DNA of 64,000 nt from assembly GCF_003990725.2 (NCBI RefSeq), contig NZ_CP030064.1:2294001-2358000 (forward strand), read 5' to 3'. The DNA comes from Halorubrum sp. PV6 (GTDB lineage Archaea; Halobacteriota; Halobacteria; Halobacteriales; Haloferacaceae). Each line of letters opens with the position of its first letter. Positions within the stretch are counted from its first letter, which is position 1. A model generated the notes under the pieces. The model had not been told where the DNA came from. It ran no database searches and worked only from the letters and a program-made list of their open reading frames with translations. The translations under genes and the position numbers were made by a program. Positions 1 to 64,000 of this stretch are shown here, in pieces.

Positions 1-66
1 GCCGTCTCCGAGCCCGCAGAAACACCCGCCGAGTTGATGACGCGGGTCGAGACGACGATCCAATAG
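1..66 (+). CDS. C-terminal end of an unidentified protein
   Basis: The window opens inside an open frame that encodes 21 residues ending in VETTIQ and stops with TAG at 64-66. The gene begins outside the window, so its function cannot be judged. The codon choice (GTC, GAG, GCC, ACG) matches the neighbouring genes, which supports coding. A T-tract follows about 50 bases downstream. Confidence 0.6.
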   Translation, partial: AVSEPAETPAELMTRVETTIQ

Positions 67-114
67 CGGGGTTGTCGTCGCAGTTCGCCGCACTCAGTCG
101 GCATCGTCTGGCGA

Positions 115-120
115 TTTTTT
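115..120 (+). terminator. T-tract after the truncated first gene
   Basis: Six T residues follow a GC-rich stretch, 49 bases after the stop codon at 66. Archaeal RNA polymerase terminates on such U-rich tracts without needing a hairpin. This is a sequence-based guess. Confidence 0.4.
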
Positions 121-176
121 CGGGTAACGACCGACGGCTCGGGGAGTCCACCGCCGAGGCGTGTAAACCGGCGGTG

Positions 177-184
177 TGTTTATA
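177..184 (+). promoter_or_regulatory. TATA-like box for the first TrmB-type regulator
   Basis: TGTTTATA lies about 24 bases before the ATG at 208. This spacing predicts a leaderless transcript starting at or next to the start codon, as is usual in haloarchaea. Confidence 0.55.
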
Positions 185-207
185 CGGGTGCCGGCGGATC
201 CCCCGGT

Positions 208-1014
208 ATGGCATCTCTCCGCGACCTGGGCCTGTCCGAGTACGAGGCCCGCGCGTACCGCGCGCTCTTACGGACCGGGCCGACCACGGCGAAGGACCTC
301 TCGCGAGCGAGCGAGGTCCCGATGGGCCGGGTGTACGACGTGCTCAACAGTTTAGAACAGCACAACCTCGTTCGGAGCCAGGCCGCCAGCCGGCCGAAAA
401 AGTACGTCGCGGTGGAGCCGGACGCCGCCCTCGACCGGCTGTTAGAGGAGAAGAAGGCGGAGTTAGAGACGCAGGCGGAGCAGTACGAGGCCGTCGTCGA
501 GGACCTCTCGACGGAGCTCGACGCGGGCGAGCCGGTCGACGGGCAGTTCTGGACCGCGGCCGTCGGCGCGGAGGACGCCACCGACCTCCTCTTAGAGCGT
601 ATCGCGGCCGCCGAGCGGCGGATGGTCGTCGTCGCCGGCGCGCCCGCGACCGGGTTCGACCTCGGGACGATCGGCGAGCAGGTGACCGACGAGTTGGAGG
701 CGGCCTTAGACCGCGGCGTCGAGATACGCGTGCTGTTGTCGCCGGGGACCGTGGACGCGCTGCCGCGCAGCGTCGGACGCCGATACACCGCGGATCTCTC
801 CGACATGCCGGGGTTCGAAGTGCGCACCACCGCCGGCGTCGACGGGACCTTCTCCGTGTTCGACGGCGTCGAGGTGTGCATCGAGGTGCCACACCCCCTC
901 TCCGGGGACGAGCCGTTCGCGATGATCGACGTGAAGGACGCGGAGTTCGCGGCGAGCGTCAAAGACCAGTTCGAGCCGCAGTGGGAGGACGCCGAGCCGC
1001 TGACGTTCGGGTGA
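208..1014 (+). CDS. TrmB-family transcriptional regulator
   Basis: This 268-residue protein begins with a winged helix-turn-helix (about residues 1-75) of the TrmB type: an SEYEARAYRALL helix, TTAKDLSRASEVP, and a recognition region around GRVYDVLNSLE. A short coiled coil follows at about 80-115 (LLEEKKAELETQAEQYEAVV). The C-terminal half (about 120-265) is the ligand-sensing type domain of the family. TrmB-like proteins control sugar or central metabolic genes, but the ligand here is unknown. It stands alone, transcribed toward mptA. The ATG at 208 is preferred because the TATA box at 177 sets a leaderless start. A second TrmB-like gene at 32946-34028 is only distantly similar and longer. 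Confidence 0.85.
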   Translation: MASLRDLGLSEYEARAYRALLRTGPTTAKDLSRASEVPMGRVYDVLNSLEQHNLVRSQAASRPKKYVAVEPDAALDRLLEEKKAELETQAEQYEAVVEDLSTELDAGEPVDGQFWTAAVGAEDATDLLLERIAAAERRMVVVAGAPATGFDLGTIGEQVTDELEAALDRGVEIRVLLSPGTVDALPRSVGRRYTADLSDMPGFEVRTTAGVDGTFSVFDGVEVCIEVPHPLSGDEPFAMIDVKDAEFAASVKDQFEPQWEDAEPLTFG

Positions 1015-1095
1015 GCCGGCTCGCCGCTCCGTGTCGAAAGCAAACAGCCCGGCCGGGCGACGCTCGCGCGACCGGTCGACGGGTCCGTACCGCCC

Positions 1096-2028
1096 TCAGT
1101 GCTCGGCGTTCAGTTCGTCTCGCAGGTCGCCCATCGTGACCTCGCGCTCGGCGTGGGCGTTGTGCTGGTGGATCGACTCGTCGTTCGACTGTTTCATGTG
1201 GATCACGGCGTCGTCCGGGAGGTGATCGAACTCCTCGACGGTGCCCTCGGCCAGCGCGCGGACGCAGTCCTCGACGAACTTCGCGTCGGCGTGTGCCTCG
1301 TAGGTCATGTGGTCTTCGTCCGGGCGCTTCGCCATGTTGTAGATCCGCGCGCTCATCGAGTCGCGAGCGACGTCGATCAGGTCGCGGAGGTCGATGTCGG
1401 GGTGGCCGTCGGTGGTGACGGTGAGCGTCGCGTGGCCGCGCTGTGAGTGGCCCGGCTGCGGGACGGCGTCTAAGAACTCTTCCGTCGTCTCGTCGTCGAC
1501 GCCGAGTTCGGCGAGTTTGTCGCGGGCGCGGGACTCGCTCATCCCCTGCGAGCAGGGACAGACCGTCATACCGGTGACCTCGGCGCCGATCTCCTCGCGG
1601 GTGCCCGCGTCCGTCGCCGTGGCGCTGGCCACGATGGTCGCCGTGCTCTGGGTCTCGATTTCGGACGCCGGCGTGTCCTCGCGGGTGACGAGCTCGGCCG
1701 ACATCGACACCTCGGCGGTGGTCGTGTAGTCGTGTTTCTCTAAGAGTCGCTCGGCGGCGTCGCCACAGACGTCTTCGACGCGATACGCCTCCTCGCGGGT
1801 GATGTCTTCGAGGATCTCGTCGACCGTCGCGAGGTTCCGCGACATGTCGATCCCCTTGCGGCCGCCGGGGAGATCGACGAACACCTCGAACTCGGCCATG
1901 AGGACGATGGGGCGTTTGTCGCCGCGAGCGAGTTTGACGAGTTTCTCGACGCCGGTGACGCCCACCTGCGACAGCCCGACAGAGACGTCCGGCGCCGACG
2001 CCTGAACGTCTGGCAGCTGATGACTCAT
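1096..2028 (-). CDS. mptA: GTP cyclohydrolase MptA (FolE2/COG1469 type)
   Basis: The 310-residue protein belongs to the MptA/FolE2 family, which opens GTP to the 7,8-dihydroneopterin 2',3'-cyclic phosphate used for pterin synthesis and, in archaea, for archaeosine-type tRNA modification. Visible family motifs are RKGIDMSR (57-64), CPCSQ (157-161) and HSQRGHA (194-200), with the Cys and His residues expected to bind the active-site metal. The length is normal for the archaeal enzyme. It is divergent from rpl21e, with a TATA-like box and palindrome just upstream that suggest its own regulated promoter. I am confident in the family. The exact reaction product is taken from knowledge of archaeal MptA. 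Confidence 0.93.
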
Positions 2029-2051
2029 TACAAATAGCGTAGGGTTTCAGG

Positions 2052-2072
2052 GGATTATCCCTTTCGAAAGGG
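2052..2072 (-). promoter_or_regulatory. mptA promoter with a 14-bp perfect palindrome
   Basis: Read on the minus strand, a TATA-like GGATAAT lies about 25 bases before the mptA start. Immediately upstream, at 2059-2072, is the perfect palindrome CCCTTTCGAAAGGG, covering the position where TFB would contact the BRE. A dimeric repressor bound here would block initiation. The bound protein is unknown. Confidence 0.45.
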
Positions 2073-2199
2073 GGAGTCGCGTCGGGTACTTTCGCGGGTC
2101 GACTGCGGGGCCGATCGGGTCGCTCACGGCCGGGCGACGACGCCGCGAGCCGACCGCGCCGGTGTGGTACCGGATCTCGGTCGAGAGGCGTAACGCACC

Positions 2200-2207
2200 A
2201 TTTATAA
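2200..2207 (+). promoter_or_regulatory. TATA box of the rpl21e-rpoF operon
   Basis: ATTTATAA lies 29 bases before the ATG at 2236. It is the best TATA match in the mptA-rpl21e gap and predicts a very short leader. Confidence 0.6.
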
Positions 2208-2235
2208 CCGCGGCAGCGGAAGAAGGCGCAAGACC

Positions 2236-2529
2236 ATGCCGAGTTCCAATGGCCCCCAGAAGGCGACTCGCGACAAGCTCTCGAATAAACCCCGCGACCG
2301 CGGCACGTCGCCGCCGCAGCGAGCGATCCAGGAGTTCGACGAGGGGTCGCAGGTCCACCTCAAGATCGACCCCAGCGTCCAGAAGGGTCGCTTCCACCCC
2401 CGCTTCGACGGCCGCACCGGCACGGTGGTCGGCAAGCAGGGCGCCGCGTTCAAAGTCGAAATCTCGGACGGCGGGAAGGCGAAGACGCTCATCGTCGCCG
2501 CCGCCCACATGAGCGCACAGCAGAACTGA
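2236..2529 (+). CDS. rpl21e: 50S ribosomal protein L21e
   Basis: The 97-residue protein matches archaeal and eukaryotic L21e. It has an N-terminal basic tail ([21 protein letters not shown]), then an SH3-like barrel with [24 protein letters not shown] and [13 protein letters not shown]. It is part of the large subunit. It is followed after six bases by rpoF, a pairing common in archaea, so the two are probably co-transcribed from the TATA box at 2200. Confidence 0.95.
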
Positions 2530-2535
2530 ACCGCA

Positions 2536-2892
2536 ATGACGATATTCAAAGAGAAGCTCGACGAGGAGTACGTCACCACCTCCGAAGCGAAGGAGATCCT
2601 CGTGGATATCGAGGCGGAGCGCGCGGACGACGAGGACCGTGACCTCCGCTACGAGCTCGCCCGCGCGATCGAACACGTCAACCGGTTCGCCCACCTCGAC
2701 GCCGAGGAGTCCCGCGAACTCGTCGAGGAGCTGACCGAACTCGACCAGATCGACGTGCCGACCGCGGTGAAGATCGCCGACCTCCTCCCCGAGGACCGAA
2801 CCGAACTGCGCTCGGTGTTCGCACAGGAGCGCTACTCGCTCGACGGCGACGAACTCGACGACGTACTCGACATCGTCGCGAAGTACGCCTGA
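2536..2892 (+). CDS. rpoF: DNA-directed RNA polymerase subunit F (Rpb4 family)
   Basis: This 118-residue protein is the archaeal Rpb4/RpoF subunit, which pairs with RpoE (Rpb7) to form the stalk of RNA polymerase. The family pattern is visible: an N-terminal YVTTSEAKEIL segment, a central helix DLRYELARAIEHVNRFA, and a C-terminal HRDC-like helical region ending VDDVLDIVAKYA-like. It follows rpl21e by six bases in an operon. In many archaea DUF655 and ksgA come next, whereas here an eIF2B-like gene follows after a T-tract, so the usual cluster is cut short. Confidence 0.93.
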   Translation: MTIFKEKLDEEYVTTSEAKEILVDIEAERADDEDRDLRYELARAIEHVNRFAHLDAEESRELVEELTELDQIDVPTAVKIADLLPEDRTELRSVFAQERYSLDGDELDDVLDIVAKYA

Positions 2893-2920
2893 GGCGGGGC
2901 CGTCCGGCGACTCGCTCGCG

Positions 2921-2925
2921 TTTTT
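2921..2925 (+). terminator. T-tract after rpoF
   Basis: Five T residues follow GC-rich sequence 29 bases after the rpoF stop codon. The tract plausibly ends the rpl21e-rpoF transcript. Confidence 0.35.
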
Positions 2926-3015
2926 CCGTCACATCGGATCGAGGCGCTCGACGCGGAGCCGTCGGCTCGGCGGGACCCCGGAACCCCTTTGCGTCGGGGC
3001 GACGACCGTTGGGGT

Positions 3016-3858
3016 ATGATCGACGAGACGGTCGCCGAGATCCGGGCGATGCGGACCCACAGCACCTCGGCGGTGGCTGTGAAGGCGACGCGGTCGCTCA
3101 CGGAGCTGCTCGAACGGGAGTACGTGACGGTCGACGAGTTCGAGCGCGACCTCGAACACAACGCGGGGGTGTTGCGGCGGTCGAACCCCTCACACGCCGC
3201 GCTCCACAACGCCATGCGCGAGGTCGAACGCTCCATCGTCGGCGAGGCGACGAGCGTCGAGGACGGGAAACAGCGGCTCGAAGACACCATCGAGCGCGTC
3301 ACCGACGACATCGAGACGGCGAAAGGCGAGGCGGCCGCCAACGCCGCCGAACACATCGACGACGGCGACACGCTGTTGGTCCACGACTACTCGACGACGG
3401 TCCTCGAATCCATCGAGAACGCCGCCCGCGACGGCGCCCACCTGACGGTGTACGTCACCGAGGCGCGTCCGCGAACCCTCGGACGGAAGACGGTCCGCGC
3501 GCTCGCCGGGATGGCGCGCGTCGACGCCCGGATGGTGGTCGACAGCGCGATGGGCTACGCCCTCCGCGACTGCGACCGCGTCATGCTCGGGATCACCTGC
3601 ATGACCGGCGGGACGTACTACAACCGCATCGGAACCTTCCCGGTCGTCGTCACCGCCCGCGAACTCGGCGTCCCGGTGACGGCGGTCGGCTCCGGCGCGA
3701 AACAGATCGAGGAGTTCCGGTTCGAAAACGAGTTCCGCGACGCGGTCGAGGTGATGCGCGAGCCCGTCGAGGACGTGACGATAGAGAACCCGAGCTACGA
3801 CGCGACCCCGATCGGGATGATAGACACCGTGATCACCGACGACGGCGTCGTCGAGTAG
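3016..3858 (+). CDS. eIF2B alpha/beta/delta-like protein lacking isomerase active-site residues
   Basis: The 280-residue protein has the eIF2B-alpha/MtnA/ribose-1,5-bisphosphate isomerase fold: an N-terminal helical part with RRSNPSHAALHNAM, then a Rossmann-like part with TVYVTEARPRTLGRKT, VDSAMGYALRDC and NRIGTFPVVVTARELGVPV. In the sugar isomerases of this family a catalytic Cys sits in a THC-like motif and a catalytic Asp in a GAD motif. Here the matching segments read VHDYSTTV and LGITCM, so both are absent. That favours a non-catalytic eIF2B-like role or an unknown activity over ribose-bisphosphate isomerase. The ATG at 3016 was chosen over an upstream in-frame codon because the conserved N-terminal helix starts there. 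Confidence 0.8.
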   Translation: MIDETVAEIRAMRTHSTSAVAVKATRSLTELLEREYVTVDEFERDLEHNAGVLRRSNPSHAALHNAMREVERSIVGEATSVEDGKQRLEDTIERVTDDIETAKGEAAANAAEHIDDGDTLLVHDYSTTVLESIENAARDGAHLTVYVTEARPRTLGRKTVRALAGMARVDARMVVDSAMGYALRDCDRVMLGITCMTGGTYYNRIGTFPVVVTARELGVPVTAVGSGAKQIEEFRFENEFRDAVEVMREPVEDVTIENPSYDATPIGMIDTVITDDGVVE

Positions 3859-3973
3859 CCGGACCGGCTCGGAGTGCACGGAAACCGGCTCACCGGCTCG
3901 TTCGGGAAACCGTCGCGTCCGTCCCTGAGATTCGCCACAAGCGCTTTGTACGTGTGCCGTGTTAGCGCATACA

Positions 3974-4948
3974 ATGAGCGTAGGACAGGTGTCGGCGGGG
4001 GCGCTCCGGCTGCGGGACACGGCGCCCGCGACGGAGTGTGCCGGCTGGTCCTGTGACCTCGTCTCGGCCGCGACCGATCCGGCCGTACTCGCCGCGGTGG
4101 GGCTCGTCGGCGTCGCCGCGTTCGTCGCGCTGGCGTACGTCCGGGACGCCAAGGCGGCGTGCCGGAGCGAGCGGCGGCGAGTCCTCGACGAGCGCGAGGC
4201 GTTCGAGGAGTTCGCCGTCGCCGTTGCTCGGCTCGACACGGCCCCCGTCCCGGCGACCGTGTCGTCGCTCGACGGGCCGGCGGCGACGGTCCGAACGGGC
4301 GCACCGTTCGGCGGCGAGCACGCGACCGGCGGCGACGTCCGGCTCCGGCGGGTGCTGGCGTCGTACCGGGACACGGTGATGTCGGTCCCCCACTACCGCG
4401 AGGAGTACGACGAGTCGGTCGCGGAGAGCCTCGCCGCCGAACTCGGCCCCGACACGACCGCGGCGTTGGCCTCGAACGGCACGCTTTCGCCCGGCGCGCA
4501 GTCGGCGCTGGTGCGGCGCAGTCGGCGGGCGGCCGACGCCCGCTCGTCGCTGGCCGACGCCATCGCGGCGGAGGAAGACGCCCTCGCCCGGTACGAGACC
4601 GATCTGGAGCGCGTCGACCGGCGGCGGCGACGGCTCGTCGAACACCTCGACGGCGTGCGAAGCGACCGGACGGGGGCGGCGATCGACGTGTGGGAGCGGC
4701 TCGGCGACCTCGAACCCGAGTGTGACGCGATCGCCGAGGAGCGCCAGCGGAGCCTCGGGGACCCGCCGATGCGGCCCGCGGGGGCCGGACCCGGATCCGG
4801 GGACGACGACGGTCGCTCCTTTTATCAGTACCTGTACGGGCCGGTCGACGGGCCCGGTCACCCCGTGTTGGCACAGGTGGTCGCGATCACGGAGCGGGTT
4901 CGGCGCGACCGCGACCGGGTCGCGAGTCGGATCGCCGGCGGGAACTGA
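3974..4948 (+). CDS. Membrane-anchored haloarchaeal coiled-coil protein, unknown function
   Basis: This 324-residue protein is not one I can assign to a function. It has one clear membrane helix near residues 35-55 (PAVLAAVGLVGVAAFVALAY), then a cytoplasmic region rich in Arg, Asp and Glu with long helices (about 60-90 and 190-245) likely to form coiled coils. A conserved-looking segment YRDTVMSVPHYREEYDES lies near 135-153. The layout resembles a haloarchaeal family of unknown function (DUF7260-like, recalled and not checked). The stop is ten bases before the next gene, so the two may share a transcript. The ATG at 3974 is used rather than the GTG at 3959. Confidence 0.7.
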   Translation: MSVGQVSAGALRLRDTAPATECAGWSCDLVSAATDPAVLAAVGLVGVAAFVALAYVRDAKAACRSERRRVLDEREAFEEFAVAVARLDTAPVPATVSSLDGPAATVRTGAPFGGEHATGGDVRLRRVLASYRDTVMSVPHYREEYDESVAESLAAELGPDTTAALASNGTLSPGAQSALVRRSRRAADARSSLADAIAAEEDALARYETDLERVDRRRRRLVEHLDGVRSDRTGAAIDVWERLGDLEPECDAIAEERQRSLGDPPMRPAGAGPGSGDDDGRSFYQYLYGPVDGPGHPVLAQVVAITERVRRDRDRVASRIAGGN

Positions 4949-4957
4949 CCGGAGTCG

Positions 4958-5899
4958 ATGACGGGCCCCGACGCGAACCGCGGTCGGCCGCACGCCAACG
5001 CCGGCTTCCGACGGCTGTTCGACGGCGACGGGCTCACGGTCGGCCTCGGCTTCCCCCTGACTGGGGTGCGGCGCGAGACCCCGGATCCGACCGAGGAGCT
5101 GCGCCTCGCGGAACGCGCCGAGGCGCTCGGCTTCGACGCGCTGTGGGCGCGGGACGTGCCGACCTACTGGCCGCGGTTCGGCGACGCCGGCGGCGCGTTC
5201 GACCCGTGGGCGCTGCTCTCGCACGCGGCCGCCCGCACCGAGACGATCGCGCTCGGCACGTCGAGCGTCGTCCTCCCGCTCCGGCACCCGATCCACCTCG
5301 CGAAGTCCGCGGCGACCGTCGACCGCCTCTCCGACGGGCGGGTCGTCCTCGGCGTCGCGTCCGGGGATCGCGACCCGGAGTACCCGGCGTTCGGCGTCGA
5401 CCCCGAGCGCCGGGGCGAGATGGTCCGCGACCGGATCGCAGCGATGCGCGCCTGCTGGAGCGAGTCGTTCCCCGAAGTCGACGGCGAGTGGGGCGACCTC
5501 GACGGCGACCTCGACGTGCTCCCGAAGCCGACGACCGAGACGCTCCCGGTGTTGCCGACGGGGAACGCCAGGCAGTCGACGGAGTGGATCGCCGACCACG
5601 GCGACGGCTGGCTGTTCTATCACCTCCCGGACGAGACGCTCCGGAGCTACGTCGCGGAGTGGCGCGAACTGGCCGGCGAAAAGCCGTTCTGTATCGCCCT
5701 CGGCGTCGAGTTCGCCGACGACCCGGCCGCCGAACCCGAACAGCTCCACCTCGGCTACCGCGCCGGCGCCGACTGGTTCCGCGACTACTTCGGGCGCCTC
5801 GAATCGGTCGGCGTCGACCACGTCATCGTCGGCCTGCGCGGCGACGACCCCGAGGCGGCGATGGAGCGGTTCGCGACGTCGGTCGCCGGTGAGTGGTAA
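4958..5899 (+). CDS. Luciferase-like (LLM class) oxidoreductase
   Basis: The 313-residue protein has the TIM-barrel pattern of flavin- or F420-dependent luciferase-like monooxygenases. Segments include LTVGLGFPLTG at the first strand, RAEALGFDALWARDVP, TETIALGTSSVVLPLRHPIHLAKSAATVDRLSDGRVVLGVASGD across the flavin-binding strands (about 90-140), and a C-terminal GVDHVIVGLRG. It most resembles the subgroup often called the luciferase family oxidoreductases of about 300 residues. The substrate is unknown. It is probably co-transcribed with the gene upstream and ends just before a guide-RNA locus. Confidence 0.85.
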   Translation: MTGPDANRGRPHANAGFRRLFDGDGLTVGLGFPLTGVRRETPDPTEELRLAERAEALGFDALWARDVPTYWPRFGDAGGAFDPWALLSHAAARTETIALGTSSVVLPLRHPIHLAKSAATVDRLSDGRVVLGVASGDRDPEYPAFGVDPERRGEMVRDRIAAMRACWSESFPEVDGEWGDLDGDLDVLPKPTTETLPVLPTGNARQSTEWIADHGDGWLFYHLPDETLRSYVAEWRELAGEKPFCIALGVEFADDPAAEPEQLHLGYRAGADWFRDYFGRLESVGVDHVIVGLRGDDPEAAMERFATSVAGEW

Positions 5900-5951
5900 C
5901 AGGGTGCGCGGTCGGCTTGGTCAGTCGCCGCAAGCGCTCCATCGCGGGAGG

Positions 5952-5957
5952 TTTATA
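5952..5957 (+). promoter_or_regulatory. TATA box of the box C/D RNA gene
   Basis: TTTATA lies about 25 bases before the predicted 5' end of the RNA at 5982. No protein gene starts downstream on this strand until 7391, so this TATA box is best explained as the promoter of the small RNA. Confidence 0.55.
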
Positions 5958-5981
5958 CCCGCCGACGGCCACGCTGGAGAC

Positions 5982-6046
5982 GGTGGCCATGACGACGTGT
6001 TACCCCCACTGAGCCCCTTGTGATGAGGGTTTTCCACCGAGCCACC
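5982..6046 (+). ncRNA. Box C/D guide RNA (candidate)
   Basis: In order, the sequence shows a 5' stem strand GGTGGC (5982-5987), box C ATGACGA (5989-5995), a 13-base guide, box D' CTGA (6009-6012), a 7-base spacer, box C' GTGATGA (6020-6026), a 10-base guide, box D CCGA (6037-6040), and a 3' stem strand GCCACC (6041-6046) fully complementary to the first. Internal boxes are perfect. The terminal C and D boxes each carry C where U is expected, at the two positions that face each other as the U-U pair of the kink-turn. Size, order and spacing fit archaeal 2'-O-methylation guides. The first guide contains GTTACCCCC, complementary to the GGGGGUAAC that I recall in helix 69 of archaeal 23S rRNA. 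Confidence 0.72.
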
Positions 6047-6184
6047 ACTTAAAAATCGCGAGCGACGGCGTCGGCGGTTCGGCCGGTACGCGCCCGTCGC
6101 GACCGACCGCGGTGAAAGTTGTGTACGTGTCGCAGACCCCGCCGCAGTCCGGCGGTCTCGAAGAGAAACGAGCGGGTCGGCGGC

Positions 6185-7258
6185 TCAGTACGACGCGGCG
6201 CGTTTGTCCAGGCCGGCGGCCTCGATGTCGTCGCCGTCGACGGAGGTGCGGAGCACGTCCATCCCGTCGTCGCGGTCGATGTCGAAGTTGCGCGCGTACA
6301 GCTCGTCGACGCGCTCGTACTCGGCGTCGGAGAGGGCGGGCACGTCGCTCGCGGCGCTCCACTCGGCGATGTCGTCGGCGTCGCGGAACGTCGGCGTGAC
6401 AGAGGCGACCTCGTCGTGGGCGAGCAGCCAGCGGATCGCGGCCTGCGCCATCGTGCGCGTCCCCTCGGCGTGGTCGGGTGACTCGAGGAACCGGAGCGCC
6501 TCGACTTTCTCCCAGCCGGTCTCGTACCACTCTTTGGGTCGGTGCGAGCGGTGGTCGCCGTCTTCGAGGACGGTTTCGGGCGTCACCTGCTCGTTGAGGA
6601 GGCCGGAGGAGTGCGGGACGCGGGCGATGACGGAGGTGTCGGCGCCGGACTCGCGGATAGTGTCGACGAAGTGGCGGCCGGGCTCCTGCTCGAAGACGTT
6701 GAACACGGTCTGGACCGCGTCGAACTCCTCGTACTCGACGGTCGCGTCGCCCTCGGCGAGCCAGCCGATGGAGGGGCCGAGCGCCCAGCCGAGCGCGCGG
6801 ACGCGACCGTCGGCCTTCCACTCGCGGAGGAGGTCCCGAACCTCGGGGGTGACCTCGTCGACGTTGGCGTTGTGGAGCTGGAGCACGTCGACGTAGTCGG
6901 TGTCGAGCCGGTCCAGCGAGGCCTCGAACGCCTCGGTGAGGTACTCGCGGTTCAGCTCCTTCGGCAGTTCGCCGTGGCCCGCCTGCGGGTTGTCGTAGAA
7001 GTCGTAGCCGATCTTCGTCGACAGCGTCACCTCGTCGCGGCGGCCGTCGATCGCTTTCCCGATGATCGTCTCGCTGTCGCCGTGGCCGTACACGTCGCCG
7101 GTGTCGACGTACGTGACGCCCGCGTCGAGCGCCGTCTCGACCATCTCGATCGCCTGTTCGTCCGAGCGGTCGCCCCACCAGTCCGTGCCGACGACCCACG
7201 CGCCGAAGCCGATCTCCGAGACCTCGACGCCGGAGTTCCCGAGTTCGCGGTGCTGCAT
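6185..7258 (-). CDS. Aldo/keto reductase
   Basis: The 357-residue protein is an NAD(P)H-dependent aldo/keto reductase with the expected (beta/alpha)8 motifs: GNSGVEVSEIGFGAWVVG at the start, VTYVDTGDVYGHGDSE with the catalytic Asp and Tyr, TLSTKIGYDF with the Lys, and YVDVLQLHNAN with the His. The substrate cannot be read from sequence. It is transcribed alone, divergently from a small membrane-protein gene, with a TATA-like ACTTATCGGG upstream (about 7280, reading on the minus strand). It is only distantly similar to the second reductase at 19473-20444. Confidence 0.9.
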   Translation of the reverse strand: MQHRELGNSGVEVSEIGFGAWVVGTDWWGDRSDEQAIEMVETALDAGVTYVDTGDVYGHGDSETIIGKAIDGRRDEVTLSTKIGYDFYDNPQAGHGELPKELNREYLTEAFEASLDRLDTDYVDVLQLHNANVDEVTPEVRDLLREWKADGRVRALGWALGPSIGWLAEGDATVEYEEFDAVQTVFNVFEQEPGRHFVDTIRESGADTSVIARVPHSSGLLNEQVTPETVLEDGDHRSHRPKEWYETGWEKVEALRFLESPDHAEGTRTMAQAAIRWLLAHDEVASVTPTFRDADDIAEWSAASDVPALSDAEYERVDELYARNFDIDRDDGMDVLRTSVDGDDIEAAGLDKRAASY

Positions 7259-7390
7259 GCCCGGTGATTAGCGGTCGGGACACTTATCGGGCGCGGTCGA
7301 TCCCACGGTTGCAGAACAGAAGCGGTGATCGGCAGTCCGACGGCGACCGCTCCGTTGGATTTTTGACGACCGACTCTCTTCGTGGCTCGC

Positions 7391-7579
7391 ATGGAGAAGT
7401 CCCTCCGCCGGCGGCTCGACGCCGTCGTTGCGCTGCTCGCGGTCGTCGCCGTCGCCTCGGTCACCGCCCTGTGGTTATCGTTCGGCAGCGCCGGAATCGT
7501 CACGGCCGTCGTCATGGCCGTCGGCGTGTCGTTCGTCGGCGTCATCGTCGCCCTGTTCGTCAACGCCGAACTCCGCTGA
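7391..7579 (+). CDS. Small two-helix membrane protein
   Basis: This 62-residue protein starts with a basic segment MEKSLRRRLD followed by two membrane helices: about 10-30 (AVVALLAVVAVASVTALWLS) and 34-58 (GIVTAVVMAVGVSFVGVIVALFV). It ends NAELR. Proteins of this size and layout are common in haloarchaea, but the role is unknown. The ATG at 7391 is favoured over the GTG at 7382 because the basic start then precedes the first helix directly. Confidence 0.65.
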   Translation: MEKSLRRRLDAVVALLAVVAVASVTALWLSFGSAGIVTAVVMAVGVSFVGVIVALFVNAELR

Positions 7580-7644
7580 CCGGCGTCCGCGCGTCGCGTT
7601 CGCACAACCGAATCCCTTTGAGGGACGGCGACGAAAGAGGGGCG

Positions 7645-8556
7645 ATGACAAAGCGACACGTGTCCCTGCCCGACGACGCGGCGGCCGGGGTCCGAGGATT
7701 CATCGACGAGGTGGACGAGCGGCTCTCCTCGGAGGAGGACACCTGCGAAGTCGTCCGGGACACGCTGATCGACCTCCACGGCGACCGAGAGCGCTGGGAG
7801 GCGTGGCAGGACGGCGAGTCGGTATCGAAAGCCGAGCGCGTCCGCTTACAGGGGTACGACCCGTGTAACGCGACGCTGGAGTCGGAGTACTACGCCGAAA
7901 AGGACGAGGAGCAGTTCCAGCGCTCGAAACACCTCCAGTGGCTCTGGCGCCAGTTCGACGCCACGCCGATGGCCGACAACGTCGACTTCGCGCTCCGGTT
8001 CCGCCAGATGCTCGGGAATCACCTCTTTGCCGAGTGCGGCGACAACTGTCGCTTTTTTAAGGGAATCTCCGTCACCTACGGGCACAACATCGAAGTCGGG
8101 GACAACGTCGTCATCCACGACGGCGTCCACCTCGACGACCGAGGGAAGCTGACGATCGGCGACCGGGCGTCCATCTCCGACGGCGTCCACCTGTACAGCC
8201 ACGACCACGACCTCGTCGACCAGACCGAGGTGCGGAACTTCCACACGATAGTCGAGGACGACGCCCGCGTCACCTACGACGCGATGGTCCGGGCGGGCTG
8301 TCGCGTCGGCGAGAACAGCGTCGTCGGCGCGCGCTCGGTCGTGCAGGGCGACGTGCCGGCCCACCACGTCGTCGTCGGCTCGCCCGCCAGGAGCGTCCGC
8401 GTGAAGCCCGGATGGGAGACGGTCGCGGACGACCTCGAAGACGGGCGGCTCCCCGACCGACAGGACGACCGCGAGATCGAGTACGACCTCCCGGACGACG
8501 TCGAGCCGTTCGACGAGTTCCAGCGCGACCTCCGGCCGCCCGAGCCGCCTCAGTAG
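7645..8556 (+). CDS. Left-handed beta-helix acyltransferase (maltose/galactoside acetyltransferase-like)
   Basis: The 303-residue protein contains a hexapeptide-repeat acyltransferase domain at about 125-255: GDNCRFFKGISVTYGHNIEVGDNVVIHDGVHLDDRGKLTIGDRASISDGVHLYSHDHD, with the His-rich loop HLYSHDHD as the probable catalytic region, and NSVVGARSVVQGDVPAHHVVVGSPAR closing the coil. The N-terminal 120 residues are helical and resemble the extension of the maltose acetyltransferase group. The C-terminal tail is acidic. It probably transfers an acetyl group to a sugar or similar alcohol, but the acceptor is unknown. The ATG at 7645 is the first plausible start. Confidence 0.82.
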   Translation: MTKRHVSLPDDAAAGVRGFIDEVDERLSSEEDTCEVVRDTLIDLHGDRERWEAWQDGESVSKAERVRLQGYDPCNATLESEYYAEKDEEQFQRSKHLQWLWRQFDATPMADNVDFALRFRQMLGNHLFAECGDNCRFFKGISVTYGHNIEVGDNVVIHDGVHLDDRGKLTIGDRASISDGVHLYSHDHDLVDQTEVRNFHTIVEDDARVTYDAMVRAGCRVGENSVVGARSVVQGDVPAHHVVVGSPARSVRVKPGWETVADDLEDGRLPDRQDDREIEYDLPDDVEPFDEFQRDLRPPEPPQ

Positions 8557-8627
8557 GGAGAACGGGCGCTGCGCCGCCGCTCCGACGTGAGACCCATTCT
8601 TAAGTCCCGGTCGCACCCACGTGCTGT

Positions 8628-9920
8628 ATGCACGTCGACCTCGGCAACGCGTTAGACACGACACCGGGACTCACGGAGGAGACGCTTGAGCGTCTCGACG
8701 ACCGGGTCGCGGACGCACACGACCGGATCGCCGCGGGGATGGCCGACGACGAGTTCGGGTACGCGGCGCTGAACCTTCCGGAGACGACCGACGCGGCGGC
8801 GATCCGCGCGGCGACCGACCGCTTCGACCGCCCCGAGGCCGTCCTGACGGTCGGCATCGGCGGGAGCGCGCTCGGCGCGGCGACGCTCGCGAACGCCCTC
8901 GAAAGCGACGTGGACGCCTACTTCCTCGACAACGTCGACCCCGACGCCAGCGACGCGCTCCTCGACTCGCTCCCGCTCGACGACACCGTCGTCAACGTCG
9001 TCTCCAAGTCCGGGACGACCGCGGAGACGCTCGCGAACTTCCTCGTCGTCCGCGAGGCGATGGACGAGGCGGGCGTCGACTGGACCGAGCGGACCCTCGT
9101 CACCACCGGCGAAGCGGGGAACCTCCGCGCGCTCGCCGACGCCCACGACCTCCCCGCGCTCGACGTGCCGGACGGGGTGCCCGGTCGCTTCTCCGCGCTC
9201 TCGACGGTCGGGCTCGCGGTGCCGGCGCTGCAGGGCCACGACATCGAGGCCGTCCTCGCGGGCGGGCGCGACGGGATGGCGAGCCTGTCGGGGTCGCTGT
9301 TCGAGACGCCGGCGTACGCCTACGGCGCGGCGACGTACGCGCTCGCCGAGCGCGGCGCGCTCACGAACGCCGTGATGCCGTACGCGGAGTCGCTGGAGAC
9401 GTTCGCGGAGTGGTTCGCTCAGTTGTGGGCCGAGAGCCTCGGGAAGGACGGCCTCGGCCAGACGCCGGCGCGGGCGCTCGGCGCGACCGACCAGCACTCA
9501 CAGCTCCAGCTGTACCGCGCCGGCCCGCCGGACAAACTCGTGTCGCTGATCCGCCCGACCGAGCGCGCCGAGACGGCGATTCCGGAGACCGACCTCGACG
9601 GGCTCTCGTACCTCGGCGGCTCGTCGCTCGGCGACCTCCTGGACGCCGAGTTCGAGGCGACGGAGGCGAGCCTCGCGGCCGCGGGCGTCCCGAACCTGCG
9701 CGTGGAACTGGACCGGATCGACGAGCGCGGCCTCGGCGAACTCCTCTACGGCATGGAGGCGGCCTGCGTCCTGTACGGCGAACTCGCGAGCGTCTCGACG
9801 TTCACGCAGCCGGCGGTCGAGTGGGGGAAGAAGGCCGCGCGCGGACTGCTCGGGGGCGGCGAGTTCAGCGAGGCGGACGCCGTCGCCGACAAGCGCGAAC
9901 TACGTATCGAGCGCTCGTAG
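8628..9920 (+). CDS. pgi: Glucose-6-phosphate isomerase
   Basis: This 430-residue protein is a classical phosphoglucose isomerase of the SIS fold, interconverting glucose 6-phosphate and fructose 6-phosphate. Motifs seen are LTVGIGGSALGA (about 75-85), NVVSKSGTTAETLANF (phosphate-binding, about 123-138), GATDQHSQLQLYRAGP (about 285-300) and VEWGKKAARGLLGGG near the end with the catalytic Lys. The length is typical for haloarchaea. A TATA-like TTCTTAAG lies about 30 bases upstream. In haloarchaea the enzyme serves gluconeogenesis and sugar metabolism. Confidence 0.95.
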   Translation: MHVDLGNALDTTPGLTEETLERLDDRVADAHDRIAAGMADDEFGYAALNLPETTDAAAIRAATDRFDRPEAVLTVGIGGSALGAATLANALESDVDAYFLDNVDPDASDALLDSLPLDDTVVNVVSKSGTTAETLANFLVVREAMDEAGVDWTERTLVTTGEAGNLRALADAHDLPALDVPDGVPGRFSALSTVGLAVPALQGHDIEAVLAGGRDGMASLSGSLFETPAYAYGAATYALAERGALTNAVMPYAESLETFAEWFAQLWAESLGKDGLGQTPARALGATDQHSQLQLYRAGPPDKLVSLIRPTERAETAIPETDLDGLSYLGGSSLGDLLDAEFEATEASLAAAGVPNLRVELDRIDERGLGELLYGMEAACVLYGELASVSTFTQPAVEWGKKAARGLLGGGEFSEADAVADKRELRIERS

Positions 9921-9998
9921 GGAGTCTCGCGCGTCGCCCGCGGCTTGCGCCCGTCCCCTTCCGGTGGCGATAAACCCCCGCGAGCCGTACGGCCGACG

Positions 9999-10727
9999 AT
10001 GAGCGAGACGCCCCCCGAACCGGTGAACAAGATCCTCCGCGTGACGAGCGCGGCGTTCGCGGTCGTTTTCGCGCTGTTCGTCGCGAGCGCGCTGACTCTG
10101 CCGACCGCCAGGGCAGCGACGTCGCTCGGCCTCGTGAGCGAGGGGACGACCGGGCTGCAAGTGCTACAGACCCTGCTGCAGTTCGGCTGGTTCCTGGTCG
10201 CTATCGTCGGCTACCTGGCCATCTCCGACCAGCGGAACCTCGTTCGGATCGCTCGACCGACCCCCCGCGACGCGGCGCTAATCTTCGTCGGCGGGCTCGG
10301 CCTGTTCGCGTTCCAGTACGGCGCGCTCGTGGTGTTAGGCGAACTCGGGCTCACGACCGGGCAGAACCAAGCCGTCGTGCCCGACGGCAACCCGGTGACC
10401 TACTACGCGCTCATGGTCGCCGTGTCGCTGCTCGTGGTCGGCCCGGTCGAGGAGGCGCTGTTCCGCGGGGTCGTCCAGGGCGGCCTCCGCCGGGCGTTCA
10501 ACGCCGTCCCGTCGATCCTGATGGCGAGCGCGATGTTCGGATTAGTCCACCTGGTCGCGGTCTCCGGGACGCCGGGCGAGCGGTGGGCGTACGTCGCCGT
10601 CGCCGTCGTGCTCGGCGCGGTCCTCGGGCTGCTGTACGAGCACACGGACAACGTGCTCGTCCCCGGCCTCGCACACGGCATGTACAACGCCGTGATCTAC
10701 GTCGAACTCCTCAGACAGTCGCTGTAG
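9999..10727 (+). CDS. CPBP-family intramembrane metalloprotease
   Basis: The 242-residue protein is a multi-span membrane protein with the CPBP (Abi/Rce1-like) signature: EEALFRGVVQGGLRRAF (about 153-169) carries the paired Glu, SAMFGLVHLV the first His, and LVPGLAHGMYNAV the second His. These residues form the intramembrane zinc site. About six to seven hydrophobic helices are visible. Family members cleave membrane substrates or act in membrane stress, and the substrate here is unknown. The ATG at 9999 is used because it follows a TATA-like GATAAACC about 30 bases upstream. Confidence 0.85.
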   Translation: MSETPPEPVNKILRVTSAAFAVVFALFVASALTLPTARAATSLGLVSEGTTGLQVLQTLLQFGWFLVAIVGYLAISDQRNLVRIARPTPRDAALIFVGGLGLFAFQYGALVVLGELGLTTGQNQAVVPDGNPVTYYALMVAVSLLVVGPVEEALFRGVVQGGLRRAFNAVPSILMASAMFGLVHLVAVSGTPGERWAYVAVAVVLGAVLGLLYEHTDNVLVPGLAHGMYNAVIYVELLRQSL

Positions 10728-10835
10728 CGGCGGCGGGCTATCGGTCGAGCGCCACCGCGGCGTTCGGAGCGCGACTCCCCGCCTAGGCGGCCGGCGTTCC
10801 GGGAGCTATTTCTGCCGACTCGTGCGAGTCACGCC

Positions 10836-11000
10836 ATGAACGCCCGCGAGAAGTCGACGCTCGTCGCCACCGCCGCACTAGCGCTCGTGGTCCTCGTCGC
10901 CGTGCGGACGTTCACCGATCTCGGCGTCGTAGCGAGATTGGCGGTCGTCACCGTCACGGTCGTCGTCGCCCAGTCGGTCGTCGCGCGAGCGCTCCAGTAA
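10836..11000 (+). CDS. Small membrane protein of 54 residues
   Basis: A short frame starts MNAREKSTLVATAALALVV and ends VVARALQ. Two hydrophobic helices (about 8-25 and 31-49) are joined by RTFTDLG. Codon use is GC-rich at third positions, like that of true genes here. A TATA-like CTATTTCTG lies about 30 bases upstream. The function is unknown. Confidence 0.55.
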   Translation: MNAREKSTLVATAALALVVLVAVRTFTDLGVVARLAVVTVTVVVAQSVVARALQ

Positions 11001-11484
11001 CCCGCGCAGTCCACACGCTGCGGTCGATCAGCGACCGACCGAGGAGCGTATGATCCGATCGGTGAACCGAGATCAGGCGCCGAATAAATACATAAGAAAC
11101 AATATAAGAGCAGTAGTAATACAGATAGTTGAAACGATTTCGAGAGTAGATCGCAGACGCGAGTCCGCAAAGAGGAGAGAAGACGTGAGTGCCTCCACGG
11201 AGAACCGTACAGTGGCAATACGGCGGCTAAGACGGGAGAATATTCGATCGAATCGTTCGCGGCCGACTCGGGGAGTGAGCGATCGACGCGTGGACCGATG
11301 ACGGATATGTAGAGATCGGTGACGGCGCGTGAAACTCACGGTATGCTTTTTAATTGCTTTTAAACTGCATTTAATTCAGTTTAACGCCAGTCCAGTACGG
11401 AGAACACGGCGATTCCAACCGATCGGTGTACAACGTCTCGATGCAGCCGACAAACTCGGGTTTTGGCGTACATATCAAATTCAA
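11001..11484. other. AT-rich gap upstream of rdfA without a convincing gene
   Basis: About 480 bases of clearly lower GC separate the small membrane gene from the rdfA promoter. Open frames on both strands are Arg-rich or lack haloarchaeal codon bias. The only suggestive one is a minus-strand frame at 11073-11339 ending in a hydrophobic helix, which is not strong enough to call. The gap holds phased TTTAA tracts at 11347-11384 and a small hairpin CGTGA-AAC-TCACG at 11328-11340. Confidence 0.6.
11347..11384. repeat. Four helically phased TTTAA tracts
   Basis: TTAA steps begin at 11350, 11360, 11371 and 11381, giving spacings of 10, 11 and 10 bases, close to one DNA turn. Such phased AT steps favour bending and archaeal histone wrapping. 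The block lies about 220 bases before rdfA. Confidence 0.6.
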
Positions 11485-11492
11485 GTATATAA
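11485..11492 (+). promoter_or_regulatory. TATA box with an ACTAC/GTAGT inverted repeat, upstream of rdfA
   Basis: GTATATAA is followed directly by the inverted repeat ACTAC-GCAATA-GTAGT (11492-11507), between the TATA box and the expected start of transcription near 11515. The placement fits repression by a dimeric regulator. The transcript would begin at or next to the ATG at 11517 and run into rdfA. Confidence 0.5.
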
Positions 11493-11516
11493 CTACGCAA
11501 TAGTAGTTTGCTAATC

Positions 11517-11585
11517 ATGGGAGCGCCGTCTGACAGCGACGGTGCCCGCAGGCGAGTCCGCCGGTCGGCCCCAGAAGACTATTGA
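11517..11585 (+). CDS. Possible 22-residue leader peptide before rdfA
   Basis: An ATG 25 bases after the TATA box opens a 22-codon frame, MGAPSDSDGARRRV followed by RRSAPEDY, ending with TGA 22 bases before the rdfA start and in a different frame. Spacing favours translation of a leaderless message. It could be a regulatory upstream frame, or rdfA may instead have a second promoter around TATTGAT at 11580. Confidence 0.3.
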   Translation: MGAPSDSDGARRRVRRSAPEDY

Positions 11586-11607
11586 TGCCGGTGGCCGTGC
11601 GTAACGC

Positions 11608-12234
11608 ATGGCCGATACAGGCGATGCGAGCGACGGCGGTGGCGGTCGCCGGACGAAGGTGGCCCGGCTGATAGACGAGTACGGGCTCACGGGGCTCGGT
11701 TCCGAGATGGAGCGCCGGTGGACCGCGGACGGCGACGACAGGCTGAGCCTGCGCGCGCTCGCCGACCACTTCAACCGCCGGCTGCTCGAAGCGAAGATGA
11801 CCGACGCGGGGATGCAGCCACTCGCCGGCGCGGTGGAGAACACCTACCGACTGCTGACGGACGACGACGTCGGGAGCGCCGACGAGACGCGGACTCGCCG
11901 GCGGCTCGAACGCGAGGGCGTCGACGTCGAGGCGGTGTTAGACGACTTCGTGACCTACCAAGCCGTGCGAACGTATTTAAAAGGCCACCGGGGGGCCGAA
12001 CACGCCACCGACGACCGGCCGCGGACGGTCGTCGAACGCGAGAACATCCAGCGACTGCGCGGGCGGACCAAGACGGTCACCGAAGGCCGACTCGAACAGC
12101 TGCGGACCGGCGACCACGTCACGCTCGGCGAGTTTCGCGTGTTCGCGGAGATCAACGTCCTCTGTGAGGACTGCGGCGCGCGGTACGACGTCGAGACGCT
12201 GCTCGAACGCGGAGGGTGTGACTGCGGCGAGTGA
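11608..12234 (+). CDS. rdfA: Rod-determining factor RdfA-like protein
   Basis: This 208-residue protein resembles the haloarchaeal RdfA family, required for rod-shaped cells in Haloferax volcanii. It has an N-terminal segment TKVARLIDEYGLTGLGSEMERRW, then SLRALADHFNRRLLEAKM (helix-turn-helix-like, about 45-65), a middle helical part, and a C-terminal zinc-ribbon-like CEDCGARYDVETLLERGGCDCGE. The four Cys residues probably bind zinc. The next gene encodes an SMC-like Sph protein, the same neighbourhood I recall for rdfA in Haloferax, which supports the assignment. It is likely a DNA-binding or regulatory protein acting on cell shape. Confidence 0.82.
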   Translation: MADTGDASDGGGGRRTKVARLIDEYGLTGLGSEMERRWTADGDDRLSLRALADHFNRRLLEAKMTDAGMQPLAGAVENTYRLLTDDDVGSADETRTRRRLEREGVDVEAVLDDFVTYQAVRTYLKGHRGAEHATDDRPRTVVERENIQRLRGRTKTVTEGRLEQLRTGDHVTLGEFRVFAEINVLCEDCGARYDVETLLERGGCDCGE

Positions 12235-12338
12235 CCCCGCGTCGGCCGCGACGGGCACGGTAGTGACAGCGATCAAAGCGGTGACAGCGGGGGAGTCAGG
12301 CAGGGGCGGTACCGACCGAAAACGGCGGCACCTCAAGA

Positions 12339-12346
12339 CTTATTTC
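12339..12346 (+). promoter_or_regulatory. TATA-like box of the SMC-like gene
   Basis: CTTATTTC lies about 27 bases before the ATG at 12370. The 135-base gap after rdfA and this box suggest the SMC-like gene has its own promoter. Confidence 0.4.
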
Positions 12347-12369
12347 CTTACCGAGAACACGTTCGTGCA

Positions 12370-14325
12370 ATGGAACTCGGACAGCCGGTAAGCGATCACG
12401 CCACGCTCCAAGCGACGAACGTCGGCGGGATTCGGGAGACGACGGTCGAGTTTTCGCCCGGCGTCACGCTGCTCGTCGGGCGAAACGCCACGAATCGAAC
12501 CTCCTTCCTCCAGGCGGTGATGGCCGTTCTCGGCAGCAGAAACGCCTCGATCAGGGGCGACGCCGACGAGGCCGCGGTCGAACTCACGCTCGGCGACGAG
12601 ACGTACACGCGGCGGCTCAGCCGAGAGGCGGGCGGCGTCGTGACCGCCGGCGACCCGTATCTCGACGACCCCGACGTGGCGGACCTGTTCGCGTTCCTGC
12701 TCGAATCGAACGAGGCGCGCCGCGCCGTGGCCGTCGACGCCGACCTCAGGGAGCTCATCATGCGGCCCGTCGACACCGACGAGATTCAGGCCGAGATCGA
12801 TCGGCTCGTCGAGAAGCGGGACGGCCTCCAGTCGGAGCTCGACGAACTCGACGAACTGAAGGGGAAACTCCCAGCGCTCGAAGCGGAACGGAAGGACCTG
12901 AAATCGCAGATCGAAGCGACGAAACAGGACCTCGAAGCGACGGAGGCGGAGCTCGCGGCCGCCGACGCGGACATCGACGAGAGCCGCGAGGAGACGTCCG
13001 CGCTCGACGAGACGCTCGAACGGCTCCGGTCGAAGCGGTCGACGCTCGACGATGTCCGGTACGAACTGGAGACGGAACAGGAGAGCCTGGAAGCGACCGC
13101 TCGCGACCAGCGGGAACTCGAAGCGACGCTGGCCGACCTCCCCGACGTGCCCGAGGGGGCCGTCGACGAACGCGACGCCGAGATCCGCCGCCTCCGCAAG
13201 GAGCACCAGCGCGTCGAAAGCGAGGTGAACGAACTGCAGAGCGTTATCAGTTTCAACGAAGAGATGCTCGACGAGACCGGAACGGGCGCGTTCGAGGGGG
13301 TGGCCGGCGCGAACGAGGGCGCGGACGCCGACGACGTGACCGGGCGGCTGCTCGGCGACGACGCGGTGACCTGTTGGACCTGTGGCAGCAGCGTCGACGA
13401 GGCCCAGATCGAGGCCACCCTCGCGCAGTTGCGAGACCGCAGCCAGGAGACGGTGAGTCGGGCGAACGAACTCGAAGCCGAGATCGAGTCGGTCCGCGAG
13501 GAGAAGGCGGAGTACGAGGAGGCGAAACGCGAGCGCGACCGCCTCGAAGAGCGCTTGGAGACGGTGGCACGCGAACAGGAGCAGGCCGAAGAGCGGATCG
13601 CGACGCTCCGGGAGCGCCGCGCGCGACTGACCGAGGAGATCGAATCGCTCCAGGCCGACGTGGACGCGCGCGAGCGCGACGAGTACGGCGCGGTACTCGA
13701 GTTACACACGGAGGCGAACGAACTCGAGTACGAACTCGGAGCCTTAGAGACCGAGTTCGAGCGCGTCGACGAGAACGTCCGCCAGATAGAGTCCCGGATC
13801 GCAGAGCAGGACGACATCGAACGTCAGCGCGAGGCGGTCGCAGACGAGATAGCGTCGCTCCGGACGAAGATCGAACGCATCGAACAGACCGCGATAGACG
13901 AGTTCAACGAGCACATGGACAGCGTGTTACAGATCCTCGACTACGCGAACTTAGAGCGGATCTGGATCGAGCGGGTCCAGCGAGACGTGCGAGACGGGCG
14001 GCGAACGGTCACGGAGAACGCGTTCGAGCTCCACGTCGTCCGCACGTCGGCGTCGGGTGCCGCCTACGAGGACACGGTCGATCACCTCTCGGAGAGCGAG
14101 CGCGAAGTGACGGGACTGATCTTCGCGCTCGCCGGCTACCTCGCCCACGACGTGTACGAGACGGTGCCGTTCGTCCTACTCGACTCGCTGGAAGCCATCG
14201 ACTCCGAGCGGATCGCCGCGCTCGTCGACTACCTCGACGACTACGCCGGGTACCTGCTCGTCGCGCTGCTTCCCGAGGACGCCGCCGCGCTCGACGACGG
14301 GTACGAACGAGTGACCGAGATCTAA
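12370..14325 (+). CDS. sph3: Archaea-specific SMC-related (Sph) protein
   Basis: The 651-residue protein has the head-coil-hook-coil-head plan of Rad50/SMC proteins. The N-terminal head has a P-loop position reading GRNATNRTS (37-45), a variant of the Walker A motif. Coiled coils run at about 137-300 and 350-515 on either side of a zinc-hook-like CWTCG (335-339). The C-terminal head has LSESEREVTGLIFALAG as ABC signature and VPFVLLDSLEAID as a Walker B variant. Known haloarchaeal relatives (Sph proteins) affect chromosome or cell-shape functions and lack a paired Mre11. The rdfA neighbour points to the shape-related Sph3 branch. The symbol is by context only. Confidence 0.8.
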   Translation: MELGQPVSDHATLQATNVGGIRETTVEFSPGVTLLVGRNATNRTSFLQAVMAVLGSRNASIRGDADEAAVELTLGDETYTRRLSREAGGVVTAGDPYLDDPDVADLFAFLLESNEARRAVAVDADLRELIMRPVDTDEIQAEIDRLVEKRDGLQSELDELDELKGKLPALEAERKDLKSQIEATKQDLEATEAELAAADADIDESREETSALDETLERLRSKRSTLDDVRYELETEQESLEATARDQRELEATLADLPDVPEGAVDERDAEIRRLRKEHQRVESEVNELQSVISFNEEMLDETGTGAFEGVAGANEGADADDVTGRLLGDDAVTCWTCGSSVDEAQIEATLAQLRDRSQETVSRANELEAEIESVREEKAEYEEAKRERDRLEERLETVAREQEQAEERIATLRERRARLTEEIESLQADVDARERDEYGAVLELHTEANELEYELGALETEFERVDENVRQIESRIAEQDDIERQREAVADEIASLRTKIERIEQTAIDEFNEHMDSVLQILDYANLERIWIERVQRDVRDGRRTVTENAFELHVVRTSASGAAYEDTVDHLSESEREVTGLIFALAGYLAHDVYETVPFVLLDSLEAIDSERIAALVDYLDDYAGYLLVALLPEDAAALDDGYERVTEI

Positions 14326-14328
14326 GCC

Positions 14329-14352
14329 CATAACACCCGTACAGTTGTTATG
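14329..14352. promoter_or_regulatory. 24-bp palindrome CATAACA-N3-GTAC-N3-TGTTATG, copy 1
   Basis: Perfect 7-base arms flank a central GTAC with three bases on each side. It begins four bases after the SMC-like gene stops. The same architecture occurs at 34378-34401, with different N3 bases. It could be a regulator site. A hairpin terminator role is less likely because no T-tract follows. Confidence 0.55.
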
Positions 14353-14674
14353 ACCTGAGCGGGCGACCGTTCGACACCGGGTCTTGCTGACGCGTTTTAC
14401 GCGACCAGTTTGAAATATTGTACAACACCACGTACACAACAGATTTCGTATGATTACACCGCCGCTACGTGTTGTGTTTTCAGTATTTAAAAGTAGAAAA
14501 TAAATATGGTAATTATCTATATAAATAGCGGCCGACGACGCGCACACCGCCAACAGCGCGCCCGTGTGCCACCGTCGCGACGCGGGAGCGGTTCCGGTCG
14601 AGGCCGCGGGGTTCGAGGGGGCGACGCCTCGATGACCGGTACGTATTTCATCTCCGATACGGAAGCAGGGGCGT
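14353..14674. other. AT-rich gap before the HEAT-repeat gene
   Basis: No gene was seen here. The segment at 14400-14525 is strongly AT-rich and has a diverged inverted repeat: ACAACACCACGTA around 14423 against TACGTGTTGTGT around 14468. A TATA-like CGTATTTC at about 14642 lies some 30 bases before the next start codon and is the likely promoter. Confidence 0.5.
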
Positions 14675-15574
14675 ATGCCCGGCAGCGACTCACCGCTCGA
14701 ATCGGTGGTACTCGACGACGTGGCCCCCGAGACGATACCGACGGACGAGATCCGTGCAGCGCTCGAATCGGAGCGCTCGTTGGTCCGGCAGCGGGGCGCA
14801 CACGTCTGCGTGGCGCTCGCCGAGGACGACCCGGCCGAGATCCGACCGTTCGTCGAGGCGCTCGGCGCCGCGTTGCACGACGACAACGCGGGCGTCGTCC
14901 AGACCGCCGCCTCCGCACTCCAGTCGCTCGTCGACGACGACGCGAGCGCGCTCGCCGATATTGTCGACGACATCGCCCTGCTCACGGGGGCTCCCCTCCC
15001 CGACCTTCGACTGGCGGGCGCCGAACTCCTGGCCGGCGTCGCCCGGTCGCGACCGGCGGACTGCGCCCCGGTCGTCGGCGACCTCCTCGACCGTCTCGGC
15101 GAGCCGCGAGCGACGGCCGACACCGACTCGTTCGGCGCTCACGCCGCGAACCGAGAGACGAAGGAGGCGATCCAACAGCGCGACCGGGAGGGACGCGAGT
15201 ACGGGCGCCGGGCTCGGCAACTCCTGTCGAACGTCGTCGTCGCCGTCGCCGAGGAGCGGCCCGCCGTCGTCGGCGACCACGTCGAGACGCTCGGGGAGTT
15301 AGCGGCCACCGACGACGAGATCGTTCGCGGGGCGGCGCTTGACGCCCTCCACGCGGGAGCACAGGAGTCGCCGGAGACCGTTCGGCCCGTCGCAGAAACC
15401 GCGGTGTCGGCGCTCGACGCCGACGCGAGCGTCGTCAGAGCGCGAGCGATCCGGCTGCTCGGGGTCATCGGCGACGAGGGGTACGTCGAGGCGCTCGAAG
15501 CGGTCGCCGCGACCGACGAAGACGACGAGATCGCGGCGTTCGCCGAGGAGACGGCGGCGTTTCTGCGAGCCTGA
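14675..15574 (+). CDS. HEAT-repeat protein
   Basis: This 299-residue, very acidic protein is built of paired helices of HEAT or PBS-lyase type. Examples are RQRGAHVCVALAEDDPAEIRPFVEALGAALHDDNAGVVQTAASALQSL near 37-85, DLRLAGAELLAGVARSRP, and VVRARAIRLLGVIGDEGYVEALEAVA near the C-terminus. Such solenoids bind other proteins. A segment near 155-185 rich in Arg, Glu and Gln (NRETKEAIQQRDREGREYGRRARQ) interrupts the repeats. The partner is unknown. It stands alone behind its own promoter, convergent with a small membrane-protein gene. Confidence 0.75.
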   Translation: MPGSDSPLESVVLDDVAPETIPTDEIRAALESERSLVRQRGAHVCVALAEDDPAEIRPFVEALGAALHDDNAGVVQTAASALQSLVDDDASALADIVDDIALLTGAPLPDLRLAGAELLAGVARSRPADCAPVVGDLLDRLGEPRATADTDSFGAHAANRETKEAIQQRDREGREYGRRARQLLSNVVVAVAEERPAVVGDHVETLGELAATDDEIVRGAALDALHAGAQESPETVRPVAETAVSALDADASVVRARAIRLLGVIGDEGYVEALEAVAATDEDDEIAAFAEETAAFLRA

Positions 15575-15588
15575 CGACCGGCGGTAGT

Positions 15589-15816
15589 TTACATCGCTCG
15601 GCGCGTGCAGAGCCAGTACGCGCCGCCGAAGACGACGAGCGCACCGACGACCAAGATCGCGTCGATCAGCGCGATGACGTAGGCGGCGGTGCCGGGTTCG
15701 AGGAACAGAAGCGAGAAGCCGAGGAGGACCCCCATCACGATGACGACGGCCAGCATGAGCGGCAGCTGGTTTCGCTGCTCGCAGACCACGTCGAGGAACG
15801 ACTCTCTGAGAGACAT
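15589..15816 (-). CDS. Small two-helix membrane protein
   Basis: The 75-residue protein begins MSLRESFLDVVCEQRNQ, then has two membrane helices (about 20-39, LMLAVVIVMGVLLGFSLLFL, and 44-70) and ends TRRAM. The ATG at 15816 is taken as the start because a longer upstream frame is basic, out of character, and overlaps the promoter of the stress-protein gene. The function is unknown. It is divergent from the USP gene. Confidence 0.65.
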   Translation of the reverse strand: MSLRESFLDVVCEQRNQLPLMLAVVIVMGVLLGFSLLFLEPGTAAYVIALIDAILVVGALVVFGGAYWLCTRRAM

Positions 15817-15898
15817 ACCTGTGGCTCTGCCCGGACGGGCATTAACGTCTCGGTCACCGACGAAACCGGGCAGCCGTGAGCCGCCGACTGCGCCGGTA

Positions 15899-15908
15899 AT
15901 TTTTATAT
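15899..15908 (+). promoter_or_regulatory. TATA box of the stress-protein gene
   Basis: ATTTTTATAT lies about 25 bases before the ATG at 15931 and predicts a leaderless or nearly leaderless transcript. Confidence 0.55.
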
Positions 15909-15930
15909 CCAGAAGGGAGTTGCATCGAGT

Positions 15931-16392
15931 ATGGAACGTGGGCTCGTGAGCCTCAGAGAGTCGGCTGCACATCGTGACCTGCTCGCCGAGGCGGTGAGTT
16001 GTGCCGCGGGCAGCGACGGTGACCTCGCGGTCTTGTGGCACTTAGACGACGACCAGTACGAGGAGGACGTACAGACCCTAGAGGCGGTCGGGCGGATCGA
16101 GAACGTCGAGTACGACCACTCGACTATCGTCGAGGGAGCCGCCGAGGACGCGCAGGCGTTCGTCGAGTCCGTGGCGGGCGAGGCGGACCTCGACGTGCGG
16201 ATAATCGTCGGCGTGGGCTCCGAGACGGCCCAGGCCGAACAGATACTGGAGACGGCCGACGAGTACGGCTGCGACCACGTGTTCGTCGTCGGCAACGCTC
16301 GGTCGCCGACCGGGAAGGCCGTCTTCGGCGACACCGCACAGCAGGTCATTCTCGGCTTCGACGGCTTCACGACGACGAAACTGGCGGAGTGA
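15931..16392 (+). CDS. Universal stress protein (UspA family)
   Basis: The 153-residue protein has the USP alpha/beta fold: an opening strand with LVSLRES, AVLWHLDDD, RIIVGVGSETAQAEQILETADEYGCDHVFVVGNARSPTGKAVFGDTAQQVILG. The C-terminal G-2x-G-9x-G-S/T type ATP-binding loop is degenerate (GNARSPTGKAVFGDTAQ), so nucleotide binding is uncertain. It is a single-domain protein, unlike the two USP domains fused to the channel at 42953-45115. The promoter is at 15899. Confidence 0.8.
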   Translation: MERGLVSLRESAAHRDLLAEAVSCAAGSDGDLAVLWHLDDDQYEEDVQTLEAVGRIENVEYDHSTIVEGAAEDAQAFVESVAGEADLDVRIIVGVGSETAQAEQILETADEYGCDHVFVVGNARSPTGKAVFGDTAQQVILGFDGFTTTKLAE

Positions 16393-16426
16393 GCGGCGGG
16401 AGCCGACGCGAGCCGGAGTCGCCGAG

Positions 16427-17158
16427 TCAGGCGTGGTCGTCGACGACGGCGGCCGCGTGTTCGAGCGTCTCGTACGAGTCGGCGCCGTCTTCGGCCTCGT
16501 AGATGAGCCACTCGACGCCGTGTTCGGAGACCGCGTCGACGGTTCGCGCCAACGGGAGGTCGCCGGTACCGACGGTGACGGTCTCGCCGCTCGCAGCGTC
16601 GTAGTCTTTGAGATGGACGAGCGAGATGCGGTCCGCGTGCGCCGAGAGGTACGCGAGCGGGTCCTGGCCGGCCGCACCGGCCCACCCTACGTCCAGTTCC
16701 AAGCCGACGCCGTCGGCCGCCTCGATGAGGTGTGTCAGCGCGGGTCGCCCGTCGAGTTCAACGAACTCCTGATCGTGGTTGTGGTAGTGAACGCGGATGT
16801 CGTGGGACGCGAGCGCGTCGGCCGCGGCGGTGAGTCGGTCGGCGGCCGCCTCGACCGCGGTGACCGACGCGAAGTGTTCGGGGTCGAGCCACGGGACCAC
16901 CACGTCGCGACAGCCGAGTTCGCGGGCGGTCGCCGCGACCCCCTCTGGGTCGGCCTCGATGGCGTCGAGGCCGACGTGCATCCCGGCACACGACAGGTCG
17001 GCGTCCGCGAGCGTCGTCGCGAGCGCGGCCGGGTCGGCGTCGTCGAGGCCGGCGAACTCGACGCCGGCAAACGGCGTGGCGCCGACACGGTCGAGGACCG
17101 CCGGGAGGGAGTCGTCGACGTCGCGTAAACTGTAAAGCTGGAAGCCGAATTGCGTCAT
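16427..17158 (-). CDS. Sugar phosphate isomerase/epimerase (xylose isomerase-like TIM barrel)
   Basis: The 243-residue protein has the AP-endonuclease-2/xylose-isomerase barrel typical of sugar isomerases and epimerases. Metal-ligand segments are visible: GVEFAGLD on strand 2, HVGLDAIEAD, IRVHYHNHDQEF, VGLELDVGW and HLKDYD, with the Glu, Asp and His residues that usually hold the divalent metal. It opens the sugar-related region and points the same way as the NAD-dependent epimerase upstream (79-base gap), so the two may be one unit. The specific sugar is unknown. Confidence 0.85.
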   Translation of the reverse strand: MTQFGFQLYSLRDVDDSLPAVLDRVGATPFAGVEFAGLDDADPAALATTLADADLSCAGMHVGLDAIEADPEGVAATARELGCRDVVVPWLDPEHFASVTAVEAAADRLTAAADALASHDIRVHYHNHDQEFVELDGRPALTHLIEAADGVGLELDVGWAGAAGQDPLAYLSAHADRISLVHLKDYDAASGETVTVGTGDLPLARTVDAVSEHGVEWLIYEAEDGADSYETLEHAAAVVDDHA

Positions 17159-17237
17159 AGCTGACGATCAGCCCACCGGACCATAATTCATCCGACTGGT
17201 CGCCGTCCGCGGTAGCGGGCGGTCGGCGAACCGCCGC

Positions 17238-18245
17238 TCAGGCGAGGTCGTCGACGAACGCCGCCGTCGCGTCCCGCCACGCCGAGACGACCGCGTCGTA
17301 CTCGGGGTCCGCGTCCCACGCCGTGACCGCGTCGTCGGCCTCGAGCCGCGCGACGGTCCGGGACACCCCTTCTTCCCAAGAGACGGTCTGTCGGTAGCCG
17401 AGGTCGCGTTCGGCCTTCGTCGTGTCGAACACCGTCGAAAACTGGAAGTGGTCGGCGAGCGGCGCCGTCCGGTCGGGAAGCGCCTCGCGGAGCGCGTCGG
17501 TGGGGACGTGGACGAGGTCCGGCTCCGGCGCGTCCAGCGCCCTCGCGGCGCGCCGATGGTACTGGTTCCAGGTCATCGGCTCGGTCGCCGTCACGTGGTA
17601 GGCCTCGCCGACGGCCTCCTGATTGCCGACCGCCGCGACGAACGCGCCGGCGACATCGTCGCGATGGCACGGCCCCCACACCGAGGTGCCGTCACCGTGA
17701 ACCACGATCGGCTTCCCCTTCCTGAGCCGGTCGACGTACGTCTCGGTGGAGAGCGTGTCGATGAGCCCCCCGCTGCCGCCGTAGGTGTGCCACGGGCGGA
17801 TGATCGTCGCCGGGAAGCCGCGCGTCCGGGCGGCCTCGAACAGTCGGTCCTCGCAGGCCGCCTTCTCCGCGCCGTACTCGCTCACCGGGGGGGCGCGGGC
17901 GGCGCGCTCGCGGATCGGCATCGTCGCGACCGGCCGGTGGTAGACGTCGACTGTGCTACAGAAGACGTACTGGTCGACGCGGCCGGCGAACACGTCGATG
18001 GCCGTCTCGACGTCCGCGGGGTCGAACCCGACCATGTCGATCACACAGCCGAGCGCGAGTTCGTCGCGAGCGCGCTCCAGCGCGGCGCGGTCCGTGCGGT
18101 CTCCCGTCAGGCGGTCGACCGACGCCGGGAGGTCGGCCTCGGTCTCGCCGCGGGTGAACACCGTCACGTCGTGGCCGGCCGCGACCGCCTGTCGGGTGAT
18201 TGCCGTGCTGATGAGCCCCGTCCCGCCGACGATGAGTACCTGCAT
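17238..18245 (-). CDS. NAD-dependent epimerase/dehydratase family protein
   Basis: The 335-residue protein is an extended short-chain dehydrogenase. The N-terminal QVLIVGGTGLISTAITRQAV gives the dinucleotide-binding Gly motif (7-13). The catalytic Tyr-Lys pair appears in EYGAEKAACED. FPATIIRPWHTYGG and GDGTSVWGPCHRDDVAGAF are family segments. It is likely a nucleotide-sugar or sugar epimerase, reductase or dehydratase in the carbohydrate locus. Its start codon is leaderless relative to a TATA-like box at about 18270 on the minus strand, and the promoter region is shared with the divergent Gfo/Idh gene. Confidence 0.86.
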   Translation of the reverse strand: MQVLIVGGTGLISTAITRQAVAAGHDVTVFTRGETEADLPASVDRLTGDRTDRAALERARDELALGCVIDMVGFDPADVETAIDVFAGRVDQYVFCSTVDVYHRPVATMPIRERAARAPPVSEYGAEKAACEDRLFEAARTRGFPATIIRPWHTYGGSGGLIDTLSTETYVDRLRKGKPIVVHGDGTSVWGPCHRDDVAGAFVAAVGNQEAVGEAYHVTATEPMTWNQYHRRAARALDAPEPDLVHVPTDALREALPDRTAPLADHFQFSTVFDTTKAERDLGYRQTVSWEEGVSRTVARLEADDAVTAWDADPEYDAVVSAWRDATAAFVDDLA

Positions 18246-18336
18246 ATGCCACGCCGACGGACGCCCGCGGTATATCTGTATGGCATTCCCCGTTCGAAAG
18301 GACTTTGCCCCGGTTTATCATGGGTATTCGTAACTC
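18246..18336. promoter_or_regulatory. Divergent promoter region between epimerase and Gfo/Idh genes
   Basis: Within 91 bases lie a minus-strand TATA-like GATATACC (about 18268-18275) serving the epimerase and a plus-strand GGTTTATC (about 18312-18319) serving the oxidoreductase. Both are about 25 bases from their start codons, so the two sugar genes probably respond to the same regulator. Confidence 0.5.
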
Positions 18337-19434
18337 GTGACGACACACACCGTTGCCGTCATCGGCGCTGGACCGGACCCGGAGAACCCGTCCGTCGACG
18401 GGTACGCGATGGGGTATCGACACGCGGAGGCGTTCGAGAGCGACCCCCGATGCGAACTCGTCGGCGTCGCCGACATCGTCCCGGAAAACGGCGCTGCGTT
18501 CGCGGACGCGTTCGAACTCCCGGACGGGGCCGTCTACGAGTCGGCCGAAGCGCTGCTCGCCGGGCTTGCTCCCGACATCGTCACCGTCGCGGTACCCCCG
18601 GCGGTGCACCACGACGTGGTGGTCGACTGCGCCCGGAGCGGCGCGGTGACCGCGATCCACTGCGAGAAGCCGATGGCCACCTCGTGGACCGACGCTCAGT
18701 CGATGGTCCAGGAGTGCTGGCGGCGCGACGTACAGCTCACGTTCAACCGACAGCGGCGGTTCGGGAAGCCGTTCGTGGAGGCCAAGCGACTGCTCGACGA
18801 GGGGGAGATAGGCGACCTGCGACGAGTCGAGATTACGTGGGGCGACTTCTACGACACGGGCGCTCACACGATCGATCTGGCCGGGATGTTCAACGACGAC
18901 CGGGGCGCCGAGTGGGTGCTGGCCGCACTGGAGTACGGCGACGAGGACGTGCGGTTCGGCACGCATCAGGAGAACCAGATGTGGGCGCAGTGGCGATACG
19001 AGAACGGCGTCTACGGCGTCCTCTCCGGCGGCGAGGGCAGCGACATCGCCGACGCCTCGTTCGTCCTTCGCGGCACCGGCGGGGAGATCCGAATCGACGT
19101 CGACGACGGCCCGATGCTCGCGGTCAGCCACGGCGGCGAGCGCCGGACCGTCGACGTCGACGGCGAGACGATGCACGCGACCGGCGACGAGGGGGACCGA
19201 TACGGGTCGGCGTTCCACGACCGGGCGGCCACCGAGGTCGTCGACGCGCTCGAAGCGGGCCGCGAGCCGACCATCAGCGGCCGGACCGGGCTCAACACGA
19301 CGGAGGTCATCTTCGGCGGGTACGAGTCGGTCCGGCGGACCGGCCGCGTCGACTTTCCGGTCGACGTGCCGGACCACCCGCTGGAGGCGATGGTGGAGTC
19401 GGGTCGGCTCACCCCGTCACCGACCGACGAGTAA
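18337..19434 (+). CDS. Gfo/Idh/MocA-family oxidoreductase
   Basis: The 365-residue protein has an N-terminal Rossmann fold (TVAVIGAGPDPENPSVDGY, an expanded nucleotide loop) and the family motif CEKPMATSWTDAQ (about 109-121), where the Lys takes part in catalysis. The C-terminal part is a beta-sheet domain with GDLRRVEITWGDFYDTGAHTIDLAG, where Asp and His sit in the active site. Such enzymes oxidise, reduce or epimerise sugars or inositols with NAD(P). The start is a GTG at 18337, placed by the TATA spacing. It is convergent with the aldo/keto reductase. Confidence 0.87.
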   Translation: MTTHTVAVIGAGPDPENPSVDGYAMGYRHAEAFESDPRCELVGVADIVPENGAAFADAFELPDGAVYESAEALLAGLAPDIVTVAVPPAVHHDVVVDCARSGAVTAIHCEKPMATSWTDAQSMVQECWRRDVQLTFNRQRRFGKPFVEAKRLLDEGEIGDLRRVEITWGDFYDTGAHTIDLAGMFNDDRGAEWVLAALEYGDEDVRFGTHQENQMWAQWRYENGVYGVLSGGEGSDIADASFVLRGTGGEIRIDVDDGPMLAVSHGGERRTVDVDGETMHATGDEGDRYGSAFHDRAATEVVDALEAGREPTISGRTGLNTTEVIFGGYESVRRTGRVDFPVDVPDHPLEAMVESGRLTPSPTDE

Positions 19435-19472
19435 GCGGACGAAGCGGGCGGCGGGCGGCGCGGCGACCTCCC

Positions 19473-20444
19473 CTACTCGTGTCCGATGATCGGCTGCGGC
19501 TCGTACGGCGCTTCGAGGTACGCCATGTCGGAGTCGGAGATGTCGATTTCGACCGCCTCGGCCGCCTCTTCGAGGTGTTCGACGCTCGTGGTGCCGACGA
19601 TGGGCGCGGTCACCCAGTCTTTGTGGAGGAGCCACGCCAGCGACAACTGGGCCATCGAGACGCCGTAGTCGGCGGCCAGTTCCTGGAGGCGCTCGTTGAC
19701 CTCGCGCCCGCCGCCCGCGCCGTACTCGGGCGTCGGGTTGTGGTGGTTCTCGGGGTCGCCGCGGGTGGTCGACTGCAGGTCGTCGAGCGGCCGGGTGAGG
19801 TACCCCTGGCCGAGCGGCCCCCACGGGATGACGCCGATGTTCTCCTTCTCACAGAGCGGGAGCATCTCTCGTTCCTCCTCGCGGTAGGCCAGGTGGTAGT
19901 GGTTCTGCATCGTCGCGAACTGTTCGAGCCCGTTCGCGCGCGCCGTCTCCTGTGCCCGCGCGAGCTGGTGTGCCCACATCGAGGAGGCGCCGATGTTGCG
20001 GACCTCGCCGCGACGGACCGCGTCGTCGAGCGTCCGAAGCGTCTCCTCGATCGGGGTTTCGTCGTCCCAGCGGTGGATCTGCAGGAGGTCGACGGCGTCC
20101 ATCCCGAGGCGGTCCAGCGAGTCGGCCAGTTCCTGTTCGATGGCCTTCCGCGAGAGCCCGCTTCGGTTCGGTCCCTCCTCGACGGGGAAAAACACCTTCG
20201 TGGCGACGGCCTGCTCGGCCCGGTCGCGCTCGTCGAGCGCCCGGCCGAGGATCTCCTCGCTGTCGCCGGCGGAGTACGCGTTCGCCGTATCGAAAAAGTT
20301 GATCCCCAACTCGACCGCCCGGTCGATGATCTCGCGGGAGTCCGCCTCGTCGAGCATCCACGGCTCCTCGTCGCCGAAACTCATGCAGCCGAGACCGATG
20401 CGACTCACTTCCGTTCCGGTCGCTCCTAAGGTCGTGTACTCCAT
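19473..20444 (-). CDS. Aldo/keto reductase
   Basis: The 323-residue protein is an aldo/keto reductase resembling the YajO/Kv-beta type: MEYTTLGATGTEVSRIGLGCMSFG, INFFDTANAYSAGDSEEILG with catalytic Asp and Tyr, AVATKVFFPV with Lys and AVDLLQIHRWD with His. It follows the NAD-dependent epimerase upstream by 46 bases on the same strand, downstream of the ABC importer genes, so it probably belongs to the same sugar-use transcript or regulon. The ATG at 20444 is favoured over an upstream codon at 20471 because the family begins MEYTTLG. Confidence 0.9.
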   Translation of the reverse strand: MEYTTLGATGTEVSRIGLGCMSFGDEEPWMLDEADSREIIDRAVELGINFFDTANAYSAGDSEEILGRALDERDRAEQAVATKVFFPVEEGPNRSGLSRKAIEQELADSLDRLGMDAVDLLQIHRWDDETPIEETLRTLDDAVRRGEVRNIGASSMWAHQLARAQETARANGLEQFATMQNHYHLAYREEEREMLPLCEKENIGVIPWGPLGQGYLTRPLDDLQSTTRGDPENHHNPTPEYGAGGGREVNERLQELAADYGVSMAQLSLAWLLHKDWVTAPIVGTTSVEHLEEAAEAVEIDISDSDMAYLEAPYEPQPIIGHE

Positions 20445-20490
20445 ACGCAAGACTCGCGTGGCGGCCGGCAAAAAGCCACCGACCTCGCGG

Positions 20491-21420
20491 TCAGGGCGCG
20501 TCGAAGTCGGGGCCGTCGACGGCCGACTCGCTCCGCCAACTGTGGCTCGGCGCCCAGTCGAGCAGCGCCGCCGACTTCGCCATCGAGAACGCGGCGTCGT
20601 CGCCCGACAGCGAACACGGTTCGGGGACCGACCCCAGAAGCGCCGCGAACAGGTCGGCCGTGTCCTCGCCGAGGTAGTTCTCCGCCGCGTGACAGTGGAC
20701 GGCCTCGTGGCCGTCGATGTCGACTTCGAGGGTCCTCGCGATCTGGTCGGCGAGGTCGCGAACGTCGACGTACGACCAGTAGTTGCCGGGGCCGCCGCCG
20801 ACCGCGCCCTCGGGGTCCGCCCGCAGCGCCGCGAGGTCGAACGACTCCCGGAGGTCGGTGACGAAGTACTCGCCGGGGTACTGGACCCACGACGGGCGGA
20901 TCGAGACGACGGAGATGCCGTCGCGCCGGACGACGGCCTTCGCGGTCTCCTCCCCGGTGACCTTCGAGAGCCCGTACGGGTCCGCGGGACGGAGCGGATG
21001 CGTCTCCTCGACCGGCAGGGCGTCCGGGGCCCGTACCTCCTCGGCGAACGGGAAGCCGTAGGCCGACTCGCTGGAGGTCCACGTCACGTCGGCGCCGACC
21101 CGACCGGCCGCGTTCAACACGTTGTACGTGCTGAGCACGTTGTTCCGGTAGACGCGTTCCCCGGCGTGGTTCAGGGGGTCCGGGATCGCGGCGAGGTGGA
21201 CGACCGCGTCCGGGTCGACGGAGAGCATGAGGTCGGTGGTCTCGCCGGCGTCGACGAGGTCGACGGCGCGGAAGTCCACGCCGTCCGGGGGCGTCCCGAC
21301 CGGCAGTTCGCGGTCGACGGCGACGATGTCGAACGATTCCGCCGCGAGTCGGTCGACGACCCATCGGCCGGCCCCGCCGAGCGCGCCGGTGACGACGAGC
21401 GTCGCTGTGTCTGATCCCAT
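20491..21420 (-). CDS. NAD-dependent epimerase/dehydratase family protein
   Basis: The 309-residue protein is an extended short-chain dehydrogenase with TLVVTGALGGAGRWVVDRLA (Gly motif, about 8-27), the sequence DAVVHLAAIPDPLNHAGE typical of sugar epimerases, and a catalytic YGLSKVTGEE. It resembles uronate dehydrogenase and nucleoside-diphosphate-sugar epimerases. It lies between the ABC importer operon and the aldo/keto reductase. The T-tract at 21443-21449 just upstream may partly separate it from the importer genes. Confidence 0.86.
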   Translation of the reverse strand: MGSDTATLVVTGALGGAGRWVVDRLAAESFDIVAVDRELPVGTPPDGVDFRAVDLVDAGETTDLMLSVDPDAVVHLAAIPDPLNHAGERVYRNNVLSTYNVLNAAGRVGADVTWTSSESAYGFPFAEEVRAPDALPVEETHPLRPADPYGLSKVTGEETAKAVVRRDGISVVSIRPSWVQYPGEYFVTDLRESFDLAALRADPEGAVGGGPGNYWSYVDVRDLADQIARTLEVDIDGHEAVHCHAAENYLGEDTADLFAALLGSVPEPCSLSGDDAAFSMAKSAALLDWAPSHSWRSESAVDGPDFDAP

Positions 21421-21442
21421 ACGAATTTCTCGACGACGACGG

Positions 21443-21449
21443 AAAAAAA
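21443..21449 (-). terminator. T7 tract after the ABC importer operon
   Basis: Seven A residues on the plus strand give a seven-U tract in the minus-strand transcript, 17 bases after the stop codon of the last importer gene. This could end, or partly attenuate, the importer transcript before the epimerase gene. Confidence 0.5.
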
Positions 21450-21465
21450 GGTGGCGTTGCGGCCC

Positions 21466-22566
21466 TCAGTCTTCGAGGACCGGGCTGTCCCAGTACTCGT
21501 GGTCCGGATCGCCGCGGAAGCAGGCGCTCTTGTGGCCCCCCTCCGGCCCGCGCAGCGCTGGTGCGGCCGCCTGGCACGCCTCGCGCGCCTCCGGACAGCG
21601 CGTGTGGAACCGACAGCCGCTCGGCGGGTTGACCGGGTCGGGGATGTCGATTTTCCGCATGGGCGGTTCGCTCGCGCCGGCGGAGTCGAGCGCGAGGTCC
21701 GGCGTCGCCCACCGGAGGACGTTCGTGTACGGGTGGCCCGGATTCTCGATGAGGTCCTCGGCCGGGCCGACCTCCACGAGCTCGCCGAGGTACATCACGC
21801 CGATGCGCCCGTCGCCGTGCTCGGCGAAGTACCGCGCGTTCGAGAGGTCGTGCGAGATGAACACGAAGGAGGTGTTGAAATCCTCCTGTAGATCCAGCAT
21901 GAGGTCCATCATCTCCACGCGCAACGAGACGTCGAGCGCGCTGATGGCCTCGTCCGCGAGGATCAGGTCGGGGTTCATCAACAGGGCGCGAGAGAGCGCG
22001 ACCCGCTGTTTCTCGCCGCCGCTGAGCTGGTGCGGATACCGGTCGGCGAAGTCGGACGCCGGGTTCATCCCGACGCGTTCGAGCAGCGAGAAGATCCGCT
22101 CTCGCCGCTCGCTGAGACCGACCTCCGGGTGCGTCAGCTTGATCGGTTGCGAGAGGATCTCGACTATCTTCTGGTTCGGATTCAGCGAGCTACCGGGATC
22201 CTGGTGGATGATCTGGAGCGACGACCGGATCTCGTCGAACGGGATGTCGACGTCACCGCGCCCGTCTTTGGCCTCCCAGATGTCCTGTCCCCGGTAGCGG
22301 ACGGAGCCGCCGGTGGGGCGCTGGAGGCCGATGCTCGTCTTGCCGAGGGTGGACTTCCCGCACCCGCTCTCGCCGACGAGGGCGATCACGTCGTTCTCCT
22401 CGATGTCGAGCGAGATGCCGTCGACGGCTCTCACGACGTCCGGCTCCTCGAAGAACTCGAAGACCCCCTGTTCTTTCTCGAAGTGGACCTCGACGTTGTC
22501 GAGCGAGACGAGCGGCTCCTCGTCTTGGGCGGTGGCCGCCGCCTCGCGCGTGTCGGGGTGGCTCAT
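21466..22566 (-). CDS. Opp/Dpp-type ABC importer ATPase (F-type subunit)
   Basis: The 366-residue ATPase has a Walker A GESGCGKSTLGKT, signature LSGGEKQRVALSRA, Walker B LILADEAISALD (Ala where Pro is usual after DE) and an FISHDLS switch. The C-terminal oligopeptide/dipeptide extension has NPPSGCRFHTRCPEAREAC, with Cys residues typical of this family. Its ATG overlaps the stop of the D-type ATPase gene by four bases (ATGA). It works with the D-type ATPase to drive uptake. The neighbouring sugar genes suggest a glycoside rather than a peptide substrate, as in some thermophile cellobiose importers of this class. Confidence 0.92.
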   Translation of the reverse strand: MSHPDTREAAATAQDEEPLVSLDNVEVHFEKEQGVFEFFEEPDVVRAVDGISLDIEENDVIALVGESGCGKSTLGKTSIGLQRPTGGSVRYRGQDIWEAKDGRGDVDIPFDEIRSSLQIIHQDPGSSLNPNQKIVEILSQPIKLTHPEVGLSERRERIFSLLERVGMNPASDFADRYPHQLSGGEKQRVALSRALLMNPDLILADEAISALDVSLRVEMMDLMLDLQEDFNTSFVFISHDLSNARYFAEHGDGRIGVMYLGELVEVGPAEDLIENPGHPYTNVLRWATPDLALDSAGASEPPMRKIDIPDPVNPPSGCRFHTRCPEAREACQAAAPALRGPEGGHKSACFRGDPDHEYWDSPVLED

Positions 22567-23654
22567 CGATCGCCCTCCGAGCCGGCGCCGGTGGCCGTCG
22601 GGTCCTTCGCCTCGAAGTTGAGCGTGATCGACTCGCGCGCCTCCTCCCAGCGGTGACAGGCCGTGCTGTGGCCCGCCCCGGTGTCGTAGAAGTCGGGGTC
22701 GACGTCGCGGCACTCCTCGGTCGCGAGCGGACAGCGCGGGGCGTACGAACAGCCCGAGGGCACGTTGATCGGCGCCGGGCTCTGCCCCTCGATGGCGCGC
22801 ATCTCTTCGAGCGGCGCGTCGAGGTTCGGCGTGGAGTTGAGCAACGCACGCGTGTACGGGTGCCCCGAGTTGCCGATGAGCTGGTCGCGCGGCGCGACCT
22901 CGATGAGGTCGAAGGCGTACATCACCGCCATCCGGTCGGCCAGCGCGGCCACCAGCGGCAGGTCGTGCGTGATGAACACCATCGTCAGGTCGTACTTCTC
23001 CTGTAGCTCCTGGAGGAGCATCAAGATGGACCGCTGCATCAACAGGTCGAGCGCGGCCGTCGGCTCGTCCATCACGAGCACGTCCGGTTCGAGGACGAGC
23101 GAGAGGGCGATGAGCGCCCGCTGGGTCATCCCGCCCGAAAGCTCGTGCGGGTACGAGTCGAGCACCCGGTCCGGGTCGAGATACAGGTCTGAGAGCAGCT
23201 CGCGGGCGAACTCTAACCCCTCGGTGACGTGGGCGTCGTGGGCCTTCAGCGTCTCCTTGAAGTGCCCCCCGATCTTCATCGTCGGGTTGAACGAGCTCAT
23301 CGCACCCTGGAACACCATTGCGACCTCCTCCCAGCGGAACTGTCGCAGCTCCTCGTCGCTGAGCTCTAAGACGTCGATGGTCGTCCCGTCCGGGCGGTGA
23401 TACAGCACCTCACCGGAGAGCCGTCCGGGGTCGGGAATCGCGTCGAGCATCGCCGAGGCGAGCATCGACTTCCCGCTCCCGCTCTCGCCGACGACGCCGA
23501 CGACCTCGTTGCGCTCTATCGAGACGCTCACGTCGTCTAAGACGTACGACTCGCCGTTGTCGTAGGTGACTTTGGCGTTTCGCATCTCGATTATCGGATC
23601 GGTCGCCGTCGACGGGTCGCCGTACTCTCTGTCCATTGTCGTGTTCTGCGCCAT
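22563..23654 (-). CDS. Opp/Dpp-type ABC importer ATPase (D-type subunit)
   Basis: The 363-residue ATPase has Walker A GESGSGKSMLASA, signature LSGGMTQRALIALS, Walker B VLVMDEPTAALD and switch FITHDLP, then the C-terminal Opp/Dpp segment INVPSGCSYAPRCPLATEEC. It forms the ATPase pair with the F-type subunit. It starts next to the stop of the second permease gene and overlaps the F-type gene by four bases, so translation is probably coupled. Confidence 0.92.
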   Translation of the reverse strand: MAQNTTMDREYGDPSTATDPIIEMRNAKVTYDNGESYVLDDVSVSIERNEVVGVVGESGSGKSMLASAMLDAIPDPGRLSGEVLYHRPDGTTIDVLELSDEELRQFRWEEVAMVFQGAMSSFNPTMKIGGHFKETLKAHDAHVTEGLEFARELLSDLYLDPDRVLDSYPHELSGGMTQRALIALSLVLEPDVLVMDEPTAALDLLMQRSILMLLQELQEKYDLTMVFITHDLPLVAALADRMAVMYAFDLIEVAPRDQLIGNSGHPYTRALLNSTPNLDAPLEEMRAIEGQSPAPINVPSGCSYAPRCPLATEECRDVDPDFYDTGAGHSTACHRWEEARESITLNFEAKDPTATGAGSEGDR

Positions 23655-24671
23655 TTACAGCACCTCCGTCACAGTGTCTTCGTCGTCTTCGGCCGTCGAT
23701 TTCGACTCGCCGGCCATCCGCGTCCGGACGCGGGGGTTGAACACGCGGTCTAACCCCTGTCCGAGCAGGATGAGTCCGAGCGAGAGCCCCATGATCGCGG
23801 CCATCGGGGCCAAGAGCCAGTGGGCGGCCTCCAACGAGAAGAGCGCCCCGCCGCTGTACGCGAAGTTGAGCGTCACCCCCCAGTTTTGCGTCGAGTAGGG
23901 CAACACGCCGAGGAAGTAGAGCCCGACCGACGCGAACATGACGTAGCGCGCGGCGAACACGAAGTTGACCGTCACGTACGGCATCAGGTTCGGGATGACG
24001 TCTTTGATGATGATGCGCGGCGTGCTGATACCCATCGTCCGAGAGGCTTCGACGTAGTTGTTCTCCCGGATCGTGAGCACCTGCGACCGGAGCGACCGAC
24101 CGAGGCCGGCCCAGTAGCTAATGTTGATGATGACGCCCAACAGAACCGGGTTCTCGGGATTGAGCGTCACCGCGAGGATGATGACGAGCGGCAGCCCCGG
24201 AATCGCCATCACGAGGTCCGAGAAGGACATGAGCCCGCGGTCGACGCTGCCGCCCTTGTACCCGGCGACCGTGCCGATGATGACCGCGATGACCGTCGCC
24301 CAGACCGCGCCCGCGGTGATCATGATGAGGATGCTCGGCGTCGAGTGGATGATGAGCGCCATCAGGTCGGTCCCCGAGGCCGTCGTCCCCAGCGGGTAGT
24401 TCATGTTCTCGAACAGCGTGAGGTAGCGGGGCGCCTGGCTCGTCGACGGCTCTCGCCACAGTCCGAGGACCGCGACGAGCCCCATCAGGATGTACACGCC
24501 GATGATCAACAGCCCGAAGCGCGTCCGCCAGTCGGACCACGCGATCACGGCGGGCGTCCGTATCTGGGCCTCGTAGATCTCTTTGAGCCGCTCTTTCCGC
24601 GTGACGTCGGCCGACGAACCGCTGTCGCTTCGCCAGTCGACGCTCGTCGTTTCCGTTTCAGTAGGCTTCAT
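23655..24671 (-). CDS. ABC importer permease (DppC/OppC type)
   Basis: This permease has an N-terminal cytoplasmic tail, a first membrane helix near FGLLIIGVYILMGLVAVLGLW, and five more in the BPD_transp_1 domain, with the coupling-helix region YVEASRTMGISTPRIIIKDVIPNLMPY that contacts the ATPases. The extra N-terminal region is typical of the C-type subunit. The ATG at 24671 gives 338 residues and overlaps the B-type permease by 14 bases. A GTG at 24680 would add three residues. Confidence 0.9.
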   Translation of the reverse strand: MKPTETETTSVDWRSDSGSSADVTRKERLKEIYEAQIRTPAVIAWSDWRTRFGLLIIGVYILMGLVAVLGLWREPSTSQAPRYLTLFENMNYPLGTTASGTDLMALIIHSTPSILIMITAGAVWATVIAVIIGTVAGYKGGSVDRGLMSFSDLVMAIPGLPLVIILAVTLNPENPVLLGVIINISYWAGLGRSLRSQVLTIRENNYVEASRTMGISTPRIIIKDVIPNLMPYVTVNFVFAARYVMFASVGLYFLGVLPYSTQNWGVTLNFAYSGGALFSLEAAHWLLAPMAAIMGLSLGLILLGQGLDRVFNPRVRTRMAGESKSTAEDDEDTVTEVL

Positions 24672-25662
24672 CTGACTCACCTGCGCTGATCCGCGGGTCG
24701 ATCCGGCTGTACGTCAGGTCGGCGATGAACACGCCCACGACGAGCGCCACGGTGATGACGAGGAACGTCCCCATCATCAGCGGGTAGTCGTTGGCGTTGA
24801 GCGCCGTGATCATGTAGTAGCCGAGCCCGGTGTACGAGAAGATCTGCTCTAAGATGACGGTCCCGCCGAGACGGAAGCCGAGCAGGAGCAGGAACCCCGT
24901 GTACATCGGGAGGATGGCGTTCCGCGCGACGTATCGCGTCGCGATACGGCGGTCGGAGAGCCCGCGGAGCCGCGCCACCTGTACGTAGTCGTTGCCCAGT
25001 ACCTGGATGCTGTTCCCGCGCATCGCGAGCGCCTGACCGCCGGCGGCGCCCAGCGTGTACGAGACGATGGGCAGGATGCTGTGTTTCAGCGCGCTGACGA
25101 GGAACGGCACCCCGAGGCTGCGTTCGACGCTGTTGCTGACCGTGCCCGCCGTCGGGAGCCACCCGAGCTGGTAGGCGAAGATGTACAGCGCGATGACCGC
25201 GACGACGTAGAACGGGAGCGACATCAGCGAGATGGAGACGCCGGTGACCAGCTGGTCGAAGCGGCTCCCCTCCCAGTACGCCTGCAGCGACCCGATGAAG
25301 ATGCCGATGACGAAGACCAGAATCGTCGAGACGAGCACGACGAACACGGTCCACGGCGCGGCCTTGGCTATCACCGCCACCACGGGCTCACCGAGCGAGA
25401 TGGACTCGCCGAGGTTGCCCTGGAACAGCGCGAGCATGTAGTCGATGTACTGCTGCCACAGCGGTTCGTTGGGCCGGATGTTCTGGAGGTTCGCGATTCT
25501 CGCGTCGACCTCGTCGGCCGGCACCCCCTGTCGCAGCAGTTGCGCGCGCAGCAGCGTGAACGGACCGCCGGGCAGGAGCCGAACTAGCCCGAACGTCAGC
25601 GACGCTACGAGGAAGACCGTGACGAACACTCTGGCGGTCCGCCGCACGTAGTAGTTGACCAT
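24658..25662 (-). CDS. ABC importer permease (DppB/OppB type)
   Basis: The 334-residue permease begins MVNYYVRRTARVFVTVFLVA, the usual first helix of the B-type subunit, with the LLPGGPF loop and the DARIANLQNIRPNEPLWQQYIDYM region found between helices 1 and 2 in this family. The coupling segment is YVQVARLRGLSDRRIATRYVARNAILP. It lies 21 bases after the binding-protein gene and overlaps the C-type permease, in one five-gene operon. Confidence 0.91.
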   Translation of the reverse strand: MVNYYVRRTARVFVTVFLVASLTFGLVRLLPGGPFTLLRAQLLRQGVPADEVDARIANLQNIRPNEPLWQQYIDYMLALFQGNLGESISLGEPVVAVIAKAAPWTVFVVLVSTILVFVIGIFIGSLQAYWEGSRFDQLVTGVSISLMSLPFYVVAVIALYIFAYQLGWLPTAGTVSNSVERSLGVPFLVSALKHSILPIVSYTLGAAGGQALAMRGNSIQVLGNDYVQVARLRGLSDRRIATRYVARNAILPMYTGFLLLLGFRLGGTVILEQIFSYTGLGYYMITALNANDYPLMMGTFLVITVALVVGVFIADLTYSRIDPRISAGESDEAY

Positions 25663-25683
25663 TGCGTATTCGAGCTCGTGTGA

Positions 25684-27480
25684 TTACTGCTTTGCGCCCA
25701 GCTTGCCCTGCTTCGGGAGCCAGTGCGAGGGCCACTTGACGCCGCGAGCGGGGTCGTCTTCGCCGGCGACGTTCCACTCGGCGTCGGTGAGCCACGACTG
25801 GTCGACCTTGGCGACGAGGCTCAACACCGGGATGTTCTGGTTGTGGTGCCACGCGACGCGCTTGACCGTCTCTTCGACGGCCGCCTCGTCCTGCGACGTT
25901 GCGACCGAGGTGATCTCTTCGAGGGGGTCGAGCGTCATCTCGCCGGAGCCGTCCATCGCGGGGACGGTGTGTTCGCCCTCGGGGAAGTTGTGGCCGCCGT
26001 CGATGTCCGGGATCTTCATCTGCCAGCGCAGCGGGAAGTACGGGAACGACGAGCGGGCGCCGCCGGGAAGCCAGTAGAAGGCGCCCATCGTGAAGTTGGA
26101 CTCGATGTAGGCGCCGAAGTAGTCGCCCTGCGGGAGCGAGTTGATCTCGAAGTCGAACCCGAAGGAGTTGAGCTGGTCGACGACCGTGTTGGTCGCCGTC
26201 GTCCAGTCGGTCCAGCCGGCCGGGGTGATGTAGCTGCCGCCGAGCGCGTTGCCGTCGCCGTCTTGCCACGTGCCGTCGGACTTGGTGTAGCCGGCCTCGC
26301 GGAGCAGCGAGGCGGCCTTCTCTGTGTTGGACGCGTTCGGACCGTACCCCTCGAAGCTGTCGAGGTCGTCGCCGAGCCACGTCTCCTGGTCTTCCGGCGG
26401 GATGCCGGTGACCTTCGGTGCGGGGGTTTTCGTCCGCGGCCCCGAGTTGTCGGCGACCTGCTGGCGGTTGATCACGTGTGCGATAGCCTGTCGAACCTTC
26501 CGTTTGCCGAAGTCCTCGTCGTCGTGGTTGAAAATGGCGCCGTACCCCCACTTGGCCGGGAGCTGAACCTCCTCGACGCGGTCCGGGAAGTTGGCGACGA
26601 TGGTCGGCGGGGTAAACAGACTGGAGACGACGTCGAGTTCACCGCCCAGCAGTCCCTGCTGGAGCGCGGTGTTGTCGGTGCGGGTGAGCAGCTCGTACGT
26701 GTTGTAATTGACGTTGTCGGCGGCGTGGAAGTTCTCGTTGCGGCGCAGCGTCCAGCCCTGATCGCTTTTCGACTCGAACGAGAACGGGCCGTTGCCGTGG
26801 ATGTCTTCTTCCCACTTGAACTGCTGGACGGCCGAGGCCTCCTGATCGAGGAACTTCTCGTAAACCGGCTGATACGCGTGAATCCGGAGGTCGCCGTTCG
26901 CCAGCGTGTGTTTGATGATCTGCGGGTTCGTCGGATCGCTCAGGTTCAACACGACCGTCTTGTCGTCGTCGCCCTGCTCGACGCTCTCGACGTAGTCCCA
27001 GAGCGTGGCGCCCGTCTTCTGCATCAGCTTGAACTGCGTGATGACGTCGCCGGCCGTCACGTCGTCGCCGGTGTCCCACGCGAGGTCGTCGCGCAGCGTG
27101 AGCGTCACGGTCGTCCCGTCGAACGACCAGTCGGAGAGGCCCGCAAGTTCGAACTCCTGCGTCGTGAAGTTGTACGCGGCGAAGCGCTCGAAGAGGTGGT
27201 TCCCGGCGATCCAGTCGTAGTTCTGGGTCGCCATCGGGTTCACGTGCATGTTCGTCGGAACCCCGTTGTTGGTCGCCCCGACGAGGGTCGTGTCGACGAC
27301 GCCCGATCCACCGGTGCCGTCGCTCCCGTCGCTTCCGTCGCTCCCGTCGCTTCCGTCGCCACCGCCACCGCCGCTGCTGTCGGTACAGCCGGCGAGGGCT
27401 GCGGCACCCGACGCGCCGGTGAGCGTCACGAAGTGCCGTCGGCTAATCATATCGCTATAGTTGTCGGTAGGGTCTGACAT
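25684..27480 (-). CDS. Tat-exported lipoprotein substrate-binding protein (SBP_bac_5 family)
   Basis: The 598-residue protein is the binding component of the importer. Its signal MISRRHFVTLTGASGAAALAGC carries the twin-arginine motif and a lipobox, so it should be Tat-exported and lipid-anchored. A linker of GSD repeats follows the Cys, as in many haloarchaeal binding proteins. Family-5 features include DLAWDTGDDVTAGDVITQFK and GKRKVRQAIAHVINRQQV. The ligand is unknown. Family 5 binds peptides, nickel or glyco-oligomers, and the neighbourhood favours a sugar. The ATG at 27480 (MSDPTDNYSD) was chosen; 27450 is the next candidate. It is the first gene of the operon. Confidence 0.9.
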   Translation of the reverse strand: MSDPTDNYSDMISRRHFVTLTGASGAAALAGCTDSSGGGGGDGSDGSDGSDGSDGTGGSGVVDTTLVGATNNGVPTNMHVNPMATQNYDWIAGNHLFERFAAYNFTTQEFELAGLSDWSFDGTTVTLTLRDDLAWDTGDDVTAGDVITQFKLMQKTGATLWDYVESVEQGDDDKTVVLNLSDPTNPQIIKHTLANGDLRIHAYQPVYEKFLDQEASAVQQFKWEEDIHGNGPFSFESKSDQGWTLRRNENFHAADNVNYNTYELLTRTDNTALQQGLLGGELDVVSSLFTPPTIVANFPDRVEEVQLPAKWGYGAIFNHDDEDFGKRKVRQAIAHVINRQQVADNSGPRTKTPAPKVTGIPPEDQETWLGDDLDSFEGYGPNASNTEKAASLLREAGYTKSDGTWQDGDGNALGGSYITPAGWTDWTTATNTVVDQLNSFGFDFEINSLPQGDYFGAYIESNFTMGAFYWLPGGARSSFPYFPLRWQMKIPDIDGGHNFPEGEHTVPAMDGSGEMTLDPLEEITSVATSQDEAAVEETVKRVAWHHNQNIPVLSLVAKVDQSWLTDAEWNVAGEDDPARGVKWPSHWLPKQGKLGAKQ

Positions 27481-27657
27481 TGAACAGTGAAATCGTTCTC
27501 TCATCTATTATTAAATGTTATGGTAAATGGTCTATCATCGCAGACACAGCCACCTGTACGACGAGACGAGAGGGCAGCGTAGACGGGGGATCGCGCTCTC
27601 GCGCCGGAGATCGGTCGCAACAAAAGAATTAACCCGTGAGATTCGGTATCATGAATA
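27481..27657. promoter_or_regulatory. Divergent promoter region of the importer and peroxidase-like genes
   Basis: The gap carries a minus-strand TATA-like TTTAATA (about 27508-27515), about 30 bases before the binding-protein start, and AT-rich sequence before the plus-strand gene at 27658, with GAATTAACC at about 27626. The segment around 27505-27530 is AT-rich and the most likely site for regulator binding. A shared regulator for the two divergent units is plausible. Confidence 0.4.
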
Positions 27658-28983
27658 ATGCGATCAGATAAGCCGCAGGACCTTCCTCGCCGGAGTTTCG
27701 TCCGCGCCGCCGTCGCCATCGGCGGGACGAGCGCCCTTTCGGCGTGCCTCGAAACGGAGCAGGACCAACTCGGTGAGGTCGGTGGCGCCGCCGAGACGAC
27801 GGCGGCGGACGCCGACGGCCCGACGTTTCCCAGAGGCGACCTGTCGGCCGTCCCGGCCGGCCAGCACCGGTGGGGAGAGTGGCTGGTGCGCGACGCACAC
27901 GGGAACACCGTGCCGCCACAACAGCTCGTGGCGATCGGTCTCACCTACGAGGGGTCGGCCCCGCCGACCGACGACGAGCGAGCCGGCGTCGAAGCGTCCC
28001 TGCAACTGCTCGAACGGGCGTTCCAGTGGGGGACTGGCGGGAACGCCGGCGCGAGTTTCCACCGCGGGCTCCTGTTTATGCTCGGCTACGCGCCGTCGTA
28101 CTTCGACCGGGTCGGCGACGTGCCCGAGGGGCTCCCGACGCCGGAGTCGGTCTTGGAGGCCCTCGGCGAGGACCCCGCACGCGCGGACGACTACGACGCG
28201 GTGTTGATCCTCACGAGCGACATCGGCTCCATCCTCCTCTCGGCGGAGGAGGCGCTTTTCGGCGGGCTCGACGAACTCAACGGGCTGCCGGTCGAGTCGA
28301 CGTTCGAGGGAGTCTTCTCGAAGGCGGGCCGGCACGTCGGCTACGTCGGCAAGGGGCTGCCGGCGGACAAGCTCGACCACGAGGGGATTCCGGAGAACGC
28401 CCCGCTGTCGATGGGGTATAAATCCGGGTTCCGCGACAACCTCCCGAGCGAGGACCGCGTCACCATCGACGAGGGACCGATGGCCGGCGGGACGACCATC
28501 GCCTCCTCGACGCTCCGGATCGATCTGGACCGCTGGTACGAGCAAGGTCAGGAGGAACGGACCGCGGAGATGTTCTGTCCGGCACACGACCCGGACGACA
28601 TCGGGACGACCGGCGACAAGCTCGGCGGGGACAGCGGCGTCACCGAGGCGGACGTCGAGAACATCGACCGCCACGCCGAGGAGTACGACCGCGTCGGCCA
28701 CACCCAGAAGGTCGCTCGCGCACGCGACGACGACTTCGAGGCCCGGATCCTCCGCCGGACCGAGGGGGTCGCCGACACCGTCCGCGACGGGGCCGGCTTC
28801 CAGTTCAACTCGGTCCAGAAGTCGATGACCGACTTCGTCGAGACGCGGAAAGCGATGGACCCGGAGGAGTACGACCACGACGTGGCGGCCGACGCCCACG
28901 GCATCGACGACTACCTGGAGACGCTCCGCCGCGGCAGTTACCTCGCGCCGCCGCGCGAGAAGCGCGCGCTCCCGGTGATCTGA
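27658..28983 (+). CDS. Tat-exported lipoprotein related to Dyp-type peroxidases
   Basis: The 441-residue protein starts with a Tat signal PRRSFVRAAVAIGGTSALSAC, with lipobox Cys at 30. The body shows weak but ordered likeness to Dyp-type peroxidases: GFRDN at 257-261 (the GFKDG motif with the catalytic Asp kept), STLRIDLDRWYEQ at 284-296, VGHTQKVARAR at 346-356 with a candidate heme-binding His348, ILRRTEG at 364-370 and FQFNSVQKSMTDFVETRKAM at 381-400. I recall a haloarchaeal family of this type (DUF7405). Peroxidase activity is inferred, not shown. The next gene starts after one base, so the two are co-expressed. Confidence 0.72.
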   Translation: MRSDKPQDLPRRSFVRAAVAIGGTSALSACLETEQDQLGEVGGAAETTAADADGPTFPRGDLSAVPAGQHRWGEWLVRDAHGNTVPPQQLVAIGLTYEGSAPPTDDERAGVEASLQLLERAFQWGTGGNAGASFHRGLLFMLGYAPSYFDRVGDVPEGLPTPESVLEALGEDPARADDYDAVLILTSDIGSILLSAEEALFGGLDELNGLPVESTFEGVFSKAGRHVGYVGKGLPADKLDHEGIPENAPLSMGYKSGFRDNLPSEDRVTIDEGPMAGGTTIASSTLRIDLDRWYEQGQEERTAEMFCPAHDPDDIGTTGDKLGGDSGVTEADVENIDRHAEEYDRVGHTQKVARARDDDFEARILRRTEGVADTVRDGAGFQFNSVQKSMTDFVETRKAMDPEEYDHDVAADAHGIDDYLETLRRGSYLAPPREKRALPVI

Positions 28984-28984
28984 G

Positions 28985-30691
28985 ATGCGGGACGGTGGAC
29001 GCGCCGTCCTCGTGGCCCTGCTCCTCGTCCTCGCCGGCTGTTCGGCGGGGGGCGCGTTCGGGACGGGCGGCGACGACGCGGGCCGGGAGCCGGCCCGACT
29101 GCAGTTCGAAGACGCGACGGCGGCGTCGGGGCTCTCGTACGAGGCGACCGGCACCGGCGTCGGCAGCGGGAACTCGGGCGTCTACGTCGCCGACGTGAAC
29201 CGCGACTCGTGGCCGGACATCCTCGCCACCGGCGGGGCGGAGCCGGCGCTGTTCGTCAACGACGGCGGGACGTTCACACGGCGGGAGGCGCTGCCGGGCG
29301 TCCCCGGCGAGATCAAAAGCGCCGCGTTCGTCGACGTCGAGGGCGACGGCTGGCCCGACCTGCTTCTGTTCGGCAAAGACGGGACGGTCCGGGCGTACCA
29401 CAACGACGAGGGGACCTTCGAGCCGACCGACTACGGCATCGGGACCCTCTCGTACCCGCTCGGCGCGACGGCCGCCGACTACGACGGCGACGGCGACCAG
29501 GACCTGTTCGTCTACCAGTCGGGGTCCTGGCGCGAGTCGAAGCCGGCGGGCTACTTCAACCTCAACACGACCGTCGACACCGACAACGGGCACCCGAACT
29601 ACCTCTACGAGAACGTCAACGGGTCGTTCGAGCGCGTCCGGACGGACGACATCGGAGGCGACCACTGGAGCCTGGCGGCGAGTTTCGCCGACCTGACCGG
29701 CGACGGCCGCCCCGACATCCACGTCGCCAATGACTACAACGACGACACGCTCTACGTCAACCGCGGCGGCGGGTCGTTCGAGCGCCGGTCGCTCGGCGGG
29801 TCGACGGCGCGGAACGGGATGGCCTCCGAGGTGGCCGACGTGACGGGCGACGGGCGGCCGGACGTGTTCGTCTCGAACATCTGGTTCCCGGATTTACAGG
29901 CGAACATGGAGCCCGAGCGCTACGACCGGCTGAAACGGCTCTTGGAGTTCGTGATCCACTCCAGCCGGACGAAGGGGAACACGCTGCTCGTCGGGCAGGG
30001 CGACGGCACGTTCACTGATCAGGCCGACGGCCTCGGCGTCCGCCGGGGCGGGTGGGGGTGGGCCGCGAGCATGACCGACTTCGACAACGACGGCGACCGC
30101 GACCTGGTCCACACGACCCAACACGTCATCAGAGTCGACCGGGAGGACCCCGTCTACACCTACCCAATGGCGTTCCAGTCGAACCGGAGCGCCGCCGGCG
30201 ACGACGGCGCGTTCACGCGCGTGAACAAGACGGTAAACGGGATGCGAGAGACCGACGGCCGGGGGTTAGCCACCCTCGATTACGACCGCGACGGGGCACA
30301 GGAGCTCGTCGTCGCGACGTACGACGACCCGTTCGTCGTCTACGACAACGCCGGGACCGGCGACCGCAACAGCGTCCAGTTCCGCGTCGTCGACGACGCC
30401 GGCGCGACCGCGCTCGGCGCCGAGGTGACCGTGACGGCCGACGGCGAGCAGACGGGAGAACAGAAGATCCACCAGACGGACAACACGGACTACCTCTCGC
30501 AGGACTCGCGGGTCGAACACGTCGGCGTCGGCGACGCGGAGACGGTGTCGCTGCGCGTCGTCTGGCCCGACGGCACCGAACGCCGGTTCGAGGACGTCGA
30601 CGCGAACCAGCGGTTCCGGATAGCCGAGTCCGGGATCGTCGCGGTGTCGTCCACGGCGGCCGAGGGGTCGGCCGATCCCGACTCATCATAA
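28985..30691 (+). CDS. CRTAC1-type lipoprotein with FG-GAP/VCBS repeats and ASPIC/UnbV domain
   Basis: The 568-residue protein has a signal peptide ending LVLAGC (Cys19), then a beta-propeller of FG-GAP/VCBS repeats recognisable as YVADVNRDSWPDILATGG, FVDVEGDGWPDLLLFG, AADYDGDGDQDLFVYQ, FADLTGDGRPDIHVAN, VADVTGDGRPDVFVSN and MTDFDNDGDRDLVHTT, each with a DxDxDG-like calcium loop. The C-terminal part (about 455-545) matches the ASPIC/UnbV region (VRVVWPDG-like, then RFEDVDANQRFRI). It is lipid-anchored outside the cell and probably binds or organises a partner, most likely the peroxidase-like protein encoded one base upstream. Confidence 0.85.
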   Translation: MRDGGRAVLVALLLVLAGCSAGGAFGTGGDDAGREPARLQFEDATAASGLSYEATGTGVGSGNSGVYVADVNRDSWPDILATGGAEPALFVNDGGTFTRREALPGVPGEIKSAAFVDVEGDGWPDLLLFGKDGTVRAYHNDEGTFEPTDYGIGTLSYPLGATAADYDGDGDQDLFVYQSGSWRESKPAGYFNLNTTVDTDNGHPNYLYENVNGSFERVRTDDIGGDHWSLAASFADLTGDGRPDIHVANDYNDDTLYVNRGGGSFERRSLGGSTARNGMASEVADVTGDGRPDVFVSNIWFPDLQANMEPERYDRLKRLLEFVIHSSRTKGNTLLVGQGDGTFTDQADGLGVRRGGWGWAASMTDFDNDGDRDLVHTTQHVIRVDREDPVYTYPMAFQSNRSAAGDDGAFTRVNKTVNGMRETDGRGLATLDYDRDGAQELVVATYDDPFVVYDNAGTGDRNSVQFRVVDDAGATALGAEVTVTADGEQTGEQKIHQTDNTDYLSQDSRVEHVGVGDAETVSLRVVWPDGTERRFEDVDANQRFRIAESGIVAVSSTAAEGSADPDSS

Positions 30692-30699
30692 ATTATAAA
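30692..30699 (+). promoter_or_regulatory. TATA box of the GH3 gene
   Basis: ATTATAAA starts immediately after the CRTAC1 stop codon and lies about 25 bases before the GH3 ATG at 30724, so the glycosidase has its own leaderless promoter. Confidence 0.55.
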
Positions 30700-30723
30700 T
30701 CGCCTTAGCGGTCTTCTTTCGGT

Positions 30724-32955
30724 ATGCAGTCGAGTAGCAAGCAGCCGCTATATAAAGACGATACTGTCACTCTCACGAAGCGCGTCGACGACCTTCTGGA
30801 GAGGATGACACTCGAAGAGAAGGCCGGGCAGCTCGTCGGGACGTGGGCCGGGCAGCTCAGCGAGTTCAAGTCGGTCGACGACGTCGCCGACGAGGTCCGG
30901 GAACACGGGGTCGGCGCCGTCGCGTCGTTCGGGTGGGGCGGTGCGGTCGACATGCGGCTGGACGACATCGTGGAGAACGTAAACCGGCTCCAGGAGGTCG
31001 CCCTCTCGGAGACCCGCCTCGGGATTCCGCTGCTGTTCAACGTCGACGCCGTCCACGGTCACGCCTACGTGGCCGAGGGGACGGCGTTCCCGAACGGGCT
31101 CGGCGTCGGCGCGACGTGGGACGCGGACAGGGCGGAACAGGCCGCCGCCGTCACCGCGACCGAGGTCCGGCGATCCGGCGCACACCAGAACTACTCGCCG
31201 ACCTGTGACGTGGCCCGCGACCCCCGGTGGGGGCGCGCGTTCGAGACGTTCGGCGAGAGCCCGTACCTCTGCGGGAAGCTGGCGGCGGGGAAGGTACGCG
31301 GGTATCAGGGAGACGGCATCGAGGAGCGAGACTCGGTCATCGCGACGGCGAAGCACTTCCCGGCGTACAGCGAGCCCGCGCGCGGCGAGGACGCCGCGCC
31401 GGTCGAGGTGTCCGAGTACGTGCTGCGGAACGTCTTCCTCCCGTCGTTCTTCGAGGCGCTCGACGAGGACGTCGAGTCGGTGATGCCGTGTTACAACGCC
31501 ATCGACGGCGAACCGGCGCACGGCTCGCGCCGGTACCTCACCGACCTGCTCCGGGGGACGCTCGGCTTCGACGGGACCATCGTCTCCGACTGGAGCGGCG
31601 TCCAGATGCTCCACGGCGACCACAAGATAACCGAGGACCACCGCGGCTCGGTCCGACAGACGCGCGATGCGGGACTCGACATCGCGTCCGTGGACGCGGT
31701 CGACCACGCCGAGCATCTCGTGTCCTTAGTCGAGGAGGGCGAGCTCGCCGAGGCGACCGTCGACGAGAGCGTCAGGCGCGTCCTCGAACAGAAGTTCCGT
31801 CTCGGCCTGTTCGAAGACGCCTTCGTCGACCTCACCGAGGCGCGCGACGTCGTCGGCGCGGACCCGCACCGCGAGGCGTCGCTCGACGCGGCCCGCGAGT
31901 CGATGACGCTCCTGAAGAACGACGACCTGCTCCCGCTCGACGGCGACGAGGACGTGTTGGTCGCCGGCCCGAACGCCGACGAACCGGTCCACCAGCTCGG
32001 CGGGTGGAGCGTCCCCGACGCCGAGGGCACGGACATCGTGACGGTGCGCGACGGCATCGGCGCGGTCACGGACGGCGAGGTCGTCTACGAACGGGGCGCG
32101 ACCATGAACGACGAGCTCGACGTCGACGCAGCCGTGGAGGCGGCCGCCGACGTCGACGTGGCCGTCGTCGCGGTCGGCGAGCCGTGGTACCTCCACGAGT
32201 TCGGCCCGTCGGTGGACACCGGCACCGAACCCGACGAGTTCCCCAACCGCCACTCGCTCGCGCTCCCCGACGCGCAGCGCGACCTCGTTGAGGCCATCCA
32301 CGAGACGGGGACGCCCGTCGTCGGCGTGTTGGTCACCGGCCGGCCGCTCATCCTCGACTGGATGGCCGAGCACGTGCCGGCGCTGCTCATGGCGTACTAC
32401 CCCGGAACGATGGGCGGGCGGGCCGTCGCCGAGACGCTGTTCGGCGAGAACGAGCCCGGCGGCCGGCTCCCGATTTCGATTCCGAGATCCGAGGGCCACC
32501 TGCCGACCCGGTTCAACCACTTCCCGCACCCGACACCGATCGGGCAGGACGAACACCCCTCGTCGTACGACCCCCTCTTCGAGTTCGGACACGGACTCAG
32601 CTACGCCGAGTTCGAGTACGGCGAGGCGACGCTCGACGCCTCGACCATCGGCCCTCACGAGACGACGACCCTGCAGGTCCCGGTCGAGAACGTGAGCGAC
32701 CGAGCCGGCACCGAGGTCGTCCAGGTGTACGTCACCGACCACGCCAGCGCCACGGTGACCCCGGTCCGCGAGCTCCGCGGCTTCGAGCGCGTCTCGCTCG
32801 ACGCCGGGGAAGCGACCACGGTGGAGGTCAAGCTCGACGCGGCGTCGTTCGGCCGGGTTGACGACGACGGCGTCCGCCAGACGGACGCCGGCGAGTACAC
32901 GGTTCGCGTCGGCGAGCAGACGGTCGAGCTGCGCGTCGAAACGACCTACAACTGA
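30724..32955 (+). CDS. Glycoside hydrolase family 3 (beta-glucosidase-like)
   Basis: The 743-residue enzyme has the full GH3 layout: an N-terminal barrel with LLFNVDAVHGHA (Asp108), SPTCDVARDPRWGRAFETFGE and TAKHFPAY, and the nucleophile Asp289 in GFDGTIVSDWSG; an alpha/beta sandwich with VLVAGPNAD and LLMAYYPGTMGGRAVAETLFG; and a C-terminal fibronectin-type III-like domain (about 630-740). No signal peptide is seen, so it acts in the cytoplasm on an imported glycoside. Substrate preference (glucoside or xyloside) cannot be read. It sits between the importer cluster and the TrmB regulator and overlaps the latter by ten bases tail to tail. Confidence 0.92.
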   Translation: MQSSSKQPLYKDDTVTLTKRVDDLLERMTLEEKAGQLVGTWAGQLSEFKSVDDVADEVREHGVGAVASFGWGGAVDMRLDDIVENVNRLQEVALSETRLGIPLLFNVDAVHGHAYVAEGTAFPNGLGVGATWDADRAEQAAAVTATEVRRSGAHQNYSPTCDVARDPRWGRAFETFGESPYLCGKLAAGKVRGYQGDGIEERDSVIATAKHFPAYSEPARGEDAAPVEVSEYVLRNVFLPSFFEALDEDVESVMPCYNAIDGEPAHGSRRYLTDLLRGTLGFDGTIVSDWSGVQMLHGDHKITEDHRGSVRQTRDAGLDIASVDAVDHAEHLVSLVEEGELAEATVDESVRRVLEQKFRLGLFEDAFVDLTEARDVVGADPHREASLDAARESMTLLKNDDLLPLDGDEDVLVAGPNADEPVHQLGGWSVPDAEGTDIVTVRDGIGAVTDGEVVYERGATMNDELDVDAAVEAAADVDVAVVAVGEPWYLHEFGPSVDTGTEPDEFPNRHSLALPDAQRDLVEAIHETGTPVVGVLVTGRPLILDWMAEHVPALLMAYYPGTMGGRAVAETLFGENEPGGRLPISIPRSEGHLPTRFNHFPHPTPIGQDEHPSSYDPLFEFGHGLSYAEFEYGEATLDASTIGPHETTTLQVPVENVSDRAGTEVVQVYVTDHASATVTPVRELRGFERVSLDAGEATTVEVKLDAASFGRVDDDGVRQTDAGEYTVRVGEQTVELRVETTYN

Positions 32956-34028
32956 GCGTCGCCGTCGAAGGCGATCGCTTCGAGCGTTATCTTCTGCGCT
33001 TCGAGGTCCTCGAAGACGGCCCCCCAGCCGCCGACGGACAGCTCTTCGGAGCCCGTGTCCAGCCACACGATGGAGTACGTCGAGAGCCGTTCGAGCGACG
33101 GGGTGTGGTTCGTGAAGATGTCCGGGTAGTAGACGTTCGTGACCGTGCCGGTGACGGTTCGGAAGGCCCTCGTCTCCACGTCGAGCCCGTCGATGGTCAC
33201 GGCGATGCTCGCGCCGGCGTGGTACAGCGCGCTCACGTCGCGGATGAACTCCTTCAGGCTGATGTACGTCTTCGGCAGCTGCTGGTTCGACGACAGCGGC
33301 TCCCACGAGTACCAGAGGCAGGTCTGAAAGTACCAGTGGTTGATAAAGGAGAGAATGTTGTCGTGGATCAGAATGCCGTAGTTCTCCTCGGCGCGCGAGT
33401 TCGGCGCGAAGTAGGTGCGGCTCCGGTCGAGGACGGCGAGGAACGGCCCCGGAATCTTGACGACGCGCATCTCCAAGTTCGGCCCCGAAAGCTCCCACTC
33501 CGCGCTCCGCTCGGCGATGTCTGGCTCGTAGTAGACGGCGACGTGAACGATCACGTCGCGGTCGGCGGCCGCCTGCAGGTCGGCTCGGAGCGACTCGAAC
33601 TGGTCTGCGGTCAAGGCGAGCTCGACGGCCACGTCGGCCTCGCGGACCTGCGTTCGGACGTGCTCTAACACCGTTTCGGCGTGTTTGACGACCCCGACGC
33701 GGTGGTCTTTGAGATCCGGCTGCTCCCACCGCTCTTCGAGTTCCTCGGCGGCGTCGGTAAAGAGGTTGCCGCGCTCCCGCAGGTGCGAGAGGATGTCGAC
33801 CGGGTCGGACGGCTCCGCGTGCAGTCGGTCTTGATCGATGGTCTCGACGAACCCCTTGGTCTCTAACGACCGAAGCGTCTCGTACACCTGTGAGGTCGGG
33901 ACGCTGGACTTCTTGGCCACGTCGACGGCCGGCAGACGCCCGTGGTCGACGAGCGTCAGGTACGCATCGGCCTCGTACCCCGTGAGGTCGGCGTTTTCCA
34001 GCGCCCGTTTGAGTGTGTCCCGGTCCAT
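32946..34028 (-). CDS. TrmB-family sugar-sensing transcriptional regulator
   Basis: The 360-residue protein has a TrmB winged helix at about 1-75 (TGYEADAYLTLVDHGRLPAVDVAKKSSVPTSQVYETLRSLETKGFV), a coiled coil, and a long sensor domain (about 110-355) of the TrmB regulator type. YFAPNSRAEENYGILIHDN and the C-terminal beta-rich segment match those sugar-binding regulators. It probably controls the nearby importer, GH3 and oxidoreductase genes in response to a sugar. The ATG at 34028 is used; a GTG two codons upstream is possible. A TATA-like stretch lies at about 34049-34056, with palindromes further upstream. Confidence 0.87.
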   Translation of the reverse strand: MDRDTLKRALENADLTGYEADAYLTLVDHGRLPAVDVAKKSSVPTSQVYETLRSLETKGFVETIDQDRLHAEPSDPVDILSHLRERGNLFTDAAEELEERWEQPDLKDHRVGVVKHAETVLEHVRTQVREADVAVELALTADQFESLRADLQAAADRDVIVHVAVYYEPDIAERSAEWELSGPNLEMRVVKIPGPFLAVLDRSRTYFAPNSRAEENYGILIHDNILSFINHWYFQTCLWYSWEPLSSNQQLPKTYISLKEFIRDVSALYHAGASIAVTIDGLDVETRAFRTVTGTVTNVYYPDIFTNHTPSLERLSTYSIVWLDTGSEELSVGGWGAVFEDLEAQKITLEAIAFDGDAQL

Positions 34029-34111
34029 ACACACGCCTCGGACGCATCGTATGAATTTCTATCGCACTATCGCAAGAACACATATGAATTCGTATATGAA
34101 CTATCGAAGGA

Positions 34112-34135
34112 AGTAGCCGGCTACTAACAAAGTAG
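34112..34135. promoter_or_regulatory. AGTAG/CTACT palindrome cluster upstream of the TrmB gene
   Basis: AGTAGCCGGCTACT (34112-34125) is a perfect 14-bp palindrome, and its right arm also pairs with a further AGTAG in CTACT-AACAA-AGTAG (34121-34135). A diverged copy TAGCCGGTAGTA lies at 34207-34218. Half-sites of TACT/AGTA type recall the TACT...GAGTA operator described for Halobacterium TrmB, so autoregulation is possible. Confidence 0.4.
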
Positions 34136-34372
34136 TTGACGTGATGGTATTCAACGGTAAACTGCGCTCAAGCGACTCCAGAGGGCTTCAAAGTGGTAAA
34201 AAGAAATAGCCGGTAGTAGACAAACACAAAATCCGACACGAAGCGATGAGTATGTAGACACCGAATAAATATATTCTACAGAAAGTCAAGGCCCGAGACA
34301 CGCCGGTAGCGCGGGTCTCCTCGCCGGTTTGGGTCGGCAGACAGAACGCCTCGCACGTCGCAGCGGTGTCTC

Positions 34373-34406
34373 GTAACCATAACAACAGTACGTCTGTTAT
34401 GTTTAC
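34373..34406. promoter_or_regulatory. 34-bp palindrome containing CATAACA-N3-GTAC-N3-TGTTATG, copy 2
   Basis: The core at 34378-34401 has the same arms, spacing and central GTAC as the site at 14329-14352. Here the dyad extends outward with GTAA (34373-34376) and TTAC (34403-34406). It is not next to a recognised TATA box. Confidence 0.55.
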
Positions 34407-34952
34407 TCCGAACGGCGACGCGCGGATTCGTCGAGTTGGCGGCTGTAGTAACGCGGTTCGTGATGAGTTCGGTTATTAAATTCACCCGACTATTTCAATA
34501 TTATACTAGAAAAAATATGTTTTAAATAGGCGAGTAACCGACAGCACCGTCGAAGTCGGTTGTACGCGTTATACGGATGAATGGTGACTCTAAGCCGATA
34601 CTCGGTCCGATCGACCCGAATCAAATCGTTCATCCAATGTAGTCAAAGAAAGCAGCAATAAAACATATTTGAGGGCATAGTATGTGTAGAAGCAAACAAA
34701 ATAACACACTTATTTAAATTTATGCAGCATATATCTGATTCTTCTTGGCTCAAAAAGCCGATCGCAAGTTCGAAGACTCATCTGATTTGAATACATATCA
34801 GAATGAGTAAAATATCGATGCTACACGGCGACGACTCCGACACGCGACCCCGGCGATAGCGTCCTCACTAGATCGAGCGAGCGCGACGCGCGGTCGGCGA
34901 CGAGCGCGGTCGTCTCCCGAGTCGCGAGATGCGACCGGGGCTGTCGCCGGTC

Positions 34953-36245
34953 TCAGTACCGCTCTTTGTCCCAGCGGAGGTCGTCGTACGTCGCCTGCTG
35001 GTCGCTGTCGAACCGCTCTTCGAACTTCCGGCGGAGCGCGGCCTTTTCGGTGGCGGCGATGCGCGCCAGTTCGTCCGCCTTCGCGACCGCTTCCGGCGGG
35101 CCGCGAGTCGTCGCGACTTCGGCGAGCAGCTGCCGGGTGAGCCGGTCGCGTGTCTCGCCGTCGCGCGTGAACGCGTACGGGGCTTCGAGCTTGTAGGTCA
35201 CGTCGGTCCGCGGGTCGTACACGACCGCGAAGGTGGGCTCGTACAGTTCGGGGGCCAACTCGCGGTCGATCCCCAGCGCGTCGCCGTCGGCCGCCATCGT
35301 CGCGTCGGCGCCGCCGCGGCTGTGGAACCACGTCGTGAAGGTGAGCGCGTCGTCGAGGCGGTCGCCGCGCCGGGGCGTACGGGGCTGCTCGGCCGGGTCG
35401 TCGGCCTCCCGGTCCGGCGGCTCGCGTCGCTCCAAGAGCCGGGTGAACAGCGCGGTGTCGTCGGGCCACGGCGGCTCGACGCCCTTGTTCGCCAGCGAGC
35501 GCACGATCGTGCCGCTGGAGGGGTTCTTCACGAAGCCGGCGAGGGGAACGTCGCGCTCGACGAACCGCTCGACGAGGCGGACGTACTTCTCGACGACGGC
35601 GCGGGGTTTCGCCTCGCGGGCGAGCGCGCCGAGTTCGGGGTTGCGATCCTCCCACGTGAACAGCTCCTTCGGGTATATCGGGCCGTCGAGGACGAGCAGG
35701 TCGTCCACCCGGTCGGCGTGGTCGAGCGCGTGGGTTCCCTCGGCGAGGTAGAGCGCGAGCGCGTGGACGACTCCTTCGGCGTACCGGTTGACGCGGGGCG
35801 CGTGCAGCACGCGCTGGCGGGTGTGACCGTCGTCGCGCCGCCGCCAGTCGCCGTCGAAGCTCGCCGTCGAGTCGCCGGCGTGGACGGTCGCGACGATGGT
35901 GCGGTCGCGGTGTAAGTCCAGGTCGCTCGGCTCGCTCGCCATCGCGGCGTGGGCCACGTCGACGACGAGCCCATTTTTAAACGTCGTCGGGTTGATCGTG
36001 CCCGAGTCGAGCCCGTGAACCGTCTCGAACGGGCGCTCGGTGAGCGCGGCGTCGTCGATGGGGGCGACCCGTCGCTCGTGGTCGCCGACGGGCTCGATCA
36101 CGACGCGGCCGTCACGGCGGAGCTCGGGGAGCCAGTCGTGCCAGACCCGCTCTGCGAGGTCGTCGTGATCGGTCGTGTCCACGTCGTTCGCGATACCGTA
36201 CGCGAGCTGCGCGATGTTCTCGACGTGGATCGGATCGAGTGTCAC
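34953..36245 (-). CDS. nurA: NurA-family 5'-3' nuclease
   Basis: The 430-residue protein matches the archaeal NurA family, which works with the HerA helicase in resection of double-strand breaks. Motifs include VHGLDSGTINPTTFKNGLVVDVAHAA (first catalytic Asp), DDLLVLDGPIYPKELF (second Asp), FVKNPSSGTIVRSLANKG, and a C-terminal VTYKLEAPYAF region. It lacks an adjacent herA, which is usually next to nurA in other archaea. The GTG at 36245 (VTLDPIHVENIAQL) is taken as the start because the region before it is Arg-rich and unlike the family. Confidence 0.88.
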   Translation of the reverse strand: MTLDPIHVENIAQLAYGIANDVDTTDHDDLAERVWHDWLPELRRDGRVVIEPVGDHERRVAPIDDAALTERPFETVHGLDSGTINPTTFKNGLVVDVAHAAMASEPSDLDLHRDRTIVATVHAGDSTASFDGDWRRRDDGHTRQRVLHAPRVNRYAEGVVHALALYLAEGTHALDHADRVDDLLVLDGPIYPKELFTWEDRNPELGALAREAKPRAVVEKYVRLVERFVERDVPLAGFVKNPSSGTIVRSLANKGVEPPWPDDTALFTRLLERREPPDREADDPAEQPRTPRRGDRLDDALTFTTWFHSRGGADATMAADGDALGIDRELAPELYEPTFAVVYDPRTDVTYKLEAPYAFTRDGETRDRLTRQLLAEVATTRGPPEAVAKADELARIAATEKAALRRKFEERFDSDQQATYDDLRWDKERY

Positions 36246-36426
36246 GGCCGTATCGCGGTCCGGAGCGGTATAAAACGCGTCGGCTCGCTGAACGCGCGTC
36301 GCCCCGGAGCGAGGTGGTCGAGCGAGCAGACGACCACACCGCGGGGCCGTGACGCGGTCACACACCACGCTGATCGCGGGAAAACGGAACGCTCGCGGCT
36401 ATCAGACGCAATATTTGGAGCCGGTG

Positions 36427-36435
36427 TTATTATAT
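36427..36435 (+). promoter_or_regulatory. TATA box of the transducer gene
   Basis: TTATTATAT lies about 25 bases before the ATG at 36457 and is the only AT-rich block in the nurA-transducer gap. Confidence 0.5.
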
Positions 36436-36456
36436 GAGCCACCGCGATGTCGAACC

Positions 36457-38379
36457 ATGACGGAATCAACGGTAGGGGCTGCGTCCGGCGCGTCGGAGGC
36501 GTCCGGCATCGGCCAGAAGATCCGGGAGGTGGTCAGGTACATCCCCGACGGCAAGTCGATGCCCGAGGAGATGTGGGGCGGTCGGCACCGAAACATTCTG
36601 ATCGCCATCGTGGTACAGGTGCCGTTCCTGGTGGCGCTCGGGCTGTACAGCGGGACCGAATCGTTCACCGGCGCGCAGATCCCCGCGACGCCGGCGTGGA
36701 TGCTCGGGATGTTCGTCAGCGTCATCATCGCGACCAGCGCCTTGGCGAACGTGTCTCGGTTCGGCCGGCGGAATCGGTCTATCCTCGCCGCGTTCAGCCT
36801 GATGACGGCCTCGATGGCGCTGGTGAAACTCTCCGGCGGGTACATCGAGGCGCACTTCAGTTTCTTCGTGTTCGTCGCGGTGCTCGCCTTGTACGAGGAC
36901 TGGGTGCCGTTCGCCGTCGGGGTCGCGTACGTCGCCATCGGCCACGGCGCGTTCAGCCTGATCGATTCGAGCCTCGTCTACAACCACGCCGCGGCGATCG
37001 AGAACCCGGTCATCTGGGGCGGCATCCACGCGGCCTTCGTCCTCATGCTCGTGGGCGCGCTCATGATCAACTGGTACTCGATCGAGAAGTCGCGCGAGGA
37101 GGCCCAGCGCCAGCTCGACCTCGTCGCCGAGCAGAAGGCGGAAATTCAGGATGTTGAGGAGGCGAAGGCGGAAGTCGAGAAGCGACGCGAGGAGGTCGAG
37201 TCGCTGAACGACCACCTCGAAGCGAAGGCCGACGCCTACAGCGCGGCGATGGACCGCGCGGCCGACGGTGACCTCACCGTGCGGCTGGACGCCGAAAGCG
37301 AGAGCGAAGCCATGGAGCAGATCGGCGCCGCGTTCAACGCGATGCTCGACGACATCGAGACGACGGTACAGAACGTCCAGTCGTTCGCGGGCGAGGTGTC
37401 TGCGGCCAGCGAGAAGACGGTCGCCGGCGTCGACACCGCCGAGGCGCGCAGCGAGGACGTGCGCCAGTCGATAGAGGAGATAGCCGAGGGCGCCGCGGAC
37501 CAGCGCGAGATGCTCGAACAGGTCTCCGGGGAGATGAACAACCTCTCCGCGACCATCGAGGAGGTCGCGTCCTCGACGGAGAGCGTCGCGGACACCGCCC
37601 AGCAGACGGCGACGATCGCCGACGAGGGCGAAGCGACCGCGGAGGAGGCGATGGAAAGCGTCAGGGAGTCGCAGGGCGCGATAGACGAGACGGCGGAGAA
37701 GGTCCGCGTCCTCGACGAGCGGATGGAGGACATCGGCGAGATCGTCGACCTCATCAGCGACATCGCGGAGCAGACGAACCTGCTCGCGCTCAACGCCAAC
37801 ATCGAGGCCGCCCGCGCCGGCGGCGGAAGCGGCGGGAGCGACGGGTTCGCCGTCGTCGCCGACGAGGTCAAACAGCTCGCCGAGGAGACCCAGGAGGCCG
37901 CCGGGGAGATCGAGGAGCTCATCGCCGGCACGCAGGCGCAGACGCAGGCGACCGTCGAGGAGGTCCGGACCGCGGAAGAGCACATGGAGGCCGGCGCCGA
38001 CGCGGTCGAAGACGCCGCCGACGCGTTCGAAAACGTGGCGGCCAACGCGGGCGCGACCGACGACGGCATCCGCGAGATCAGCAAGGCCACCGACGATCAG
38101 GCGGCCAGCACCGAGGAGGCGGTGTCGATGGCCGAGGAGGTCGCGGAGATCAGCCGATCGACCGCCGACGAGGCCGACGAGGTCGGCGTGGCCGCCGACG
38201 AGCAGCTCGACGCGATGTCGCAGGCGACCGCCGAGGCCAGCTCGGTCTCCGAACGGACCGAACGGCTCGGAACGCTGCTCCGGAAGTTCGACGTGTCTGG
38301 GGGGTCGGTCGGCGACCGCTCTGCGACGGGCGCGAGCGACGTGGCCGTCGGCGACGGCGGGAAGCCCGAGACGAACTGA
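36457..38379 (+). CDS. Methyl-accepting chemotaxis transducer with a six-helix membrane sensor
   Basis: The 640-residue protein has about six membrane helices in residues 45-225, with no large outside domain, and conserved-looking His residues in [22 protein letters not shown] and AIGHGAFSL. This sensor type is shared with the oxygen transducer HtrVIII and some bacterial kinases. A coiled coil (about 230-265) and a HAMP-like segment [13 protein letters not shown] lead to the cytoplasmic domain, whose tip reads [34 protein letters not shown], with glycine-serine residues where AGExGxGF is usual. It should signal to CheA/CheW in taxis, possibly to oxygen. Confidence 0.88.
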
Positions 38380-38392
38380 CCGGCGAGCGGCG

Positions 38393-38824
38393 TTACTCGC
38401 CGTTTTTCTCGGACTCGACGAGCGCTTCGAACACCGAGAGCGCCCGCTTTACCTGCGCGCCGTCCTCGACGAACACCAGCGTCCGCGGCGGGTGGACCGC
38501 CTTCGGTCGGACGCGGAGGCCGGCGTCGTCGGCTGCGGCGGCCACGAGGGCGGGCGCGTCGGGTTCGTCGGCCGCCTGCTCGCCGTCGGGCGCGTCGCGA
38601 TCCGCGACGAATTCGAGCTGGAGCCGGTCCGGCTGGACGTAGGCCTCGGCGACGAGGGCCCCGTCCCGAACCACGTCGTACGCGAACGCGCCGTCGGGGG
38701 TCGGCTCGACCTCGGGGTCGGCGTCGGAAAGCGAGAACGCCCGCAGCCGCCCCTCGTTGCCGGCGATCTCCGAGGCGAGCAGTTGGCCGATCCGGACGCC
38801 GCTGGTCAGTTTATCGGCGACCAT
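38393..38824 (-). CDS. Conserved haloarchaeal protein of unknown function
   Basis: This 143-residue acidic protein begins MVADKLTSGVRIGQLLASEIAGNEGRLR, followed by a beta-rich middle (AYDVVRDGALVAEAYVQPDRLQLEFVAD) and a C-terminal part with VRPKAVHPPRTLVFVEDGAQVKRALSVFEALV. The start overlaps the stop of the DUF2240 gene (TGATG), so translation is likely coupled. No function is assigned. The pairing with DUF2240 suggests a shared role. Confidence 0.65.
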   Translation of the reverse strand: MVADKLTSGVRIGQLLASEIAGNEGRLRAFSLSDADPEVEPTPDGAFAYDVVRDGALVAEAYVQPDRLQLEFVADRDAPDGEQAADEPDAPALVAAAADDAGLRVRPKAVHPPRTLVFVEDGAQVKRALSVFEALVESEKNGE

Positions 38825-39330
38825 CACTCGGCCTCCGAGGGGGCGGTAGAGTCGGTCACGTCGCCGGGGTCGGTCGCGTCGGGTGCGGCCGTCAGCTCCT
38901 CGCGAACGTCGGCGGCGAGCCGGTCGACCGCGGCGCCGTGCGTCTTCGCGACGAGGACGGCGGCGGCCTCGATGCTGATCGCCAGCGCGCGCTGGCGCTC
39001 GTTTATCGCCGCCACCGCGCGCTGTTTCTCCACGCCGGCGGCGACGATGGCGTCGAGCGCCGTCTCGAAGGTGGACTGCTCGCGGAGGATGGACTCGTCC
39101 GGGACGAACCCCTCCGGGACGGTCACCGTCGCGGGGTCGAACTGCGCCCGGAGGTCGCCGTCCTCCTCGGCGACGAGCCCGCGGCCGACCGCGACGTCGA
39201 CGAGGCGCTTCGCCTGGTCCGGAGAGAACCACTCCCGATCGAGCGACAGCGCGACGACGAACTCCCCTTCGCCCAACTGCTCCGTCGCGCGCTGTTTAAA
39301 AGGCGCGGCGACGGCGACCTCAAGACTCAT
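38824..39330 (-). CDS. DUF2240-family protein
   Basis: The 168-residue protein has the DUF2240 opening MSLEVAVAAPFKQRATEQLGEGEFVVALSLDREWFSPDQAKRLVDVAVGRGLV, a probable winged-helix-like part, followed by a central helical part (FVPDESILREQSTFETALDAIVAAGV) and a tail rich in acidic residues. The family is archaeal and uncharacterised. It is the first gene of a two-gene operon, with a TATA-like GGTTTACC at about 39357-39364 on the minus strand giving a leaderless start. Confidence 0.75.
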   Translation of the reverse strand: MSLEVAVAAPFKQRATEQLGEGEFVVALSLDREWFSPDQAKRLVDVAVGRGLVAEEDGDLRAQFDPATVTVPEGFVPDESILREQSTFETALDAIVAAGVEKQRAVAAINERQRALAISIEAAAVLVAKTHGAAVDRLAADVREELTAAPDATDPGDVTDSTAPSEAE

Positions 39331-39399
39331 GTGCGAATCGGGAGGCGTCGACGGCGGTAAACCTACCGGACCGGTCGTCAGTCGCTCGTGGATCGCCCG

Positions 39400-40857
39400 T
39401 CAGTCGCTCGTCGCGTTCGGCTTCTCGGCGGCGGGCGCTGCGGCCGCGGCCGGTGTCGCGTCAAGCGAGTACCCCGTCGCCGCCATCGCGAACAGCACGA
39501 GCGGCGAGAGGAACGCGAACAGGTAGTACGGGGCGTACTCCAGCGTCGGGACGCCGGTGACACCCGCCATGTAGACGGCGCCGGCGTGCCACGGGAACAG
39601 CGCGCCGGTCGGCGTCCCGGCGGCCTCGACCGCGCGGGACAACTGGTCGGTGTCGAGGCCGAACTCGTCGTAGGTGTTCCGGAGCGTGACGCTCGGGAGG
39701 ACGATGCTCATGTACTGCTGAGCGGTGAGCGCGTTGATGACGATCGCGGAGACGCCGGTGCCGGCGACGAGCGCACCGGGGCTCCGCACGGCCGCGGTGA
39801 ACTCGTGGGCGATCACCGCCAGCACGCCGGTGCGCTCCAAGATGCCGCCGAGCGCGAGCGCGGCGACGACGACCGTGATCGTCCACGCCGAGCCGGTGAG
39901 CCCGCCCGTCGCGAGCAGGTCGTTCACCAGGTCGGAGCCCGATTCCGGCGCGGTGCCGTACATGAACGTCTCCCACGCGGCGACGAAGCCGACTCCCTGG
40001 ACGAGCAGGGTCGTGAGGACGCCGGCGAACACGCCGGCGACGAGGGTCGGGAGCGCGGCGTACCCGCGCAACGCGAGCCCGAAGGTGACGACGAGCGGGA
40101 CGAAGGCGAGCAGCGTGATCGCGTACGTCTCGCCGAGCGCGCCCTGGATGTCGGCGATCCGACCCGCCGGAATCGCGCCGTTCGCGCGGAGTCCGAGCGC
40201 GAGAAATCCGAGCACCGCGAGCCCGAAGGCGAGCAGCGTGCCGGCCCGCATCCGCCGGATGTGCGCGTACAGGTCGGTGTTGGTGACGCCGGCGGCGAGG
40301 TTCGTGGTGTCGGAGAGCGGCGACTGCTTGTCGCCGGCGTACGCCCCCGAGAGGACGGCGCCGACCGTCATCGGTGCGGGAACGCCGAGCCCCGCGCCGA
40401 TGCCGACGAAGGCGACGCCGAGGGTACCGACGGTGGTCCACGACGAGCCGATGGCGAACGCGACGACGGCGGCGACGACCGCGGCCGCCGGGAGGAACGT
40501 CGTCGGCGAGAGGACCTCCAACCCGTAGTACATCAGCGAGGGAATCGTGCCGGCGCTGACCCACGTCGCGATCAGCCCGTAGATGGTGAAGATGATCAGG
40601 ATGGCCTGCAGGCCCATCACCAGGCCGTTGGCGATGCCGTCGAACAGCGCGTCCCAGTCGTAGCCGAGCCAGAGGCCGAAGGCGCCGACGAACGCGATAC
40701 TCCAGAGGAGCGGCGGGTGCGGGTCTAAGCCGAGAACGGCCGAGCCGACGCCGAGGAACGCCACGACGGCGAAGATGGGGATCAGCGCCGCGGCGAAACT
40801 CGGGCGACGGTCCGGGTCAAGGTCCTCGTACGTGGTTGGCGTGAAGGATCGGGTCAC
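39400..40857 (-). CDS. nhaC: NhaC-family Na+/H+ antiporter
   Basis: The 485-residue protein has about eleven to twelve membrane helices and NhaC segments such as AIGSSWTTVGTLGVAFVGIGAGLGVP, GAVLSGAYAGDKQSPLSDTTNLAAG and LTAQQYMSIVLPSVTLRNTYDEFGLD. It exports Na+ in exchange for protons, important for salt and pH balance in a haloarchaeon. The start is a GTG at 40857, supported by a TATA-like ATTTATG about 25 bases upstream on the minus strand. It is divergent from the GTPase gene. Confidence 0.9.
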   Translation of the reverse strand: MTRSFTPTTYEDLDPDRRPSFAAALIPIFAVVAFLGVGSAVLGLDPHPPLLWSIAFVGAFGLWLGYDWDALFDGIANGLVMGLQAILIIFTIYGLIATWVSAGTIPSLMYYGLEVLSPTTFLPAAAVVAAVVAFAIGSSWTTVGTLGVAFVGIGAGLGVPAPMTVGAVLSGAYAGDKQSPLSDTTNLAAGVTNTDLYAHIRRMRAGTLLAFGLAVLGFLALGLRANGAIPAGRIADIQGALGETYAITLLAFVPLVVTFGLALRGYAALPTLVAGVFAGVLTTLLVQGVGFVAAWETFMYGTAPESGSDLVNDLLATGGLTGSAWTITVVVAALALGGILERTGVLAVIAHEFTAAVRSPGALVAGTGVSAIVINALTAQQYMSIVLPSVTLRNTYDEFGLDTDQLSRAVEAAGTPTGALFPWHAGAVYMAGVTGVPTLEYAPYYLFAFLSPLVLFAMAATGYSLDATPAAAAAPAAEKPNATSD

Positions 40858-41052
40858 GCCGCAGAATATTCTTTAGAGACATAAATATGGCCCGAATTAT
40901 GCACAAAGAAGATAACAATCGATCATCGTCGTTCGCGAGGAGGGAAAGTCGGACGAGACAGCGAGCGCGGGATGGCTTTGGATTCGGTGTCGTCGCCATC
41001 CGGCGCGTCCGACCGTGTGCCGCCGTGTCGCGCGGATCGCCGAACGGACGGT

Positions 41053-41059
41053 CTTATAC
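41053..41059 (+). promoter_or_regulatory. TATA box of the NOG1-like GTPase gene
   Basis: CTTATAC lies 25 bases before the ATG at 41085 and decides that start over longer in-frame possibilities such as 40887. Confidence 0.5.
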
Positions 41060-41084
41060 GCGTCGGTGGGTAAGGGGGGTCAAC

Positions 41085-42071
41085 ATGATATTTGAGGGCC
41101 TCCCGACGACCCCCCGCTCGGAGGAACTCGTCGACAAGGCGTTCTCGCGGGCGGCGCGCGCGGGGCGCGCCAAGCGCGGACACGAGGCGCAGGAGTCGAT
41201 GCTGCGGACCGCCGGCAACGTGCTCTCGGACAACCTAGAGAACGTCGTCGTGTCGTGGCCGGACTTCGGCTTCGACGTGGACCCGTTCTACTACGAGCTC
41301 GCCGACGCCATCGTCGACGTCGACCGGCTTCGACAGGCGCTCTCACAGGTGATGTGGGCCAGCCGGCAGATAGAGAGCCTCCGCGACGAGTACACGACGA
41401 AAGTGCGTAGCTCCGACGTCGACACCGCCAGAAAACACCGCAAGCAGGCGTTCGCGCGCATGGCCGACGTGATGGACCAGATCGAGTCGGATCTGCGGTA
41501 CATCGGCGACTCCCGCGACCAGTTGAAGACGCTCCCGGACATCCGCCCCGACGAGCCCGCCATCGTCATCGCCGGCTACCCCAACGTCGGGAAGTCGTCG
41601 TTCGTCAACCGCGTCACCCGCGCCTCGAACCAGATCGCGGAGTACCCGTTCACCACGAAAGACGTCCAAATCGGGCACTTCGAGCGCGACCACGTCCGGT
41701 ACCAGATCGTCGACACGCCGGGCCTGCTCGACCGGCCGGAGGACGAGCGCAACGACATCGAGCGACAGGCGGTCAGCGCCCTCGAACACCTCGCTGACGT
41801 GGTCGTCTTCGTCTTGGACCCCTCCGGCGACTGCGGCTACCCCCTCGACGTCCAACTCGAACTGCGCGAGGAGGTCCGCGCGCTGTTCGGCGAGGCGGTC
41901 CCGTTCCTCACCGTCGCGAACAAACACGACCGTTTCGAGGCCGTCAAAGCGAAGGCCGTCGACGCGACGATGAGCGTCACCGAGGACGAGAACGTCGAAG
42001 CCGTCCTCGACATGGCCGTCGAGGCGGCCGCGTTCGAGCCCGACCTGCCGACGCGCGACGGCGAAGAGTAA
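41085..42071 (+). CDS. NOG1-like GTPase
   Basis: The 328-residue protein has a helical N-terminal part (MIFEGLPTTPRSEELVDKAFSRAARAGRAKRG) and an Obg/HflX-type GTPase domain at about 160-320: G1 GYPNVGKSS, G2 around YPFTTKDVQIG, G3 DTPGLLDRP and G4 NKHD. The NOG1 family helps large-subunit ribosome assembly in archaea and eukaryotes. The length matches archaeal versions without the C-terminal eukaryotic extension. Confidence 0.9.
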   Translation: MIFEGLPTTPRSEELVDKAFSRAARAGRAKRGHEAQESMLRTAGNVLSDNLENVVVSWPDFGFDVDPFYYELADAIVDVDRLRQALSQVMWASRQIESLRDEYTTKVRSSDVDTARKHRKQAFARMADVMDQIESDLRYIGDSRDQLKTLPDIRPDEPAIVIAGYPNVGKSSFVNRVTRASNQIAEYPFTTKDVQIGHFERDHVRYQIVDTPGLLDRPEDERNDIERQAVSALEHLADVVVFVLDPSGDCGYPLDVQLELREEVRALFGEAVPFLTVANKHDRFEAVKAKAVDATMSVTEDENVEAVLDMAVEAAAFEPDLPTRDGEE

Positions 42072-42125
42072 GCGGCCGGAGGCGACCCGGCGCTGTTTTA
42101 CGGAAGTCGTTCGTGGGGCGGTCTC

Positions 42126-42884
42126 TCAGGCCTGCGTGGCCGCGTAGACCACGTTGACCGTGACCCGCACGCGCACGTCGCCGGTCTCGATGCCGGTGGC
42201 GGCGCCGTCCGCACCGCCGCTTTCGGCGGCCATGGCGGCGTCGGAGACCCGGTACGGGCGCACGCCCGCGTTGGCGGTCGAGACGCTGTACGCGCCGGAA
42301 AGGTCCAGCCCGCTGGAGTTCGCGAGCACGGTGGCGTCGCCCTCGGCGTTGGCCATCGCGTTCTCGATGGCGGCCTCGCGGACCTCCCGTTCGCGCTCGT
42401 CGCTCAGGCCGAACTCGATCCGCCGGACCTCGTCGGCGCCGGCGTCGACGGCGACGTCGATGACCTCGCCGACCGCGTCGACGTCGTCGACGGTGATGGC
42501 GTAACTGTGGACGCCCTGGTAGCGCGAGCGGTTGGGGTTCTCGCGCGTCTCGTAGGACTCCCGCACGTCGTACCGGTCGGTCCGGATGTCGTCCTCGTCG
42601 AGACCCCACTCGGTGAGCGCCCTCCGGAGCGCGTCGTTGCGGTTGGCCAACTCGTCGCGGACCGTCGCCGAGTCCGCGCCGGTGGCGGTCACCGCGACCC
42701 TGAGCGTCGCGCGGTCCGGCTCGGCCGTCGCCTCGCCGGTCGCCGTCACCTCGACGTTCTGTTCGAGCGCCGATTCGTCGCCCGGTCCGGCGCCGCCGGC
42801 GTCGGTCGAGCCGACGGCCCCCGAACAGCCCGCGAGCGCGACGAGTAACACGGCACCGATGGCAGTCACCAGTTTTCGGTTCAT
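42126..42884 (-). CDS. SIMPL-domain lipoprotein
   Basis: The 252-residue protein begins with a lipoprotein signal LVTAIGAVLLVALAGC (Cys20) and a short Gly-rich spacer. The SIMPL/DUF541 domain follows: VEVTATGEATAEPDRATLRVAVTATGADSATVRDELANR, then YAITVDDVDAVGEVIDVAVDAGADEVRRIEFGLSDERE, ending VRVRVTVNVVYAATQA. The biochemical role is unknown. It is exported and lipid-anchored. A TATA-like GTTATATG lies about 25 bases before the ATG on the minus strand, with a CACAAA/TTTGTG inverted repeat (42927-42944) just upstream of it that could be an operator. Confidence 0.85.
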   Translation of the reverse strand: MNRKLVTAIGAVLLVALAGCSGAVGSTDAGGAGPGDESALEQNVEVTATGEATAEPDRATLRVAVTATGADSATVRDELANRNDALRRALTEWGLDEDDIRTDRYDVRESYETRENPNRSRYQGVHSYAITVDDVDAVGEVIDVAVDAGADEVRRIEFGLSDEREREVREAAIENAMANAEGDATVLANSSGLDLSGAYSVSTANAGVRPYRVSDAAMAAESGGADGAATGIETGDVRVRVTVNVVYAATQA

Positions 42885-42952
42885 ACCTGCCACAACGTCT
42901 GGGGACGGCATATAACGTACAGAAAGCACAAAGAACCGTTTGTGTTATCCGC

Positions 42953-45115
42953 TTACCGAGGATCGCGGTCCGCCCCGTGACCGGACTCGTCGTCGGTGTC
43001 CGGGTCGGTCGGGTCGTCCCCCGCTTCGTCGGGGTCGTCCTCCGCTTCGGGATCGTCTCCCTCTTCGGGGTCGTCGTGGTCGGTGATCACCGCCGGCTCC
43101 GAGGGCAGATCGTCGGCCGGTTCGTCGTCGCTCGTCTCGCGACCGGCGTCCGCGTCGGCCTCGTGGCCGTCGGCCTCGCCGTCCGCGCCCGCGTCGAGCG
43201 CGTCGGCGGCTTCGTCGGCCGACCGGTCGATCTTCGCCCCGTTCGACGCGTCGGGGTCGCGCTCGACGCCCCCGTCCGTCGGCCCGGACACCCGGCGCCC
43301 GGAGCCGAAGAGTCGCTGCCTGAGCGTCCGGCGGCTGGGTCGCTCCGCGAGCAGCAGCGAGCACTCCACGTCGTGGACCACGTCGAGGTGCAGGGAGTTG
43401 GAGACGAGCCGCGAGAGCAGCCCCTTCTCCGTCGCGCCGATGATGACGAGCGTGCTGTCCGCGGCCTCCCTGGCGATGGCACCTTCGACGTTGCCGGTGT
43501 CGTCGACGACCCGCTCTGCGGCGGCGAGGTCGTTTTCGTCGGCCCACGCCGCGAGGAACCGCTCGCCGTCGTCCCGGTTCTCCGGCCCGTCGACGACGTG
43601 GAGCAGGCGCACCTCCGCGTCCGCGGTCCGCGAGAGGACGCTCGCGACCTCCGCGCCGAGCGTCGAGTCGGGCCCCCCGGAGGTGGGGATCAGGACCCGC
43701 GAGGTGTCGAGGTCGCTCTCGCTCAGGATGAGGAAGTCGCAGGGGAGCTGGTTCGTCAGCTCGTCGATCGGTCGCTCGGCGCGGGCCGCGCTCCAGAGCT
43801 GGTCTTCGCCCCACCCCATCAACACGGCGTCCGGGCGCGTCCGGCGAGCCATGTTGAACACCTCCTCGAAGGAGCGGTGCGAGACCACGGTCGAGGTGGA
43901 GACGTCGATGTCGTACGCTTCCGCGGTCTCTCGGAGCCCGGACATGCCCGCCTCGGACACGTCGGCGATCCGGCCCGCCCCGGCCGCAAGCGACATCCGC
44001 TCGGGCGCCTGCACGACGTGGACGATGTGGACGAGGCCGTCCTCGTGGTCGCTCGCGACCCGGCTCGCGAGGTCGACGATGGGGCCGTCGGTCCGCGGGT
44101 TGGTGATCGGCACCATCACGCGGTACCCCTCGTTGGCGAACAGCGTCGCCTCGGTGGCGTCTAAGATCGGGACGTACGAGCGCCCGGCGGCGCGGCCCAG
44201 GACCCACTCGGGCACCGTGAGCCGGCGGTTCATCCCCTCGAAGCGCGCCTCCTCTAAGCGCTCCTCGCTGGTCTGGAAGTAGTTCACGAGCGTCACCAGG
44301 ACGATGCCGCCGATGGTGTTGCCGAGGAGGACCGGGAGGACGAACCCGACGAGTCCGGAGTAGAGGCTGATCTCCGCGCCGTACAGCGGAATACTGTACT
44401 CGAAGAACAGGTAGAGCACCTCGGTGAAGGAGACGACCACGTGGAACAGGTCGCCGAGCGGAATCGCGAGGAAGGCGAGGTAGACCACGAGCATCCGGCT
44501 CATGGAGTCGGTGGAGGCGAAGCTCACCCAGACGACGCCCGCGACGATCAGCCCGGCCATCGCCGCCTTGAAGAAGAGCGGGACGGCGCCGACGGCGAAG
44601 CCGCCCTCGGAGATGTACCTCGCCGCGGCGACGGTGTCGCCGGTGAAGACGCCGCCGTACGACAACACGAGCGCGCCGAGGCCGCCGCCGACGAAGTTGC
44701 CCGCGAGCACGATAGACCAGTGCCGGAGGAGCGTCGGGAGGCTCGCGAGCCGCTCTAAGGTCAGCGCGACCGGCGGCAGCGTGTTCTCTGTGTACAGCTG
44801 GTAGCCGCCGATGATGATGTAGATGAACCCGAGCGGGTAGAGGAGCACGCTCAGTATCGGGTGGGAGTCGGTCGCCGCCGTCAGCGAGGCGTACAGCATG
44901 AAGGTGATCGTGATCGCCAGCCCCGCCGCGAGCCCGCTGAAGAAGAGCTCGCGGCTCCCGGAGGTAACCTCCTCGTCTGCGGCGGCGATGATCCGCTGGA
45001 ACACCTCGTCGGACGAGAAGCGGTCCCGGACGGCCTCGCCGACCGCGGGCGCGCCGCTCCGCGAGCGCTCGACGACGTCGCGCATCGAGTCGTCGGGTGG
45101 TGGTGAGTCGGTCAC
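42953..45115 (-). CDS. Formate/nitrite-type channel fused to two universal stress protein domains
   Basis: The 720-residue protein has an FNT channel domain at about 40-310, with six helices and the repeated segments SGLAAGLAITITFMLYASL, GNFVGGGLGALVLSYGG and LLGNTIGGIVLVTLVNYF typical of that pore. Two USP-like domains follow (about 330-465 and 475-590), containing VMVPITNPRTDGPIV, VLMGWGEDQ, RVLIPTSGGPDS and LVIIGATEKGLLSRLVSNSL. A very acidic tail of about 100 residues ends the protein. It probably conducts small anions with cytoplasmic nucleotide-type control. The GTG at 45115 fits a TATA-like GATTTAAAAG at about 45135-45144. The next ATG is at 45085. Confidence 0.85.
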   Translation of the reverse strand: MTDSPPPDDSMRDVVERSRSGAPAVGEAVRDRFSSDEVFQRIIAAADEEVTSGSRELFFSGLAAGLAITITFMLYASLTAATDSHPILSVLLYPLGFIYIIIGGYQLYTENTLPPVALTLERLASLPTLLRHWSIVLAGNFVGGGLGALVLSYGGVFTGDTVAAARYISEGGFAVGAVPLFFKAAMAGLIVAGVVWVSFASTDSMSRMLVVYLAFLAIPLGDLFHVVVSFTEVLYLFFEYSIPLYGAEISLYSGLVGFVLPVLLGNTIGGIVLVTLVNYFQTSEERLEEARFEGMNRRLTVPEWVLGRAAGRSYVPILDATEATLFANEGYRVMVPITNPRTDGPIVDLASRVASDHEDGLVHIVHVVQAPERMSLAAGAGRIADVSEAGMSGLRETAEAYDIDVSTSTVVSHRSFEEVFNMARRTRPDAVLMGWGEDQLWSAARAERPIDELTNQLPCDFLILSESDLDTSRVLIPTSGGPDSTLGAEVASVLSRTADAEVRLLHVVDGPENRDDGERFLAAWADENDLAAAERVVDDTGNVEGAIAREAADSTLVIIGATEKGLLSRLVSNSLHLDVVHDVECSLLLAERPSRRTLRQRLFGSGRRVSGPTDGGVERDPDASNGAKIDRSADEAADALDAGADGEADGHEADADAGRETSDDEPADDLPSEPAVITDHDDPEEGDDPEAEDDPDEAGDDPTDPDTDDESGHGADRDPR

Positions 45116-45165
45116 TGCCGGTACACTCTCGGCGCGATTTAAAAGGAATTGCTCTTTGCGGTCGC

Positions 45166-46461
45166 TCAGGCCCGGTCGACGGTCACGAGTCGCACCTCGA
45201 CGGCGGTCTCCGCCCCGATTTCGGCTTCGATCCGCCGGTCGAGCGCGTCGGCGACCCCCTCGATCCCGCCGTTACCGGGTGGCGCGCCGACGGTGACGAC
45301 GACGCGCTCGGTGTCGAACGGAGGGAGCGTGCCCCGCCGGTCGACGTGGAGTTCGAGCAGCTCGAAGTCGGGGTCGAGCGCGGCGAGCTCGTCGCCGGCG
45401 GCGGTCCGGATGTCGGCCTCGGTGGTCGAGGCGACGTACGACTCGTAGGTGACGCCGCCGAGGAAGAGCGACAGCACGGCGATGGCGACCGCGAGGACCG
45501 CGACGCGTTTTATAAACGCGGCGCGCGCGTCGTCCTCGCGGAACCAGCGCCGCGGCCGGTACCCCTCGTACCAGAGGACGACCAGCGCGGAGAGGTTGAT
45601 AGAGAGGACGTTCACGGCGACGATCACGCTCGCGCCCAACACGAGCCGGGGGACCCAGAAGGCGATGCCGATGCCGACGGCTGCCGCGGGCGGGATGAGC
45701 GCCACCGCGATCATCACGCCGACGAGCGTCGCGGAGACGCCCGTCATCAGCGAGACGATCCCGGCGACGCCGGCGCCGATGGCGACGACGAGGACGAGGA
45801 CGTTCGGGGCGAGTCGCTCCGAGACTTCGGCGAGCGCCAGCGGGTCGGTTCCGGGCGGGACGAGCGCGAGGTTGCGCACCGCGAACGCGAACAGCGTCGC
45901 GGCCGCGACCGCGACGACGACCCCGATCACCTGCATCCGCACGCCGCGTCGGAACATGGCCTCGTCGTCGACGACGGTGCCGACCGCGGCCGACATCGCC
46001 GGCCCAATGAGCGGGGCGATCACCATCGAGCCGACCACCGTCGCCGGGGAGTCGAGGAGCAGGCCGGCGGTCGCGATCACGGCCGAGAGCACCGTCATCA
46101 GCACGTACGTCCCGAGCCCCGAGGCGAGGTCGTCGGCCTTCGCCTGTAGCTCCTCACGCGAGATCCGGTTCGCGCCGCCCTCCGCATCCTCCTCGTAGGC
46201 GTCTTCGAGCGCTTCGAACCGCCGGGAGATCACCGTCTCGGCCGCGACGATGACGGTGTAGGTGTTCTCGTTTATCCCCGCCTCGCGGAGCCGTTCCAAG
46301 ACCGGCTCGACGGCGGCGGTCGGGAGCGGGAACGTCGCGACCGCGGTGTACTCGCGGCCGCTCGTCTCGTCGGTGACGACGTAGTCGATCCCCTCGTCGT
46401 CGAGCGCGCGGACCACGGCCGCGCGCTTGCCCGCCGGAATCATGACCTGAACGAGTCGCAC
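45166..46461 (-). CDS. TIGR00341/DUF389-family membrane protein
   Basis: The 431-residue protein starts MRLVQVMIPAGKRAAVVRAL, a ferredoxin-like cytoplasmic domain (about 1-85), followed by about seven to eight membrane helices of the DUF389 domain. SPATVVGSMVIAPLIGPAMSAAVGTVVDD and SLMTGVSATLVGVMIAVALIPPAAAVGIG carry the conserved Pro-Gly turns. A second small domain closes it. The function is unknown; transport has been suggested for the family. The start is a GTG, supported by a TATA-like TTTATAAG (46483-46490) about 25 bases upstream and by the family beginning MRLxQ. Confidence 0.85.
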   Translation of the reverse strand: MRLVQVMIPAGKRAAVVRALDDEGIDYVVTDETSGREYTAVATFPLPTAAVEPVLERLREAGINENTYTVIVAAETVISRRFEALEDAYEEDAEGGANRISREELQAKADDLASGLGTYVLMTVLSAVIATAGLLLDSPATVVGSMVIAPLIGPAMSAAVGTVVDDEAMFRRGVRMQVIGVVVAVAAATLFAFAVRNLALVPPGTDPLALAEVSERLAPNVLVLVVAIGAGVAGIVSLMTGVSATLVGVMIAVALIPPAAAVGIGIAFWVPRLVLGASVIVAVNVLSINLSALVVLWYEGYRPRRWFREDDARAAFIKRVAVLAVAIAVLSLFLGGVTYESYVASTTEADIRTAAGDELAALDPDFELLELHVDRRGTLPPFDTERVVVTVGAPPGNGGIEGVADALDRRIEAEIGAETAVEVRLVTVDRA

Positions 46462-46621
46462 GGTCGGTGGTCTCGCCGGTGCAACTTATAAAGATGCGGT
46501 GGCCCGCCGGACGGCCCGTACGCGGGGCGGTGGTTCGGTCGCGGCGAACGGTCCGCGACGGGGCGTCGTCCCGCGCGAAACGGAACTTTAATGCGCGAAT
46601 CGCTCGGAGCCTTAGCCAAGT

Positions 46622-46873
46622 ATGCTCGCGCCGCTGTTCATCGACACGTTCCTGCTCGATTACCACCTCGGGCACGTCATACTGTTCGGGTTCGCCCTCT
46701 CGCTTCTGGCGGCCGTGCCCCTGAAATCCCAGAAGGTGATCGCGTCCATCTTCGCCGGGTTCGGGACGATCTTCCTCGCCGGCCCGTACACGACGATGCC
46801 GAAGACGTACATCCTGATCGGGATCCCGATGGTCCTGATCGGCTCCCTGCTGTGGACGATGGCCGGTAACTGA
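46622..46873 (+). CDS. Small membrane protein, conserved in haloarchaea
   Basis: The 83-residue protein has three hydrophobic helices: about 15-31 (GHVILFGFALSLLAAVP), 38-53 (VIASIFAGFGTIFLAG) and 61-78. Loop segments LKSQKV and YTTMPKTY lie between them. The codon bias is normal and a TATA-like CTTTAATG lies about 35 bases upstream. The role is unknown. Confidence 0.65.
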   Translation: MLAPLFIDTFLLDYHLGHVILFGFALSLLAAVPLKSQKVIASIFAGFGTIFLAGPYTTMPKTYILIGIPMVLIGSLLWTMAGN

Positions 46874-47016
46874 GCTGGACCGCTCGCGCGTTCGATTCGC
46901 TGTTCTCACCTGTGTCTCGCTGACCGAGCGCCGCCGCCGTCGCGCTCGGCGGGCCGGTTCCCGCGTCCCGGTGTTCGATCCCGCCTCTTTTTGCACCCCG
47001 AGCGAAACTCCCCGCC

Positions 47017-47898
47017 ATGGTAACGGTACGGGCACCCGCCACGAGCGCGAACCTCGGCAGCGGGTTCGACGTGTTCGGCGCGGCCCTCACGCGACCGGCG
47101 GACGTCGTCACCGTCGAGAAGGCGGCGGAGACGACGATCGAGGTCACCGGCGTCGGAGCGCAGTACATCCCCGAAGACCCCGAGAAGAACACGGTCGGCG
47201 CCGTCGTGGACGCGCTCGACGCCCCCGCCCGCATCCACATTGATAAGGGCGTCCGCCCGGCGTCCGGACTCGGCTCCTCGGCGGCCAGCGCCGCCGGCGC
47301 GGCCGTCGCGCTCAACAAACTGTACGACCGGGGGCTCTCCCGGTCCGAACTCGTCCCCATCGCCGCCGAGGGCGAGGCGGTCGTCTCCGGGGTCGCCCAC
47401 TCCGACAACGTCGCCCCGTCGATCCTCGGCGGGTTCACGGTGACGACGAGCGAGGGCACACACGCCGTCGACGCCTCGATCCCCCTCGTGGTCTGTCTCC
47501 CCGACGTGGCCGTCTCGACGCGCGACGCGCGCCGGGTCGTCCCCGAGACGGCCGCGATGGGCGACCTCGTCGAGACGGTCGGCAACGCCGCCACGCTCGC
47601 GATCGGGATGTGTCGGTCCGACCCCGACCTCGTCGGCGCCGGCATGAGCGACCCGGTCGTCACCCCCGAGCGCGCCCGCCTGATAACGGGGTACGACGAG
47701 GTGCGCTCGGCCGCCTTCGGAGCCGGCGCGACGGGCGTCACCGTCAGCGGCGCCGGCCCCGCGATCCTGGCCGTCTGTCGCGAGGAGGCGCAGCGCGGCG
47801 TCGCCGCCGCGATGCTCGACGCCTTCAGCGAGGCCGGCATCGACGCCCGCGCCTACCAGAGCCGGATCGGTGCGGGGTCGACGATACTGGACGAGTGA
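47017..47898 (+). CDS. thrB: Homoserine kinase
   Basis: The 293-residue protein is a GHMP-family kinase that phosphorylates homoserine in threonine synthesis. Motifs are VRAPATSANLGSGFDVFGAAL at the N-terminus, PASGLGSSAASAAGAAVALN (ATP-binding, about 86-105), and the C-terminal GATGVTVSGAGPAILAVC. The length is typical of archaeal ThrB. It stands alone, with a T-rich CTTTTTGC box about 28 bases upstream that may act as a weak TATA. Confidence 0.93.
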   Translation: MVTVRAPATSANLGSGFDVFGAALTRPADVVTVEKAAETTIEVTGVGAQYIPEDPEKNTVGAVVDALDAPARIHIDKGVRPASGLGSSAASAAGAAVALNKLYDRGLSRSELVPIAAEGEAVVSGVAHSDNVAPSILGGFTVTTSEGTHAVDASIPLVVCLPDVAVSTRDARRVVPETAAMGDLVETVGNAATLAIGMCRSDPDLVGAGMSDPVVTPERARLITGYDEVRSAAFGAGATGVTVSGAGPAILAVCREEAQRGVAAAMLDAFSEAGIDARAYQSRIGAGSTILDE

Positions 47899-47966
47899 GG
47901 ACGTGCGGCGGTGCGGATTCGCTTAAAAAGGTAGCCCGGCGTGTCCGCGGCGCGACGACGCGCGAG

Positions 47967-48536
47967 TCAGGGCGCGCGGGCGACCACGGCGAACGTCTCT
48001 GTGCGCTCGGACGCGGTGAGTACGTCGAACCCCGCCGCCTCCAGCGCGTCGGCGGCGTCGCTCGCGGCGAACCGCTCGTCGGCCGGCGGGCCGTGCGCGC
48101 CGTCGCCCGCGGCCGACCAGTCGAAGAGCGCGAGGCGCCCGCCGGGGCGAATCACGCGCGCCAGCGCCGCGAGCGCCTCGTCGCTCGCGAACTCGTGGTA
48201 CGTCATCGTCGAGAACGCGGCGTCGAGGGCGTCGTCCGCGAACGGTAGGTCGGACACGTCGCTCTCGACGAGGCCGACGTTCTCGGGGACGCCCTTGTCG
48301 CGGTAGAACGCGTGCATCTCGGCTTGCACGTCGACGCCGTGGACGCGCTCGACGTGCGGCGCGACCGCGTCGGTATAAAAGCCGGTGCCGCTGCCGAGGT
48401 CGGCGACCGTCGCCGCGGCGCGGTCGTCGCCGTCGGCGGTCAACGCGCCGAGAAGCTCCTCGGCGGACACCCATCGGTACCGGTCGGGGCGTTCGAGCTC
48501 TGCGGCCTTCTCGGCGTCAAACGTGTGAAAACCCAT
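47967..48536 (-). CDS. Class I SAM-dependent methyltransferase
   Basis: The 189-residue protein has methyltransferase motif I ATVADLGSGTGFYTDAVAPHV (about 44-64), motif II-like RVHGVDVQAEMHAFY, and DDALDAAFSTMTYHEFASDEALAALARVIRPGGRLALFDWSA, as in UbiE-like enzymes. The substrate is unknown. It is convergent with thrB. Confidence 0.85.
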   Translation of the reverse strand: MGFHTFDAEKAAELERPDRYRWVSAEELLGALTADGDDRAAATVADLGSGTGFYTDAVAPHVERVHGVDVQAEMHAFYRDKGVPENVGLVESDVSDLPFADDALDAAFSTMTYHEFASDEALAALARVIRPGGRLALFDWSAAGDGAHGPPADERFAASDAADALEAAGFDVLTASERTETFAVVARAP

Positions 48537-48581
48537 GCGCGGTCTTGTACGCGAGTCACTAAAACGAGTCCGATCGAGCGC

Positions 48582-49721
48582 TCACCACTCGGCGGCGAGC
48601 GCGTCGACGAGCCGGTCGATCTCCGACTCGGTGGAGACCGCGTGGACCGACGCGCGGACCCCGTTCGGGTGCGGCAGCGAGCGGACGACGATTCCCTCGT
48701 CGGCGAGGCGATCGACCGTCGACTCGGGGTCGTCGACGTCGATCGTGACGAGGCCGGACTCGTACTCGCGGGGGCTCAGCAGGCGCTCGTCGGGGACGCC
48801 GTCCTTGAGCCGGTCCGTGAGCGACGCGATCCGGGCCTCGATCGTCTCGATGCCGACCGCGTCGATGGCGTCGAGCGCCTCGACCAGCCCGACGTGGGCG
48901 GCCGGGGTCGTCGTGCCGACCTCGAAGCGCTTCGCGCCGGGCTTGAACTCGATGTCGTCGCCGGTCGGGTCGGTGACGCTCCGGTACCCGACCGCGCGCG
49001 GCGACAGCTCGGCGGCGGCCTCGCCGTCGACGTAGAGGAACCCGGCGCCCCACGGGCCGAGCGTCCACTTGTGGCCGGCCATCGCCACGGCGTCGGCGCC
49101 CCACGCCGCCACGTCCACGGCGACCTGGCCGGGCGACTGGACCGCGTCGACGAGCGTGAACGCGCCCGCCTCGTTCGCGACGTCGACGAGGTCGGCGACG
49201 GGGAGCCGCGTCCCGTGGGTCCACGTGATGGCGCTGAAACAGACGAGCCGCGCGTCGGCGACCGCCTCGGCGTACTCGTCGCGGTCGACGCGCCCGTCCT
49301 CGGTCTCTACGACGCGCACCTCGACGCCCTCGTCTTCGAGCCGCTTCCAGGGGAGGACGCCGGCCGGGTGTTCCAGATCGGTCCGGACGACCACGTCGCC
49401 GGGCTCCCAGTCGATCGCGCCGGCGACGCGCCCGATGCCGTCGCTCGTGCTCTCGGTGAGCGCGATCTCGTTGGTCTCGGCCCCGACGAACGCGGCGATC
49501 CGCTCGCGAACCGTCTCGTACGTCTCGAAGGCGCGGGTGTACGGGTCAGTCGTCGCCGAGCCGTACTCGTGGTCGGCGAGGAGCTCGGACGCGGCGTCGA
49601 CGACGTACTCGGGGCTCGGGCCGTGCGCCCCGAAGTTGAAATACGCGGCCTCGCCGAGCGCCGGCACGTCCGCGCGGAGTTCGCGCGGGGTCATCCCGCC
49701 GTCGGCCTCTGGCCCCGTCAT
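48582..49721 (-). CDS. PLP-dependent class V aminotransferase
   Basis: The 379-residue protein has the class V (cysteine desulfurase-like) fold, with NEIALTESTSDGIGRVAGAIDW near the cofactor site, TLVDAVQSPGQVAVDVAAWGADAVAMAGHKWTLGPWGAGFLYV with the PLP Lys in GHKW (about 215), and the C-terminal GVRASVHAVSTESEIDRLVDAL. It could be a cysteine desulfurase/selenocysteine lyase or a different lyase. No SufU or scaffold gene is next to it. It follows the thioredoxin gene with no gap, so the pair is an operon. Confidence 0.86.
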   Translation of the reverse strand: MTGPEADGGMTPRELRADVPALGEAAYFNFGAHGPSPEYVVDAASELLADHEYGSATTDPYTRAFETYETVRERIAAFVGAETNEIALTESTSDGIGRVAGAIDWEPGDVVVRTDLEHPAGVLPWKRLEDEGVEVRVVETEDGRVDRDEYAEAVADARLVCFSAITWTHGTRLPVADLVDVANEAGAFTLVDAVQSPGQVAVDVAAWGADAVAMAGHKWTLGPWGAGFLYVDGEAAAELSPRAVGYRSVTDPTGDDIEFKPGAKRFEVGTTTPAAHVGLVEALDAIDAVGIETIEARIASLTDRLKDGVPDERLLSPREYESGLVTIDVDDPESTVDRLADEGIVVRSLPHPNGVRASVHAVSTESEIDRLVDALAAEW

Positions 49722-50063
49722 TCAGGCGGTGTGGGCCTCGACCGCGCTGGTGAGGGCGTCCTCCATCTGCGCGCCGACCATCCGGTTCGCGAGTTCGCCG
49801 TCGGCGAACACGAGCAGCGTCGGAATGCCCTGCACACCGTACTCGCCGGCGAGCGCCTGGTGCTGGTCGACGTCGACCTTGAGCACGGCCGCGTCCGTGT
49901 CGTTCGCGACCGACTCGATGGCGGGCTCCATCATCTGACACGGGCCGCACCAGTCGGCGTAGAAGTCGACGAGAAGCACGTCGTGGTCGGCGATGTAGTC
50001 GTCGAAGTCGGCGGCGGCGTCGAGGTGGATCGGTTCTGTCGGGACGGCGTCGGTTGAACTCAT
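49722..50063 (-). CDS. trxA: Thioredoxin
   Basis: The 113-residue protein is a thioredoxin with the active site WCGPC (Trp at about 38) in LLVDFYADWCGPCQMMEPAIE, and VDVDQHQALAGEYGVQGIPTLLVFADGE with the cis-Pro. It begins 10 to 15 residues longer than minimal thioredoxins. Its stop is directly followed by the start of the class V aminotransferase gene, suggesting co-expression. It has a TATA-like CATTATCC upstream on the minus strand (about 50087-50094). Confidence 0.93.
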   Translation of the reverse strand: MSSTDAVPTEPIHLDAAADFDDYIADHDVLLVDFYADWCGPCQMMEPAIESVANDTDAAVLKVDVDQHQALAGEYGVQGIPTLLVFADGELANRMVGAQMEDALTSAVEAHTA

Positions 50064-50256
50064 CGGCTCGTCGTACGCGCTCGACGCGGATAATGGTTTT
50101 GGATAGATTCCACAATACCATGCAGCAATCGGTGCCGGAAACTCGGGGGCACCGCCGTCCCGGACGCTCGGCCGCCGGCGGTGGGCTCACGCCCCGCTCG
50201 CGACCGGCGGCGGCGCGGGCCGAGGATTCAAACCGGCCGCCGCCGAACCTCGCGAC

Positions 50257-50786
50257 ATGTACGCGGTCGTCGGCTGCAACGAGTGTGCGGCGATGTGGCT
50301 CCTCACGGACCCCCAGGCGAGCGACAGCGCGCGATGTCCCCGCTGCGGAAAGACCCACCGGACGGCGAAGCTCAAGCGGTTCTTCGAGTCGGAAGACCGG
50401 GACGCGGCGCGGCAGGCGCGGGCGGCGCTGCTCGCGAAGAAGCGCGGCGAGAGCGAGGCGTTCGCCGAGGTCGACCACGTCTCCGACCTCGAACGCGCCG
50501 TCGACGAGGCGGGGATCGACGACCGGGAGTACCTCGAAGCGTCCGGGATCGACGCCGACGCGGTCGACGAGGCGGCCGCCCGCGCCGAGGGGGGCAGTCG
50601 GGGACGCGCAGTCGGACCGAGATCGTCCGCGACGCGGTGACGGCCGTCGACGAGCCGACCGAGGCGAACGTCGTCGCGCACGCGAGCGAGCGCGGCGTTC
50701 CCCCCGAGACGGCCAGAGAGATACTGACGCGGCTCGCGCGCCGGGGAGAGCTCTCCGAGTCGGGCGGCCGCTACCGGGCGCTGTAG
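50257..50786 (+). pseudogene. DUF5817-type zinc-ribbon protein, split by a one-base deletion in a G tract
   Basis: The first 115 codons encode an N-terminal zinc ribbon (MYAVVGCNECAAMWLL, then CPRCGKTHRTAKLKRF) and a helical linker, as in the haloarchaeal DUF5817 family. After the run of six G at 50589-50594 that frame goes out of register and stops at 50640. The correct C-terminal domain (SRTEIVRDAVTAVDE, ending LSESGGRYRAL, stop at 50784-50786) continues in another frame. Adding one G would restore a protein of 176 residues. This is either a real frameshift or an error at a homopolymer. The intact family is probably DNA- or RNA-binding. Confidence 0.72.
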
Positions 50787-50856
50787 CCCGCCCGAACCAG
50801 CGGCCAGTGGCCCCGCCCTGACAAAGCACTTATACGACCGTTGTCACGGATCGCGT

Positions 50857-51870
50857 ATGGACACGCGAACTGCCCTCCTAGCGGCCGCCGCCGCGCTCTT
50901 GCTCGCGGGTGCGGTCGGCGCCGTCGCCGCGCCGGACGCGATCGTCGACCCGCGCGAGGTCAACGAGCGGTCCGGCGACGTCCGCATCGTCGACACGGTC
51001 GTCTCGCCGGGCGAGGTGCGCGGCGAGACCGCGACGCTCCGGCTCGGCGTCGACCTCCGACACCGGGGCCCGGCCGTGGAGAACGTCACGGTCCGGCACC
51101 GCGCCATCGGCGTCGACTCCGGACTGCTCGTCGACGAGACGACGGTCGACGCCGGCACCGTCGACGGCGGCGGCGAACGCACCGTCAACGGCACCGTCGA
51201 CGTGGAGCGCGCTGGCGGCTACCGGATCGAGACGGTCGTCTTCGCCGACGGCGAGCGCCGCGCGGTCCAGACGACCCGAGTCGGCGGCGTCGAGGCGCTC
51301 ACCCCCGACTACGCCGACTCCCGCGTCGGCTTCACGGAGAGCAACGTCTGGCCGACCGTCGCGGTCAGCGTGCGCGAGGCGGACAACGAGACGGCGACGC
51401 TGTCGGTGTCGCTGTCGGTGACGAACCGCGGCGACGACGCCTCGGAGTCGCTCGACCTCCGCGTCCTCGTTCGGCAGGCGGAGTCGAACGTCATCGCCGA
51501 CGAGGCGAGCGCCACCGTCAGCGAGGTCCGGCCCGGCCGGACCGACACCGTGACGACGACCGTCGAGGTGCCCGCGGACTACAACTACTACGTCGACGCC
51601 GCGCTGTGGAGCGACGACGTCCTCATCGACGAGACGCAGGGCGTCGCCAACCTGAACCCCCGCGAGACGATCAGCGCGGACGAGACGGTCGAGGACGTCG
51701 AGTTCGCCGTCGAGGATTTCAGCCGAGACGAGGGCGCCGTCGACGACGGCCCCGACGACGCCGGCGCGGACGGCGCGAGCCGCACCGGCGACGGAACGCC
51801 CGGCTTCGGCCCCGTCGTCGCGCTCGTCGCGCTCGTCGGCGCGGCGCTCGCGGCACGGAGGCGGCGATGA
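50857..51870 (+). CDS. PGF-CTERM-sorted surface protein
   Basis: The 337-residue protein has an N-terminal signal peptide (LLAAAAALLLAGAVGAVAAP), a beta-sandwich body of two related domains (about 30-150 and 160-285) rich in TVxVERAGGY-like and VTNRGDDASESLDLRVLV strands, an acidic spacer, and a C-terminal TPGFGPVVALVALVGAALAARRRR. The PGF motif followed by a helix and Arg cluster is the signal processed by archaeosortase ArtA, so the protein should be lipid-anchored on the cell surface. The function is unknown. It overlaps the next gene by four bases. Confidence 0.85.
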   Translation: MDTRTALLAAAAALLLAGAVGAVAAPDAIVDPREVNERSGDVRIVDTVVSPGEVRGETATLRLGVDLRHRGPAVENVTVRHRAIGVDSGLLVDETTVDAGTVDGGGERTVNGTVDVERAGGYRIETVVFADGERRAVQTTRVGGVEALTPDYADSRVGFTESNVWPTVAVSVREADNETATLSVSLSVTNRGDDASESLDLRVLVRQAESNVIADEASATVSEVRPGRTDTVTTTVEVPADYNYYVDAALWSDDVLIDETQGVANLNPRETISADETVEDVEFAVEDFSRDEGAVDDGPDDAGADGASRTGDGTPGFGPVVALVALVGAALAARRRR

Positions 51871-52298
51871 CGGACGACCCCGACCGAGCGGCGTCGCACC
51901 GCGAGGACGACACCACCGACGAACCCACCACACCCACCGAACACATGAGCGACACCGACATCGACGACGCCGGCGGTCACACGCCGAGTTCGACCGACGC
52001 CGGCCGTGACGCGACCGAATCGGACAGCGCGAGCGACGGCGGGTTTCGGCCCCTCTCGACCGACCGCCTCCGCGGTATCATCGACCGCGTGGGGCTGGTG
52101 GCGCTGCTGCTGCTCGCGCTGATCGCCGGCTGGGGGTTCTACACGCAAGCAGGCCGGGCGATTCGCACGTGGCTCGACCCGGCGTACCAACCCATCGCGC
52201 TCGCGGCGTTCAACCTCGTCGTGCTGCTCGTCGCGCTGGCCGGCGTCGCCCACCAGCTCTACCGGATCCGCCGGAGCGAACGGGGCGGCGACGCGTAG
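51867..52298 (+). CDS. Membrane protein of unknown function, partner of the PGF-CTERM gene
   Basis: The 143-residue protein has an acidic, Asp/Thr-rich N-terminal 70 residues, then DRLRGIIDRVGLVALLLLALIAGWGFY (first membrane helix) and IALAAFNLVVLLVALAGVAHQLY (second helix), ending in a basic tail. The ATG overlaps the previous stop (ATGA), so the two proteins are translationally coupled and may work together at the membrane. Confidence 0.7.
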   Translation: MTDDPDRAASHREDDTTDEPTTPTEHMSDTDIDDAGGHTPSSTDAGRDATESDSASDGGFRPLSTDRLRGIIDRVGLVALLLLALIAGWGFYTQAGRAIRTWLDPAYQPIALAAFNLVVLLVALAGVAHQLYRIRRSERGGDA

Positions 52299-52646
52299 CT
52301 ACTCGTCCGGGAGGTCGTCGGTGCTGGCCGGGATCTGTTCGACCTGACCGGCGAGCGTCGCCGCGTCGCCCGCGACCGTCGAGGCGTCGACGCCCGCCTC
52401 GCCCGCGACGAGCCTGACGTGTGCGGCCAAGAGCGCGAGCGCCCGAAGCCCCTCGCCGTCCGCGTCGCCGTGGCTCCGTTGGGCGAACGTGGTGTCGACC
52501 TCGCCGTCGCGGACGACGCCGACGTGGAGCGCCTCGATGTCCTCGCCGTCGAGCAGCGCTCGGGCGCGGTCGATCTCCGCGGCGAACGCGTCGTCGACGG
52601 CGTCGTCGGTCGTCGATTCGTCTGCGGGGGCCTCGTCGTCGCTCAT
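52299..52646 (-). CDS. Small acidic haloarchaeal protein of unknown function
   Basis: This 115-residue soluble protein has an acidic N-terminus, FAAEIDRARALLDGEDIEALHVGVVRDGEVDTTFA in the middle and LRALALLAAHVRLVAGEAGVDASTVAGDAATLAGQV, an amphipathic helix pattern, at the C-terminus. It lies tail to tail with the membrane protein gene, with no gap. No function is assigned. Confidence 0.6.
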   Translation of the reverse strand: MSDDEAPADESTTDDAVDDAFAAEIDRARALLDGEDIEALHVGVVRDGEVDTTFAQRSHGDADGEGLRALALLAAHVRLVAGEAGVDASTVAGDAATLAGQVEQIPASTDDLPDE

Positions 52647-52707
52647 ACACTCGCGTACGGAAAGCGGGGAGAAAAACGCGGCGCCCCTGCGGGCGCGGTT
52701 TCGGCGG

Positions 52708-53550
52708 TTACTCGTCCGGGCGCGGCCGGGCGATGAACAGGGACTCTTCGAGGGTAAAGGGGTCGTACACCGACTGGTGACAGACGCAGTAGGTCCCGTT
52801 CTCGGCGTCGTACCGGGCCGACTCCTCCAGCACCTTGTAGTCGGGGATACAACAGAAGTGCGTACAGACGTTGAGGTACGCGATGAACCCCTGATCGGTG
52901 GAGGCCTCGAGCCACGGGTCGTCGGAGTTCTCGACGGCCTCCTCGATTCGGGGCGAGCGGATGACGATCGCGTTCAGGGTGGTGTCGGAGTCCTGCGACC
53001 GCCACGTGACCGACGCCGGCTTCCCGACGCCGTCGTCGCCGATGCCGTTGCCCCACTCGTCGTAGTCGTCGAAGTCGTCGACGTGTATCTGGTCGCCCGC
53101 CTCGTACGTCTCGTCCTGCCAGTCGTACTTGCCGGGGGCCGCGCGGAACAGGTTATCCGACTCGAAGGCCGGGGAGATGTTCTCCTGTGACTCGACGCCG
53201 CAGTACTGGAACCACGCGCCGGAGTAGGTCTTGCCGCCGATCTCTTCTTGTGCGACCTGGATCTCCTGTCCTTCCTGCGTGATGGTCTGCGTTTCGGGCC
53301 AGATCCCGCGGATAAACCCGTCGTCTGTGACTTCGATCGGGATCTGCGGGAGACCGCGCGGCGCCGGACCGCCCGTCTTGGCGATGGACATCGCGACGGT
53401 CGACCCGCCGCCGACACCGCCGGAGGTCGTCAGCGTGTTCACCGTCGCCGACCCCATCGCGCCGACCCCCGCGAGGGCCGCGCCGCCGACGACGCCCTTC
53501 ACGAAGCGGCGCCGACCGGACTCGGCCGGATACTTGTCGGACTCACTCAT
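52708..53550 (-). CDS. Tat-exported Rieske iron-sulfur protein
   Basis: The 280-residue protein starts with GRRRFVKGVVGGAALAGVGAMG, a Tat signal that may stay as a membrane anchor. The C-terminal Rieske cluster site reads CTHFCC and CVCHQSVYDPF, matching CTHxxC and CxCHxS, so a [2Fe-2S] cluster with two Cys and two His ligands is expected. A long segment between about 85 and 205 has an acidic insertion (DDFDDYDEWGNGIGDDG). No cytochrome b gene is adjacent, so it may serve a respiratory complex encoded elsewhere. Confidence 0.88.
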   Translation of the reverse strand: MSESDKYPAESGRRRFVKGVVGGAALAGVGAMGSATVNTLTTSGGVGGGSTVAMSIAKTGGPAPRGLPQIPIEVTDDGFIRGIWPETQTITQEGQEIQVAQEEIGGKTYSGAWFQYCGVESQENISPAFESDNLFRAAPGKYDWQDETYEAGDQIHVDDFDDYDEWGNGIGDDGVGKPASVTWRSQDSDTTLNAIVIRSPRIEEAVENSDDPWLEASTDQGFIAYLNVCTHFCCIPDYKVLEESARYDAENGTYCVCHQSVYDPFTLEESLFIARPRPDE

Positions 53551-53717
53551 ACACGCCGTTCGGGTTGGCCCGGTAAAAAGGGTGACGAACCCTCCAGCGG
53601 CGCGGGAACCATCGGTCGACGGGCGGTTCGAGCGCTGACCGCGTCCGGCGCGCCAATCGCGAACGATCGATCGAGAGGTTTACTCGAAACTGAGGCAAAC
53701 GTTCGTTCGGACACCGC

Positions 53718-53724
53718 CTTTAAC
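53718..53724 (+). promoter_or_regulatory. TATA-like box of ppc
   Basis: CTTTAAC lies about 26 bases before the ATG at 53750, giving a short or absent leader. Confidence 0.5.
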
Positions 53725-53749
53725 CCGCCCGGTCGGCTGTAACTGTGGT

Positions 53750-56452
53750 ATGGTGTTGCACAACCGAGACGTGCGGACAGACGTGCGAGAGCTCGGCGCG
53801 CTCGTGGGAGACGTCCTCGCTGCACAGGCCTCCACCGACGCGTACGAGACGGTCGAAGACCTCCGCAACGCGGCGATCGGCTACCGGCGCGGCGACGCGA
53901 CGAGCCGAGACGAGCTTCACGAGTCCGTCGAGACGCTGTCGACGGACCGCGAGGAGATCGTCGCTCGCGCGTTCACGACCTACTTCGAACTCATCAACTT
54001 GGCCGAAGAGCGCGAGCGAGTCCGCGCCATCCGGGACGCCGACGAGGACGGCGCGCTCCACGACTCGTTCGACGCCACGATAAGCGAGTTCGCCGACGCC
54101 GGGGTCGAGGCCGACGAGCTGCGAGAGCTGCTCGCCGACGTCCTCATCGAGCCGACGTTCACCGCCCACCCCACCGAGGCCCGACGAGCCACGGTGAAAG
54201 CGAAGCTCCGGTCGATCGGGAACCACCTGGAGGCGCTCGACGAGCGCAACCTCACGGCGCGCGAGCGCAACGCGATCTGGCGCGACGTCACCGCCGAGGT
54301 GACCAGCCTCTGGGGCACGCGACAGGTGCGCCAGCGCAGCCCGGAGCCGGAAGACGAGGCGCGAAACGTCCAGTGGTACTTGGAGAACACGCTCTTCGAC
54401 GTGGTGGGCGACGCCTACGAGGAGTTCGAGGAGACCATCTCACAGGAGTACGACGACGTCGAGTGCCCGAAGCTCTTCGAGTTCCGCTCGTGGGCCGGCT
54501 CCGACCGCGACGGCAACCCGTTCGTCACGCCCGAAGTCACCGACGAGACGCTGGCGAGACAGCGCGAGGTCGCCATCGAGAAGTACCGCGACCAGTGTAA
54601 GCGGCTCTCCGCCGTGTTGAGCCAGGACGGCGACCGCTACGCGGTCGACGACCGGCTCGCCGACTCGCTGGCGTCGGACGCCGAGCGGTTCCCGACGGTC
54701 GTCGAGGAGGCGCGCGAGCGCTACCCGGACGAGCCGTACCGGCAGAAGCTCCGGCTGATGCGGGAGCGACTCGACCGCGTCGACGACGTGCGACCCGGCG
54801 AGTACCCCGACGGCGACGCCTTCCTCGGGGACCTGAACGTGATCGCCGACTCGCTCGCGGCCGACGGGCAGGACGCGGTCCGCGAGTCGTTCGTCGAGCC
54901 CCTCCGGCGACAGGTCGACACGTTCGAGTTCACGCTCGCCTCGTTAGACCTCCGTGACCACCGCGAGAACCACACCGAGGCCGTCGCCGAGGCGGTCGCC
55001 ACCGAGGGCGTCGACTACCGGGCGATGGACGAGGACGCCAGACAGGAGTTCCTCACCGAGGCCATCCTCCAGACCGACCCCGTCATCGACGCCGACGATC
55101 CGGGAGCGGTCTCGGAGACCACCGAGCGGGTGTTACGCCGGTTCGAGGAGTTCGCCGAGTGGCAAGACGAGTACGGCGCACAGGCCATCGACACCTACTG
55201 TATCTCGATGACTGAGGAGCCGAGCCACGTGCTCGAAGTCCTCTTCCTGGCCGATCAGGTCGGCGTCGTCTCGCTGCCGGACCACTGCGGGCTCGACGTC
55301 GTTCCCCTGTTAGAGACCGAGTCCGCGCTCAACGGCGCCGAGCGAATCCTCGGCGAGCTGTTCGACAACGAGGCGTACGCGACCGCGCTCTCGATCCGGG
55401 GCGAAGTCCAGGAAGTGATGCTCGGCTACTCCGACTCAAACAAGGAGAACGGCTTCCTCGCCGCGAACTGGGATCTGTACGAGAACCAGCGCCGGATCGC
55501 GCAGTTCTGCCGCGAAGAGGAGGTCACGCTGCGGCTGTTCCACGGGCGGGGCGGCTCCATCTCGCGGGGCGGCGGCCCGATGAACGAGGCGCTGCTCGCG
55601 CTCCCCAACGAGACCGTCACGGGCCAGGTGAAGTTCACCGAGCAGGGCGAGGCCATCGCCGAGAAGTACGCCAACCCGCGGATCGCCGAGCGGGAGCTGG
55701 AGCAGATGCTCGACGCGCAGATCCGCGCTCGCCACGAGGCGAACGAGGAGCCGACCGAGGTCGTCCCCGAGGACTGGGTGGACGCGATGCGGACGATGGC
55801 GCCGGCCGCACGCGAAACGTACCGCAATCTGTTGAACACCGACGGGTTCGTCGATTACTTCGGCCAGGCGACGCCCATCTCCGTCGTCGAGGACCTCAAC
55901 CTCGGCTCGCGACCCGCCTCGCGCTCCGGCGAGCGCACCGTCGAGGACCTGCGCGCGATCCCGTGGGTGTTCTCGTGGACCCAGACCCGGCTCATCCTGC
56001 CGGGCTGGTACTCGCTCCCGTCCGGCCTCGACGCCTACCTTGACGAGGTCGGCGAGGAGGAGGGCTTAGAGACGCTCAAAGAGATGTACGAGGAGTGGCC
56101 CTTCTTCCGGACCACCCTCGACAACGCCGCGCTGGCGTTGGCCCGCACCGAGCCCGAGATCGCCGCCGAGTACGCCGACCTCGCGGACGACGACCTCCGC
56201 GAGCGGTTCTTCCCCGAGCTGATCGGCGAGTACGAGCGCGGGCGCGAACTGGTCTTAGAGATCAGCGGCCGCGACGACCTGATCCGACGCGAGTGGCTCG
56301 AAGAGAGCCTCGATCGCCGAAACCCCTACGTCGACCCGCTGAACCTGCTCCAGGCCGACCTGCTCGGCCGTACCCACCGAACCGACGCGGAGGAGCGAAC
56401 GCTCAGGCTCACGGTCAACGGCATCGCCGCCGGGATGAAAAACACCGGATAG
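53750..56452 (+). CDS. ppc: Phosphoenolpyruvate carboxylase
   Basis: The 900-residue enzyme is a bacterial-type PEP carboxylase making oxaloacetate from PEP and bicarbonate, replenishing the citrate cycle. Catalytic segments are EPTFTAHPTEARRATV (active His near 138), WAGSDRDGNPFVT, MLGYSDSNKENGFLAANW, and FHGRGGSISRGGGP. The C-terminus is KNTG, close to the QNTG that enters the active site. The length is typical of the group. It stands alone between its own TATA box and a T-tract. Confidence 0.95.
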   Translation: MVLHNRDVRTDVRELGALVGDVLAAQASTDAYETVEDLRNAAIGYRRGDATSRDELHESVETLSTDREEIVARAFTTYFELINLAEERERVRAIRDADEDGALHDSFDATISEFADAGVEADELRELLADVLIEPTFTAHPTEARRATVKAKLRSIGNHLEALDERNLTARERNAIWRDVTAEVTSLWGTRQVRQRSPEPEDEARNVQWYLENTLFDVVGDAYEEFEETISQEYDDVECPKLFEFRSWAGSDRDGNPFVTPEVTDETLARQREVAIEKYRDQCKRLSAVLSQDGDRYAVDDRLADSLASDAERFPTVVEEARERYPDEPYRQKLRLMRERLDRVDDVRPGEYPDGDAFLGDLNVIADSLAADGQDAVRESFVEPLRRQVDTFEFTLASLDLRDHRENHTEAVAEAVATEGVDYRAMDEDARQEFLTEAILQTDPVIDADDPGAVSETTERVLRRFEEFAEWQDEYGAQAIDTYCISMTEEPSHVLEVLFLADQVGVVSLPDHCGLDVVPLLETESALNGAERILGELFDNEAYATALSIRGEVQEVMLGYSDSNKENGFLAANWDLYENQRRIAQFCREEEVTLRLFHGRGGSISRGGGPMNEALLALPNETVTGQVKFTEQGEAIAEKYANPRIAERELEQMLDAQIRARHEANEEPTEVVPEDWVDAMRTMAPAARETYRNLLNTDGFVDYFGQATPISVVEDLNLGSRPASRSGERTVEDLRAIPWVFSWTQTRLILPGWYSLPSGLDAYLDEVGEEEGLETLKEMYEEWPFFRTTLDNAALALARTEPEIAAEYADLADDDLRERFFPELIGEYERGRELVLEISGRDDLIRREWLEESLDRRNPYVDPLNLLQADLLGRTHRTDAEERTLRLTVNGIAAGMKNTG

Positions 56453-56477
56453 GCGGCCTCTCGACGCGGCTGGCGGC

Positions 56478-56483
56478 TTTTTT
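56478..56483 (+). terminator. T6 tract after ppc
   Basis: Six T residues follow GC-rich sequence 26 bases after the ppc stop codon, consistent with an archaeal U-tract terminator. Confidence 0.5.
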
Positions 56484-56716
56484 AATGTAACCCCGTTCCG
56501 GACCGGCGGCGACGCTCGTGGCCCCTCCGACAGCGACCACTACCGAGAATTCGCCGCGATGGTAGATTTGGTATAGCGATATACAGTATATTGTCGGGCG
56601 ACGGGGCACACGGTGAACGCGATGCTACCTCTTCGTCGTACCCGAAAAGTGGGGAGCCGCTCGGGGAAAGCGGCGGCTCACGCGGAGAAGCGACGACTGA
56701 AAAGCGAACTGCGGAT

Positions 56717-57172
56717 CTACGCGTACCGTTCGAGTTCCGGCCGGTCGAGGTCCTCGAAGACCTCGGTGGCGACCTCGGAGAGGAACGCCTCGCCCTCGTC
56801 GGAGAGTCGGCGACCCTCGCCGGCGGCGGTCGTCACGAGTCCGTCGTCTTCGAGCGCCTGCAGCGACGTGCGGATGAGGTTGCGGGAGCCGCCCTCGTGT
56901 TCGCCGGGACGGACGGAGTAGCGGTTCGAGCCGCGCTTCTTCGAGCCGTACTCGGTGGCGAGTCGCTCGATGCCGATCGGTTCGTTCTGGGCGACCTTCC
57001 GGAGGAGGCTCGCGGAGCGAACGTACCAGAAGTCTTCCTGTTCCGGCGGGAGCTCCTTGCCGGCGCCGCTCTTGGCGAACTCGACCCAGTCGGGCTCGTC
57101 GATTCGGTCTTCGAGTCGCGCGGCGACCGCCTCGATGAGGGCGTCGGCCGGCACGTCGTAGATGGTTACCAT
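56717..57172 (-). CDS. rps19e: 30S ribosomal protein S19e
   Basis: The 151-residue protein matches archaeal and eukaryotic S19e: MVTIYDVPADALIEAVAARL, DWVEFAKSGAGKELPPEQEDFWYVRSASLLRKVA, GSKKRGSNRYSVRPGEHEGGSRNLIRTSLQALE and a C-terminal helix. It is a small-subunit head protein. The start at 57172 is supported by a TATA-like GTTTAAAC about 25 bases upstream. It is not in an operon. Confidence 0.94.
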   Translation of the reverse strand: MVTIYDVPADALIEAVAARLEDRIDEPDWVEFAKSGAGKELPPEQEDFWYVRSASLLRKVAQNEPIGIERLATEYGSKKRGSNRYSVRPGEHEGGSRNLIRTSLQALEDDGLVTTAAGEGRRLSDEGEAFLSEVATEVFEDLDRPELERYA

Positions 57173-57306
57173 TGCAGTGATTTTCAGCCTAACGTCGTTT
57201 AAACCCATCGTATTCGAGAAGCGTCGTGTGACCGGTTTTCACGGGACAGCGGACTCACAGGAAGGGAACCCGCGGGAGAATCGGCCGTCGATTCGCGACC
57301 GATAGA

Positions 57307-58650
57307 CTACTCGATGTACTCGTACTTCCGCTCGTTCATCCGGCCCCACCCGGTGAAGACGAACTCCGCGTCCGGCTGGGTGAACTCCTCGATTTCGCGC
57401 TCGACGTCCATGTCGTACTCGTGAACGTCGTGGACGTCCTCGTACTCCTCCCACGTGAGGTCGTAGCGCTCGGCGAGTTGGGCGTCGATGTCGAGCCCCT
57501 CGATCTCAGCGCGCCACCCCTCACGGACCGTCTCGGCGTGGATCTCGGCCTGCGCACCGGAGCCGTACGAGGCGACGAGCAGCGTGTCGTCGACGAGCGA
57601 CCGGTCGCGGGCGATAGCGTCGCGCAGCGCGCTGATACGGGCGATGTGGACGGAACTCGTGTACCAGTTGCCGACCTCACGCGAGAGGCCGAGCGTCGGC
57701 TCGACGGCGGTGTCGTACCACGTCTGGTACTGCTCCGTGGTCTTCAGCTCGTCCATGTAGTCGCTGATGGCCGCCTCGTACGCCTCGCGGTCGGCGAAGT
57801 CCGCCTCGCGGGGCTGGCGACCGATCTCCTCGGCCAGGTCGTCTTCGTGCTCCGTGCCGCGGATGACGTGTCGGTACGCCAGCAGCGCCGCCTTCCGGAC
57901 CATACCGGGGAACGGGGTGTGGAACGGGGCGTACGCGAAGTCGTCGAGTTCGATGTCGTCGGTGACGGACTCGTAGTCCTCCAAGGCTTCGCGCATCCGG
58001 GACAGATACACCTGCACGGAGCGTTTCCCGTCGACGCTCGGGAACTGCTGGTTGGGCTTTAAAAAGTCCGTCTCGTCCTTCGAGCCGTAGCCCTGGTCCG
58101 TCGAGAGCGCGACGACGGACGGATCCTCGTCGATCAGCATCGCGACGGCACCGGCGCCCTGCGTCGCTTCGCCGGGGTCGCCGCGGGCGTAGAGCGCGGT
58201 GTCCGTCGTGATGACGAGCGCGGGACGGTCGCGGTTCCGCCCGGCGCGGATCCAGTTGTACGCGTCGTCGATGGCCTGCGTCCCCGCCAGACAGGCGAAC
58301 TTGCGCTCGCCTTTGTTGGCGTGGGTGAAGTCGCCGTCGTACACCTGTTCGAGGCAGCCGGCGATGTACGTCGACACCGGCTTCGAGTGGTCGAACGCCG
58401 ACTCGGTGGCGACGTCGATGCGGCCGATATCCTCGGGTTCGAGGCCCTTGCGGTCCATCAGGCCCTTCGCGGCGTTGGCGCCCATCGTAACGATATCCTC
58501 GTACACGTCCGGGAACGAGGAGTTGTTGAGTCCGAGTCCCTTCGTGTACTTTTCCGGGTCGTCGCCCTTCTCGGGCGCGAACGTGCCCGGTAAGTCGAGT
58601 TTGAGCTTTCCGGTCCAGATTTCGACGGCGTCGATGCCGACTTCGGTCAT
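57307..58650 (-). CDS. hmgB: Hydroxymethylglutaryl-CoA synthase
   Basis: The 447-residue enzyme makes HMG-CoA from acetyl-CoA and acetoacetyl-CoA for isoprenoid lipid synthesis. Active-site residues are in place: Glu83 in ATESAFDHSK, Cys120 in FACLAGTQAIDDAYNW and His244 in APFHTPFPGM. It has TDQGYGSKDETDFLKP typical of the haloarchaeal form. The promoter is a TATA-like CATATG at about 58673-58678. The 5' end and promoter are duplicated in a decayed copy at about 60388-60526. Confidence 0.95.
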   Translation of the reverse strand: MTEVGIDAVEIWTGKLKLDLPGTFAPEKGDDPEKYTKGLGLNNSSFPDVYEDIVTMGANAAKGLMDRKGLEPEDIGRIDVATESAFDHSKPVSTYIAGCLEQVYDGDFTHANKGERKFACLAGTQAIDDAYNWIRAGRNRDRPALVITTDTALYARGDPGEATQGAGAVAMLIDEDPSVVALSTDQGYGSKDETDFLKPNQQFPSVDGKRSVQVYLSRMREALEDYESVTDDIELDDFAYAPFHTPFPGMVRKAALLAYRHVIRGTEHEDDLAEEIGRQPREADFADREAYEAAISDYMDELKTTEQYQTWYDTAVEPTLGLSREVGNWYTSSVHIARISALRDAIARDRSLVDDTLLVASYGSGAQAEIHAETVREGWRAEIEGLDIDAQLAERYDLTWEEYEDVHDVHEYDMDVEREIEEFTQPDAEFVFTGWGRMNERKYEYIE

Positions 58651-58714
58651 ACACGGTCGTTCATCAGGCCGGCATATGGTTTTGTCGATGGGTGTTTACG
58701 TCGATTGTGGAACT
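58612..58714. repeat. Copy A: hmgB 5' end and promoter (intact)
   Basis: This segment covers the first codons of hmgB and its promoter up to the 3' edge of the neighbouring pilin-like gene. It aligns with copy B at 60421-60526 in direct orientation, with about four in five bases identical by eye over 58646-58714. Confidence 0.75.
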
Positions 58715-60260
58715 ATCCGTCGCCCGACTCGATCGTTGGCTCAGGCTCGAACTCGGTGTCGGTCGTCGTGACCGTTCCACTGTCGCTTGCGATCCGGATA
58801 CTCCCGTTATCAGGGGAGAAAAAGAGAAACTCCCCAGCGGACGCGTCAAAGAAACCTCCACTTACGTCGACATCACTTTGGGCCTCAAAAGTAATGTCAC
58901 CTGCGTCTGTGAAGATGATTCCTGTCGCCCTAACGATAGCGCCAGCCGCGCTGATGTCGCCGCCAGACCGTACCGTGACATCGCCTGCATCCGCCAAGAT
59001 TCCCCCCGATGATGTGTCGAGCGTTGATCCCGCGAGCGAGACGCGGTCTCGGCCGGTCAGGTCGATCGATCCCGCCTCAAGCGTAACGCCGTCCTCAACG
59101 GTGATGCGGTCGGCGGCGATAGACACAGGGCCGCCGATCGCCGCGTTGTCGAAAACGACCAAATGCCCCTCGACGTCGCGCGGGAACGCCAGGTCCCCGG
59201 CGGTGTAGGTTTCTTCGGCGTCGCCGTCGCCGTCGCGGTCGAGGTACGCGACCGCATCGGTCTCGCGCACGTCGACAGTCGCCCGCGCGGTGTCGTCCTC
59301 GCTCGCGACCGTGAGTTCGGTCACGCCCACGTCGGTCGGGAGCGTCTGCCAGCGCAGCGAAACGGTCCGATTCTCTCCGGGATCGAGCGCGACCTCGGCC
59401 GAGTCGACCGCTTCTCCTCCGACGCGAAGTTCGACCGTCTCCGTTCCCCGCTCGTCGCCGAGGTTCTCGACCGTCGCGTTCACTACGACCGGGTCGCCCG
59501 CGTCGGCCGTCGCGTCGACGCCAGCGATTTCGACGTCGAACGCAGCCGGTTCGAGCGGGTCAAGCTGGAGGTCGACGGTCGTCGTCTCGTTTGCTGTGAC
59601 GGAGGCGGTGGCTGTCGCGACACCGAACCCTGCCGCGGTCGCAGACACCTCGTAGCTGCCGGGTGAGAGACCATCGACTCGGTAGCCGCCGTCGGCGGTC
59701 GTGGTCGCTTCGGTAACGCTTTGCGAGCCCTCGATGGTGACCGTGACTCCCGCAATCGGAGCGAGCGAGCGGCGGAGAATAAAGGCGGCTCCAGAGCCCC
59801 TAAGCGTCGCAGCCTCGTCCCCCGTGACCGTACCCTCGATAGCGCCGGTTTCGGCCGGCTCGTCTGTCGCCCGCACCGTCCCCTCGTCGAGGATTGCTCC
59901 GGAGGGGAGATGGACCAGTTTGACGTCGGTGGTCGTCCCCGGCGAGAGCACATCCTCGAACTCGCGTTCGTCCCCCAGCGCGAACCGTTCGTCCGGGGGG
60001 CCGAGTCCGAGACGAGTGGTGGTGCCATCGGCGTCAACGATCACGGTGAGTTCACCGTTGGGGGCGGCGTCACCGCCCACGTGACGCAGCGTGAGGTCCG
60101 TTCCGTTAGCCTCGAATTCGGCCGACATCAGGGGTCTGTCGTCGGTTTCGACGTTGTCGACAACCGCGAGGCCGACCACGGTCGCAGTGACGAGAAACAC
60201 CGCGACGAGGGTGACCACGCCGACGGTGTTCGACTGCGCACGGCTCTGAGTGGGGAACAT
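58713..60260 (-). CDS. Pilin-like surface protein with carboxypeptidase-regulatory-like, CARDB and beta-rich domains
   Basis: The 515-residue protein begins SRAQSNTVGVVTLVAVFLVTATVVGLAVV, the hydrophobic start of haloarchaeal type IV pilin-like proteins. A carboxypeptidase-regulatory-like domain follows (about 140-225, TVTIEGSQSVTEATTTADGGYRVDGLSPGSYEV), then a CARDB domain (about 238-325) and a C-terminal repetitive beta-rich part (about 350-485) with IDLTGRDRVSLAG and DAGDVTVRSGGDIS. It is likely an adhesin-like surface component. Its stop codon lies at the edge of copy A, and a decayed hmgB fragment lies beyond its start, suggesting it entered this site later. Confidence 0.75.
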   Translation of the reverse strand: MFPTQSRAQSNTVGVVTLVAVFLVTATVVGLAVVDNVETDDRPLMSAEFEANGTDLTLRHVGGDAAPNGELTVIVDADGTTTRLGLGPPDERFALGDEREFEDVLSPGTTTDVKLVHLPSGAILDEGTVRATDEPAETGAIEGTVTGDEAATLRGSGAAFILRRSLAPIAGVTVTIEGSQSVTEATTTADGGYRVDGLSPGSYEVSATAAGFGVATATASVTANETTTVDLQLDPLEPAAFDVEIAGVDATADAGDPVVVNATVENLGDERGTETVELRVGGEAVDSAEVALDPGENRTVSLRWQTLPTDVGVTELTVASEDDTARATVDVRETDAVAYLDRDGDGDAEETYTAGDLAFPRDVEGHLVVFDNAAIGGPVSIAADRITVEDGVTLEAGSIDLTGRDRVSLAGSTLDTSSGGILADAGDVTVRSGGDISAAGAIVRATGIIFTDAGDITFEAQSDVDVSGGFFDASAGEFLFFSPDNGSIRIASDSGTVTTTDTEFEPEPTIESGDG

Positions 60261-60387
60261 CGGTGGGAACGGGGGTCGCTACGTCGAAGTAAACCATCGT
60301 CGCGTATCAGTATTACGTGTGCGAATAGTAAATATCAAATATAAATATAATTGATGTTTTACTTTCTTCGCGTGCTTCTTGCGGTAT

Positions 60388-60462
60388 ATCGCGGGCAAAC
60401 GCGCCCAGCACGAGTTAAACTTTCCAGACAGATTCGACGGCTCCGGTGCCTAATTCTGTCAT
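60388..60462 (-). pseudogene. Decayed 5' fragment of hmgB
   Basis: Read from 60462, the sequence begins ATG and encodes MTELGTGAVESVWKV before a stop, against MTEVGIDAVEIWTGK in intact hmgB. Nucleotide likeness continues past the stop into the region matching codons 15-27 of hmgB, with small gaps, then fades. The fragment is followed upstream by a copy of the hmgB promoter region. It is a broken duplicate. Confidence 0.65.
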
Positions 60463-60526
60463 ACACAGTCGTTCATCCGACCGTCATGTGGTTGTCGATG
60501 GAGGATTTATGTCGATTGTGGAACCA
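60421..60526. repeat. Copy B: decayed hmgB 5' end and promoter
   Basis: This segment is the diverged direct repeat of copy A (58612-58714), including matching CATACACAGTCGTTCATCC and GTCGATTGTGGAAC blocks. The TATA-like CATATG of copy A reads CATGTG here, so the promoter is probably dead. Confidence 0.7.
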
Positions 60527-60648
60527 ATATGATGTTTAAGTTGAATAAATTTGCCCTATAATACCTTGTGTTATAACTGATATTACAATTGGGCAGTGTT
60601 GACATTTATTATGGAGTTACAACATCAAAAACCACTGTTGCTGCTATA

Positions 60649-61812
60649 CTAAGGGTATGGGTTACTCTGCTGAGCCTCAATAGACCCATCGCTCGAATAA
60701 AGAATAACTTGGATTTCATCCGCTTGATTTGCTCCTTTTACTGTTACTGTCTGTGGTTGTGTACTCTCAACCGGCACTCGGGTACTATCCTCCTGAACAT
60801 TATTTTTTAGAGACCTTACTTCGACCTCTGCAGCGCTATCTGTTGTACTGATATCCACTTCTACATCAATATTGTTCCCCGTTCCGGCTGCTGATGATTG
60901 GATACTTACAATATCGTATGTGTCACCCCCATTACCACCGTCACCGCTGCTATCAGCGACTGCAGCGTTCGCATTTTGTTTCGGGTCGCTTGGTACTTCC
61001 TGTACCCCAACAGTATCGACAGTCAGGTTAGCAGTAGACGTGCTGAGCGTCAAGTTGTAGATGTTCGAGTCGTCGATACCAAGATTGTCACCTGTGTCCG
61101 TAACGCTATCATAAGCAGCGCTATCGGTTAGATCGGTTTTGCTCTCCCAGTCGCTCTCACTCAACCGCGTCGGAATCGTAACTGTAAGATCGTCGCCTTC
61201 AGGGAGCGTCTCACTAATATTCTCTGCTGGGCGGAGTTCGATTGTCACTCGACCAGTCCCGCTTTTATACAACTCATTCTGGAGAGCCACAATCTGTACC
61301 TTTCCTTCAGAAGTAACAAGCTCTTGGCCCTCGATTACTGCGAGTCCACCGCCTGAGTTGCTACCGTCGGCGTAAAGCACAGAGGCGTCGTACCATATCG
61401 GCGATTGATCAATCTCGTGGTACCCGGGCTGATACTGGATGAACCGAGTGGGGATAGTGACTGTCCCTTCAGGTGTCCCGCTGCCGTTTGAGATAGTGAT
61501 TGGGGGGGCCTCAACGGTCTGTATTGTCCCGGCTGGGTCTGGCGGATTTATGCCGAGAACCCTGGTCGAGTAGCTGGTACCCAGTCGAACCGTCTGGTAC
61601 TGCGGCCGGTCAGTACTGCCGGCTTGCAGAATCCCGGCCCTAAGCTCAACGAGATCGTTTTGGACATCTCCAAAATGCTGAAACTCGACCTGTCCGTTCT
61701 GCTGTGGGACCACCTGCACCTGATACAGCGAGAGCGCGGCGATCAGGAAGCCGAAGATGATCACGGTCCCGATCACGACCGACTGGCCCCGACGGTCGCG
61801 ACTGAAGTTCAT
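60649..61812 (-). CDS. Pilin-like surface protein, AT-rich gene
   Basis: The 387-residue protein begins with the type IV pilin-like MNFSRDRRGQSVVIGTVIIFGFLIAALSLYQVQVVPQQNGQVEF, whose hydrophobic helix follows RRGQS. The rest is an outside domain rich in Ser, Thr and Asp, with TVTIPTRFIQYQPGYHEIDQSPIWYD and RVTIELRPAENISETLPEGDDLTVTIPTRL. A disordered SSGDGGNGGD linker precedes a C-terminal beta domain. The function is surface-associated but unknown. The region coding for the C-terminal two thirds has much lower GC than neighbouring genes, suggesting transfer. The promoter is at 61836. Confidence 0.75.
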   Translation of the reverse strand: MNFSRDRRGQSVVIGTVIIFGFLIAALSLYQVQVVPQQNGQVEFQHFGDVQNDLVELRAGILQAGSTDRPQYQTVRLGTSYSTRVLGINPPDPAGTIQTVEAPPITISNGSGTPEGTVTIPTRFIQYQPGYHEIDQSPIWYDASVLYADGSNSGGGLAVIEGQELVTSEGKVQIVALQNELYKSGTGRVTIELRPAENISETLPEGDDLTVTIPTRLSESDWESKTDLTDSAAYDSVTDTGDNLGIDDSNIYNLTLSTSTANLTVDTVGVQEVPSDPKQNANAAVADSSGDGGNGGDTYDIVSIQSSAAGTGNNIDVEVDISTTDSAAEVEVRSLKNNVQEDSTRVPVESTQPQTVTVKGANQADEIQVILYSSDGSIEAQQSNPYP

Positions 61813-61835
61813 TGCCCGGTAGAGGGTCCGGGCGC

Positions 61836-61842
61836 GTATAAA
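61836..61842 (-). promoter_or_regulatory. TATA box of the AT-rich pilin-like gene
   Basis: TTTTATA on the minus strand lies about 25 bases before the ATG at 61812, predicting a leaderless transcript. Confidence 0.5.
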
Positions 61843-61888
61843 AGCCTCCGCCCGGCGTCTCAGTCGCGATAACCGTGCGACTGGGCGC

Positions 61889-62086
61889 TCAGGCGTCGCC
61901 CGCGCCCCGCCGCGCCGTCAGCCACGCCGACGCGACGGCGACGGAACCGGCAAAGCCACCGAGCAACACGGCTTGCGTCCAGTTGAAGCCGAGGAGCGTT
62001 CCTGCGACCGGCGTGACGATGAGGAACGTGACGGCGAGCGCACCGACCGTCGAGGCGAGCGAGGGCGAACCACCGGCGTCGGTCAT
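61889..62086 (-). CDS. Small two-helix membrane protein
   Basis: The 65-residue protein has two hydrophobic helices (about 12-33, TVGALAVTFLIVTPVAGTLLGF, and 36-55, TQAVLLGGFAGSVAVASAWL) and ends with a basic TARRGAGDA. Codon use is normal. It is divergent from the nucleoside phosphorylase gene. The function is unknown. Confidence 0.6.
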   Translation of the reverse strand: MTDAGGSPSLASTVGALAVTFLIVTPVAGTLLGFNWTQAVLLGGFAGSVAVASAWLTARRGAGDA

Positions 62087-62263
62087 ACCCGGATCTGCGG
62101 CCGTCGGGCGATAAGCCGGTCGATCGGTGCGACGGCGCAGAGCGGGCGGAATCGGTCGACAATCCGCTTATAAATCGTATGCTGCGATATCAAATTGGCT
62201 TCGCGGCTCCCTCTCCGCCCGCCGACCGGTCCGTTTTTGCGCGCGGCGGGTGTCTCGGCGCGT

Positions 62264-62989
62264 ATGGCGAAACAGCCGCACCTGCTGGTCGAGGAGGGCG
62301 ACGTCCACGAAATCGCGATCATTCCGGGCGACCCCGGCCGCGTCGACCGCATCGCCGACCTGTGTGACGAGAGCGAACTCGTCGCGCAGAACCGCGAGTA
62401 CAAGATCGTCAACGCGAGCTACGAGGGCACCGACCTCACCATCTGCTCGACCGGGATCGGCTGCCCGTCGGCCGCCATCGCGGTGGAGGAGCTCTCGCGT
62501 GTCGGCGTCGAGACGTTCCTCCGGTGTGGCACCTGCGGCGCGTTACAGGCCGACATGGAGGTCGGCGACATGGTGGTCGCGACGGGCGCGGCCAAAGAGG
62601 AGGGGACGAGCAAGCGCTACGAGTCGGCGAACTACCCCGCGGTCCCGGACTACGACGCGCTCACCGAGCTCGTCGGCGCCGCAGAGGACAACGGCGAGGA
62701 GATCCACGTCGGGCCGATCGTCTCGGACGACGCCTTCTACAACGAGAGCGACGCGTACGTCGACGACTGGAACGACGCGAACCTGCTCGCGATCGAGATG
62801 GAGGCCGCGACCGTCTTCTCGCTGGCGCGACGCAAGGGGCTCCGCGCCGGCGCCATCTGCACCGTCGACGGCAACCTCGTCGCGGGCTCACAGAAGGGCG
62901 CAGACTCCGATGACGAACTGCCGGAAAAGGCGAAAGACAACGTCGAACGCGCGATCTTGATCACGCTGAACGCGGTCACGGCCCTGTAG
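62264..62989 (+). CDS. Nucleoside phosphorylase (uridine phosphorylase-like)
   Basis: The 241-residue protein is a PNP/UDP-family phosphorylase, releasing base and ribose 1-phosphate from nucleosides. It has IAIIPGDPGRVDRIADLCD (phosphate loop), STGIGCPSAAIAVEELSRVGVETFLRCGTCGAL, and LLAIEMEAATVFSLARRKG with the Glu that contacts the ribose. The substrate (uridine, inosine or adenosine) is uncertain. The ATG at 62264 is favoured by the family start; a TATA-like TTATAAA at 62166-62172 would give a leader of about 70 bases, and a nearer T-rich box at 62231-62238 would give a leaderless one. Confidence 0.88.
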   Translation: MAKQPHLLVEEGDVHEIAIIPGDPGRVDRIADLCDESELVAQNREYKIVNASYEGTDLTICSTGIGCPSAAIAVEELSRVGVETFLRCGTCGALQADMEVGDMVVATGAAKEEGTSKRYESANYPAVPDYDALTELVGAAEDNGEEIHVGPIVSDDAFYNESDAYVDDWNDANLLAIEMEAATVFSLARRKGLRAGAICTVDGNLVAGSQKGADSDDELPEKAKDNVERAILITLNAVTAL

Positions 62990-63009
62990 GCGGCGGTCGA
63001 GACGCCTCC

Positions 63010-63456
63010 TTACTCTTCGGCGCGGAACTCCACCAGCGTCAGGTCCCGGTCGAGCGCGCAGGTGTCGTGGGGCGGCTCGCCGAGCACCTGGTCGATCACG
63101 CGCTCGTCGTCGAAGTCGGCGCCGTCGGGGACGCAGTACCCGTGGCTCGGGCACTCGGTGTGAGGACACGGCCCCGCAAGCGACACCCTGCTGCCGGCGT
63201 ACGCCTGCCGCGACGGGACGTTCGCGGGGACGGGCGCGGGCTCGACTTCGACCGCGCGGACGCCGGCGTCGTGGACGGCGCAGTCGAGCGTCTGCGCGTT
63301 CTCGCGGATTCCCGTCACGCGGTACCGCGTCCCCTCGGAGAGGTTGAGACACTGACTCCGGTAGGGACACCCCTCACAGTCGGGCGACTCTCCCTGATAG
63401 ACGAACTCGCGGCCCGTGTCGGCGAGCCGCGTTCCGATGAGCGTGACCGTGGTCAT
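63010..63456 (-). CDS. UPF0179-family protein
   Basis: The 148-residue protein has the UPF0179 pattern of many paired Cys: DCEGCPYRSQCLNLSEGTRY near the start, TLDCAVHD, PCPHTECPSHGYC in the middle and DTCALDRDL near the end. The Cys arrangement suggests metal or cluster binding. The function is unknown. It is archaea-specific and is divergent from tmcA. Confidence 0.85.
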   Translation of the reverse strand: MTTVTLIGTRLADTGREFVYQGESPDCEGCPYRSQCLNLSEGTRYRVTGIRENAQTLDCAVHDAGVRAVEVEPAPVPANVPSRQAYAGSRVSLAGPCPHTECPSHGYCVPDGADFDDERVIDQVLGEPPHDTCALDRDLTLVEFRAEE

Positions 63457-63588
63457 AGACGGGGTGAGGCTCCGCGCCGCCGTAAGCCTCCCGCCTCGCG
63501 CGGAGCGCGTCGCAACGCGCCGCTCCGACCCTGTCGGGGCGCGGAGAGGGCAAGACACATCCGCGCGCCCCGGAAACGGAGACCAAAG

Positions 63589-64000
63589 ATGATCGCGACG
63601 CTGGCGCGAGACGCGAAGCGGGCGGCCGAGCGGGCGAACGAGCGACGCGTCCTCGTGTTCGCCGGCGACCGCGACCGCGGCTTCGACGCGGCCTACGACG
63701 CGATCGAAGCCGTCGTCGACGACGGAGCGGGCGACGCCGACGACTCGCCCGCGGTGTCGGTCGTCTCCACGCGAGAGGGGTTCCGCTTCGAGGAACACCG
63801 CCCGCGGAGCGCCGACGATCTCCTCGGTCGCACCCGCGAGGTCGTCGTCGTCGACTGCCACGAGCAGTTCGTCCCGAACGCGCTCGGTCGGACCGTCGGC
63901 GCGGTCGACGGCGGCGGGCTCCTCGTCCTGTTGACGCCCGACCTCGACGCGTGGCCCGAGGTTCGCGACCGGTTCGACGACTCGCTCGCGGTGCCGCCGT
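63589..64000 (+). CDS. tmcA: tRNA(Met) cytidine acetyltransferase TmcA, N-terminal part
   Basis: The frame from the ATG at 63589 runs off the end of the window (137 codons). The visible sequence RRVLVFAGDRDRGFDAAYDAIEAV, EVVVVDCHEQFVPNALGRTVGAVDGGGLLVLLTPDLDAWP matches the N-terminal DUF1726-like domain of archaeal TmcA (NAT10/Kre33 relatives), which makes N4-acetylcytidine in tRNA and, in some archaea, rRNA. The ATPase and acetyltransferase domains lie outside the window. Confidence 0.8.
   Translation, partial: MIATLARDAKRAAERANERRVLVFAGDRDRGFDAAYDAIEAVVDDGAGDADDSPAVSVVSTREGFRFEEHRPRSADDLLGRTREVVVVDCHEQFVPNALGRTVGAVDGGGLLVLLTPDLDAWPEVRDRFDDSLAVPP

Follow-up and report, generated by a model that had tools for sequence, protein, structure and literature searches.

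A haloarchaeal box C/D sRNA gene of the helix 69 guide family with a lineage-wide C-C pair in its terminal kink-turn

Introduction

Gm1950 is a known 2'-O-methylated nucleotide of the 23S rRNA of Haloarcula marismortui, and the main text of Grosjean et al. (2008, PMC2584109) attributes the modification at this position to "aFib + sRNA". For the Gm1934 site of Haloferax volcanii, the same text predicts a C/D sRNA candidate and reports homologues of it in 25 archaeal genomes; Pyrococcus sR41 is suggested there to modify the G1950 equivalent (Grosjean et al., 2008, PMC2584109). The kink-turns of archaeal C/D RNAs mostly have a U:U pair (Ashraf et al., 2017, PMC5689011). Canonical archaeal box C/D sRNAs carry boxes RUGAUGA and CUGA. 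A further C/D guide of relevance here lies in the intron of pre-tRNA-Trp and targets C34 and U39 of that tRNA.

We analysed a 64-kb stretch of the genome of Halorubrum sp. PV6 (hereafter the window), in which a box C/D guide RNA with matched U-to-C changes in boxes C and D had been proposed from the sequence. Here, we describe this element, its relatives, its probable target, and the unusual pair in its kink-turn.

Results and Discussion

Anatomy and setting of the element

The locus occupies the gap between a luciferase-like monooxygenase gene (PF00296; 4958-5899, + strand) on its upstream flank and a convergent aldo/keto reductase gene (PF00248; 6185-7258, - strand) downstream. Direct reading of the + strand at 5982-6046 gives a 65-base element, GGTGGC-C-ATGACGA-CGTGTTACCCCCA-CTGA-GCCCCTTG-TGATGA-GGGTTTTCCA-CCGA-GCCACC, which we delimit from stem to stem as the sRNA gene on its anatomy, conservation and descriptor match. 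The 5' arm of the terminal stem, GGTGGC (5982-5987), pairs with the 3' arm, GCCACC (6041-6046). Between them lie a single-base spacer C (5988), box C ATGACGA (5989-5995), the 13-base D' spacer CGTGTTACCCCCA (5996-6008), box D' CTGA (6009-6012), an 8-nt D'-C' connector GCCCCTTG (6013-6020), box C' TGATGA (6021-6026), the 10-base D spacer GGGTTTTCCA (6027-6036), and box D CCGA (6037-6040). A TATA box, TTTATA (5952-5957, + strand), begins 30 nt before the terminal stem and is its putative promoter. The coordinates, stem, box order, spacer lengths and TATA box given in the original prediction were correct base for base.

Boxes C, D', C' and D in that order, 13- and 10-nt spacers, a terminal stem and a guide adjoining D' are shared with canonical archaeal box C/D sRNAs, as are guides directly upstream of D' and D and tandem G-A nucleotides (one GA each from boxes C and D) beside a 6-bp covarying stem. 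Two features set the element apart from the canonical RNAs: the conserved 8-nt D'-C' connector, and C in place of the consensus U at both box C position 5 and box D position 2. Since the orthologues outside haloarchaea have U at both positions, the C-C state is variation within the family and no ground for exclusion from it. The folding energy of the single strand is unremarkable (z -0.5), as is usual among C/D RNAs. Genes for fibrillarin, Nop and L7Ae are all present in the Halorubrum sp. PV6 genome.

A conserved gene, not a chance array

Because the boxes are short, and the guide match described below is not significant by itself, the element could in principle be a chance array that arose in GC-rich intergenic DNA and encodes no RNA. 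We searched for the order C-D'-C'-D with a descriptor that accepts either U or C at both kink-turn positions. It had a single match in the window, the element at 5982-6046, and none in 100 simulated windows from a first-order Markov model, whether or not a stem was required. BLASTN with the 121-bp region matched 55 of 59 haloarchaeal relatives in 20 of 23 genera, and the sRNA is also present in more than 100 named haloarchaeal records. In a phylum-wide sample of 295 genomes, a pattern of guide, D' and C' boxes detected it in 81, many of them non-haloarchaeal, and the guide-box core extends to methanogen-side members, whose orthologues have canonical boxes C and D (ATGATGA/CTGA). Conservation in related genomes, the lack of which would have counted against the original prediction, is present.

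The terminal stem covaries. Among 63 unique haloarchaeal sequences, 98.9% of its cells are paired, as against 37-40% when the arms are slid, and compensatory T-A/C-G and G-C/A-T exchanges occur; all six pairs are found in 114 of 118 named haloarchaeal records, which had been selected by a pattern with a fixed box C. Among 30 loci (29 of the same genus, including that of Halorubrum sp. PV6, plus L031), 29 have a TTTAT whose start lies 30-32 nt before the stem. No Rfam family reached its gathering score for the element, and its weak matches were C/D-box RNAs without exception. For a gene, the conservation of the element across its relatives is decisive. Conservation across families refutes a chance arrangement of boxes; with the covarying stem and the empty simulations, we give that explanation practically no probability.

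Judged from its sequence, the element is a true gene for an archaeal box C/D sRNA, and it belongs to a known family already predicted in 2008. It shares both the helix 69 target nucleotide and the guide class with the H. volcanii Gm1934 candidate (Grosjean et al., 2008, PMC2584109), and by this likeness in target and class the two almost certainly belong to one orthologous family. Pyrococcus sR41, for which the same target was suggested, is represented by Rfam RF01126; this model had no match listed for the PV6 locus at E values up to 10, and matched a methanogen-side orthologue (L168) weakly (E 0.93).

The D' guide and helix 69 of 23S rRNA

Within the D' spacer, the guide GTTACCCCC (5999-6007) forms a perfect 9-bp duplex with GGGGGUAAC, part of helix 69 in the genome's own 23S rRNA. 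The GTTACCCCC adjoining D' is conserved across the phylum, in which the 81 genomes mentioned above match the exact guide-box pattern. Base 6004, the fifth upstream of box D', pairs with the fourth G of the GGGGG in GGGGGUAAC. By helix 69 numbering, we take this G to be the equivalent of E. coli 1909, and so of H. marismortui 1950. The D' guide has a complement in a stable RNA with the position of the known Gm at N+5.

A D' guide pairing with helix 69 had been part of the original prediction. The match and its register on a known Gm bear this out, but the duplex covers 9 bp and not the whole 13-base spacer, the base adjoining D' being unpaired, and the complementarity is not significant alone, as 92 of 200 shuffled guides match equally well. 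What carries the case for the target is therefore conservation, together with the known modification at exactly the predicted nucleotide. Guide and target are invariant where read, the target region having been read in the relatives' loci apart from some that lay in the opposite orientation. From these sequence comparisons, the sRNA would almost certainly direct a known methyl mark onto the haloarchaeal ribosome.

Our overall account is that the element would be transcribed independently as a haloarchaeal box C/D sRNA and would associate with L7Ae, Nop5 and fibrillarin. By pairing with helix 69, the D' guide would direct 2'-O-methylation, in Halorubrum sp. PV6, of the G that corresponds to E. 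coli 1909 (Gm1950 in H. marismortui, Gm1934 in H. volcanii). The D half has no conserved target and probably serves as an orphan or structural part, and the terminal kink-turn, with a C-C pair at 3b-3n in place of U-U, is a lineage-wide haloarchaeal variant. The anatomy, the covarying stem, conservation, the guide-target match, the position match and the presence of the three protein genes support this account, to which we assign a probability of roughly 94%.

The D guide, the connector and a paralogue

The D guide GGGTTTTCCA differs between relatives, both inside the genus and outside it. In a genome scan allowing one mismatch, its 12-base complement was exact only at the sRNA locus itself, and no credible target was found in the rRNA operon and 47 tRNA genes, where 140 of 200 shuffled guides equalled it. 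The variability of the D guide suggests that it has no conserved target.

Many of the orthologues outside haloarchaea (L164-L195) have a recurrent GCAGGGG core in the D guide, which suggests a second conserved target in the methanogen-side relatives. Haloarchaea may have lost this function or put another in its place.

The connector GCCCCTTG is nearly invariant in haloarchaea. We considered its pairing with a CAAGGGG in 23S rRNA, about 140 nt past the target, and rejected it, variants of the connector being unmatched by changes in 23S rRNA. A paralogous C/D sRNA (L071; G043:C1:1583796-1583864) has the same connector and type of D guide, and its D' guide is changed to TATTTTGCCCCCGCACTGA, possibly for a different target.

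Split copies in several genera

In several haloarchaeal genera, we found copies of the sRNA gene that break off inside GTTACCCCC(n)CTGAGCCCC or directly behind it and continue into sequence with TTTCTAYTAAYAGA-like ends, the break points falling in the D' guide, the D' box or the connector. Such copies are located at L285:8490-8540 and L284:110-330 (genome G031), L287:2300-3340 (G043, for which locus L031 is also listed), L294:7489-7530, L316:about 1540-1600, and L367:3739-3790. A further 5' half with its TATA box, at L288:11580-11620 in genome G009, is cut at GTTACCC and has no TTTCTAYTAAYAGA-like motif; its contig carries a ParA-like gene, and the intact sRNA gene of this genome stands beside the aldo/keto reductase gene in L289. 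An intact copy is also present in G031, G032, G043, G009 and L316.

The inserted sides in G031 (L284 and L285, on two separate contigs) carry csa3, cas6, csc2 (type I-D-like), cas4 and cas1 genes, and the sRNA gene of this genome may thus have been the integration site of a CRISPR-Cas island. The arrangement of the split copies suggests that mobile elements recurrently use the sRNA gene as an attachment site. In a review of archaeal tyrosine recombinases, searched by keyword, sRNA genes were not mentioned.

A C-C pair in the terminal kink-turn

Of special interest is the terminal kink-turn, the sole feature of the element beyond routine interest. Bases 5993 (box C position 5, kink-turn position 3b) and 6038 (box D position 2, position 3n) are both C and replace the U-U pair, as originally proposed. 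Among the 63 unique haloarchaeal sequences, 3b-3n is C-C in 57, C-U in five and A-C in one; beyond the 57, L056 and L061 had been counted in a wrong register (GTGATGACGA) and are also C-C in the register of the stem (ATGACGA/CCGA). Outside haloarchaea, all 31 unique sequences have U-U. We detected only one clear change between the two states on the tree, that between haloarchaea and the outgroup. Box C reads RTGACGA, with C at position 5, in 56 of 57 parsed haloarchaeal sequences, and box D reads CCGA in 50 of 54 parsed sequences and in 108 of 118 named records. The pair -1b:-1n is C:G in 61 of the 63 sequences, as opposed to mostly A:U outside haloarchaea. In main-text passages on the H. volcanii candidate (Grosjean et al., 2008, PMC2584109), the C-C feature was not seen.

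The C/D guide in the tRNA-Trp intron, which differs from the PV6 sRNA in target and in its intronic location, shows the same pair: its boxes are GGGACGA/CCGA in the PV6 genome, and of 47 haloarchaeal loci that were parsed, 46 have C-C at 3b-3n and only L282 has U on both sides. An unparsed locus, L283, has GTGACGA with CTGA. The C-C change is real, haloarchaea-wide, and not specific to the helix 69 guide.

In two low-GC haloarchaeal relatives (L072, L082), the internal boxes read CTAA (D') and TGGCGA (C'), as if their sheared A-G pair had been exchanged for G-A.

Drift or folding in salt

One reading of the C-C pair is neutral drift under high-GC mutation pressure, tolerated since L7Ae would fold any kink-turn with intact G-A pairs. 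Haloarchaeal genomes are GC-rich (about 71% GC around the locus), L7Ae was reported to fold the kink-turn variants tested with it (PMC5689011), and the internal boxes also wander between U and C, the equivalent position being C in 35 of 54 C' boxes and 17 of 54 D' boxes. Box C position 5 is, however, far more constant than these, and loci with a GC content of 35-49% still have C at 3b; one of them, L031, carries U at each of the remaining three U/C positions. The low-GC loci weaken GC drift as a sole cause; we put drift at somewhat less than an even chance.

The pair may instead be an adaptation, the terminal kink-turn being tuned to fold with ions only in molar intracellular salt, where canonical C/D kink-turns need L7Ae. 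A C at 3b without G at 3n permits ion-induced folding of kink-turns (McPhee et al., 2014, PMC4382518), and C:G at -1b:-1n favours it (Ashraf et al., 2017, PMC5689011). The haloarchaeal RNAs fit both rules, and the published rules would predict that C-C favours salt-induced folding. The persistence of C-C at a local GC of only 35-38% (L072, L082) and its recurrence in the tRNA-Trp intron guide point the same way. Against this, 4b:4n stays G:C, which does not favour ion-induced folding in the published experiments (Ashraf et al., 2017, PMC5689011), and those tests concern the Kt-7 context at low salt. The C-U state is tolerated in several genera, so strict C-C matching is not required, and the single change on the tree gives one separation of haloarchaea from the outgroup. 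Folding in salt is a plausible reading of the C-C pair, but we consider adaptation rather improbable. In its broadest form, the terminal kink-turn of C/D guide RNAs would have been remodelled throughout the haloarchaea, by C-C at 3b-3n with C:G at -1b:-1n, such that high intracellular salt can pre-fold it and dependence on L7Ae for folding during RNP assembly is loosened; this proposal is speculative and, in our estimate, unlikely.

Significance

These data give a sequence-level and comparative basis to an rRNA guide previously predicted in haloarchaea. The split copies would add a small-RNA gene to the candidate integration sites of archaeal mobile elements. Finally, the kink-turn pair that controls ion-induced folding is substituted in the same way in two haloarchaeal C/D RNAs that are unrelated to each other, which makes salt-adapted assembly of guide RNAs directly testable.

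Follow-up and report, generated by a model that had tools for sequence, protein, structure and literature searches.

The analysed window is a 64-kb stretch of the 3.04-Mb genome of Halorubrum sp. PV6, and it carries on the forward strand two adjacent genes, ORF1 (ATG at 27658, stop at 28983, 441 aa) and ORF2 (ATG at 28985, stop at 30691, 568 aa), which are separated, as the original prediction had stated, by the single base 28984. This one-base spacing is not general, with values ranging from −9 to 35 in co-directional copies, whose starts are estimated. ORF1 matches the Pfam family DUF7405 (PF24152) with an E-value of 4e-107 and is the only DUF7405 copy in its own genome. Its N-terminus combines a twin-Arg motif with a lipobox cysteine, Cys30, and Arg11, Arg12, and Cys30 are invariant in all 40 aligned DUF7405 members, in agreement with the predicted Tat-exported lipoprotein. 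ORF2 matches FG-GAP_3 over seven stretches (E 5.7e-46) and, at its C-terminus, the UnbV_ASPIC domain (E 1.2e-14), and a lipobox-like LAGC at residues 16–19 fits the lipid-anchored FG-GAP/ASPIC protein that had been proposed. Since this lipobox is present and the ORF2 N-terminus has no twin-Arg motif, ORF2 looks like a Sec lipoprotein, and the two proteins probably take different export routes, Tat and Sec. Of the shared export that had been predicted, the lipid anchor signals are found in both proteins, but the common route probably is not. NCBIfam models matched neither ORF1 nor ORF2.

Upstream of the pair and divergent from it lies a five-gene Opp/Dpp-type importer, entirely on the reverse strand. 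It is made up of an SBP_bac_5 solute-binding Tat lipoprotein (25684..27504), two permeases (24658–25662 and 23655–24680, together 23655..25662), and two ATPases (22563–23654 and about 21466–22566), the second ATPase having an approximate 5′ end and being assigned through its clustering with the first. Downstream, ORF2 is followed by a forward-strand GH3 glycosidase (30724..32955) and a reverse-strand TrmB-type sugar-responsive regulator (32946..34034), so that the pair is indeed divergent from an importer and adjoins a GH3 gene, as first described. The best NCBIfam scores of the GH3 protein are to exo-beta-1,3/1,6-glucosidase and beta-xylosidase/arabinosidase models, far under both cut-offs. 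No EfeO/EfeU-type partner is present among the annotated neighbours in the window, which are the importer, GH3, and TrmB genes. A methyl-accepting chemotaxis protein is encoded close to the pair (36349–38379), with related genes near the pair in loci L098, L099, L104, and L105. At some distance, between 60001 and 62000, the G+C content of the window drops to 0.535, as compared with 0.605–0.742 in the remaining 2-kb steps.

The DyP-type affinity proposed for ORF1 is recovered by profile-profile comparison. An hhalign comparison of 40 DUF7405 proteins with 14 bacterial DyPs gave a probability of 97.9 and an E-value of 5.8e-13 over 300 columns; the 24 CRTAC1-linked members alone gave 1.4e-9, and the window protein with five relatives 7.5e-8. 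Among the controls run against the same DyPs, the GH3 and ORF2 profiles gave E-values of 0.62 and 0.19, respectively, and the solute-binding protein gave 2e-4, but confined to 27 Tat-signal columns. The Dyp_perox_C model (PF20628) matches 15 of the 40 members (best E 1.5e-6), and 11 of the 24 in the CRTAC1-linked set, with no match for the window ORF1 taken alone. Across the class, this model finds a match in 10 of 97 genomes, and all ten loci carry DUF7405 relatives of ORF1. Searches with phmmer and ORF1 as the query found no DyP, and the DUF7405 profile matched DyPs in the PDB only weakly (E 0.08–0.1). The phmmer matches of ORF1 in the PDB, to a hydroxyisobutyrate dehydrogenase and a sliding clamp, were rejected as chance; in the top PDB profile matches (BURRH), only signal-peptide columns align. 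An AF2 model of the mature ORF1, built on a 6-sequence alignment (ORF1 and five relatives), reached a pLDDT of 32. A scan of viral contigs with the DUF7405 family alignment returned no relative. Judged on profile similarity, ORF1 belongs to the DyP superfamily as one of its divergent branches. The DyP affinity of DUF7405 is not in itself new, since plasmid records already name some stand-alone members "Dyp-type peroxidase domain-containing protein"; three linked members that were looked up are annotated as "hypothetical protein" or "Tat pathway signal protein".

The residues expected at a DyP heme site are partly retained in ORF1. His348, the putative proximal heme ligand, and Arg366 and Arg367 of the ILRR motif are invariant in 40/40 DUF7405 members, so both the candidate ligand and the ILRR motif of the original prediction stand, and a conserved candidate heme ligand is not missing from the family. 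Three MAFFT modes place EfeB His329 on His348, Arg347 on the putative distal Arg366, Trp282 on Trp293, and Asp235 on Ser256, and the distance between the His and the Arg is 18 residues in both EfeB and ORF1. Because the 40-member hhalign alignment opens a gap beside His348, the register of this residue rests on the three MAFFT modes and on the hhalign comparison restricted to linked members. The GFRDN segment (257–261) had been read as a DyP motif; it is present, but it lies four residues out of register with GxxDG in the three MAFFT runs, the true counterpart being GYKSG (253–257). At the Asp position of GxxDG, residue 256 is Ser in 24 and Ala in 16 members, and the catalytic Asp is thus lost in 40/40, which places ORF1 in a divergent DyP branch and not among the canonical DyP peroxidases. 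Asp260 of GFRDN aligns with EfeB Asn239 and is an Asp in 19 of 24 CRTAC1-linked members versus 0 of 16 stand-alone ones; judged from this alignment, it could conceivably act as a surrogate for the lost Asp. KpDyP reportedly relies on its distal Asp for the deprotonation of H2O2 (PMC6153280). For Streptomyces lividans DtpB, an Asp-to-Ala variant is reported to form Compound I like the wild type, the Arg being needed (PMC8463360), and on that account peroxide chemistry is compatible with the loss of this residue. ORF1 thus resembles EfeB and other DyPs in its homology over about 300 columns, its twin-Arg signal, the invariant His and Arg of its family, and their spacing. It differs from them in the Ser or Ala at the GxxDG Asp position and in its lipid anchor, and from EfeB in having a CRTAC1-type partner instead of EfeO/EfeU.

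ORF2 contains three D.[DN].DG motifs, and its AF2 model (pLDDT 70, pTM 0.70) adopts a propeller fold. Foldseek ranked murine CRTAC1 (PDB 9etn) on top with an E-value of 1.6e-20, with integrins next. VIA superimposed the model onto 9etn with a Z-score of 28.9 and an r.m.s. deviation of 2.8 over 370 aligned residues, several unrelated propellers ranking equal to or slightly above it; the lectin PLL4 is among the many propellers matched. By sequence, ORF2 matches CRTAC1 (E 7.4e-8) and a GlcNAc-specific lectin (E 1.3e-4). Calcium blades of the Dx[DN]xDG type are known as well from a fungal lectin and from a rhamnogalacturonan lyase (PMC3123361). From its sequence and predicted structure, ORF2 is a CRTAC1-type propeller: it shares FG-GAP repeats and an ASPIC domain with the CRTAC1/ASPIC-UnbV proteins and differs from them in being archaeal, membrane-anchored, and encoded beside a DyP-like gene. 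In some bacteria, the CRTAC1 gene is reported to be flanked by hydrazine-synthase-like heme subunits (PMC12758564). There, too, a CRTAC1-type gene adjoins genes for putative heme proteins, and in some taxa solute-binding protein genes are close by, but the heme protein belongs to another family and the parallel is one of context only. The window genome carries a second ASPIC gene (a 492-aa frame at G000:C1:810200-810400), away from DUF7405, and ASPIC frames of about 492 aa are common in the genus.

DUF7405 is present in 261 and ASPIC in 95 of 292 genomes of the class. The copies closest to ORF1, sampled at 49–100% identity from 29 genomes with the window copy included, adjoin an ASPIC gene in 30 of 30 cases among the matches listed, and the co-occurrence of the two genes is therefore a constant feature of the ORF1 branch as sampled. 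The survey took the best five candidates per genome among the matches listed, so that lower copies may be missed, and scored adjacency by comparing the positions of DUF7405 and ASPIC matches. Twenty-three of the 30 pairs are co-directional and seven convergent; Halocatena marina (a named plasmid record) shows a third gene order, a divergent pair, together with an importer. The next copy after these 30 (G052) comes from a genome with no ASPIC match among the matches listed, and a copy in G286, which is separated from its ASPIC gene by about 10 kb, was left out of the 30. No relative of ORF2 was found at 21 stand-alone DUF7405 loci. In a quick tree, 33 stand-alone rows fall on one side of a branch; the linked rows do not form one clade, and the linked/stand-alone label requires three changes, L066 lying with the others near the root and L067 on a long branch. 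One contig, G285:C53 (L109–L111), carries a cluster of five ASPIC genes; this genome has six DUF7405 matches in all, and the two seen on C53 are not adjacent to ASPIC genes.

The gene neighbourhoods of linked and stand-alone copies differ. We compared about 9 kb on each side of 30 linked loci (the window and 29 others) and 21 stand-alone loci, hand-chosen for diversity, with genes called by a simple script and clusters named from one representative each; the counts include related, non-independent genomes, and their significance is therefore overstated. Permeases occur at 21/30 linked versus 0/21 stand-alone loci, ATPases at 22/30 versus 2/21, SBP_bac_5 proteins at 16/30 versus 0/21, GH3 at 14/30 versus 0/21, TrmB at 8/30 versus 0/21, and GH81 at 3/30 versus 0/21. 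Some importer part lies near 26 of the 30 linked loci, and an importer part or GH3/GH81 near 27, the remaining three (L102, L103, and L107) having neither within about 9 kb. The surroundings of the pair are thus not random. In Halobaculum lipolyticum, the pair is found with GH43, an alpha-glucuronidase, two GH3 genes, and uxaC, a set of the glucuronoxylan type, and in Natronosalvus amylolyticus with an importer and glycosyl hydrolases of the GH81 sequence cluster. The use of curdlan and laminarin by haloarchaeal isolates has been credited to GH81 and GH3 (PMC9726719). A HEAT-repeat protein (12/30 linked versus 0/21 stand-alone loci) and a 77-aa membrane-like protein (8/30 versus 0/21) also recur, at L004, L083, L096–L099, L101, L104, and L105.

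A solute-binding protein scoring at least 540 bits against that of the window was found at 41 places among the matches listed, 14 of them beside the pair and 27 not, as counted by eye. Twelve of the 27 pair-less loci were examined: all retain the importer and GH3, none carries a DUF7405 or CRTAC1 cluster, and in 10 of 12 the solute-binding protein and GH3 genes are direct or near-direct neighbours, whereas in the window the pair separates them. As the importer/GH3 locus occurs without it, we take the pair to be an optional cassette of two genes that belongs to haloarchaeal loci for glycan uptake. It had been proposed to act on the substrate before uptake; such a step is not a required one, given its absence from 12/12 of these loci.

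Taken as a whole, the earlier interpretation of the pair is partly supported, and the data support a dedicated module of a DyP-like and a CRTAC1-type protein that is attached to glycan uptake. The DyP homology, the invariant His and Arg, the loss of the GxxDG Asp, the conserved pairing, the sugar-locus context, and the propeller fold of ORF2 are the observations from which a function can be proposed. ORF1, exported by Tat and lipid-anchored, would fold as a divergent DyP-type α+β barrel and bind heme via His348, with the distal Arg366 sustaining peroxide chemistry even though the usual Asp is missing. ORF2, as a lipid-anchored calcium-type propeller, would dock to ORF1 on the one hand and to a glycan or a polymer of the wall on the other. 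Working beside the importer, the two proteins would oxidize either the polysaccharide as such or aromatics attached to it, and thereby widen substrate access. That a surface heme protein and a glycan-docking propeller form an oxidative accessory to polysaccharide use is the reading we tentatively prefer, at a likelihood somewhat short of even. Its more specific form, in which an Asp-less, Arg-driven DyP branch docked to a glycan-binding calcium propeller would be an archaeal surface oxidative front end for polysaccharide use, and would fill the role that oxidative enzymes have in the bacteria and fungi that degrade polysaccharides, is doubtful. If it were true, haloarchaea would acquire polysaccharide partly through a surface heme protein. 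Among the papers listed by a mainly open-access literature search, none was seen to name DUF7405 or to describe a CRTAC1-type gene for haloarchaeal glycan loci.

The main rival is an EfeB-like iron or heme chemistry, because the sister, stand-alone branch points to iron and not to sugar: the cassette would free or redox-cycle polysaccharide- or heme-bound iron at the surface, the sugar loci supplying an iron-loaded ligand. We consider it unlikely, if worth serious attention. The 18-residue His-to-Arg spacing common to EfeB and ORF1 speaks for it, the DyPs compared include an EfeB with an adjoining efeO, and at 13 of 21 stand-alone loci a DUF7350 protein matching Iron_transport (PF10634) is encoded nearby; this protein, however, is found at 0/30 CRTAC1-linked loci, the PF10634 match is absent from the window's own genome, and the neighbours of the pair are sugar genes.

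The loss of the GxxDG Asp in every member would also suit a non-catalytic scaffold, in which ORF1 has no DyP chemistry and the two proteins are surface glycan-binding or docking lipoproteins for the importer. The resemblance of ORF2 to a GlcNAc-specific lectin, and of its model to PLL4 among many propellers, points the same way, but His348, Arg366, and Arg367, needless for a pure scaffold, are nonetheless invariant, and we regard this explanation as decidedly unlikely. It is highly improbable that the pair serves surface protection, removing H2O2 or other oxidants that sugar oxidation produces but not itself acting on the polymer: all that favours it is that DyP relatives are reported to use H2O2 (PMC6153280, PMC8463360), and it leaves the constant CRTAC1-type partner and the glycan context unexplained.

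If the oxidative accessory is the right reading, DUF7405, a Pfam family of unknown function, would comprise two partner-defined branches, a CRTAC1/sugar branch and an Iron_transport-like/iron branch. The stand-alone branch has in common with ORF1 the family, the His and Arg, and the lost Asp, and differs in its missing ORF2 relative and its frequent DUF7350 neighbour; DUF7405 and DUF7350 are here a candidate haloarchaeal EfeB-like iron module. Nine of the 21 stand-alone loci (L112 and L114–L133) also lie near an HVO_0163-type HTH gene.
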